This document shows positions 1 through 29,693 of a DNA stretch of 29,693 bases, piece after piece (the first letter of the stretch is position 1; each line of letters opens with the position of its first letter). The notes beneath the pieces were generated by a model, which did no database searches, was not told the DNA's origin, and worked only from the letters and a program-made list of their open reading frames with translations. The stretch spans positions 1-29,693 of the IMG/VR virus record IMGVR_UViG_3300001750_000018. One strand, 5' to 3'. The DNA comes from a virus. Position numbers and translations under genes: made by a program.

Positions 1-117
1 TTTTTTTTTTATTTATCTTACCTTGAAATTTAATGTTAAAAGTAATGTGGGGCCAATTTTGGTTTGTTTAATTATTCTTGACTTTTATATAGTATATGCG
101 ATTGGACAAATTTTCAA

Positions 118-1704
118 ATGAAAGAAAAAACACTGATTAAATTAGAAAGAAAGATTGTTATTGGTATGATAATTGATACCAAATTTTTGGCATATCTTGA
201 ACCCATAATTGATATTCAATCTGTTCAATCAAATGAAGCAAGATTGTTAATGACCTGGATAGTAGGTTATTTTAGAAAATATAAAAAAGCTCCCAGTTCT
301 AAAATACAGGATATTTATGAAGATCATTTGGACAAGGGAAAAATTCAGGATGCCCAGGCAAAAATAATTGAAGAAATTTTGCAGGATTTATCAGACGAGG
401 TGAAGGATTGGGATCCCGAAGATGTTGGATATTTGCAGGAAAGATCACTTGAGTATATAAATGAATGCAAATTACGGAATTTATGTGAATCAATTGATAG
501 TTCACTTGATTCTGGTGATTTAGATGATGCCAGGCAATCAGCCCAGGAATACAAACCAATTCAAATAATTACGGTTCATGCGGTTGAGCCATTAAAAAGT
601 GATGAGCAAATTAAGGCAGTTTTTGCTTCAAGAAAAAAATCATTAATTCATTACCCCGGTACTTTAGGACAGGTACTTGACCCTCATATGGTAAAACAAG
701 GATTTGTGATTTATCTTGCCCAAAATAAAGGTGGCAAATCTTTTCATTTAATGGATGCCGGATTACGAGGAGCAGCGCAAGGTAAAAAAGTATTTATAGT
801 TCAGGCAGGTGATATGGGGCAGGTTGAAATGGAACGAAGAATGGCTATATACGCTACAATGAATTCAGACCAAGAAAAATATTGCGGGGTTTTATATATT
901 CCAGTGGTTGATTGTGTTCATAACCAAATGGGAACTTGTGAAATGGGTTGCCGAATTGTGGCAGATCAAGAAAGTCCATTTGAAGAAGAAGGTTCAACTT
1001 TTCTTGAAAATGATGTTACTTTTGCTGCTCTCAGGGAGGCTCATACTGATTTTCCAAGATATCGTTCTTGTCAGGAATGCCGGCGGAGTAAAGAAACAAT
1101 TAGAAATTTTAAAGGTGCTGTTTGGTATGTGAAAAGACCAAGAATTGAACCTTTAGTAAAATCATCATATATTGAAAAAAGAAATATAGAAAATAAAAAA
1201 TTTTATAGTCCTTTTCACGGTTTTCAAAATATAAGGATAAGTACTCATTCAAATGAATCATTAAGTATGTCAATTTTGGATAATGAACTTGATATTTTAG
1301 AAGATGAAGAAGGGTTTGTTCCTGAAATAATTGTGGCTGATTATCTGGATTTATTTATGCCAGATCCAGATACCAGGCATATGACTTTTAGAGATCAGGA
1401 AAACAAAAAATGGCAAAGGGGCCGGCGGCTTTCACAAGATCGTGATGTTTTATTCATTTCAGCCAGTCAAAGTGATGCCGAAGGATTTAACAAAAAATTA
1501 TTAGATAAAACTAATTTCTCGGAGGATAGACGAAAACTTGACCATGTAACTGCTATGCTTGGAATCAATATGACTATTCAAGAGAAAATGATGGGTGTTG
1601 CCAGATTAAATGAAATTGTAGCCAGGGAAACGGAAGGTACAGGAGTTGTTACTATTTTGCATCGACTTCAGATGGGGAGACCTATTTTAGGCAGTTATTT
1701 TTAA
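118..1704 (+). CDS. DnaB-like replicative DNA helicase (SF4)
   Basis: This 528-residue protein looks like a phage replicative helicase that unwinds the fork with ATP. A helical N-terminal region of about 160 residues precedes a RecA-fold ATPase domain. The Walker A-like loop is AQNKGGKS at residues 201-208, with Ala where the first Gly usually sits. The Walker B strand is EIIVADYLDLF at 403-413, close to the DnaB pattern ending in DYL. Between them lies an insert with Cys266, Cys274, Cys278, Cys318 and Cys321, probably a zinc-binding insertion. The C-terminus holds the expected helicase-like segment (VARLNEIVARETEG). No clear ribosome site precedes the ATG at 118, but the N-terminal residues after it look like a normal helicase start, so I keep it. 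It is the first gene of the window, and replication genes further down agree with the call. Confidence 0.85.
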   Translation: MKEKTLIKLERKIVIGMIIDTKFLAYLEPIIDIQSVQSNEARLLMTWIVGYFRKYKKAPSSKIQDIYEDHLDKGKIQDAQAKIIEEILQDLSDEVKDWDPEDVGYLQERSLEYINECKLRNLCESIDSSLDSGDLDDARQSAQEYKPIQIITVHAVEPLKSDEQIKAVFASRKKSLIHYPGTLGQVLDPHMVKQGFVIYLAQNKGGKSFHLMDAGLRGAAQGKKVFIVQAGDMGQVEMERRMAIYATMNSDQEKYCGVLYIPVVDCVHNQMGTCEMGCRIVADQESPFEEEGSTFLENDVTFAALREAHTDFPRYRSCQECRRSKETIRNFKGAVWYVKRPRIEPLVKSSYIEKRNIENKKFYSPFHGFQNIRISTHSNESLSMSILDNELDILEDEEGFVPEIIVADYLDLFMPDPDTRHMTFRDQENKKWQRGRRLSQDRDVLFISASQSDAEGFNKKLLDKTNFSEDRRKLDHVTAMLGINMTIQEKMMGVARLNEIVARETEGTGVVTILHRLQMGRPILGSYF

Positions 1705-1718
1705 AATTGGAAGATGAT

Positions 1719-1991
1719 ATGGGTTTGCGAGATGCTCGTAAAATGCGGAAAGATAACCAAACTGGAATCACTGGTATTAGCAAATATGTTCACCCAGAGT
1801 CAAGTAAAAGAAATACTGATAAATGGATTGTTCAATTTAGATGTCGATATATTTGTATTACTGAGGATTTTAAAGAAGCGGTTAAAAGAAGATGGGAAGT
1901 TGAACAAAAAGATGGAATGTATAGTGAAAACCCTTTTGATTCAACAGCCTATCAATATTTAATAAATCATAATTTAATAAAAGGAGAATGA
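1719..1991 (+). CDS. Small AP2-like DNA-binding protein
   Basis: This 90-residue protein has the pattern of the AP2 DNA-binding domain common in phage and homing-endonuclease proteins: NQTGITGISKY near the start, then a KWIVQFRC strand, then DFKEAVKRRWEVEQKDG, where the helix following the strands has the usual Glu-Ala. No nuclease domain is attached, so it may be a free DNA-binding protein or the remnant of an endonuclease. I chose the ATG at 1719 because GGAAG at 1709-1713 sits five bases upstream. A TTG at 1707 in the same frame is less likely. It follows the helicase by 14 bases and runs up to the thymidylate synthase gene. Confidence 0.6.
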   Translation: MGLRDARKMRKDNQTGITGISKYVHPESSKRNTDKWIVQFRCRYICITEDFKEAVKRRWEVEQKDGMYSENPFDSTAYQYLINHNLIKGE

Positions 1992-1992
1992 A

Positions 1993-2658
1993 ATGCATTT
2001 ACCAGTTACGTCAATTAAAGCTGTAGATATTCCTGATGCTTGGTTCCAATTAATCAGTGCTATTATTGATGAAGGATTCAGTTATAAAATTCAACATGGT
2101 TCTTTTGTTGGGCAGACCCGGCTTGAGTTTCATATGGCGGTAGCTACAATTAATTATGCTTATAAAGAACCTTATGATTTGATGTTGCCGGAAATTCCAG
2201 TTCATTTGAACTTTCCGCCCCCAGTTCAAAAAGGATATATTGAACAATATATTCCTTATCTTATGGATTCTCCCAAAAAGGAAGGAGAGCAATATACTTA
2301 CGGGTCAAGAATTTATAAACAAATTGATTATTTTATTAATTTGTTGAAAAGGACCCCAAATACAAATCAGGCTATTCTTCAGGTGGCCAGACCGAGTGAT
2401 GGTCTTAAATTAATAGATCCACCATGTTTGCGACATATTGGAATGAAAGTTCGTAATAACCGGTTAATTTTTTATCCGTATTTTAGATCATGGGATCTGT
2501 GGGGTGGGTTTCCGGCAAATTTGGCTGGAATAGCTGTTTTACAGAAGTTCATGGCTGATTCAATTGGTGTTTGTGTTGGGCCAATTTGTGCTATGAGTCA
2601 TGCCCTCCATATATATGGGTATGTAAATGAATTAGTAAAATTGAGATGTAATAAATAA
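1993..2658 (+). CDS. thyA: Thymidylate synthase, archaeal-like type
   Basis: This 221-residue protein belongs to the ThyA/deoxypyrimidine methylase family, which methylates or hydroxymethylates dUMP or dCMP with methylene-tetrahydrofolate. The active-site motif DPPCL places the nucleophile at Cys145. FRSWDLW (164-170) supplies the Arg-Ser and Asp phosphate/substrate contacts, FPAN ends at Asn176, the position that favours a uracil over a cytosine base in this family, and HIYGY (206-210) is the conserved end motif. The short length and PPCLRHIGMKV-type sequence are closer to the compact archaeal form than to the 264-residue E. coli enzyme. A hydroxymethylase acting on dUMP cannot be excluded from sequence. 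AAGGAG at 1981-1986 lies six bases before the ATG. Confidence 0.85.
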   Translation: MHLPVTSIKAVDIPDAWFQLISAIIDEGFSYKIQHGSFVGQTRLEFHMAVATINYAYKEPYDLMLPEIPVHLNFPPPVQKGYIEQYIPYLMDSPKKEGEQYTYGSRIYKQIDYFINLLKRTPNTNQAILQVARPSDGLKLIDPPCLRHIGMKVRNNRLIFYPYFRSWDLWGGFPANLAGIAVLQKFMADSIGVCVGPICAMSHALHIYGYVNELVKLRCNK

Positions 2659-2675
2659 AATTGAAAGGGTGTAAA

Positions 2676-2891
2676 ATGTCAATGATTTGTCAGATGTGTG
2701 GGAGTTACGGAAGTGGATATCTTTTGGAATTTGGTTGGTGTAATTTATGCCGGGAATAGGAAGTGGAAGACCATATTGATCTTGGATCAAAGTGGCTTGA
2801 TCAAGGGCATACTCTCGAATGTGTTAGAGGGATGCTTGAATTAAAACCTTGTTCATGTGGAGTGATGGAAAATGGAAAATGCAAACATTGA
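2676..2891 (+). pseudogene. Cys-rich small ORF with an in-frame TAG
   Basis: From the ATG at 2676, preceded by GAAAGGG, the frame encodes a 27-residue peptide with two Cys pairs (ICQMC and WCNLC), then meets TAG at 2757-2759. The same frame stays open to TGA at 2889-2891 and adds another Cys-rich stretch (LECVR, KPCSCG, GKCKH). Read through, it would be 71 positions with eight Cys, like a small zinc-ribbon protein. It could be a broken gene, a readthrough gene, or two peptides, the second starting at GTG 2763. I do not recognise the family. It overlaps the next gene by 20 bases. Confidence 0.5.
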
Positions 2892-3123
2892 AATAAATTT
2901 AAAAAGAAAACAGTTAGTTGAATTAGATGGTAATGATAAAGAAAGAATGCAAAGGAAGTGTAATGAAATTGGCAAGTCACTTCATCGTATAATAGTTTCA
3001 TTAAAAGAAATGAATAATGTTTTTAAACGTGGTACTACTCTTTTTTATAATTTTGAGTCATCATTATCTCTTGTATCAATACTAAACGATTTTGAAAAAG
3101 CTTTAAAAAGTTTGGATAATTAA
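2872..3123 (+). CDS. Hypothetical helical protein
   Basis: I do not recognise this 83-residue protein. It is charged and almost entirely helix-forming, with leucines and isoleucines spaced like a coiled coil (KQLVELDGNDKERMQRKCNE, then LHRIIVSLKEMNN). No signal peptide, membrane segment or metal motif is visible. GGAG about ten bases before the ATG supports the start. It overlaps the end of the interrupted Cys-rich frame upstream. Confidence 0.6.
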   Translation: MENANIEINLKRKQLVELDGNDKERMQRKCNEIGKSLHRIIVSLKEMNNVFKRGTTLFYNFESSLSLVSILNDFEKALKSLDN

Positions 3124-3129
3124 TCGATA

Positions 3130-3300
3130 ATGCGAAAGGATATGTATCAATTTATTTATGATTCTCTTTATGGGTTTGCAGCTAAACATGAAAGGGCCAG
3201 GATTCAAATACCCGAACACCCAGGGGGGAAGAATTACGCAAGAAAGCAAGCTAAATTTTGGGCGTATAAACCAAGTCATAAATTAAAAAGGAAATTATGA
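3130..3300 (+). CDS. Small basic hypothetical protein
   Basis: This 56-residue frame starts at ATG 3130 and ends in the TGA that overlaps the QueD start as ATGA. It is basic and aromatic (FIYDSLYGFAAKHERARIQI, then YARKQAKFWAYKPSHK). I see no known domain. The ribosome site is weak; translation from upstream may be coupled, as the previous stop is only seven bases away. Its terminal codons contain AAAAAGGAAATT, which acts as the ribosome site of queD. Confidence 0.5.
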   Translation: MRKDMYQFIYDSLYGFAAKHERARIQIPEHPGGKNYARKQAKFWAYKPSHKLKRKL

Positions 3301-3737
3301 TGTGGAAAATTAGAAAGAAATTTAAGTTTGAAATGGCGCATATTTTGAATAAATCCTATTCAAAGGAGTGTCAAAACATTCATGGGCATTCATATGTTCT
3401 TGAGGTCATTATCACAGCAATAGGGCTTAATGTTGATGGAATGGTGATTGATTTCAAGAAACTGAAAGAGATTGTTAATGAAAAAATTATTAACAAATTT
3501 GATCATATCTTGGTGCTTTGTCCTGATGTAGGTGGTAGCATTCCCAGTATTATTGATATGTATGATTTAAAAGTGGTATTTGTTAAATATAATCCGACTG
3601 CAGAAAATATGGCAAAAGATTTTTATGATATTTTATTCAGGGAGATAAGTGTTGAAGTGAAAGGTTTGGTAAAACTTCAAATCAGATTACATGAAACTGA
3701 TACTGGTTATTCAGAATATGGAGGGGCTGATGTCTAA
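3297..3737 (+). CDS. queD: 6-carboxy-5,6,7,8-tetrahydropterin synthase QueD
   Basis: QueD converts dihydroneopterin triphosphate, the FolE product, to 6-carboxytetrahydropterin, the second step to preQ0. All hallmark residues of this pterin synthase family are visible in the 146 residues: zinc ligands His15 (FEMAH), His29 and His31 (NIHGH), catalytic Cys25, the GMVIDF strand (48-53), FDH at 68-70, PTAEN at 100-104 and Glu133 in HETD. Length is normal. The ATG at 3297 overlaps the preceding stop; a second ATG at 3300 is an equally possible start. The 3' end overlaps the queE start by eight bases, indicating coupled translation. Confidence 0.93.
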   Translation: MMWKIRKKFKFEMAHILNKSYSKECQNIHGHSYVLEVIITAIGLNVDGMVIDFKKLKEIVNEKIINKFDHILVLCPDVGGSIPSIIDMYDLKVVFVKYNPTAENMAKDFYDILFREISVEVKGLVKLQIRLHETDTGYSEYGGADV

Positions 3738-4428
3738 AATAAATGGAAAATGTTTATATGTAAGTGAAATTTTTGAAAGTATTTCAGGAGAAGTTGGTGG
3801 GTTCCCCCAGGGGGCTAATTGTCTTTTTATTCGGTTGGCGGGTTGCAATTTAAAATGTGATTATTGTGACGCAAAAGAAACTCAAGTAATGCAATCTGAG
3901 CAGGCAATATTAATTGGTGATATTATTGAAAGGGTGAAATTTACTCAAGCTACCAATATTGTGATTACCGGGGGTGAGCCTTTTTTGCAGAAAACTGCTT
4001 TGCAGACTTTGATAGCATTTTTAGATGATGGGAAAAGAAAAATATCTATTGAAACCAATGGGTCTTTTCCTATTCCACTTGGAGTTCTTAAAGTTACCAC
4101 TATTGTGATGGATTATAAATTGAATTATATTGAAAAAATGGTGGATAGTCATTTTGTTGATTTGAAATCGACTGATTTTATCAAGTTTATAATCCCAAAT
4201 GGGATGACCATGGCATATGCTATGGGAATTCATCAAAAGCTATTTCTTCAGGGCTGTATCGCTCAGTTTGCTTATTCTCCAATGCTCTCAATTCCTGAGT
4301 CTGTAAGTGGTAAAGAATTATTGGCCGAATTAAAAGACCGATCAAAAATTATTATTCAGGGCTTGCAAAAATCTAAATTAAATGCTATTTTAAATTTACA
4401 AATTCATAAATTGGTTGATATGCCATAA
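3730..4428 (+). CDS. queE: 7-carboxy-7-deazaguanine synthase QueE (radical SAM)
   Basis: QueE rearranges 6-carboxytetrahydropterin to 7-carboxy-7-deazaguanine with a radical S-adenosylmethionine mechanism. The 4Fe-4S motif CNLKCDYC gives Cys39, Cys43 and Cys46 in the standard CX3CX2C spacing, and ITGGEP at 79-84 is the SAM-binding motif. The N-terminal SEIFESISGE strand matches the usual QueE opening. At 232 residues it is of typical length. I chose ATG 3730 because GGAGGGG lies directly upstream. An upstream ATG at 3691 in the same frame lacks such a site and would lie deep inside queD. Confidence 0.93.
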   Translation: MSKINGKCLYVSEIFESISGEVGGFPQGANCLFIRLAGCNLKCDYCDAKETQVMQSEQAILIGDIIERVKFTQATNIVITGGEPFLQKTALQTLIAFLDDGKRKISIETNGSFPIPLGVLKVTTIVMDYKLNYIEKMVDSHFVDLKSTDFIKFIIPNGMTMAYAMGIHQKLFLQGCIAQFAYSPMLSIPESVSGKELLAELKDRSKIIIQGLQKSKLNAILNLQIHKLVDMP

Positions 4429-4566
4429 AATAAAAAATTAATTATGGAAAATATTAAAAAATAAAGGAGAAAAAAGATCATAAAAAAGTGTTATTGATTA
4501 TATTAGAGCAGATGGTTATTTGATGACCAAATGAAATTTATTTATTATTTGAAAAAGGAGAACAAA

Positions 4567-5733
4567 ATGGCTAAAAAGACGAAAGTAGATGTGAAAGATT
4601 TGAAAACATTGAAAAAGGTTGGTAAAGAACTTCAGGTGATCGTGAACCCGACTGATGACAATGATGATAAAATCGTTATTACAAAAGGGAATTTGAAGCA
4701 GGTGAAAAAGAAAATTATTCAAGTTGCTGCCTGCCTGACTACCGATGATGAAATCTCAGAAGAATTGGCCGCAGTTTTGACAAAGTTTAAAGTGGAGGTC
4801 TTAGATCCCCCAAATGACAACGACGATGACAACGACGATGACAACGACGATGACAACGACGATGACAATGACGATGACAACGACGATGACAACGACGATG
4901 ACAACGACGATAACGATGATGATGCTGGTGGTGATGATGAATTGAGCCTTGCCGATATCATGAAAATGAAAACGGCCGATTTGAAAGCCCTTAATAAAGA
5001 AAAAAAATTAAAAATCAAAACATCCGGCAAAAAGGTTGGGGAATTACGAATTGAAATTGCTGTCGCCCTGGGTCTGTCCGAATCAGATGATAACGATGAT
5101 AATGATAACGATGATAATGATAACGATGACGATGACAACGATGACAACGATAATGACGACGACGATGATAATGATGATGATGACGATGATGATGACGACG
5201 ACGACGATGATGATGACAACGATAATGACAACGATGATGATGATGACAACGACGATGACAACGACGATGACAACGACGATAACGATGATGAAGCCCTGTC
5301 CATTGAAGAAAAGGTAAAAGGGACCAAAAAGCTGGTTGAATTACAGGAACTCGTTGCCGGTAATGATGAATTCAAAAAGATTCAGAAAAAAGCTAAAAAG
5401 TTTAAAGGACTTGATGGTGCCCGTGATCTGAAAAAACTTATGCTGAAAAAACTTGGTATTGAACCGGCCGGTAAAGAAAAGAAAGGCAAAAAGCCGGGGG
5501 TGATCGCAACTATTGTTTCCCTGATCAGTTCCAAACCTATGAGCAAAAAGACCCTGTTGAAAAAACTGGGCAAAGCCTTTCCGGATCGTGATATTGATAA
5601 AATGGAAAAGACCTTGAACATTCAGGTTCCCAACCGGATTCGTAAGGAAAAGAACGCCTCTCTTACCGAAAACGACAAAGGGAAATGGGTTTTCAAAAAA
5701 ACCCAAGACGGGGTTGCCAAGACTTCAAAATAG
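4567..5733 (+). CDS. Acidic low-complexity protein with Asp/Asn tracts and SAP/HeH-like segment
   Basis: This 388-residue protein starts at ATG 4567 behind AAAAAGGAGAACAAA; a longer start at 4531 has no ribosome site. The order is a basic N-terminal region of about 80 residues, a first Asp/Asn tract, a short helix-extended-helix or SAP-like segment (LSLADIMKMKTADLKALNKE), a second much longer Asp/Asn tract, and a basic C-terminal half. That half includes a possible winged-helix segment (VSLISSKPMSKKTLLKKLGK). SAP/HeH segments bind DNA in known proteins, and acidic tracts often regulate such binding. The gp32-like protein at 19188 has the same combination of tracts plus HeH-like segment. Codons in the tracts (GAC, AAC) are less AT-rich than the neighbours. 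Function is unknown; an abundant DNA-associated protein is a guess. Confidence 0.75.
   Translation: MAKKTKVDVKDLKTLKKVGKELQVIVNPTDDNDDKIVITKGNLKQVKKKIIQVAACLTTDDEISEELAAVLTKFKVEVLDPPNDNDDDNDDDNDDDNDDDNDDDNDDDNDDDNDDNDDDAGGDDELSLADIMKMKTADLKALNKEKKLKIKTSGKKVGELRIEIAVALGLSESDDNDDNDNDDNDNDDDDNDDNDNDDDDDNDDDDDDDDDDDDDDDNDNDNDDDDDNDDDNDDDNDDNDDEALSIEEKVKGTKKLVELQELVAGNDEFKKIQKKAKKFKGLDGARDLKKLMLKKLGIEPAGKEKKGKKPGVIATIVSLISSKPMSKKTLLKKLGKAFPDRDIDKMEKTLNIQVPNRIRKEKNASLTENDKGKWVFKKTQDGVAKTSK
4816..4923 (+). repeat. In-frame tandem repeat encoding Asp/Asn tract 1
   Basis: A 12-base unit, GACAACGACGAT with few substitutions, is repeated about nine times without breaking the frame and encodes Asp-Asn-Asp-Asp units. 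The near-identity of the copies suggests recent expansion by slippage or unequal recombination. Confidence 0.9.
5086..5289 (+). repeat. In-frame degenerate repeat encoding Asp/Asn tract 2
   Basis: About 68 codons are only GAT, GAC, AAT or AAC. The unit is less regular than in the first tract, mixing runs of Asp with Asn every two to four residues; the central part is a pure Asp run of more than ten residues. Confidence 0.9.
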
Positions 5734-5769
5734 ACGGCTATCAGTTTAAATAGCCCTGTTTGTTAAATG

Positions 5770-5805
5770 ATCCCCGGGGGCTTTGTGTTTTCCGGGGATT
5801 TCTTT
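5770..5805 (+). terminator. Rho-independent terminator after the acidic-protein gene
   Basis: ATCCCCGG at 5770-5777 pairs with CCGGGGAT at 5792-5799, and the 3' side runs into TTTCTTT. It lies 37 bases after the TAG of the acidic protein and 15 bases before queC, so it probably separates two transcription units. Confidence 0.85.
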
Positions 5806-5820
5806 ATTAAGGAATGATTT

Positions 5821-6486
5821 ATGAAATATTTGCTTTCTTTATCAGGTGGACTTGATTCAACTACTTTAGCTGCTTATTTATTGAATAAAGGAAATGAAGT
5901 TGAAGCCATTTCATTTTATTATGGTTCTAAACATAATGATTTGGAAAATACAGCGGCAAAAGTGATAGCTGCATATTATAAAATTAATTTGAAATTAATT
6001 GATATTTCACAGGCAATGACTGGTATTGAATCAGCTTTGCTAAATTTAGGGGGACCCCTCCCTGAAGGACATTATCAGGCTGAGTCAATGAAACAAACAG
6101 TTGTTCCTGCCAGAAATATGATTTTTTCAAGTATTTTGGCCGGGATTGCAGAAACCAGAAAAATTGATAAAATAGCCCTTGGAGTCCATGCGGGAGATCA
6201 TCATATTTATCCAGATTGTAGACCAGAATTTATTTGGCATATGGGGCGGGCTATAGATTTTGGTACCGATAATACTGTACAAGGAATATACGCTCCATTT
6301 CTTTATTTGTCAAAAAGTAAAATTGTTGAAATTGGTATGAAATTGGGGGTTCCTTATCAGTCTACACGGACTTGCTATTCTTCAAATGATTTGGCTTGTG
6401 GAAAGTGTGGCAGCTGTGTGGAAAGAAAAGAAGCATTTCAAATGAATGGGCACAAAGATCCACTTCAATATCAGGAGGAAAAATGA
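5821..6486 (+). CDS. queC: 7-cyano-7-deazaguanine (preQ0) synthase QueC
   Basis: QueC makes preQ0 from 7-carboxy-7-deazaguanine, ammonia and ATP. The PP-loop is SGGLDS at 8-13. VPARNM (95-100) and GVHAGDHHIYPDCRPEF (121-137) are family motifs. The C-terminal zinc site has Cys185, Cys193, Cys196 and Cys199 (ACGKCGSC). Length is standard at 221 residues, so this is not the larger amidotransferase-QueC fusion known from phages that make archaeosine-type DNA bases. AAGGA lies six bases before the ATG. The TGA overlaps the folE start as ATGA. Confidence 0.95.
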   Translation: MKYLLSLSGGLDSTTLAAYLLNKGNEVEAISFYYGSKHNDLENTAAKVIAAYYKINLKLIDISQAMTGIESALLNLGGPLPEGHYQAESMKQTVVPARNMIFSSILAGIAETRKIDKIALGVHAGDHHIYPDCRPEFIWHMGRAIDFGTDNTVQGIYAPFLYLSKSKIVEIGMKLGVPYQSTRTCYSSNDLACGKCGSCVERKEAFQMNGHKDPLQYQEEK

Positions 6487-7397
6487 TTGAATATTCGTTA
6501 GAGGATTTTCAAGATGCTGTTGAGTATCTTTTTGATGCTATAAAAAATTCAAAAACTAATTTAAAAGCAATTTATGGAATTCCACGTGGCGGTATTCCAT
6601 TGGCGGTTGCTTTGGGGGTTTCTCTTGATTTGCCGTTAATTGAATTAAAGAATTTTACCAAATACAAAAGATCAGAAATTTTAATTGTTGATGATTTGAT
6701 TGATTCAGGTAAAACCATTAAAGCATTTGATGGATATCCAGTGGCGGTTCTTGGTATCAAAGACCATGCGGCTAAATTTTTTCCAGATCTTCAGTTTGCC
6801 GCTTGTTATTTTCCAAATGAATGGATTCATTTTTGGTGGGAACCAAAAGCGGAGAATGATATTGAATCAAGTGTTGTCCGATTGATTGAATATATAGGGG
6901 ATGATATAACCCGGGAAGGATTGGTGGAAACTCCAAAAAGGGTCATTAAATCGTTTGATAGGATTTATGGTGGCTATGAAATGGATCCGGAAAAAATAAT
7001 GAAAACTTTTTCTGAAGATGATTGTGATGAAATGGTGGTATTAAAGGACATCACAATGCATTCAACTTGTGAGCATCATATGTTGCCATTTAACGGGGTT
7101 GCTCATATTGCTTATATACCAAATGGCAGGGTAATTGGAGTATCAAAATTGGCCAGGCTTTTGGAGATTTATTCTCGCCGGCTTCAGATTCAAGAAAGAA
7201 TTGGTGAACAGGTCACAAATGCACTGATGAAATATTTGAAACCAAAAGGGGCAGCTTGTGTAATTGAAGCCCGGCATTCATGCATGACAGCCAGGGGGGT
7301 TGAACAGCAAACTTCAACAATGGTGACTTCATCAATTAAAGGGGTTTTTAAAGAAAAACAAAAAGTCAGGGCTGAATTTTTAGGATTTATTAAATGA
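6483..7397 (+). CDS. folE: Phosphoribosyltransferase - GTP cyclohydrolase I fusion
   Basis: This 304-residue protein joins two enzymes. Residues 1 to about 122 look like a type I purine phosphoribosyltransferase: IPRGG at 33-37, the PRPP loop ILIVDDLIDSGKT at 66-78 and WIHFWWE at 114-120, which recalls the WI...W(D/E) hood of xanthine-guanine (GPT) enzymes. Residues from about 128 form GTP cyclohydrolase I, which opens GTP to dihydroneopterin triphosphate, the first step to preQ0. Zinc ligands are Cys196, His199 (STCEHH) and Cys267 (SCMTARGV). The start ATG 6483 overlaps the queC stop, with AGGAGG just upstream. No frameshift separates the domains, so the fusion appears real. A plausible job is to feed salvaged guanine toward GTP, but a preQ0- or other base-directed activity is possible. 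Confidence 0.9.
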   Translation: MIEYSLEDFQDAVEYLFDAIKNSKTNLKAIYGIPRGGIPLAVALGVSLDLPLIELKNFTKYKRSEILIVDDLIDSGKTIKAFDGYPVAVLGIKDHAAKFFPDLQFAACYFPNEWIHFWWEPKAENDIESSVVRLIEYIGDDITREGLVETPKRVIKSFDRIYGGYEMDPEKIMKTFSEDDCDEMVVLKDITMHSTCEHHMLPFNGVAHIAYIPNGRVIGVSKLARLLEIYSRRLQIQERIGEQVTNALMKYLKPKGAACVIEARHSCMTARGVEQQTSTMVTSSIKGVFKEKQKVRAEFLGFIK

Positions 7398-7552
7398 TTA
7401 TTTATTTAGCCGGCAATATTCCTGATCGGGTAAGGGAAGAAAAGGAATTGATTAAACATGGAGTGATTAAACGCCGGCTATATTCTTATTATTTTCATAA
7501 AATTGATATTACAATGCGGCAGGTTTTTTTGTTTTGGAAATCATTATGTTAA
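7394..7552 (+). CDS. Mini-ORF 1, DpdA N-terminus-like
   Basis: A 52-residue frame starting in the folE stop (ATGA). It opens with MIIYLAGN and then has KRRLYSYYFHKI, which lines up with the DpdA opening MHLFFYGN followed by NKRLHSFASHSV. In the deazaguanine transglycosylase these correspond to the first strand, a helix and the second strand. Nothing after residue 36 resembles DpdA. The gene overlaps the next mini-ORF by seven bases, so it lies in a coupled chain folE - mini 1 - mini 2. Confidence 0.6.
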   Translation: MIIYLAGNIPDRVREEKELIKHGVIKRRLYSYYFHKIDITMRQVFLFWKSLC

Positions 7553-7707
7553 TCTATATGGCAGGTAGTTCAGGTTTTAAAAAAAGGGAAACTGGTTGGT
7601 TACTTGTTTTGCGGAAAAGGCTTTTATCATTTTTTGAAATAAGATATGATGAAAGAGACCAACATTATCAAAAACGGGCATTTAATCTTTTAAAAAATAG
7701 GAGATGA
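7546..7707 (+). CDS. Mini-ORF 2, DpdA N-terminus-like
   Basis: This 53-residue frame opens MLIYMAGSSGFKKRE and continues to RKRLLSFFEI. It is the closest of the six to DpdA (GNTGFHSKERE and NKRLHSF). The C-terminal 20 residues are basic and unrelated to the rest of DpdA. The last codons contain TAGGAGATGAATT, the ribosome site of the transporter gene that follows, so the two are likely translated together. Confidence 0.6.
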   Translation: MLIYMAGSSGFKKRETGWLLVLRKRLLSFFEIRYDERDQHYQKRAFNLLKNRR

Positions 7708-7710
7708 ATT

Positions 7711-8268
7711 ATGACAAAAAATAAGTATTTTTGGCCAATTATGTATCTTGTATCAATTCTTTTAGGGAATCTTTTTGTACTCTGGTTTGGTATAGTTAAA
7801 GTTGCTGGGTTGGCTTTTCCTGCAGGAGTAATTTTTGTGGGGTTAACTTTTTCTTTTCGGGATTTTGTTCAAAGGAAATGGGGAGATAAAGCTTGCTGGC
7901 TTTGGATGATACTTGCTACTTTTATTACTTTTTTTTTAAATCAAAAAGTGGCTTTAGCATCGGTGGCAGCTTTTGGAGTTTCTGAATTTGTGGATTGGTA
8001 CATTTTTAAATATTTGAAAGTATCTTTGAAAAAACGAATAATTTTTTCAAATATTCTTTCATGTCCGTTGGATTCAATGATTTTTGTTTCCATTGCTTTT
8101 GGATGGTATTGGCCAGCTATTTGGGGGCAGGCTTTGATTAAATATGTATCAGGACTTTTTGTCTTACCATTTATTAAAGAAAAACGAATTCATTGGGATT
8201 TTACATTATCCACATTAGAGCCAGATGCCACAGGATGGTTGAAAGATTTAGAAGAGTTAATAGACTAA
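7711..8268 (+). CDS. VUT/YhhQ-family queuosine-precursor transporter-like protein
   Basis: This 185-residue membrane protein has four to five hydrophobic segments. The first pair (PIMYLVSILLGNLFVLWFG and FPAGVIFVGLTFSF) is followed by FRDFVQRKWG, the loop signature of the VUT/YhhQ family. In E. coli, YhhQ takes up preQ0 and preQ1, and related short members occur in phages. Placed among queC, folE and dpdA, the likely role is import of a 7-deazaguanine precursor from the host surroundings into the infected cell. A different small-molecule substrate cannot be excluded. Confidence 0.75.
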   Translation: MTKNKYFWPIMYLVSILLGNLFVLWFGIVKVAGLAFPAGVIFVGLTFSFRDFVQRKWGDKACWLWMILATFITFFLNQKVALASVAAFGVSEFVDWYIFKYLKVSLKKRIIFSNILSCPLDSMIFVSIAFGWYWPAIWGQALIKYVSGLFVLPFIKEKRIHWDFTLSTLEPDATGWLKDLEELID

Positions 8269-8271
8269 AAG

Positions 8272-8376
8272 ATGAAAATTTTCTTTGCTGGAAATGGTGG
8301 TTTAAGCCCTATTACCAGGGTTAATACTAATCGTTTATTCAGGGGTAGAATGCTTTCATATTTTGAAATATTGTGA
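8272..8376 (+). CDS. Mini-ORF 3, DpdA N-terminus-like (shortest)
   Basis: Only 34 residues: it opens MKIFFAGNGGL and ends GRMLSYFEIL, so it contains just the two conserved blocks and stops right after the second. That makes it the minimal form of the family. It starts three bases after the transporter stop; no strong ribosome site is visible. I cannot tell whether it is expressed. Confidence 0.45.
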   Translation: MKIFFAGNGGLSPITRVNTNRLFRGRMLSYFEIL

Positions 8377-8442
8377 TTCACCCCTGTGATAAACAATGGC
8401 GAAGATTAAAACGGTTTGGTATCTTTAAAAAGGAGAAATTAA

Positions 8443-8667
8443 ATGACACTTAAACAAAGTTGGGATCAACTCGGAAAAGAAAAGTCAAATTTTGATAAAA
8501 AAGAACTTTGGAAAGGAAATTGGGAATATACCGGAGTTCAGCCCCATTCTCAATCTGGTGAATTTAAACAAATTCTTGACAAAATGGATGAGATATTAAA
8601 AACGGTTAAAGCTGGTTTTAATCAAAATGGATATACTAAATCAAATGGAATATGGGTGAAGTTATGA
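8443..8667 (+). CDS. Hypothetical protein
   Basis: This 74-residue protein starts at ATG 8443 behind a good AAAAAGGAG. It is hydrophilic, with a helical middle (GEFKQILDKMDEILKTVKAG). I recognise no domain. The TGA overlaps the next start as ATGA, which ties it to the small gene and then to dpdA in one coupled set. Confidence 0.6.
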   Translation: MTLKQSWDQLGKEKSNFDKKELWKGNWEYTGVQPHSQSGEFKQILDKMDEILKTVKAGFNQNGYTKSNGIWVKL

Positions 8668-8870
8668 AAATTATTGAAATAAAAAAGGTGTTTATTCCAT
8701 TTGCTATCCATATAGAAACAGAAGATGAGATGTATAAATTTAAAGAAATATTGATATATGCCAGAGATTCTTTACAAAAAGAAGCATGTGATGAGGCTTT
8801 AAATTTGGTGGCACTCCTTGAAAATGGTATTGCCAAATTTGAATTGAGTAGTATACAGAGGATTGAATAA
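8664..8870 (+). CDS. Hypothetical protein upstream of dpdA
   Basis: This 68-residue protein begins with beta-like IIEIKKVFIPFAIHIET followed by two helices (DEMYKFKEILIYARDSLQ and KEACDEALNLVALLENGI). No family comes to mind. ATG 8664 overlaps the previous stop; ATG 8652 is an alternative. Its TAA shares one base with the dpdA ATG, so the two are translationally coupled. Confidence 0.55.
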   Translation: MKIIEIKKVFIPFAIHIETEDEMYKFKEILIYARDSLQKEACDEALNLVALLENGIAKFELSSIQRIE

Positions 8871-10945
8871 TGCACTTATTTTTTTATGGCAACACTGGGT
8901 TTCATTCAAAGGAAAGGGAAAGGGAGATTTGCTCTTTATTTAATAAAAGATTACATTCATTTGCCAGTCATTCTGTATTGAAGCATAAAGATATTACCGA
9001 ATGTTTTTGTATTAAACAAGAAAATGGGTATGAGTTTCCGATTAAAAAAGTTGATCAGTTAAAATGGTTATATAATAAAAAATGGAATATAGGTGAGTAT
9101 ATGAAAACTAAAAATAAACAAAATAAGGTAAATTTGTTTTTGGATTCTGGGGCTTATTCAGCTTGGTCACAAAATGCCGTAATTAATATTCACGAATATA
9201 TTGCATTTATTAAAAGTAATATTGAATATATTGATGTTTACGCAAATTTGGATGCCATTGGTGATCCAGATGAAACTTTGAAAAATCAACGGATAATGGA
9301 AAAAGCCGGATTGAGCCCATTACCTTGTTATCATTTTGGGGAACCGATTAAATATTTAAAAAAGTATTTGAAAGGATACAAGTATGTTGCCCTTGGTGGG
9401 ATGGTTCCAATATCAACAAAAGATTTGCGCCCCTGGCTTGATGATATCTTTTTAAATCATATTTGTGATAAAGATGGAATACCTCGGGTTAAGATTCATG
9501 GGTTTGGTATGACTTCCTTATCTCTGATGCTTCGGTATCCTTGGTATTGTATGACTGAAGAAGATCACGAAGTACTTACAAAATCAGGTTGGAAGTTTAA
9601 AAATGATTTAGAAGTTGGAGAAGATATTTTATGTTATTCACAAGGAAAAGCTCAGTGGGAGTCTATTCTTGAAATTCCAGTTTTTCCAGTAAAAAATATT
9701 GATTTGGTTGCAATGGATAATAGAAATTTTTCTGCAAGAGTTACTCACAATCATAATTGGGTAACAACTAATCAAAATAATAAAAAAGAAAATTGGAAAT
9801 TTAGAACAACTAATTCAATGAAAATTGGAGATTGTATTCCAAGAGTTGGTAAATATTCTTTTCCGGTTGAAAAAAAATACACAAATGAACAGGTTGAATT
9901 ACTTGCTTGGTTTTGGACAGATGGAAGTATTAAAAAAAGATCAAAATATAAAAAAGATTCTGTTATGTTATATCAATCTGATTCGGTTAATTTTGGGAAG
10001 GTGGAAAGGATTCAAAGAGCACTTGATGAATCACATGAAGCTCATTGTAAAGGTGAAAATTGGTTTGAATTATATGGGGAGATTCGTGATTTTTTATTGG
10101 AGATAGCTCCTAATAAAAAACTTCCTATCCATTTTATTTGGGACTTGACTAGAGATCAATTACAAAGATTTATTGATTGTTCAGTTTTAGCAGATGGGTC
10201 TATTACTAAATTAATTCGTAAAAAGGGTTTTGCAATAGCAGTATCAAGAAAAGTAAAAAAACATAATTTAGAAATAATTAGAATTGCTTGTTTACTTCTT
10301 GAAATTCCAACTTCAATTTATTCTACTAAGAAAGGGTTGAAAGGTTTAAATAGTTCTTCAGTTGATTGGATTTATTTTAAAGAAGTAAAACAAAAAGAAG
10401 TAAAGTATACTGGTAATTTATGGTGTGTCAGGGTACCTTCAAAGGCTTTTTTTACGAGATGTAATGATAAAATATATGTTACTGGTAATTCGGTTGATTC
10501 AACTTCATGGGTAATGACCGGTCGTATGGGTGGAATCTTGATCCCCAGAAGAAGTAATGGTCAATATGATTATCACAAAAACCCATTAAAAATAACGGTT
10601 AGTAGTAAATCACCAGCAGCAAAAAAGAAAGAAGCCCATTTCAAAACTTTCAGCCCAGTTCAACAGAAAATTTTTAAAAAGTATTATAAAGCAAAGGGCT
10701 TTAAAATGGGCAAATCATCATTCAGGAATGAAAACCCAGATACATATGTTTTAAAGAAAAATGAAAAATGGAATAAAAAGAAAGAAAGTATTGTTGAAAC
10801 AATTATTAAGCCGGGGCTTTGTAATGATTACAAAATGCGGGATGAATTGAACATTATTTATTTCTTGGATTTGGAAAAGAAAATGAAACCTTGGCCCTGG
10901 CCGTTTATATTGAAAAGCAGAATGAAAGGTTTTTTTGAAAAATGA
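8870..10945 (+). CDS. dpdA: DpdA-like DNA 7-deazaguanine transglycosylase precursor, intein-containing
   Basis: DpdA swaps guanine in DNA for a 7-deazaguanine base by the tRNA-guanine transglycosylase mechanism. The 691-residue precursor holds a 314-residue intein (227-540); spliced, the enzyme would be 377 residues, similar to phage DpdA. Visible family elements are LFLDSGAYSAW with Asp92, YANLDAIGDPDETL, VALGGM (base-binding Gly-Gly), the KIHGFGMTS strand, and YPWY joined to SVDSTSW across the intein. The Asp of SVDS (precursor residue 543, mature 229) corresponds to the nucleophile region of the transglycosylase fold. The N-terminal 35 residues are the template for six separate mini-ORFs nearby. 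The folE, queD, queE and queC genes in the window supply the base. Activity requires splicing. Confidence 0.88.
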   Translation: MHLFFYGNTGFHSKEREREICSLFNKRLHSFASHSVLKHKDITECFCIKQENGYEFPIKKVDQLKWLYNKKWNIGEYMKTKNKQNKVNLFLDSGAYSAWSQNAVINIHEYIAFIKSNIEYIDVYANLDAIGDPDETLKNQRIMEKAGLSPLPCYHFGEPIKYLKKYLKGYKYVALGGMVPISTKDLRPWLDDIFLNHICDKDGIPRVKIHGFGMTSLSLMLRYPWYCMTEEDHEVLTKSGWKFKNDLEVGEDILCYSQGKAQWESILEIPVFPVKNIDLVAMDNRNFSARVTHNHNWVTTNQNNKKENWKFRTTNSMKIGDCIPRVGKYSFPVEKKYTNEQVELLAWFWTDGSIKKRSKYKKDSVMLYQSDSVNFGKVERIQRALDESHEAHCKGENWFELYGEIRDFLLEIAPNKKLPIHFIWDLTRDQLQRFIDCSVLADGSITKLIRKKGFAIAVSRKVKKHNLEIIRIACLLLEIPTSIYSTKKGLKGLNSSSVDWIYFKEVKQKEVKYTGNLWCVRVPSKAFFTRCNDKIYVTGNSVDSTSWVMTGRMGGILIPRRSNGQYDYHKNPLKITVSSKSPAAKKKEAHFKTFSPVQQKIFKKYYKAKGFKMGKSSFRNENPDTYVLKKNEKWNKKKESIVETIIKPGLCNDYKMRDELNIIYFLDLEKKMKPWPWPFILKSRMKGFFEK
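9548..10489 (+). mobile_element. Intein with LAGLIDADG homing endonuclease, inside dpdA
   Basis: The element spans Cys227 to Asn540 of the precursor. Block A begins at CMTEEDHEVLTKSGW, block B is VTHNHNW (Thr and His in the expected TxxH pattern), and the end is WCVRVPSKAFFTRC followed by IYVTGN and extein Ser. Two LAGLIDADG-type helices are visible, ELLAWFWTDGS (about 9892-9924) and FIDCSVLADGS (about 10169-10201), each keeping its acidic residue. The residue before the terminal Asn is Gly rather than the usual His, a variation found in some splicing-competent inteins. The insertion point is exactly at the conserved SVDSTSW motif, as expected for a homing element in an essential site. Confidence 0.9.
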
Positions 10946-11283
10946 TAAAAAGAAACTTTGAAATCTGGAAACAAATAACAGGACTTGATTACTATTTTAT
11001 TTCAAATCTGGGCAGAGTTAAGTCGTGTGAAATTGCTAATTTTGGTAAAAGAGTTCCTGCTTTTTTGAACGAAAGATTTTTGCCAATTGAAAAGGATGAA
11101 AAGGGTCTTTCATTTGTTGTTATTAATGATAGAGAAGAATATCATGTATTATACATACATCATTTGGTTTTGCTTCATTTTAAGCCACCAATGCCTGCAT
11201 TGTTATATCAATATAAAGTTCATTTTAAAGATGGGGATAAAACCAATAATTGGAGTAGTAATCTTTCGTGGGTAAAGAAATGA
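10942..11283 (+). CDS. NUMOD4/HNH-type homing endonuclease-like protein, short form
   Basis: This 113-residue protein begins IKRNFEIWKQITGLDYYFIS, then NLGRVKS, the NUMOD4 pattern, and ends with a VHFKDGDKTNNW...NLSWV segment that matches the HNH core. The first HNH His is not evident, since KVHFKDGD replaces the usual (C/V)NHxDGD spacing. It stops right after the core and lacks the C-terminal helix-turn-helix present in the two related genes at 11757 and 17939. It is either a truncated or a minimal form. ATGA overlap with the dpdA stop and with mini-ORF 4 places it in a coupled chain. Confidence 0.7.
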   Translation: MIKRNFEIWKQITGLDYYFISNLGRVKSCEIANFGKRVPAFLNERFLPIEKDEKGLSFVVINDREEYHVLYIHHLVLLHFKPPMPALLYQYKVHFKDGDKTNNWSSNLSWVKK

Positions 11284-11459
11284 AAATTTATCTGGCAAGT
11301 ACCGCCCCAGGGACTGAAGCCACTTCAGGAAAAAGGATGTGTGATATAAAAGAACGCCTTTTAAGCTATTGGAGTATCAAGATTAATGATTTATATTGCG
11401 GCAATGTTTTCAAAGAAATACGGCGCATTAATCATAGATTATTAGGGGTAAAGAAATGA
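11280..11459 (+). CDS. Mini-ORF 4, DpdA N-terminus-like
   Basis: This 59-residue frame opens MKIYLASTAPG and has KERLLSYWSIKI at the second conserved block. The helix between the blocks is about four residues longer than in DpdA. A basic tail (RRINHRLLGVKK) follows. It begins in the stop of the HNH gene and ends in the start of mini-ORF 5, with GGGGTAAAGAA before the next ATG. Confidence 0.6.
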   Translation: MKIYLASTAPGTEATSGKRMCDIKERLLSYWSIKINDLYCGNVFKEIRRINHRLLGVKK

Positions 11460-11611
11460 AAATTATATTAGCAGGAAGTGTGGCTGGAAAAACAAAAGAA
11501 AGGGAGTTCTTGCTTCGTAAAAATCATAGATTACTTTCGTTTTATGAAATTAATGCAAAGTTGTTTAATGCTTTGCTTTCTTTTAAAATAATAAAAAAGG
11601 CCAAACGATGA
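11456..11611 (+). CDS. Mini-ORF 5, DpdA N-terminus-like
   Basis: This 51-residue frame opens MKIILAGSVAGKTKERE and has RKNHRLLSFYEI at the second block, matching the DpdA layout with the same Lys-Glu-Arg-Glu charge pattern. The remainder is a hydrophobic then basic helix. It is coupled by ATGA to mini-ORFs 4 and 6. Confidence 0.6.
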   Translation: MKIILAGSVAGKTKEREFLLRKNHRLLSFYEINAKLFNALLSFKIIKKAKR

Positions 11612-11760
11612 GGATTTATTTAGCTACCTGGCTTTTGGAACCAGGGCAAGGAAAATCACTTACTAAGCAAAAGGCAAAAGAAAGATTGATAAGTTATTTT
11701 CATACTCTTACTAAAGCAGATCAGGTCAAAAAATATGTGCGGAAGGGTCTTAATAAATGA
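11608..11760 (+). CDS. Mini-ORF 6, DpdA N-terminus-like
   Basis: This 50-residue frame opens MRIYLATW and has KERLISYFHTL at the second block. It is the most divergent copy, with no AG after the first strand. The tail is basic (KKYVRKGLNK). ATGA overlaps join it to mini-ORF 5 and to the frameshifted HNH gene. Confidence 0.55.
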   Translation: MRIYLATWLLEPGQGKSLTKQKAKERLISYFHTLTKADQVKKYVRKGLNK

Positions 11761-12267
11761 AAAGAAATACCGAAAGATGGAAAGATATTGAGGGTTTTTT
11801 TGTATTATCAAATTTCATGTTTTGGTAGAGTTAGATTGTTTAAAGGGAAGATTACAAGAATATTAAAACACGCTAAAAATTTAGGAGGTAGAAAGTATGT
11901 TGGACTTTATCAAGATAAAACCTTTTATCATAAAGATATCCATTTATTGGTTTTAATTCATTTTGGTCCACCAAAACCATCACCAATTCATGAATGTAAT
12001 CACAAAGATGGTAATTGTGGTAATAATTGGTGGAATAATCTTGAGTGGATGACTCATCAAGAAAATATGATACATGCTGCAGAAAATAATTTAATGCCAT
12101 ATGGGATAAGTCATCCTGGATGTAAATTATCTGAATATCAAGTTAACAGGATAAGAAAATTGTATAAAAGTGGAAAGTATAGTCAAGAAAAATTAGCAAA
12201 AAGATTTGAGGTTGCTCAAACAACTATTTCACGAATAATTAGAAAAATAAGATGGAAACACCTTTAA
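11757..12267 (+). pseudogene. NUMOD4/HNH homing endonuclease, frameshifted at a T7 run
   Basis: The ATG at 11757 opens MKRNTERWKDIEGF, the same N-terminus as the related genes at 10942 and 17939. That frame then leaves the family and stops 23 codons in. From the T run at 11795-11801 the +1-related frame continues with YYQISCFGRVR, then HECNHKDGNCGNNWWNNLEW (HNH core) and a helix-turn-helix ending WKHL. With six instead of seven T the two halves join exactly as GFLYYQISCFGRV, aligned with GFSNYEISNFGRV of the 17939 protein. It is a one-base frameshift, a slippery-run switch, or a homopolymer sequencing error. A TTG at 11788 could start the long frame alone. Confidence 0.75.
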
Positions 12268-12282
12268 AAAAGGAGTGAACAA

Positions 12283-12501
12283 ATGAGTAAAGAAATTACT
12301 TTAGAGGAAGCCAGAAATTTGGTGGATACATTTAACAGTAAATATTATGAAGCCTGTGACCAAATCAGATCAGCTGCCAGGGCGGGAAAAGAAGGCGTTA
12401 ATATTGAAAAGATGTCGGTTGCTGACTCAACCAGATTGGAGCGAGCAGGATTCTGTATTACCATGAAATCAACAGGTATTGCTTGGGTTTTTTGGGGTTA
12501 A
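12283..12501 (+). CDS. Hypothetical protein
   Basis: This 72-residue protein starts at ATG 12283 behind AAAAAGGAGTGAACAA. It has two helices (ITLEEARNLVDTFNSKYYEA and the stretch after it) and ends with SVADSTRLERAGFCITMKST, a pattern suggesting a compact alpha-beta fold. I recognise no family. Its normal ribosome site and composition argue for a real gene sitting between homing-endonuclease fragments. Confidence 0.6.
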   Translation: MSKEITLEEARNLVDTFNSKYYEACDQIRSAARAGKEGVNIEKMSVADSTRLERAGFCITMKSTGIAWVFWG

Positions 12502-12502
12502 T

Positions 12503-12706
12503 ATGTTATTTTTTAAAGGGGAACTTATTAAAGCAGGAACTGGGAGTGCTCATCACAAATCAAAAATGACTGAGTTAACAGTATCAAGAATGCGAGATAA
12601 ATATGCAGAGGGGGGTTATACTTACAAAAAATTAGGAAAGTTATATGGAATAAGTATGGATCATGTTGGTAAAATAATACGTCGTGAAAAATGGAAACAT
12701 ATATAA
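12503..12706 (+). CDS. Free helix-turn-helix protein, HNH endonuclease C-terminus-like
   Basis: This 67-residue protein starts at ATG 12503. Its last 50 residues (KSKMTELTVSRMRDKYAEGG, then KKLGKLYGISMDHVGKIIRR and WKHI) align with the C-terminal DNA-binding domain of the HNH proteins ending at 12267 and 18451. It lacks NUMOD4 and HNH parts. It could be the DNA-binding remnant of a lost homing endonuclease or a reused repressor-like protein. It begins one base after the previous stop. Confidence 0.6.
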   Translation: MLFFKGELIKAGTGSAHHKSKMTELTVSRMRDKYAEGGYTYKKLGKLYGISMDHVGKIIRREKWKHI

Positions 12707-12718
12707 AAGGAAAAAATA

Positions 12719-13735
12719 ATGAAAATTAAAAAAGAACAATTTCTTGAAAAATTGGATGCCATTAAACCAGGACTTTCAAATAAGGATATTATTGAGTTTG
12801 CCGATTCGGTTACATTTATAGATGGTTTAATGATCACTTACAATGATGTAATTGCGGTTAAATGCCCCCTTGACCATTCTTTTACTGGAACTGTAAAAGC
12901 TGACAAACTCCATGCCCATATTCAAAAGGTAATTCCTGATTCTGATGGGTATATCAAAGTGGTGATGAAAGGGAAAGACCTGCTGATTAAAAGTAGTAAA
13001 TCAAAAGCTGGATTGCCTATTAATCCAGAAGGACAAGTCAGTTTGGAAGAACTTGGAGCCCCTGTTAAAAAATGGAAAAAATTACCAAGTGATTTTACCG
13101 AAGGAATCAGACTTAGTATTTTTGCTGCCGGATCTGATGCCTCTGCACCTAAATTGACCTGTCTTCATATTGCTGGTGATCAAGTTCAAAGTTCAAATGG
13201 TCACCGGGGTTTTAAATATAAAATGGAAAAGGTTATTAACAAGGAATTTCTTTTACCGGCTACTTCTGCCCCATCCATTTTGAATCACCCGATTACTACA
13301 TATTCAATTACGAAAAATTGGGTTCATTTCAAAACAAAAGATAATGTGATTATATCCTGCAGGATGTATGCAAATACTTCATTTCCAGATACTTCTTTTT
13401 TGTATGATATCAAAGGAAAATCATTGAGTTTTCCAGATAAATTAAAAGGGGTGATTGATCGGGCTGTTGATTTTATTGGTGAAGATGAAGACGAAAAAAA
13501 TATACATCTTTCTATTAAAAAAGAATCTATGAAAGTGAAAAGTAAATGTATCCAGGGTTGGTTTGAAGAAAAGATTTCAACTAAATCAAAAAGGAAAGTA
13601 AAATTTGAGATTAATCCGTTTTTCCTTAAAGATATTTTAAAAAGCAGTATGGTGGCAAAGCTGGATAATAAAAACGGGCTTTTAAAATTTAAATCTGATA
13701 AATGGGAATATGTTGTCAATATTTCTCCGGAATAA
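12719..13735 (+). CDS. DNA polymerase sliding clamp (DnaN-like)
   Basis: This 338-residue protein resembles the bacterial beta clamp that tethers the polymerase to DNA. Length is near the 366 of DnaN. The clearest part is the central domain, where KLTCLHIAGDQVQSSNGHRG matches the LxCxxI...ATDxxRL pattern of the second clamp domain, followed by EFLLPA; alternating strands run through the whole protein. The similarity is distant and no single residue is diagnostic. Context supports it strongly: exonuclease, polymerase and clamp loader follow directly. AAAAGGAAAAATA precedes the ATG. Confidence 0.72.
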   Translation: MKIKKEQFLEKLDAIKPGLSNKDIIEFADSVTFIDGLMITYNDVIAVKCPLDHSFTGTVKADKLHAHIQKVIPDSDGYIKVVMKGKDLLIKSSKSKAGLPINPEGQVSLEELGAPVKKWKKLPSDFTEGIRLSIFAAGSDASAPKLTCLHIAGDQVQSSNGHRGFKYKMEKVINKEFLLPATSAPSILNHPITTYSITKNWVHFKTKDNVIISCRMYANTSFPDTSFLYDIKGKSLSFPDKLKGVIDRAVDFIGEDEDEKNIHLSIKKESMKVKSKCIQGWFEEKISTKSKRKVKFEINPFFLKDILKSSMVAKLDNKNGLLKFKSDKWEYVVNISPE

Positions 13736-13746
13736 AAGGTAATCTT

Positions 13747-14970
13747 ATGAAACCTTTTTTTGATAAAAAAGATGTAAAAAGTGATCAGATCACTAAAATT
13801 CCTTTAAGCTGTGCGTCTTGTGGTTTGTCCAAAAAAGCAAAAGTAGGTAGGATTAAACCATGGGGTAAATTTGGTAAAAGGATTTTAATTATTGGTGAAG
13901 CCCCAACAAAAAAGGAAGATCGAGCACGGAAACCTTGGCAAGGGGGGAAGGGTGAATTGATAAAAGATATTTTTAAACAGGTTGGTATTAATCTTTACCA
14001 AGATGCTTTGACTACTTTTGCGGTCACTTGCCCTATTCCCAAAGATAGTAAACCAGAAGAAAAAGAAGTGATGTGTTGCAGAAAAAATGTTAAAAAAATT
14101 ATAAAAGAATATAAACCAAAATTGGTATTTTTAGTGGGGGCAGCTGCTATTCAATCTGTGATTGGTGCAAATTGGAAAAAGGGGTTGGGAGGCATGGAAA
14201 GGTGGAGGGGTTGGGTAATTCCTGATAGAAATTTTGATACATGGATTTGCCCTATTTTTTCTCCCAAATATGTGGAAACTCGTGATATTTATAAAAAAAT
14301 TAATTTGGCTGAAGTTGTTTGGTTGCTTGATATCAAAGCCGGATTAGCAAAGTTAAATACTTCAATAAAATATACTGATGAAAAAAAATATATTACTTAT
14401 ATTGAATCTGATAAACATTTTAGATCAATTTACCCAAGGCTTATGAAAGCAGATTTGATGTCATTTGATTATGAGGGTACTGGATTAAAGCCCCATAAAA
14501 AGGGGCATGTGATTACGAATACATCAGCCTGTATTGGAGAAAAAGAATGCTATTCGTGGATGAACAATGGTTACAGAAATAAGCTTTTTAAAAGAGTTCT
14601 TGAAAACCCAAATGTGAAAAAGAGTGCTCATAATTTAAGTTTTGAAAATATGTGGTCACTAATAATTTTGAAAGCAAAGGTGGCAAATTGGTATTGGGAT
14701 ACGATGGTCAATGCTCATATATTGGATAATAGAAAAGGAGTGAATGGCTTAAAATTTCAAACTTATGTGAATTTTGGGGTATCTGATTATGATTCACATG
14801 TAAGCCCTTTCTTACAATCAGGGGATGAGTTTGGTGCAAATTCTTTTAATGATATCCTTCGATATATAAAAAATTATGGTGAAAAATCTATTTTAACTTA
14901 TTGTGGACTTGATTCAATTTATGGATTTGGGTTGACTTTATTACAAATGGAAATGATGAAAAGAGGTTGA
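13747..14970 (+). CDS. Uracil-DNA glycosylase-like domain fused to DnaQ-like 3'-5' exonuclease
   Basis: This 407-residue protein combines two domains. Residues 20-190 resemble family 4/5 uracil-DNA glycosylases: Cys22 and Cys25, ILIIGEAP at 46-53 followed by the ED...PWQGGKGELI loop, and VTCP near 93-96 with CC at 110-111, possible iron-sulfur ligands. Residues from about 235 form a DEDD exonuclease: FDYEGTGL (Asp241, Glu243), SAHNLSFEN and YCGLDSIYGFG. Some SPO1-like phage polymerases carry a UDG-like domain before exonuclease and polymerase, and here the polymerase part is a separate gene 529 bases further on. I chose ATG 13747 because AAAAGG lies upstream and the 13702 start would overlap the clamp gene. 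Confidence 0.8.
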   Translation: MKPFFDKKDVKSDQITKIPLSCASCGLSKKAKVGRIKPWGKFGKRILIIGEAPTKKEDRARKPWQGGKGELIKDIFKQVGINLYQDALTTFAVTCPIPKDSKPEEKEVMCCRKNVKKIIKEYKPKLVFLVGAAAIQSVIGANWKKGLGGMERWRGWVIPDRNFDTWICPIFSPKYVETRDIYKKINLAEVVWLLDIKAGLAKLNTSIKYTDEKKYITYIESDKHFRSIYPRLMKADLMSFDYEGTGLKPHKKGHVITNTSACIGEKECYSWMNNGYRNKLFKRVLENPNVKKSAHNLSFENMWSLIILKAKVANWYWDTMVNAHILDNRKGVNGLKFQTYVNFGVSDYDSHVSPFLQSGDEFGANSFNDILRYIKNYGEKSILTYCGLDSIYGFGLTLLQMEMMKRG

Positions 14971-14971
14971 A

Positions 14972-15499
14972 ATGACAAATTTAAAAAGATTTAATAAAGC
15001 CCAATTGAATAAACCAGCATGGGTTGGTGATATTGATTTGACTAAATGTAAAGATGGGTTAGTTTATCAAATTTATCAATGCAGAAAGTGTATTATTGAA
15101 TTCAAGGAAGATAAAGCCAGGGAAAACAGAAAAAAATATTTACTTTTGCCTGGCAATAAAAAGAAACAAATGGTTGAAGTTTGTACTTGTGAAAACCCAA
15201 CTCCATTTTTGATTAAATATAAAAGATGTAAATGTGGGGCAGAATTTTGGGGGTTTTATTTAAGGGAAAACCCAACTTGTAGAATATGCAGTAAATTTAG
15301 TGAAAGTTCTGAGCCAGAAAAAGGGACTAAATATTATAGATTGGGAAAATTTTATAAACAGACAGAAGATGATTTATCAAGTTCTGAAACATGGGATTGT
15401 TTAAATCGTAATATTTGTCTTGAATCAATGAAACATCAAGGAAGTAGTAAAATGTTGGCTTGCTTAGATTGTCCTTATTATGAAAAAGGAAGTTTATAA
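14972..15499 (+). CDS. Cys-rich zinc-binding-like protein between exonuclease and polymerase
   Basis: This 175-residue protein has many paired Cys: CRKC, CTC, CKC, CRIC and CLDC, plus single Cys, in the order expected for two or three zinc ribbons. No catalytic motif is visible. It is placed between the two parts of the split polymerase and overlaps the polymerase start by one base (TAATG), so all three are likely made together. A role as a polymerase accessory or DNA-binding factor is inferred only from position. Confidence 0.7.
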   Translation: MTNLKRFNKAQLNKPAWVGDIDLTKCKDGLVYQIYQCRKCIIEFKEDKARENRKKYLLLPGNKKKQMVEVCTCENPTPFLIKYKRCKCGAEFWGFYLRENPTCRICSKFSESSEPEKGTKYYRLGKFYKQTEDDLSSSETWDCLNRNICLESMKHQGSSKMLACLDCPYYEKGSL

Positions 15500-16929
15500 T
15501 GGCACAGGTGATGGCTACTACCCAAGATGCTCAACAATTGATGCATAAAGGGATTCAATGCTTTAGTCAGGCAAGTATTCAAGGAATGCGGGTTGATGTG
15601 AAATATTGTGAAAAGCAATATAAATATTTGACCAAAAAATGTAAAATGTTGACTAAAGAATTTGCTGGTACTAAATTGGGTAGAAAATGGCAAAAAACTT
15701 TCATTTCTCCAAATTGGAATTCAGATAAACAGTTGCGTGAAATTCTTTTTAAAAATGAAGGAATTAAACCGGTTAAAATGACCAAACCAAGTAAAGCAAA
15801 TCCAGCCGGTCAGGCTTCTGTTGATGGTGAATCACTTGAATTAATTTCAAAAATTTATCCTGATCTCCAATCTTTTATGATGTATAAAAAATTATCGAAA
15901 GTCAATAATACTTTTTTATTGGGGATTTTAAAAGAACAGGTTGATGGCATTATTCACCCATTTTTCCATTTACATATTGCAAGGACTTTTAGATCAAGTT
16001 CAAGTAATATCAATTTTCATAACCAACCAAATAGGGATGTAAAGCAGAAAAAAATAGTAAGGTCGTCATTTATTCCTCGTAAAGGTTATCATTTAATGGC
16101 AGCAGATTTTACCGGTATTGAAGTTGGAACTTCTTGTTGTTATCATAAAGATAAAAAAATGCTTCATTATGTCCGACATCCAGAAGTTAATAATATGCAT
16201 ACTGATATGGCAATTCAGTGTTATGCATTAGATGAATTTCAAAAGTCAGGGGCAGAAAAAATTCTTCGAAAAGGGGCAAAGAATGGGTTTGTCTTTCCAC
16301 AATTTTATGGTGATTATTATTTGAATAATGCTGCTTCTTTAGCAAGTTGGGGTAAATTGCCGACAAAGGGAAGTTTTAGTAAAAAAGATGGCCCTGTCCT
16401 TATGAATGGTAAGAATTTAGGAAAGCATTTACGGGGTAAAGGAATATATGATTACGAGGATTTTGTTGAGCATATTAAGTGGGTAGAAGATGATTTTTGG
16501 AATAATCGGTTTAAGGGATACCGTGACTGGAAAAAACGAAATGTAAAAAAATATTATAAAAATGGCTTTTTGAAAACTTTGACTGGTTTTACCTGTTCGG
16601 GTGAAATGTCTGAAAATGATATTAATAACTATCCTATTCAGGGGGCTGCTTTTCATATGCTTTTAAAAACTTATATTGAAGTGTATGATAGACTTGAAAA
16701 GTACAAAATGAAAACTAAATTAATAGGACAGATACATGATGAATTGGTATTTGATGCCCATCCAAAAGAAACAGAAGATGTCCTTGAAATTGTCCAAGAT
16801 GTTGCTTGTTTATGGTTATTAAAACAATGGAAATGGATAATTGTGCCAATGGTGGTTGAAGCAAATGTATATGAAGTAGATGCCAATTGGGCACAAGATT
16901 CTGGTGTTGTTGAATTAAAAGCAGCTTAA
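15499..16929 (+). CDS. DNA polymerase family A, polymerase domain (separate polypeptide)
   Basis: This 476-residue protein contains only the palm, fingers and thumb of a family A polymerase. Motif A is ADFTGIEVG with catalytic Asp203 and steric-gate Glu208; the Arg that usually ends DYSQIELR is replaced by Gly. Motif B is RKGAKNGFVFPQFYG (257-271). Motif C is QIHDELVFD with His413, Asp414 and Glu415. The TFRSSSSNINFHNQP and NYPIQGAAF stretches are also typical. No exonuclease domain is present; it is encoded at 13747. AAAAGGA lies nine bases before the ATG; a start at codon 5 is possible. Confidence 0.93.
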   Translation: MAQVMATTQDAQQLMHKGIQCFSQASIQGMRVDVKYCEKQYKYLTKKCKMLTKEFAGTKLGRKWQKTFISPNWNSDKQLREILFKNEGIKPVKMTKPSKANPAGQASVDGESLELISKIYPDLQSFMMYKKLSKVNNTFLLGILKEQVDGIIHPFFHLHIARTFRSSSSNINFHNQPNRDVKQKKIVRSSFIPRKGYHLMAADFTGIEVGTSCCYHKDKKMLHYVRHPEVNNMHTDMAIQCYALDEFQKSGAEKILRKGAKNGFVFPQFYGDYYLNNAASLASWGKLPTKGSFSKKDGPVLMNGKNLGKHLRGKGIYDYEDFVEHIKWVEDDFWNNRFKGYRDWKKRNVKKYYKNGFLKTLTGFTCSGEMSENDINNYPIQGAAFHMLLKTYIEVYDRLEKYKMKTKLIGQIHDELVFDAHPKETEDVLEIVQDVACLWLLKQWKWIIVPMVVEANVYEVDANWAQDSGVVELKAA

Positions 16930-16991
16930 AAATATAGTCAATGATTATATTAAAATATATATGCTTTTAAAAATCTTTAAAAGGAGTAAAG

Positions 16992-17945
16992 ATGCAGGAT
17001 ATAAAAATTAAATATCGACCTAAATCATTTAAGAATTTTTTGGGGAATGATGAAACGGTTGAGTCATTGCGAGAGTTATTTTTTGCAAAAGAAAGCCCCC
17101 ATGCAATTTTATTAACTGGCCCCAGGGGGTGCGGTAAAACTACTTTGGGTCGAATTATTAAAAAGGAGTTGGGTTGTTCAGATTTTGATTATAGGGAACT
17201 GGATACAGCCGTTTTTAGAGGGATAGGAACCGTCAGAGATCTGCGGGAAAGCTTATCCTACCTCCCAAGGAAAGGGGATGTAAAGGTTTATTTAATTGAT
17301 GAGGCCCATATGCTTGGAAAGGGGGGTTCATCCGAAAAAAATGAAGCCCAAAATGCTTTGTTGAAATCTTTAGAGGAGCCCCCTGATCATGTTTATTGGA
17401 TTTTATGTACTACGAATCCTGAAATGTTGATAAAAACAATAAGATCAAGGTGCGTTGAATTTCAAGTGGCCCCTTTGGATCAGGCAGAAACTACCAAATT
17501 AGTTAAAAGAGTAATGAAAGGGGAAAATAAAGAAGTTGGTCAAAAGGTAATAAAAAAGATTCATATGGTTACCCAAGGGTTTCCCAGGGATACTTTAACA
17601 TTGTTATCAAAGATTATTAATTTATCAACCAATAAAAAAATGCTGAAAATGATTAGCACTGAAAATTTGGAAGAAAATGCTCAAATTATTGATCTTTGCC
17701 GTATCCTGATGAAAGGTAATTGCTGGGATAAAGTAAGGGATATTTTAAAAAGATTAAAAACGGAAGACCCTGAAACGGTACGGCGAGCTATTATGGGGTA
17801 TGCAAATTCGGTTTTACTCAATGGCAATACTGATGGTGCTTTGATTTTGGGGTGGTTTGTATATAAATCAACTTATGATTCAGGGTGGCCAATTATTACT
17901 CAGTTTTGTTATAATATTGATCAAGGGATTGAGCCTCCATGTTGA
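16992..17945 (+). CDS. Clamp-loader AAA+ ATPase (DnaX/RFC-like)
   Basis: This 317-residue protein loads the sliding clamp. Walker A is GPRGCGKT at 43-50, Walker B VYLIDEAH at 99-106, sensor 1 CTTNPE (139-144) and the SRC arginine-finger motif RSRC at 151-154. The opening KYRPKSFKNFLGNDE is the standard clamp-loader N-terminus. No zinc module of bacterial DnaX is seen, and the collar domain follows from about 220. AAAAGGAG precedes the ATG by five bases. The 61-base gap before it is AT-rich, with no clear promoter. An HNH gene overlaps the 3' end by seven bases. Confidence 0.9.
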   Translation: MQDIKIKYRPKSFKNFLGNDETVESLRELFFAKESPHAILLTGPRGCGKTTLGRIIKKELGCSDFDYRELDTAVFRGIGTVRDLRESLSYLPRKGDVKVYLIDEAHMLGKGGSSEKNEAQNALLKSLEEPPDHVYWILCTTNPEMLIKTIRSRCVEFQVAPLDQAETTKLVKRVMKGENKEVGQKVIKKIHMVTQGFPRDTLTLLSKIINLSTNKKMLKMISTENLEENAQIIDLCRILMKGNCWDKVRDILKRLKTEDPETVRRAIMGYANSVLLNGNTDGALILGWFVYKSTYDSGWPIITQFCYNIDQGIEPPC

Positions 17946-18451
17946 TTAAACGAAATAAAGAAATATGGAAAACAATTAAAGGTTTTTCAAATTATGAAAT
18001 TTCTAATTTTGGTAGGGTAAAATCATTAAATAGAAAAGGGATAATGAAGATTCAATTTGCTAAGAATTATCCTGTTATTGGTTTATGGAAGAATTCAAAA
18101 AGAATTCAAATTGATATTCATTTGTTAGTAATATATCATTTTGGTAAACCAAAACCATCACCTAAGCATGAATGCAATCATATTGATGGAGATAAAAGGA
18201 ATAACTGGAATATTAATCTTGAATGGATGACTCCAAAGGAAAATTCACAACACGCTCATGATAATGGTCTTTGTAATCCAGTTAGAGGAATTAATCACCC
18301 ACGTTCAAAACTTATTGATAGTCAAGTTAAGGAAATTAGAAAAATTTATAAAACTGGAAAATCATCTTTTATTAAACTTGGTAAAAAGTATGGGGTGGAT
18401 GCATCAACAATTAAATTTATAATTAAAGGACAGACATGGAGTCATATTTGA
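17939..18451 (+). CDS. NUMOD4/HNH homing endonuclease
   Basis: This 170-residue protein is the intact member of the three-gene set. It has NUMOD4 (NKEIWKTIKGFSNYEISNFG, then RVKS), an HNH core with HECNHIDGDKRNNW and NLEWMT, and a C-terminal helix-turn-helix (SQVKEIRKIYKTG, then LGKKYGVDASTIKFIIKG). Such free-standing enzymes nick or cut DNA at a target near their gene and spread by copying. It overlaps the clamp-loader end by seven bases, so it inserted without disturbing that reading frame. Confidence 0.85.
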   Translation: MLIKRNKEIWKTIKGFSNYEISNFGRVKSLNRKGIMKIQFAKNYPVIGLWKNSKRIQIDIHLLVIYHFGKPKPSPKHECNHIDGDKRNNWNINLEWMTPKENSQHAHDNGLCNPVRGINHPRSKLIDSQVKEIRKIYKTGKSSFIKLGKKYGVDASTIKFIIKGQTWSHI

Positions 18452-18463
18452 AAAGGAGTGATT

Positions 18464-19027
18464 ATGCCAAAAAGAGAACTTGATTATTCGGTCGATTCAA
18501 AGATTGATGTAAATGCCTTGGATATTGAATGGCTGGAGCATGCAGACCTTGAAAGGCTTTATATTGAACAAGTGGCTAAGATGCGAAAAAGGGTTATTAA
18601 AGCTTCCCAAAAGTATAAAATTGCTAATGAATCGGTTAAATCAACCAGGAGTAAATTGATCCAGAAATGCCAAAATAATCCAGAAAAATATGTTGGTCAG
18701 TCAAAAGCTACTGATAAACAGGCTGAAGCATTTTACAGAACCCATCCAGATTATTTAATTGTTAAACGGAAAATGATAAAAGCAGAAACCAAAATGATGA
18801 TGGCGGAGGATGATCATACGACTGCAGTTTCTATGAAAGATTTGATGCATTTTACACGGACAAAGGCGTTAGAGGAACTGGTTCATTTACATGGTCAAAG
18901 TTATTTTGCTGGGCCGGAAGTTCCCAGGGAAATAAATAAGGAAATCAGAAAAAAGACTTATAATGCAATGAAAGATAAAAAAAGGAGAATGAGTAAAAGT
19001 AGGGGAATGAAAAGGAATTCAACATGA
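18464..19027 (+). CDS. Coiled-coil phage protein, possible UvsY-like recombination mediator
   Basis: This 187-residue protein starts at ATG 18464, five bases after AAAAGGAG. It is mostly helical with LDIEWLEHADLERLYIEQVA at the start, then NNPEKY, KATDKQAEAFYRTHPDYL, a long basic coil and KALEELVHLHGQSYFAGP. This pattern (LDxEW, PEKY, K.T, HPDY, KALExL, YF) recalls a coiled-coil family often encoded beside phage single-strand binding and RecA genes. The link to UvsY is from recall, not proof. It ends in a basic tail rich in Lys, Arg and Ser. Confidence 0.6.
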   Translation: MPKRELDYSVDSKIDVNALDIEWLEHADLERLYIEQVAKMRKRVIKASQKYKIANESVKSTRSKLIQKCQNNPEKYVGQSKATDKQAEAFYRTHPDYLIVKRKMIKAETKMMMAEDDHTTAVSMKDLMHFTRTKALEELVHLHGQSYFAGPEVPREINKEIRKKTYNAMKDKKRRMSKSRGMKRNST

Positions 19028-19191
19028 CAGTTCAAATAACTTGGTGGATGATAGGAATTTTGTTTTTTTCTTATTTTATTATTCCATCTTATGTTCGTTT
19101 TTTAGGTAAAAGTTTTGGCAAAGGTATTGTTGATGGGGTTGATGAAATTAACCAATTATGTAATGCAAAATCAAAAGGAGAATTAAGATGA
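19024..19191 (+). CDS. Small single-pass membrane protein
   Basis: This 55-residue frame starts in the stop of the previous gene (ATGA) and ends in the start of the gp32-like gene (ATGA). Residues 7 to 27 (WWMIGILFFSYFIIPSYV) form one hydrophobic segment near the N-terminus, and the tail is polar (GVDEINQLCNAK). No function can be named. Its final codons carry AAAAGGAGAATTAAG, the ribosome site for the next gene. Confidence 0.6.
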   Translation: MTVQITWWMIGILFFSYFIIPSYVRFLGKSFGKGIVDGVDEINQLCNAKSKGELR

Positions 19192-20696
19192 GTAAAAAAA
19201 GAAAAGGGCGTGGCTCAAATATGGGCAAAGGAGTTAGTAAATCAAGACAAATGAGAAAGACCGGGAAAAATTGGTTGAATATACCTGCAAAATGGCAATT
19301 GTTTAAAGAGGAAATTGATCATAAATTAAAAATTGATATTCTTCCTTATGTTGTGAAAGACCCGGATAATCACCCGGAAGGGGATGCCATGTCTGACGAT
19401 ATTTGGTACAGGTTCCCGTATAAAATTCATCGAAATGTTGGTGCCACCCGGGCGTCTGCCTTATGCCCCACTACAATTGGCAAGCCATGTCCAATTTGTG
19501 AAAAAATGCAAGAAATTTATGATGACCCTGATTTAACTTCAAAAAGGGCAAGTCAAAAAGCTGCCAAGTTTCGTCCGTCAAAAAGATCGCTTTATGGAAT
19601 CAAGATTTTATCAGGTGATAAAAAATTGAAAGGCAAAAAGTATATTTGGGATATTTCAGATGCTAATTTTTATGCCAAAGTCGAAGAAGCCATTGAAGCC
19701 CTTGAAGACGAAGACCTGAACAATTATGCCTGCTTACAGGGCGGATATACTTTGAAAGTGAAATTCAAAGAAGAAAAATTTGATAAAACCAAGTTTCCGG
19801 TTGCTGCCAGGGTCGATTTTATTCCAAGAAAAGATTATAAAGAATCATTGTTGGACAAGATGCCTTGTCTTGATGATATCATTTTGCCGGGTATTAAATC
19901 TTATGATGAAATGGTTGAACTTTTGGAAGGGGCTGAAGAAACTGGAAAGAAAGGCGGCAAGAAAGGTGGCAAGAAAGGTGGCAAGAAAGGCGGCAAGAAA
20001 GGTGGCAAGAAAAATAACAGGTCAAAATTGACTTGGTCTGACTTATCAGAAATGGACGAAACAGAATTGGTTGAAGTTTTGGAGGATGCCGGGGAAGACA
20101 TCGAAGATTACAATTATGATGATGAATTTGAACTCAGAATGGTAGTTGCTGATTTTTTCGATATTGAGCACCCAGATAACGATGATGATAACGACAACGA
20201 TGATAATGATAATGATAATGACGACGACGATGATAATGATGATGATGACGATAATGATGACAACGATGATGATGACAACGATAATGATGATGACAACGAT
20301 AATGATGATGACAACGATAATGATGACGACAATGACAACGACGATGACAACGATGATGATGATGATGACGACAACGACGATGACAACGATGATGATGATG
20401 ATGACGACAACGACGATGATGAAACCCCAAAAGAACGGAAAGCCAGGGAAAAGAAAGAAAAAGCTGCCAAAAAGAAAGTAGATAAAGCGAAGGCAGATAA
20501 AAAAGTTGCCAAAAAGAAAGGTGGAAAGGGAGGAAAAAAGAAAACTTCCGGATCATCCACCAAAAAAGCCATGAGTTGCCCATTTGCTTATCAATTTGGT
20601 GAAGAGTGGGGGGATCATGACGAATGTAATAAAAAGGATTGCAAGAAATATCAAAAATGTTTTGATGCCTATGATAAATTGCAGGATGCTGTGTGA
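19188..20696 (+). CDS. gp32-like single-stranded DNA-binding protein with Lys/Gly, HeH and Asp/Asn extensions
   Basis: This 502-residue protein begins with a basic N-terminus and an OB-fold-like core. The zinc site His81, Cys93, Cys101 and Cys104 has spacing close to the His64, Cys77, Cys87 and Cys90 site of T4 gp32. After about residue 250 come six GGKK-type repeats, a helix-extended-helix segment (LTWSDLSEMDETELVEVLED), an acidic tract of about 80 Asp/Asn residues, a Lys/Ala/Gly-rich stretch, and a Cys-rich end with SCPFAYQFG, ECNKKDC and KCF. T4 gp32 has a short acidic tail that recruits partners; this is a greatly expanded version plus a second possible zinc module. The protein probably coats single-stranded DNA at forks. 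Confidence 0.85.
   Translation: MSKKRKGRGSNMGKGVSKSRQMRKTGKNWLNIPAKWQLFKEEIDHKLKIDILPYVVKDPDNHPEGDAMSDDIWYRFPYKIHRNVGATRASALCPTTIGKPCPICEKMQEIYDDPDLTSKRASQKAAKFRPSKRSLYGIKILSGDKKLKGKKYIWDISDANFYAKVEEAIEALEDEDLNNYACLQGGYTLKVKFKEEKFDKTKFPVAARVDFIPRKDYKESLLDKMPCLDDIILPGIKSYDEMVELLEGAEETGKKGGKKGGKKGGKKGGKKGGKKNNRSKLTWSDLSEMDETELVEVLEDAGEDIEDYNYDDEFELRMVVADFFDIEHPDNDDDNDNDDNDNDNDDDDDNDDDDDNDDNDDDDNDNDDDNDNDDDNDNDDDNDNDDDNDDDDDDDNDDDNDDDDDDDNDDDETPKERKAREKKEKAAKKKVDKAKADKKVAKKKGGKGGKKKTSGSSTKKAMSCPFAYQFGEEWGDHDECNKKDCKKYQKCFDAYDKLQDAV
19944..20012 (+). repeat. In-frame 12-base repeats encoding Gly-Gly-Lys-Lys
   Basis: GGCGGCAAGAAA and close variants repeat five to six times and encode a basic linker (GGKKGGKKGGKK) inside the gp32-like gene, just before the helix-extended-helix segment. 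Confidence 0.9.
20175..20420 (+). repeat. In-frame Asp/Asn-encoding repeat in the gp32-like gene
   Basis: About 82 codons are only GAT, GAC, AAC or AAT, in local repeats such as GATAATGATGATGACAAC. The tract has the same vocabulary as the repeats in the 4567-5733 gene, giving potential for recombination between the two. Confidence 0.9.
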
Positions 20697-20774
20697 TTGT
20701 CCGGCAATAATTTAAATCTATAATATAATTAAGGGGCTGTTTTAATCTGTATTTTTATATGGTAATTACAGCTT

Positions 20775-20790
20775 CTTATTTTAAAATAAG
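20775..20790. promoter_or_regulatory. Perfect 16-base palindrome overlapping a ribosome site
   Basis: CTTATTTTAAAATAAG is a perfect inverted repeat 10 bases before the ATG at 20801. Its right end is the AAG of the AAGGG ribosome site. A protein bound here, or a hairpin in the mRNA, would block the start of the 20801 gene. The 104-base gap before that gene also holds TATAATATAATTAAGG, a possible promoter -10 region at 20719-20724. Confidence 0.5.
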
Positions 20791-20800
20791 GGATCAATAA

Positions 20801-21157
20801 ATGAGTATCTTTATGTCTAAAACAGATAAAAATTTGGTTGATAAAAAACTGGTTGGGGTGCATATTATCAAAAATGATGCTCATCGACTTGCTATGTTAT
20901 CACTTGAAAACAGCCGGCCACGAACTGCTATTTTACTTGAAATAATTAATGAGTATTTAAGGGAGCAGCCCTCTTTATCAGAAATGATTGAAAAGGCTGT
21001 AAATCAGGCTGCACACGCTTGGAAAAGGGAATCAAAGAGTGAACCTACTTTGACTGAAAAAATATTCTGTGATCAAATTAGAAAAGATTTGGTAACTCAT
21101 AGAATTGAAGATGAAGTTATCACACGGATTATTAAAGGGGTTACAAATAAAATATGA
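20801..21157 (+). CDS. Small protein with possible ribbon-helix-helix N-terminus
   Basis: This 118-residue protein has a strand-helix-helix pattern near the start (VGVHIIKNDAHRLAMLSLEN, then RTAILLEIINEYLRE) like MetJ/Arc-type DNA-binding domains, but the similarity is only by pattern. The rest is helical and charged. A second ATG at 20813 could be the true start. A perfect palindrome covers its ribosome site, which fits an autoregulated DNA-binding protein. Its stop overlaps the recA-like start as ATGA. Confidence 0.6.
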   Translation: MSIFMSKTDKNLVDKKLVGVHIIKNDAHRLAMLSLENSRPRTAILLEIINEYLREQPSLSEMIEKAVNQAAHAWKRESKSEPTLTEKIFCDQIRKDLVTHRIEDEVITRIIKGVTNKI

Positions 21158-22269
21158 AAAGGAATTCACCAGCAAAAACAAAGAAACCATTAAAAACCCA
21201 ATTGATTGAAGCAACTTCAAAAAAGAAAAGAATAAAGAAAAAAAATAATGTTTTGTGGATGCCGGGAGGGTCAATCACTTTTAATATTGCTTGTACCGGT
21301 CATTGGAATAGATTTTGTCGGGAAGGCAGAATGGTTAATATAATTGGTGATTCAAGTTCAGGTAAATCGATTTTGGTTTTGAGTGCTTTGGCTGCAACTT
21401 CTTTGCTTTCTAAATTTGATAAGTATAGATTTATTTATGATGATGCCGAATTTGCTGACTCATTTGACCATGCAAAATTGTTTGGAAAGAAGTTGGCAAA
21501 AAGATTGGAAGCTCCAACTCCTGATGGAACCATGAGTACAACGATTGAAAATTTTTATGATAATGTAATGGATGCTTGTGATAATGAACGTCCTTTTATA
21601 TATGTTTTAGATTCATTTGATGCCATTGATGCAGACGCAGAAATTGAAAAGGAATTGCAAAATAGGGAACACAGAAAAGCTGGAAATCTTTCAAAAATAA
21701 AGGGTTCTTTTCAGGCTACGAAACAAAAAAAGGCTTCTCAAATGTTTAGGCATATTGTTTCCAGATTGAAACAGACTAGATCAATTTTGATTATTATATC
21801 GCAAACCAGGGATAATTTGACTGCTGGTAGTTTTGTAAAGCATTATAGATCAGGTGGCCGGGCTTTAAAATTTTATGCCAGTATTGAAACTTGGCTTACT
21901 TACATCAGCCCAATTCAAAAAACAATAAATAAAATAAAATATGATATCGGGGTAAATACCAGGGCTAAAATTACAAAAAATAAATTTACTGGGAAAAAGG
22001 GGCAAGCTGACTTTCCTATTTATCCAAGTTATGGAATTGATGATGTTTCATCCTGTATTGATTATTTGTTAACAATTGGTCATTGGAAAACGAAAAAGGC
22101 TACTATCATTTGTCCAGAATTAAAGTTTAAAGGTACCAAAAAATCAATAATTGATTTCATTGAAAAGAAAAAAGAACTTAGAGAAAAAAAGTTATACAAG
22201 ACCACTGCAAAAGCTGTGAAAAGAATTCAGGGTCAATTGGATCTTAAACGTAAACCAAAATTTGGGTGA
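21154..22269 (+). CDS. RecA-like recombinase (phage type)
   Basis: This 371-residue protein has the RecA/UvsX ATPase core, which pairs homologous DNA strands. Walker A is GDSSSGKS at 65-72, FIYDDAE resembles the catalytic-Glu strand of RecA, and YVLDSFDAI is the Walker B strand. IIISQTRDNLTAGSF and the GGRALKFYAS stretch match the L1/L2-side region of RecA (the GG.AL.FYAS motif). A Lys-rich N-terminal tail of about 30 residues comes first. It is followed by endonuclease VII and SbcCD genes, giving a recombination cluster. Confidence 0.9.
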   Translation: MKRNSPAKTKKPLKTQLIEATSKKKRIKKKNNVLWMPGGSITFNIACTGHWNRFCREGRMVNIIGDSSSGKSILVLSALAATSLLSKFDKYRFIYDDAEFADSFDHAKLFGKKLAKRLEAPTPDGTMSTTIENFYDNVMDACDNERPFIYVLDSFDAIDADAEIEKELQNREHRKAGNLSKIKGSFQATKQKKASQMFRHIVSRLKQTRSILIIISQTRDNLTAGSFVKHYRSGGRALKFYASIETWLTYISPIQKTINKIKYDIGVNTRAKITKNKFTGKKGQADFPIYPSYGIDDVSSCIDYLLTIGHWKTKKATIICPELKFKGTKKSIIDFIEKKKELREKKLYKTTAKAVKRIQGQLDLKRKPKFG

Positions 22270-22272
22270 TAT

Positions 22273-22857
22273 ATGAAAATAAAAAGAAACCCCAGGTCAA
22301 CCAGGGGGCAAATAAATAGAAAACCAAAAGTTAATATTCTTAAACAAAAAATGAGTTTGGCTGGTGTTGATTTTTTTAAAATGATAATTCAAGGCAATAC
22401 CCCTGCAAAAGAAGGGATGTATTTAATTTTTTATGATGGATTCATAGCAGATTCTAATGTAAAAAAACAAGCTGGCATGCAGATTACTAATTTTAGTAAA
22501 GGAAAGTGGGGGACCTCTTATACACCATTGGCATATATGGGGCCACTTCCTGTTTTATCATTGCCAGCTTTGCAAATATTCACCCCAGGCTATTTAATTA
22601 ATCAGCGTTTTTATATTGCAACTTTTGAGCAGGCAGTACAGGGTTTTTTTGATGATGGTCCCCATATTATTTATATTATGGCATCAATGCGTAAAGCAAA
22701 AGCAGGTCATTTTATTTTTTGTATCGATTCTGATCATACCAACCCATATCCGGTGGCAAAAGCGTTGTATAGAAAAAAGGATGATACATGGATTTGGTCA
22801 GATTTATCAGTGGATGTAATTAAAAAATATTCAAAAATGTTGGATTCGTTAAGATGA
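22273..22857 (+). CDS. Hypothetical protein between recA-like and endonuclease VII-like genes
   Basis: I do not recognise this 194-residue protein. It has a basic N-terminus (KIKRNPRSTRGQINRKPK), then a mixed alpha-beta region with many aromatic and hydrophobic residues (EGMYLIFYDGFIAD, IFTPGYLINQRFYIATFEQA, HIIYIMASMRKAKAGHFIFC). No membrane segment or metal motif is clear. It overlaps the next gene by four bases. Position suggests a role in recombination or repair, but nothing in the sequence shows one. Confidence 0.7.
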   Translation: MKIKRNPRSTRGQINRKPKVNILKQKMSLAGVDFFKMIIQGNTPAKEGMYLIFYDGFIADSNVKKQAGMQITNFSKGKWGTSYTPLAYMGPLPVLSLPALQIFTPGYLINQRFYIATFEQAVQGFFDDGPHIIYIMASMRKAKAGHFIFCIDSDHTNPYPVAKALYRKKDDTWIWSDLSVDVIKKYSKMLDSLR

Positions 22858-23468
22858 TTAAACGTAATTTTACAAAAGTTAATCGGAATAGGGCTCCTGT
22901 TAAATTTATTCAATTGAATGGAAAAACTGCCAAGATTTTAAAAAAGAAACTTTATATGGAAAGTGGTGGATGTTGCCCTATTCTTAGAAAATCAATAAAA
23001 GTTAGAGATTCAGTATTAGACCATACTCATAAATTAAAAAGTCAAAGACCTGGCCCTTTGGGCAGGGGATTAGTTCGAGGGGCCATCCATTTTCAAGTTA
23101 ATTCATTTGAAGGGGTTATTCTTAAAAAATATAAAAGATATGGGTTGACTGAAATGATGCCTTTACCTGATCTTTTAAGAAGTATTGCAGATTATCTTGA
23201 AGATCCCCCATGTCCTCAAAGGTATATTTATCCGACTGAGGGAGAAAAAGCGCCTTTTTTCAAAATATCTGAATATAAAAGAATTGTTAAATATTATTTT
23301 ATAATGTTTCCAAGACGTAAAAAAATTCCACAATATCCTCCATCAAAAATAAAAATTGTTGGAAAAAATAAAAAGAAGAAATATGTAGCAAGAATTACTC
23401 CAAAATGGCAAAAGTTGTTGGATATGGCTAATAAAATTAATGAGAGGTCCAAAAAGGAGAAAATATGA
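22854..23468 (+). CDS. Endonuclease VII-like Holliday junction nuclease, zinc site altered
   Basis: This 204-residue protein matches the T4 gp49 layout: a Cys near the N-terminal half (GGCCPILRK), LDHTHKLK as the DHxH active-site pair, then a Gly-rich link and RGLVRGAIHFQVNSFEG, which aligns with RGLLCxxCNxxEG. In T4 endonuclease VII four Cys hold zinc; here the second Cys pair is absent (IHFQVN) and the first is reduced to neighbouring Cys. The catalytic Asp-His and the Asn of VNSFEG are kept. It would cut branched DNA before packaging. Structural zinc may be replaced by other contacts, or the call may be a diverged HNH relative. Confidence 0.7.
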   Translation: MIKRNFTKVNRNRAPVKFIQLNGKTAKILKKKLYMESGGCCPILRKSIKVRDSVLDHTHKLKSQRPGPLGRGLVRGAIHFQVNSFEGVILKKYKRYGLTEMMPLPDLLRSIADYLEDPPCPQRYIYPTEGEKAPFFKISEYKRIVKYYFIMFPRRKKIPQYPPSKIKIVGKNKKKKYVARITPKWQKLLDMANKINERSKKEKI

Positions 23469-23581
23469 AAAAATTAATTGTGATTGGTATTATTATCATG
23501 GCTATTTTTGTAGGGTTGGGCGTATTGGCATATGCTTGGATCTATCAAGGATACAATGAAATTAATTCAAAATACCCATGA
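23465..23581 (+). CDS. Small single-pass membrane peptide
   Basis: A 38-residue frame starting in the previous stop (ATGA). It is a hydrophobic helix (LIVIGIIIMAIFVGLGVLAY) followed by a short polar tail. It resembles small phage membrane or inner-holin-like peptides only in outline; I would not name a function. It overlaps the next small frame by 26 bases. Confidence 0.5.
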   Translation: MKKLIVIGIIIMAIFVGLGVLAYAWIYQGYNEINSKYP

Positions 23582-23705
23582 TAATATTATATTGAATATG
23601 AATGCTCCGGCTTCATATCAAATTAGCAAAGAACTTGAATTAAACGAATTTGATATAAAAATAAAACGTAGAAATAGAAAATTACAAAAGAAAGACCGGG
23701 GGTAA
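23556..23705 (+). CDS. Small basic hypothetical protein
   Basis: A 49-residue frame with a good AAGGA five to six bases before ATG 23556, overlapping the membrane peptide in another frame. The C-terminal half is strongly basic (KIKRRNRKLQKKDRG), so nucleic-acid or membrane contact is possible. No family is recognised. Confidence 0.5.
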   Translation: MKLIQNTHDNIILNMNAPASYQISKELELNEFDIKIKRRNRKLQKKDRG

Positions 23706-23708
23706 TGG

Positions 23709-24800
23709 ATGTCTGATCATATTAAAAAATTGGTTTTAAAAAATTGGGTTTCTTTTAAAAAAGGGGTTTTTAATTTTCATCCAGGTGTAAATATGATCAT
23801 TGGCCCCACCGATCATGGCAAAAGTGCTGCTATGAGTGCTATTCGTAAAATGATGGAAAACAGGCCGATGGGTTCTGATTTTCAATCTTGGTGGGGTGGA
23901 ACTACTTATATTGGATTACATTTGGATAATTCAATTATGAAGTATAAAAAGAATAAAAAAGCATTGTATCAAATTAAAGATATAAAGACTGGAAAGGTAA
24001 TTGAATTTAATGCGGTTAGGGCATCGGTTCCCCAGGAAATTACCAATATGTTAAGATTGAATAGAAAGATAAATATTCAAAGGCAGTTGGAGAAAAAAGC
24101 TCCTATTTTTCTTTTGTCTGAAACTTCCTCTGATATTGCCAGGCATTTAAATGAAGTAGCAAATTTAACAAATATCGATATTAGTTTAGATAAAGGTAAA
24201 AAAGATTTGGCCGGTGATCTTAAAGAAAAGAAAGAAGTGGAAGCCCAGATAAAAGAAAAAAAGAAAAAATTGGTTAAATTTAAAAATTTGGATGCTTTAA
24301 AAATATTAGTGAATCAGGCAGAAAAGGTTAAAAATAGAATAGAACTCAACAAACAAAAGATTGATATTTTTTCGTCATCTGTTGATTTAATTAAGGTGCA
24401 ATTGCAGAAATTAGGTGATATAAATAAATTATTAAAGGTTAGGCCAATTATTGATAAAGCTGTTTTAATCAGAAATAAAATGGAGAAATACAAAAAAGAT
24501 TTCAATTTATTACAAAGCAAACTTGATGAATTGGTTGACACCAAAAATAAATTGGATTGGATCCAGAATAGATTGGAAGTGGAACCATATATTCACCGGG
24601 CATTTAATTTTGTAAAAACACAAGAAAGATATTTAGATCAAGTTTATAATATTGAAAAAAAGCTTTTTGTAATCAAAGCAAAAGAAAAGAAAAGAGTACA
24701 AAACAGAAAAGAGTTGAAAGAAAAACAGAAAAGGTTTAAAAAGATCTTTCCTGATATTTGCCCCTTATGCAATTCAAAAGTTGAAAGGAATCAATTATGA
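23709..24800 (+). CDS. SbcC/Rad50-like N-terminal ATPase half with zinc hook
   Basis: This 363-residue protein is the N-terminal half of an SMC-like repair ATPase. Walker A is GPTDHGKS at 32-39. After an ATPase lobe of about 160 residues comes a long coiled coil, and near its end sits CPLC (Cys351 and Cys354), the zinc-hook motif. The protein stops directly after the hook, so the returning coil and Walker B half must be another chain. That is the gene at 26286. In T4 the equivalent gp46 is one protein; here nuclease and small genes lie between the halves. Confidence 0.87.
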   Translation: MSDHIKKLVLKNWVSFKKGVFNFHPGVNMIIGPTDHGKSAAMSAIRKMMENRPMGSDFQSWWGGTTYIGLHLDNSIMKYKKNKKALYQIKDIKTGKVIEFNAVRASVPQEITNMLRLNRKINIQRQLEKKAPIFLLSETSSDIARHLNEVANLTNIDISLDKGKKDLAGDLKEKKEVEAQIKEKKKKLVKFKNLDALKILVNQAEKVKNRIELNKQKIDIFSSSVDLIKVQLQKLGDINKLLKVRPIIDKAVLIRNKMEKYKKDFNLLQSKLDELVDTKNKLDWIQNRLEVEPYIHRAFNFVKTQERYLDQVYNIEKKLFVIKAKEKKRVQNRKELKEKQKRFKKIFPDICPLCNSKVERNQL

Positions 24801-25003
24801 AAGATATCAATTGTGTGTTGTGAATTGAAGTCAAAGAAGCTTTACTTATTGAGAAATTAATTTATGATGAGTATTATATGTTTTTGGAGAATGGTTACCC
24901 AAGAATGGCAGAAAAATATTTATCTTTATTATTTAAAATTGAAAAAACAATTAAAGGGTGTAAAGGATATGAAACGCACAAGTTTTCCAAAAATGAAAGT
25001 TGA
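24797..25003 (+). pseudogene. Small ORF with an in-frame TGA at codon 9
   Basis: The ATG at 24797 overlaps the previous stop as ATGA. The frame reads MKDINCVL, then TGA at 24821-24823, then 59 open codons (IEVKEALLIEKLIYDEYYMF, ENGYPRMAEKYLSLLFKIEK and on) to TGA 25001-25003. With Cys at the TGA position it would carry CVLC, a metal-type pair; with Trp it would be CVLW. The tail overlaps the SbcD start by 35 bases. It may be a decayed gene or a recoded one. Confidence 0.45.
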
Positions 25004-25859
25004 TGCTATTTTAACATCCGATTGGCACATGATGGAAAAAGAAAGGAATCCTCCTTGCAGGACTGACAATCATTTCAAGGCTCAAATGAAAAAGGTAAAA
25101 GAAATTTATAAATTACAAAAAAAATATGATTGCCAGGTTTTAAATGCTGGTGATATCTTTGAGCATTGGAAAGGGTCACCTGAGTTGATCAATAATTGTT
25201 TACGAAACTTTCCAAAGAAAATGAAAGTTGTGGCAGGACAACATGATTTGCCCCAACATAGTATGGATTTACTTAATAAAAGTTCTTTTGAAAGTTTACG
25301 GTTAGGGGGAGCTTTCCAAATGATATGGAATGGTGGTTCATGGGGGGCGGATCTTGCCAAAATAGTGGCAGAATATTGGAAGAATAGAAAGATTATTGTG
25401 GCCCATATGCTAATATGGAAAGATCAAGAACCTTATCCTGGCTGCATTGAGCCTCGTGTAAATCAAGTTTTTAAGATGTTTCCAGATGCTGATTTGATAT
25501 TGACAGGTGATAATCATCAAACTTTTACCGCCAGAAAAGGAAAGCAATTATTGGTGAATCCTGGGTCATTAACAAGGCATAAAGCTGATCAAATTAATCA
25601 TAAACCTTGTGTTTTTCTTTGGAATGCTTCAAAAAATTCAGTGAAAAAGCATTATTTAAAAATTAAAAAAGATGTGATTTCTCGAGATCATATTGATGAA
25701 ATAAACGAAAAAGAAGAAAGGGGCAAAGCTTTTATTTCATCTTTAAATAATGACTGGTTAGCTGATTTATCATTTGATGATAATGTTGAAAGATCTATCA
25801 AAGCAAATTCATTAAATAAATCAATTTGTAAATTTGTATATAAATGGATAGGGAGATAA
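24969..25859 (+). CDS. SbcD/Mre11-like nuclease
   Basis: This 296-residue calcineurin-fold nuclease would pair with the two SbcC halves to process DNA ends. Metal motifs are LTSDWH (Asp18, His20), NAGDIF (Gly61-Asp62), AGQHDLP (90-95) where bacterial SbcD has GNHD, VAHML, and LTGDNHQTF. The GQHDLP form is, as I recall, common in phage versions. I chose ATG 24969 with an upstream AAAGG/AAAGGG; a longer start at 24864 in the same frame would add 35 unusual residues and overlap the interrupted small frame. Confidence 0.85.
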   Translation: MKRTSFPKMKVDAILTSDWHMMEKERNPPCRTDNHFKAQMKKVKEIYKLQKKYDCQVLNAGDIFEHWKGSPELINNCLRNFPKKMKVVAGQHDLPQHSMDLLNKSSFESLRLGGAFQMIWNGGSWGADLAKIVAEYWKNRKIIVAHMLIWKDQEPYPGCIEPRVNQVFKMFPDADLILTGDNHQTFTARKGKQLLVNPGSLTRHKADQINHKPCVFLWNASKNSVKKHYLKIKKDVISRDHIDEINEKEERGKAFISSLNNDWLADLSFDDNVERSIKANSLNKSICKFVYKWIGR

Positions 25860-25860
25860 A

Positions 25861-26025
25861 ATGGTACGTCAATATCATGTAGTGAAGTCAACAAAGGCAA
25901 AAGGAATTGCAGTTTTTATTCGTATGATTAATGATGATATAAAAGGCGGTTGGGTTTTACAGGGTGGAATTTCTGTTGATACTCATCATTATTATCAAGC
26001 TATGGTGAAAGGAGGCCGGGTTTGA
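25861..26025 (+). CDS. DUF1737-like small protein
   Basis: A 54-residue frame with GGGAG before ATG 25861. The end, GGWVLQGGISVDTHHYYQAM, fits the DUF1737 pattern (GW.p.GGis...QAm), and the start RQYHVVKS fits its YxVV opening. Function of that family is unknown. Its last codons contain AAAGGAGG, which serves the next gene. Confidence 0.6.
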   Translation: MVRQYHVVKSTKAKGIAVFIRMINDDIKGGWVLQGGISVDTHHYYQAMVKGGRV

Positions 26026-26285
26026 ATGATATTAAAAAATTGACTTCTTTGCAAAAAGAGATGGCTGATCTCGAAAAGAAAGAACAGAATATCAAAGGGT
26101 CGTTAAAAACATTATACCAGGGATTAAAAAAAGATTTGGGTGATGTTAATTTAAAAGATATCAAAGTCATTGATACTGCAGAAAAAATGATTAAAGATTC
26201 AAAAATGAAAGCAAAGAAAGCAGGAGACCTTTTTAATCAGATAATGATAGAAATTGATGAAATTGTCAAAGATTCGGAGGAATAA
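26022..26285 (+). CDS. Helical small protein with TTG start
   Basis: This 87-residue protein starts at TTG 26022: AAAGGAGG at 26009-26016 lies five bases upstream and no ATG is near in frame. It is charged and coiled-coil-like (LTSLQKEMADLEKKEQNIKG). It sits directly before the SbcC C-terminal half, one base away, and might supply coil or be an accessory, which is an inference from position. Confidence 0.65.
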   Translation: MNDIKKLTSLQKEMADLEKKEQNIKGSLKTLYQGLKKDLGDVNLKDIKVIDTAEKMIKDSKMKAKKAGDLFNQIMIEIDEIVKDSEE

Positions 26286-26906
26286 ATGAATCTTGCAAAA
26301 TATAGAAAGTTATTGAATACTCAGGAAGGGGAAAGGGATTATATTCAAAAAGAGATAAACGGCTTAAATGAAAGGAAAACCGCCCTTGAAAAAAGGATTA
26401 AAATCAAGGAAAAGGCTTATTTATTTATTGAGCAGATTGCCCTTGAAACGCAACAGCAATTAGAATTTAATTTAAATGAAATGGTTTCTGCCGGGTTGAA
26501 TTCGGTTTTTGATACTCATTATGATTTTGATACTCATTTTGAAATAAAAAGAGGGCGACCTGAGTGTACTATGTCATTTAAGAAAAAAGGAAGATTGATT
26601 GACCCATTAGAATTCTCCGGACTTGGCGCGGCAGATGTGGCAGCGTTTTCTTTGCGGGCATCATCATTAAGTATGGCAGAAAGATATCGCAGGGTGTTAT
26701 TATTAGATGAACCTTTCCAAAGATTAAAAGGGGAAAAGGAAAACAAAAGGGTTATTCAATTAATGAAAAGCATATCAAAGAAACTTAATTTACAGATTAT
26801 TTGTGTGAATGATGAAAGGGCAGCAAGGGAAGATATTATTGAGGGGGCCGATAAAGTTTTTTATGTGCAATTAAGAAATAAAATGAGTCAAATAACTGAA
26901 TTGTAA
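26286..26906 (+). CDS. SbcC/Rad50-like C-terminal ATPase half
   Basis: This 206-residue protein has a short coil of about 60 residues, then the ATPase C-lobe. The signature motif is FSGLGAADVAAF (around 110-121), in place of the usual SGGE. Walker B is RVLLLDEPFQRL at 136-147, and the H-loop-like region is IICVNDERAAR. It complements the half at 23709. The coil is much shorter than the N-half coil and contains no zinc hook, so the two chains are not symmetrical. Confidence 0.85.
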   Translation: MNLAKYRKLLNTQEGERDYIQKEINGLNERKTALEKRIKIKEKAYLFIEQIALETQQQLEFNLNEMVSAGLNSVFDTHYDFDTHFEIKRGRPECTMSFKKKGRLIDPLEFSGLGAADVAAFSLRASSLSMAERYRRVLLLDEPFQRLKGEKENKRVIQLMKSISKKLNLQIICVNDERAAREDIIEGADKVFYVQLRNKMSQITEL

Positions 26907-26918
26907 AGGAGGAAAGGA

Positions 26919-27302
26919 ATGCTTTTTTATAGGTAGGATGATGTTTATAGTTCAAATAATTTAGAACCGATTTGTACTACTTTTAAATTATTTAAAGAAA
27001 CTAAGTGTGGTTATTGGATTTATGAAAAAGATGATTATAATTTGTCAATTTCAGAAAAGAAAAAATGGGTGAGCAATTCTTCTATAAAACGATATGCTTA
27101 CCCAACCCAACAAGAAGCAATGAAAAGTTATTTGGCCAGGAAAAGGCGGCATTATTTAATTTTAAAGGGGCAGCTGAATAAAGTCATAGGAATATTGCAA
27201 AAGTATGATTCTGGTTTACTCGATAAAATATCTGAAATGGAAGTTTATCATGGTGCAGGTAATTCTTTAATTATAGAAAAAAGGAAAAATTATGATTTAT
27301 AA
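26919..27302 (+). pseudogene. Conserved-type phage protein with an in-frame TAG at codon 6
   Basis: ATG 26919 has a very strong AAAGGAGGAAAGG upstream. The frame reads MLFYR, TAG at 26934-26936, then 121 open codons beginning DDVYSSNNLEPICTTFKLFK, followed by a TKCGYWIYE and KKWVSNSSIKRYAYPT type sequence and RKRRHYLILKGQL. The N-terminal tyrosine-rich run suggests Tyr or another residue once stood at the TAG. The next possible in-frame start is TTG 27042, which would cost 36 residues. It could be a truncated gene, readthrough, or an error. Confidence 0.55.
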
Positions 27303-27627
27303 AAATGATGATGGGTCAAATGTGATTCAATTTGGAACCGGGGATATCTATGTGGGGAATGGTAGAGTTTCTTCAAATGATGAAAAACATTCATATCCTT
27401 GCTGTTCTTTTACTGAACAAAAAGCTGGTGAAATTGGCAGAGGAATTAACAGACAGCAAGAAAATAAAGTCATAAAAGAAAATGAGGTTCATACTCTTTT
27501 TGTTTTTACTGATATCAAATCTATTGATGTTTTGATAGAACAACTTACATGGTCAAGAGAAAGGTTTGAAAAAAATGGTTTGAAAAATATGAATAATCAA
27601 CAAATTCAAGATGAATTAGAGGGGTAA
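27292..27627 (+). CDS. Hypothetical protein
   Basis: This 111-residue protein overlaps the previous frame by 11 bases, with AAAAGGAAAAATT before its ATG. It opens with beta-like stretches (NVIQFGTGDIYVGNGRVSSN), contains PCCSF and continues with EVHTLFVFTDIKSIDVLIEQ and WSRERFEKNG, giving an alpha-beta appearance. I do not recognise a family. Confidence 0.65.
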   Translation: MIYKNDDGSNVIQFGTGDIYVGNGRVSSNDEKHSYPCCSFTEQKAGEIGRGINRQQENKVIKENEVHTLFVFTDIKSIDVLIEQLTWSRERFEKNGLKNMNNQQIQDELEG

Positions 27628-27630
27628 AAG

Positions 27631-28074
27631 ATGATACTTGAATATATTCCAGGTAATGCCCCCAAAAATACTGCTAATGAAAAAAAGTTAAATCTGGATC
27701 TGATCCCATGGGATTTGCTTGCCCAATACTTAACCCCTGCCTATATGGAAGGATTGATTAAATATTACAAAGAGTCTTGGAAAGAAGGTTTTACCACTTC
27801 AGAAATGTTTGCCGGTACCATGCGTCATTTGATTGCTTACCGATCTGGGGAAGATTTTGACCCGGCAGCTGCAGAACTTGGAATTGAAAAGCATCACTTA
27901 GGGGGAGCCCTTTTTTGTATTCTTTGTATGTTGGATACCTTTACGAATCATAAAGAATTAGATGATAGGGGCATGATTCATCGACCTGAAGGATGGGGGC
28001 CAGAAATGATGGCAGCACAAATTGAAAGTAAAATGATAGAAATAAAAGAAAAGGGGGTAAAAGATGGACATTAG
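27631..28074 (+). CDS. dATP/dGTP diphosphohydrolase-like (DUF5664 type)
   Basis: This 147-residue protein matches the phage dATP/dGTP diphosphohydrolase N-terminal type: LNLDLIPWDLLAQ, then YKESWKEGF, MRHLIAYRSGEDFDP, and HHLGGALFCILCML, where family members have RHLxAxxxGEDxD and HLAHA. These Glu and Asp bind metal in the MazG-like superfamily. It would adjust dNTP pools during infection. The match is by remembered pattern. A TAG ends it, and the next gene overlaps its 3' end by 11 bases. Confidence 0.7.
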   Translation: MILEYIPGNAPKNTANEKKLNLDLIPWDLLAQYLTPAYMEGLIKYYKESWKEGFTTSEMFAGTMRHLIAYRSGEDFDPAAAELGIEKHHLGGALFCILCMLDTFTNHKELDDRGMIHRPEGWGPEMMAAQIESKMIEIKEKGVKDGH

Positions 28075-28516
28075 TTTTAAAAGGTATTTTGTGAATTTTA
28101 AGCAGGCTGAAATCAATTCAAAGGATCCTATTGAATTATTAAAAGCATTGGAGGATACTTTTAGTTTTATTAAGGGTAAAATGGATTCAATTCGTCGGGA
28201 ACCTGAACTTGATCTTGAATTGTGGCAGCAAATACAAATTGATTGGGGGGAATGGTCACACAACTTTAATAAAGGGTTAAGGGCCAGGATTAAAAATTGT
28301 GACCAGTTCCCGGAAAATGATAACCAGCGATTCATTGCAAAACGGTTGAATTTGATTTTTCTTTATTGGAGTAAATGTTTTTTATATATTGAAGCGGTGG
28401 CAGAAAATAATCCGTTAAAGAATGGTTTGCGGATATTTGAATGTATTGAATTGATGAAAGAAGCAAAGGAAGCTTTCATCCAAACAAAAGAGGAGGCATT
28501 GCCAAAATGGGTTTAA
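28064..28516 (+). CDS. Hypothetical helical protein
   Basis: This 150-residue, mostly helical protein shows WQQIQIDWGEWSHNFNKGLR and LNLIFLYWSKCFLYIEAVAE, with many Trp and Phe. No domain is recognised. AAAGGGGGTAAAAG precedes ATG 28064. Overlap with the neighbours on both sides indicates coupled translation. Confidence 0.6.
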   Translation: MDISFKRYFVNFKQAEINSKDPIELLKALEDTFSFIKGKMDSIRREPELDLELWQQIQIDWGEWSHNFNKGLRARIKNCDQFPENDNQRFIAKRLNLIFLYWSKCFLYIEAVAENNPLKNGLRIFECIELMKEAKEAFIQTKEEALPKWV

Positions 28517-28791
28517 TAATCACGAATGAAGACAAGCGGCCACGGATAATTTGCCATAATTGTAAGAATGAAAATATCATTGATATTAGAGGGTGGAATA
28601 ATGATGTCACCCAGATTGGGCAAATCAGATGTAAAAATTGCAGAAAAATTATGTATGTTGGGCTTTTGATTCTGGCAGATATTTCAATGGAGGCCCTTGG
28701 AAATAATGTGCAGGCCATTGTGGATTACATGGGGAAAACAAATGTTTTACGGCAAGGTGATCCTGAACCAAAAAGCAATATAATTAATTAG
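28507..28791 (+). CDS. Small zinc-ribbon protein
   Basis: This 94-residue protein has CHNC and CKNC about 29 residues apart, a single zinc-ribbon layout, with IIDIRGWNNDVTQIG between them, then a hydrophobic helix (IMYVGLLILADISMEAL). It may bind nucleic acid or protein; no specific function is evident. AGGAGG near 28491 lies upstream of ATG 28507. Confidence 0.65.
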   Translation: MGLIITNEDKRPRIICHNCKNENIIDIRGWNNDVTQIGQIRCKNCRKIMYVGLLILADISMEALGNNVQAIVDYMGKTNVLRQGDPEPKSNIIN

Positions 28792-28803
28792 GAGAATAAT
28801 TAA

Positions 28804-28953
28804 ATGGCATCTTGGTTTTGTCCCAGAGATTACAGCTGAAAAAGATCATTTGATGATGAAAAAGATGAAGATGGTGATATCAAAATAACAATTGAAAGTG
28901 GAGGGGATTTTGTTGGGTTTGGCTGGATAGAAAAGCTTGAAAAAGATAAATGA
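28804..28953 (+). pseudogene. Small ORF with an in-frame TGA at codon 12
   Basis: ATG 28804 follows TTAGGAGAATAATTAA. The frame reads MASWFCPRDYS, TGA at 28837-28839, then 37 open codons (KRSFDDEKDEDGDIKITIES and on) to TGA 28951-28953. If TGA read as Cys or Trp it would continue a CP-type motif. It is the last gene of the operon before a terminator. It could be decayed, recoded or a short peptide. Confidence 0.4.
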
Positions 28954-28981
28954 TTTGATTCAGGTTTTATTATTTTATGGG

Positions 28982-29004
28982 GGGACTTCGGTCCCTTTTT
29001 TTTT
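28982..29004 (+). terminator. Rho-independent terminator with UUCG loop
   Basis: GGGAC (28982-28986), loop TTCG, GTCCC (28991-28995), then nine T. The loop is the very stable UUCG type. It closes the long 20801-28953 unit. Confidence 0.9.
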
Positions 29005-29068
29005 ATTTTAAAATTTCTTTAAAAAAGTTGTTTTATTCGTGATATTGTTGTTAGATTCCTATATATTA
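29005..29068 (+). promoter_or_regulatory. Upstream element copy 1 (AT block plus TTTTATTCGTGAT)
   Basis: Directly after the terminator is TTTAAAATTTCTTTAAAAA, then TTTTATTCGTGAT at 29031-29043, then TAGATT and TATATATTA. A second copy lies at 29475-29537 in the same position relative to its terminator. The end resembles a -10 region (TATATT at 29062), but no TTGACA-like -35 lies 17 bases upstream, so a phage-specific promoter form is possible. Confidence 0.5.
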
Positions 29069-29112
29069 TTAACATGATCAAAACAAACACACATAAAATA
29101 AAGGAAAACAAA

Positions 29113-29400
29113 ATGAAAAAATTTAATGCTAAAAAAGCCCCTCATTACTTCACACTTGAACAAATGGCCACTTTTGATAATATGCATGACGAAGAAAACC
29201 CAACCTTTACCTTCCAAGGAACAGATTCTCAGATTCTTTCTATGATTGTCAAGGGTGAAATCGATCCTACTGCAATGGCCTGGAAAGAATTGGCAAACCG
29301 TGGACTTGATCATTGTGGCGAATGGGTTGGTTTTGATCAGGCTCGTAGAATTTTTGAAACATCTGTTGTTCAAAACATGAAATGCCAAGGTTGGAGATGA
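29113..29400 (+). CDS. Hypothetical protein after the terminator
   Basis: This 95-residue protein starts at ATG 29113 behind AAGGAAAACAAA; an earlier in-frame ATG at 29074 lacks a ribosome site. It opens KKFNAKKAPHYFTLEQMATF and includes MAWKELANRGLDHCGEW. I recognise no family. It has its own terminator and upstream element, so it is probably expressed separately from the long operons. Confidence 0.65.
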   Translation: MKKFNAKKAPHYFTLEQMATFDNMHDEENPTFTFQGTDSQILSMIVKGEIDPTAMAWKELANRGLDHCGEWVGFDQARRIFETSVVQNMKCQGWR

Positions 29401-29455
29401 AAATGGATATATTCAATTGGTTAAATTAAAACTATTAAATTGGTAGTAATCACCC

Positions 29456-29480
29456 GGGGGCAAAAGCCCCCTTTTATTTT
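29456..29480 (+). terminator. Rho-independent terminator
   Basis: GGGGGC (29456-29461), loop AAAA, GCCCCC (29466-29471), then CTTTTATTTT. It lies about 55 bases after the TGA of the 29113 gene. Confidence 0.85.
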
Positions 29481-29537
29481 GAAATTTTTTTAAAAAGATA
29501 GTTTTATTCGTGATTTTGTGATAGATTGATATATAAT
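29475..29537 (+). promoter_or_regulatory. Upstream element copy 2 (AT block plus TTTTATTCGTGAT)
   Basis: GAAATTTTTTTAAAAAG, then TTTTATTCGTGAT at 29502-29514, TAGATT at about 29522 and TATAAT at 29532-29537. It matches the element at 29005 in order and spacing, and sits before the 29578 gene. The shared order supports a regulatory function. Confidence 0.5.
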
Positions 29538-29577
29538 GAAATTATGATTAACACGGAATCAAATAGGGAGAAATACA

Positions 29578-29673
29578 ATGATTAAAATAATCAGCTTTGC
29601 AACACTTTTCACTCCGGTTTTCGTTCTTGTTTATTATTTTCTAAACTTTATGAAAGATCAGGGCTTACTTTAA
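29578..29673 (+). CDS. Small membrane peptide at the window end
   Basis: A 31-residue frame with AGGGAGAAATACA before its ATG. Most of it is one hydrophobic segment (IISFATLFTPVFVLVYYFLN) followed by FMKDQGLL. It has its own upstream element, so it is probably expressed separately. Role unknown. Confidence 0.55.
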   Translation: MIKIISFATLFTPVFVLVYYFLNFMKDQGLL

Positions 29674-29691
29674 AAAAAAAAGGGGGGGGGG
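29672..29691. other. Homopolymer A10-G10 end of contig
   Basis: The window ends in ten A followed by ten G, then CA, while it begins with ten T. This is more like an assembly or sequencing-edge artefact than natural sequence, so the last 20 bases should not be interpreted. Confidence 0.6.
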
Positions 29692-29693
29692 CA

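Follow-up and report, generated by a model that had tools for sequence, protein, structure and literature searches.

DpdA, which replaces guanine in DNA with a 7-deazaguanine, folds as a (beta/alpha)8 barrel. The stretch of viral DNA analysed here (29,693 nucleotides, hereafter the window) carries a dpdA gene surrounded by six very short open reading frames, which raises the question of whether these frames are genes and, if so, how they are related to DpdA. All six were present at the starts given in a preliminary description of the sequence, and all lie on the + strand. Mini-ORF 1 (7394-7552; 52 aa) belongs to class D (AGNxPDRxxEE), which is also the class of the N-terminus fused to DpdA in loci L070 and L078. 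Mini-ORF 2 (7546-7707; 53 aa from the ATG at 7546) is linked to class P, the members of which are free or DpdA-fused in other phages, and mini-ORF 3 (8272-8376; 34 aa) stops just past the second-strand motif. Beyond dpdA are located mini-ORF 4 (11280-11459; 59 aa; class S, ASTAPGxE), mini-ORF 5 (11456-11611; 51 aa; class AGSxAGKTKERE), whose orthologue in L008 is 84% identical, and mini-ORF 6 (11608-11760; 50 aa; class T, ATWLLExxQGxxLTK).

The start motif described earlier, M-x-I-(Y/F/I)-(L/M/F)-A, was present in each mini-ORF, and a second block, (R/K)xR(L/M)xS(Y/F) or a near variant, was likewise present in all six. The coupling of the frames to the preceding stop was real, but the count of five out of six was too low, as all six overlap that stop or start within 3 nt of it. 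ATGA overlaps were found at 7394, 11280, 11456 and 11608, the start of mini-ORF 2 (7546) is 4 nt ahead of the stop of mini-ORF 1, and the start of mini-ORF 3 (8272) is 3 nt past the stop of a transporter gene. An independent HMM was derived from 98 modules on other contigs, with the window and its closest relative L008 excluded, and was used to screen the full set of 834 six-frame segments that the window yields. It returned exactly the six mini-ORFs, with E-values from 1.4e-16 to 5.1e-6 (1.7e-12, 1.8e-8, 5.1e-6, 1.1e-14, 6.6e-13 and 1.4e-16 for mini-ORFs 1 to 6, respectively), and the next match was at 0.015. As a model constructed without the window recovered only these frames, they are real and not chance occurrences, and they are members of a previously undescribed microprotein family.

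The dpdA gene (8870-10945, + strand) encodes a DNA-guanine transglycosylase. Its product matched phrog_887 (E 6.7e-51) and contains the DSGAxS motif, and a DS after an intein; Asp columns were invariant in the DpdA alignment (A4). The match to the NCBIfam model NF041059 was only E 7.6e-4, under that model's cut-off. The neighbours of dpdA are queD, queE, queC, folE and a preQ0 transporter gene. At 6486-7397 (+ strand) a phosphoribosyltransferase-like part is joined to folE, of the preQ0 pathway, in a frame whose stop codon overlaps that of the mini-ORF 1 start, and family profile matches identified the gene at 7711-8268 (+ strand) as a YhhQ/Vut_1-type queuosine-precursor (preQ0) transporter.

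Modules of this family (35-75 residues) were detected at 245 starts in 84 of 101 loci, every one of them on the dpdA strand. When the microproteins alone were used as queries against 2.9 million viral contigs, all 36 loci recovered with class T carried dpdA, including 12 contigs that had not been found earlier, as did all 27 records recovered with class P. Neither class gave a match in a record that lacked dpdA. The co-occurrence with dpdA that the preliminary description proposed to look for was therefore borne out. The proteins beginning with MKIYLAGP (L081; L080 6712-7353) were excluded as nucleoside-2-deoxyribosyltransferase-like look-alikes.

The modules fall into recurring orthologous classes across distant phages. 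Between modules of the window and of L008, differences at the three codon positions were distributed 12/6/30 and 10/4/27, and omega was 0.11-0.44 where calculable, which indicates purifying selection. A DNA-level repeat element was dropped as a candidate because the conservation follows codon positions. These data contradict the possibility, raised at the outset, that the frames are chance or decaying fragments. A reading of the modules as functionless, decaying pieces of a duplicated dpdA could draw on the frameshift-broken state of some copies, and on the large number of copies with differing tails. However, besides the shared classes, the codon-position bias and the low omega, the modules are not followed by remnants of other parts of dpdA, the ATGA coupling has been retained and the breaks are concentrated at repeats, so that decay appears very improbable.

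No known small-protein family was identified when classes T and P were compared with PHROGs, class T with Pfam and two modules with NCBIfam, and the six mini-ORFs of the window had no significant family in Pfam or PHROGs (best match overall 0.0062, below cut-off). In cultured phages, tblastn of single microproteins against 50,697 records (limit E 10) gave chance-level matches only, and the family is thus essentially unknown there; no module arrays were found in cultured phages with a classic DpdA. Among genome contigs a single locus, L148, was detected; its contig had been binned with a Spirochaetes MAG. This contig may be a mis-binned phage, and for this reason no host is claimed. The literature on phase variation in phages, on DpdA and on quarter-barrels, as covered with few subscription journals, contained no description of the family or the system. 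Even without a mechanism, a widespread small family which is tied to a known DNA-modification locus and has no match in Pfam or PHROGs deserves annotation.

Linkage to dpdA might simply reflect origin or co-regulation. Modules descended from the DpdA N-terminus might act away from DpdA, for example against host defence or by nucleobase or tRNA binding. Class-specific loops and tails are conserved, and some modules are located thousands of bases from dpdA (L068; L013 3980-4302). In addition, on/off switching driven by repeats, as considered below, is a usual trait of proteins whose opponent keeps changing. Against a role of this kind, neither of the two classes searched yielded a microprotein in a record lacking dpdA, and no family match of any kind was obtained; it is regarded as quite unlikely.

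Profile comparison and structure prediction indicate that each microprotein is a beta1-alpha1-beta2-alpha2 unit corresponding to the first quarter of the DpdA/TGT barrel. With hhalign, the module profile matched the N-termini of classic phage DpdAs with a probability of 93.9 (P 1.6e-7). The match begins at residue 1 on either side, with module columns 1-41 aligned to DpdA 1-52 (reversed control 0.4%). The preliminary description had noted the same plan in the N-terminus of the window's own DpdA, where a module-like segment lies in frame from 8870 to about 8980. The window's protein gave only a weak match (E 0.3), and the kinship of module and DpdA N-terminus is therefore based on a comparison across the family that included other DpdAs, which upheld it. 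The structure of a natural fusion, L060, was predicted with pLDDT 86. In this model the module comprises E2-5, H12-21, E24-28 and H29-47, and the core follows from a strand at 55-59; the module thus forms the first two barrel strands (2-5 and 24-28) in the model of the L060 fusion. With Foldseek alone, other TIM barrels ranked first and no match had E < 1e-3. A second look with VIA-align ranked DpdA and TGT top, the best match being 7ui4 (DNA preQ0 insertase DpdA; Z 17.8 over 268 residues, model 1-339), in an alignment that begins at residue 1. Together with the profile comparison, this model agrees with the earlier assignment of the motifs to the first strand, helix and second strand of the transglycosylase fold. 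For the product of mini-ORF 6 alone, prediction gave no fold (pLDDT 65, without strands).

Fifteen of the 58 DpdAs of the group have an in-frame stop 7-21 codons ahead of FLDSGA, and thus lack the first quarter in cis. An intact free module lies near each of these 15. Members of classes D and P were found as free modules and also fused to DpdA, and the fused N-terminus of L060 matched a free P module with E 1.7e-19; the suggestion that DpdA has absorbed a small fold is supported by this. Sister DpdA cores differ in their N-terminal state (P in L053 and G in L061; G in L046 and core-only in L057), and 20 changes of state were counted on the tree. The commonest classes, T, S and N, were never fused to DpdA (none of the 46 members found of class T, that of mini-ORF 6). 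As they are never fused, these three classes may have some other role.

The microproteins might instead mimic the first quarter of DpdA and bind the enzyme, or its dimer-partner site, as regulators or inhibitors, with the array tuning the timing and amount of modification. The homology to a DpdA segment and the strict linkage to dpdA would fit any form of binding. The unfused classes T, S and N favour regulation, and so do the many phages, the window included, in which DpdA has an in-frame N-terminal segment as well as an array. On the other hand, at least 15 DpdAs do not have this quarter themselves, and in the fusions its place is taken by P and D modules, and completion consequently fits better than inhibition. 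Regulation is considered rather doubtful.

The preferred explanation, with a probability of about 0.5, is that free quarter-barrels complete or re-tune a split DpdA, and that they are diversified by phase variation and exchange. DpdA would have become modular in this phage group, with a catalytic core that can begin directly at beta3 (FLDSGAFS). The missing first quarter would be supplied either by a module fused in frame or by a microprotein of the same operon, which is presumed to dock in trans. The beta1-alpha1 loop is class-specific (ATWLLExxQG, ASTAPGxE, AGTPGxxRE, AGNTPDRxxEE), and in a TIM barrel this loop sits at the catalytic mouth. Module exchange would therefore most plausibly alter the choice of guanines or DNA contexts for modification, or the activity of the enzyme. 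In many relatives of the window, the set of usable modules would be varied by slippage of poly-G, poly-C and GA repeats inside modules, and also by gain and loss of cassettes, and a phage population would in this way vary its DNA disguise against restriction. A stronger version is offered tentatively: any one of several phase-variable microproteins of ~50 residues might complete the core transglycosylase in trans, each steering 7-deazaguanine to a different DNA context, which would produce a combinatorial, fast-changing disguise.

Poly-G/C and GA repeats were strongly enriched inside the modules of the relatives and absent from the six modules of the window itself. Tracts of G>=7 numbered 18 inside modules (expected 0.7) and 10 outside, those of C>=7 numbered 7 and 2, and GA>=5 repeats numbered 38 (expected 1.15) and 8; A>=7 tracts showed no enrichment in modules. 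The tests treated loci as independent although siblings are related, the G>=7 tracts coming from 9 loci and the GA>=5 repeats from 22. Breaks were found in 30 of the 67 modules with a repeat, versus 13 of the 159 without, a trend that was unchanged by errors of the automatic intact/broken call on a few modules (L026 5717 is in fact intact and L015 9142 broken). The siblings L025, L026, L029, L031 and L033 differ inside modules at C7/C8/C9, at G8/G9 and in (GA)n, and therefore differ in which modules are in frame. Relatives thus combine an unstable in-frame repeat with frame-changing tract-length differences between close relatives. This suggests that the microproteins are switchable, and might serve as swappable parts of the phage DNA disguise. 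All relatives are known as consensus sequences from metagenomes, and some of the variation in tract length could thus stem from errors of assembly.

The repeats might alternatively reflect mere loop composition (RERE, GGG, PP), and the broken copies assembly or sequencing errors, homopolymers being error-prone on some platforms. There would then be no phase variation, although this would concern only the switching part of the split-DpdA explanation. However, the dipeptide RE was coded AGAGAG in 60 of 121 cases in modules (50%) and in 95 of 1015 elsewhere (9%; p 7e-25). Three repeat types were enriched in differing sequence contexts while poly-A was not, and the GA tracts of siblings differ by whole units. 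An artefact is thus judged unlikely. Programmed ribosomal frameshifting was also dropped, because the direction of shift varies (frame difference 1 or 2) and sibling tract lengths vary; the cases inspected showed no constant slippery heptamer.

Phase-variable restriction-modification is known from Type III mod phasevarions, and from Type I HsdS, whose target-recognition domains are shuffled or switchable. The present system would resemble these in outline, as a DNA-modification enzyme with accessory or specificity parts that are carried on slippage-prone repeats and exchanged between relatives. It differs in being phage-borne, in base exchange rather than methylation, and in a switched unit which is a TIM-barrel quarter of ~50 residues, with a change of specificity that is presumed. 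The best-known examples of repeat-slippage phase variation are surface and restriction genes of bacteria; if the explanation is true, phages vary the chemical disguise of their own DNA by the same means. A viral enzyme with the commonest fold in biology would also have been dismantled in nature, with its first quarter dealt out as tiny exchangeable genes, and the long-standing idea of TIM barrels as assemblies of smaller units could be examined on a natural example. The half- and quarter-barrel fragments on record were engineered, or arose as splice variants of a single gene (e.g. PMC4591997, PMC3741200). These share with the modules the view of the (beta/alpha)8 barrel as built from smaller (beta/alpha) units, whereas the modules are natural, separate, multi-copy genes adjoining the enzyme. 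The locus resembles the DpdA/TGT family (7ui4; phage DpdA of 9g, CAjan and others, PMC6884629) in its phrog_887 dpdA beside preQ0 genes, in the match of modules to the N-terminal quarter of phage DpdA, and in the DpdA/TGT fold of the fused form. In known DpdAs the quarter is part of the protein itself, and arrays are absent; here, several diverged copies are separate genes and some DpdAs lack the quarter. DpdA2 of Vibrio phage nt-1, given as a second DpdA subfamily in PMC6884629, is another divergent phage DpdA subgroup. Its description as such does not mention small companion proteins, and the words N-terminal, split and phase are absent from the main text of that paper.

Further features were observed in the dpdA region of the window. 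An internal ATG (9101-9103, + strand), located 12 codons ahead of FLDSGA with AGGTGAG just upstream, is a possible start of a core-only DpdA. DpdA residues 227-540 (9548-10489, + strand), between YPWY and SVDSTSW, were read from the translation as an intein, with a LAGLIDADG_3 match under cut-off (E 0.0058). An HNH/NUMOD4 homing-type endonuclease gene (10942-11283, + strand; NUMOD4 3.5e-8, HNH_3 6.7e-6) is inserted between dpdA and mini-ORFs 4-6, and L103 carries an insert homologous to the intein at the same DpdA site.

All six small ORFs of the window which the preliminary description had likened to the N-terminus of DpdA (starting at 7394, 7546, 8272, 11280, 11456 and 11608) were present at exactly those positions. 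They were recovered from 834 six-frame segments of the window with E-values of 1.4e-16 to 5.1e-6 by an HMM whose 98 training modules all came from other contigs; neither the window nor its nearest relative contributed to it. The next match of this HMM in the window had an E-value of 0.015, and the window's own DpdA N-terminus matched it weakly (E 0.3). Start-stop coupling to the preceding gene was observed for all six modules, none of which had a significant match in Pfam or PHROGs. The modules at 11456 and 11608 were 84% and 78% identical to those of L008, the closest relative of the window, with differences at the three codon positions of 12/6/30 and 10/4/27, respectively, and omega was 0.11-0.44 where synonymous change was unsaturated. 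On the two measures proposed earlier as a test of the family, conservation and the ratio of synonymous to non-synonymous change, the modules are conserved and, judging from codon positions and omega, under purifying selection.

The window is one viral contig of 29.7 kb, a fragment. A DpdA-core alignment scan of 2.9 million viral contigs gave 80 loci, and the first module profile gave 257 matches, 254 of them on the dpdA strand. After further scans, 245 module starts were found in 84 of 101 contig-unique loci, and at E < 0.1 the dpdA strand held 284 of 284 module matches. The recurring classes were T (46 members, including window 11608), P (17, including window 7546, assigned by linkage), S (17, including 11280), N (11), D (6, including 7394), G and smaller classes. 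No significant match was found for class T or P in PHROGs, or for class T in Pfam. With T modules as the sole query against all viral contigs, 36 loci were retrieved, 12 on previously unseen contigs, and all 36 had dpdA on the same strand (established by reading in L103); P modules retrieved 27 loci, all 27 in dpdA-bearing records. The scan of bacterial and archaeal genomes yielded one contig, which carried dpdA and several modules. This contig (L148), binned as a Spirochaetes MAG, had at least four modules and shared with the window the gene order of dpdA, the modules and the genes for beta clamp, UDG-exonuclease and polymerase, a possible host hint or a mis-binning.

The N-terminus of classic phage DpdAs (MRIYLAAMYTS...LESYHYI...VRVFLDSGAFSA) aligned with the module profile from residue 1 (probability 93.9, P 1.6e-7; reversed control 0.4%). 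In the AlphaFold2 model of a natural fusion, L060 (pLDDT 86, pTM 0.84), the module formed strand-helix-strand-helix and the remainder began at the third strand. The top structural match of this model by VIA-align was DpdA 7ui4 (Z 17.8 and 3.4 A over 268 residues), with TGTs next in rank and the alignment running from model residue 1. By the profile alignment and this model, a module corresponds to the opening (beta-alpha)2 quarter of the DpdA barrel. The product of mini-ORF 6 (11608-11760) modelled alone gave no confident fold, as might be expected of a partner-dependent piece, although this is no proof.

In 15 of 58 module-bearing loci an in-frame stop lay 7-21 codons upstream of FLDSGA, the core motif at strand 3, so that DpdA starts just before that strand; all 15 had at least one intact free module (judged in L015 by reading its translation). 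An ATG at most 16 codons before FLDSGA was present in 52 of the 58, compared with 7 of 16 loci without modules; in the window it lies at 9101, preceded by AGGTGAG. An intact P module stood directly before the core in a separate frame in L042, L047 and L062, and was fused in frame to DpdA in L053 and L060. D modules were free in the window and L034, and fused in L070 and L078. In the core tree, sister cores differed in N-terminal state, and the classic DpdAs of cultured phages formed one supported group without arrays. We suggest that free quarter-barrels complete the DpdA core in trans. The main rival is regulation of DpdA by mimicry. T, S and N modules showed no fusions to DpdA, and may therefore have another role. 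Every TIM barrel has its beta1-alpha1 loops at the catalytic mouth. If completion in trans occurs, class-specific loops could re-tune DNA target choice or activity.

Repeats were counted in 74 dereplicated loci, where modules make up 2.5% of a megabase. Modules contained 18 of 28 poly-G and 7 of 9 poly-C tracts of at least 7, and 38 of 46 GA tracts of at least 5 units; poly-A tracts were not enriched. Of the Arg-Glu pairs, 60/121 in modules were encoded as AGAGAG, compared with 95/1015 elsewhere (p 7e-25). Frameshifts affected 30/67 modules with a repeat and 13/159 without, the repeat falling between the two frames in most of the cases listed. Five sibling phages with a near-identical DpdA core differed at module repeat tracts: the D module had poly-C of 8/7/9 and was in frame in L026 alone, the following module had poly-G of 8/8/9 and was in frame in L031 alone, and the number of GA units varied in the module preceding dpdA. 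Whole cassettes were also present in some of these phages and absent from others. As read from consensus sequences, the tract differences bear the signature of repeat-slippage contingency loci; the window's own modules lack such G, C or GA tracts. Each of four successive modules in L010 (10160-10784) contained or overlapped a run of 7 or 8 G. An in-frame fusion of an S-class module to the start of a T-class module occurred in L030 (4038-4268), its T-class part broken at a GA repeat.

Both the enzyme and the repeat mechanism belong to known kinds; to our knowledge, arrays of detachable quarter-barrel genes were not known before, and no description of module arrays was found in the literature searched. 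The modules would belong to the 7-deazaguanine DNA-modification system as a variant, a categorically new mechanism being a further possibility. As DpdA inserts preQ0 into DNA and shields phage DNA from restriction (PMC6884629), a switchable module set would diversify this protection.

In the window the modules are set in a 7-deazaguanine gene cluster, in which identification was by testing for FolE, the queuosine-precursor transporter and DpdA, and by reading the sequence for queD (3297), queE (3691) and queC (5821). The folE product (6486-7397) has a phosphoribosyltransferase-like part (ILIVDDLIDSGKT) N-terminal to GTP cyclohydrolase I, as does that of L002 (1608-2495). DpdA contains an intein of 314 residues (9548-10489) immediately before SVDSTSW. 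An insert homologous to it occupies this site in L103, and DpdA frames of about 600 residues are likewise seen in L028, L033, L042 and L076. An HNH/NUMOD4 endonuclease (10942-11283) separates dpdA from the three downstream modules and is still linked to both neighbours in the chain by ATGA overlaps; similar ORFs occur at 11788-12267 and 17939-18451. Two proteins (4531-5733 and 19188-20696) have very long acidic Asp/Asn-rich repeats, the latter also with GKKGGKKGG repeats.
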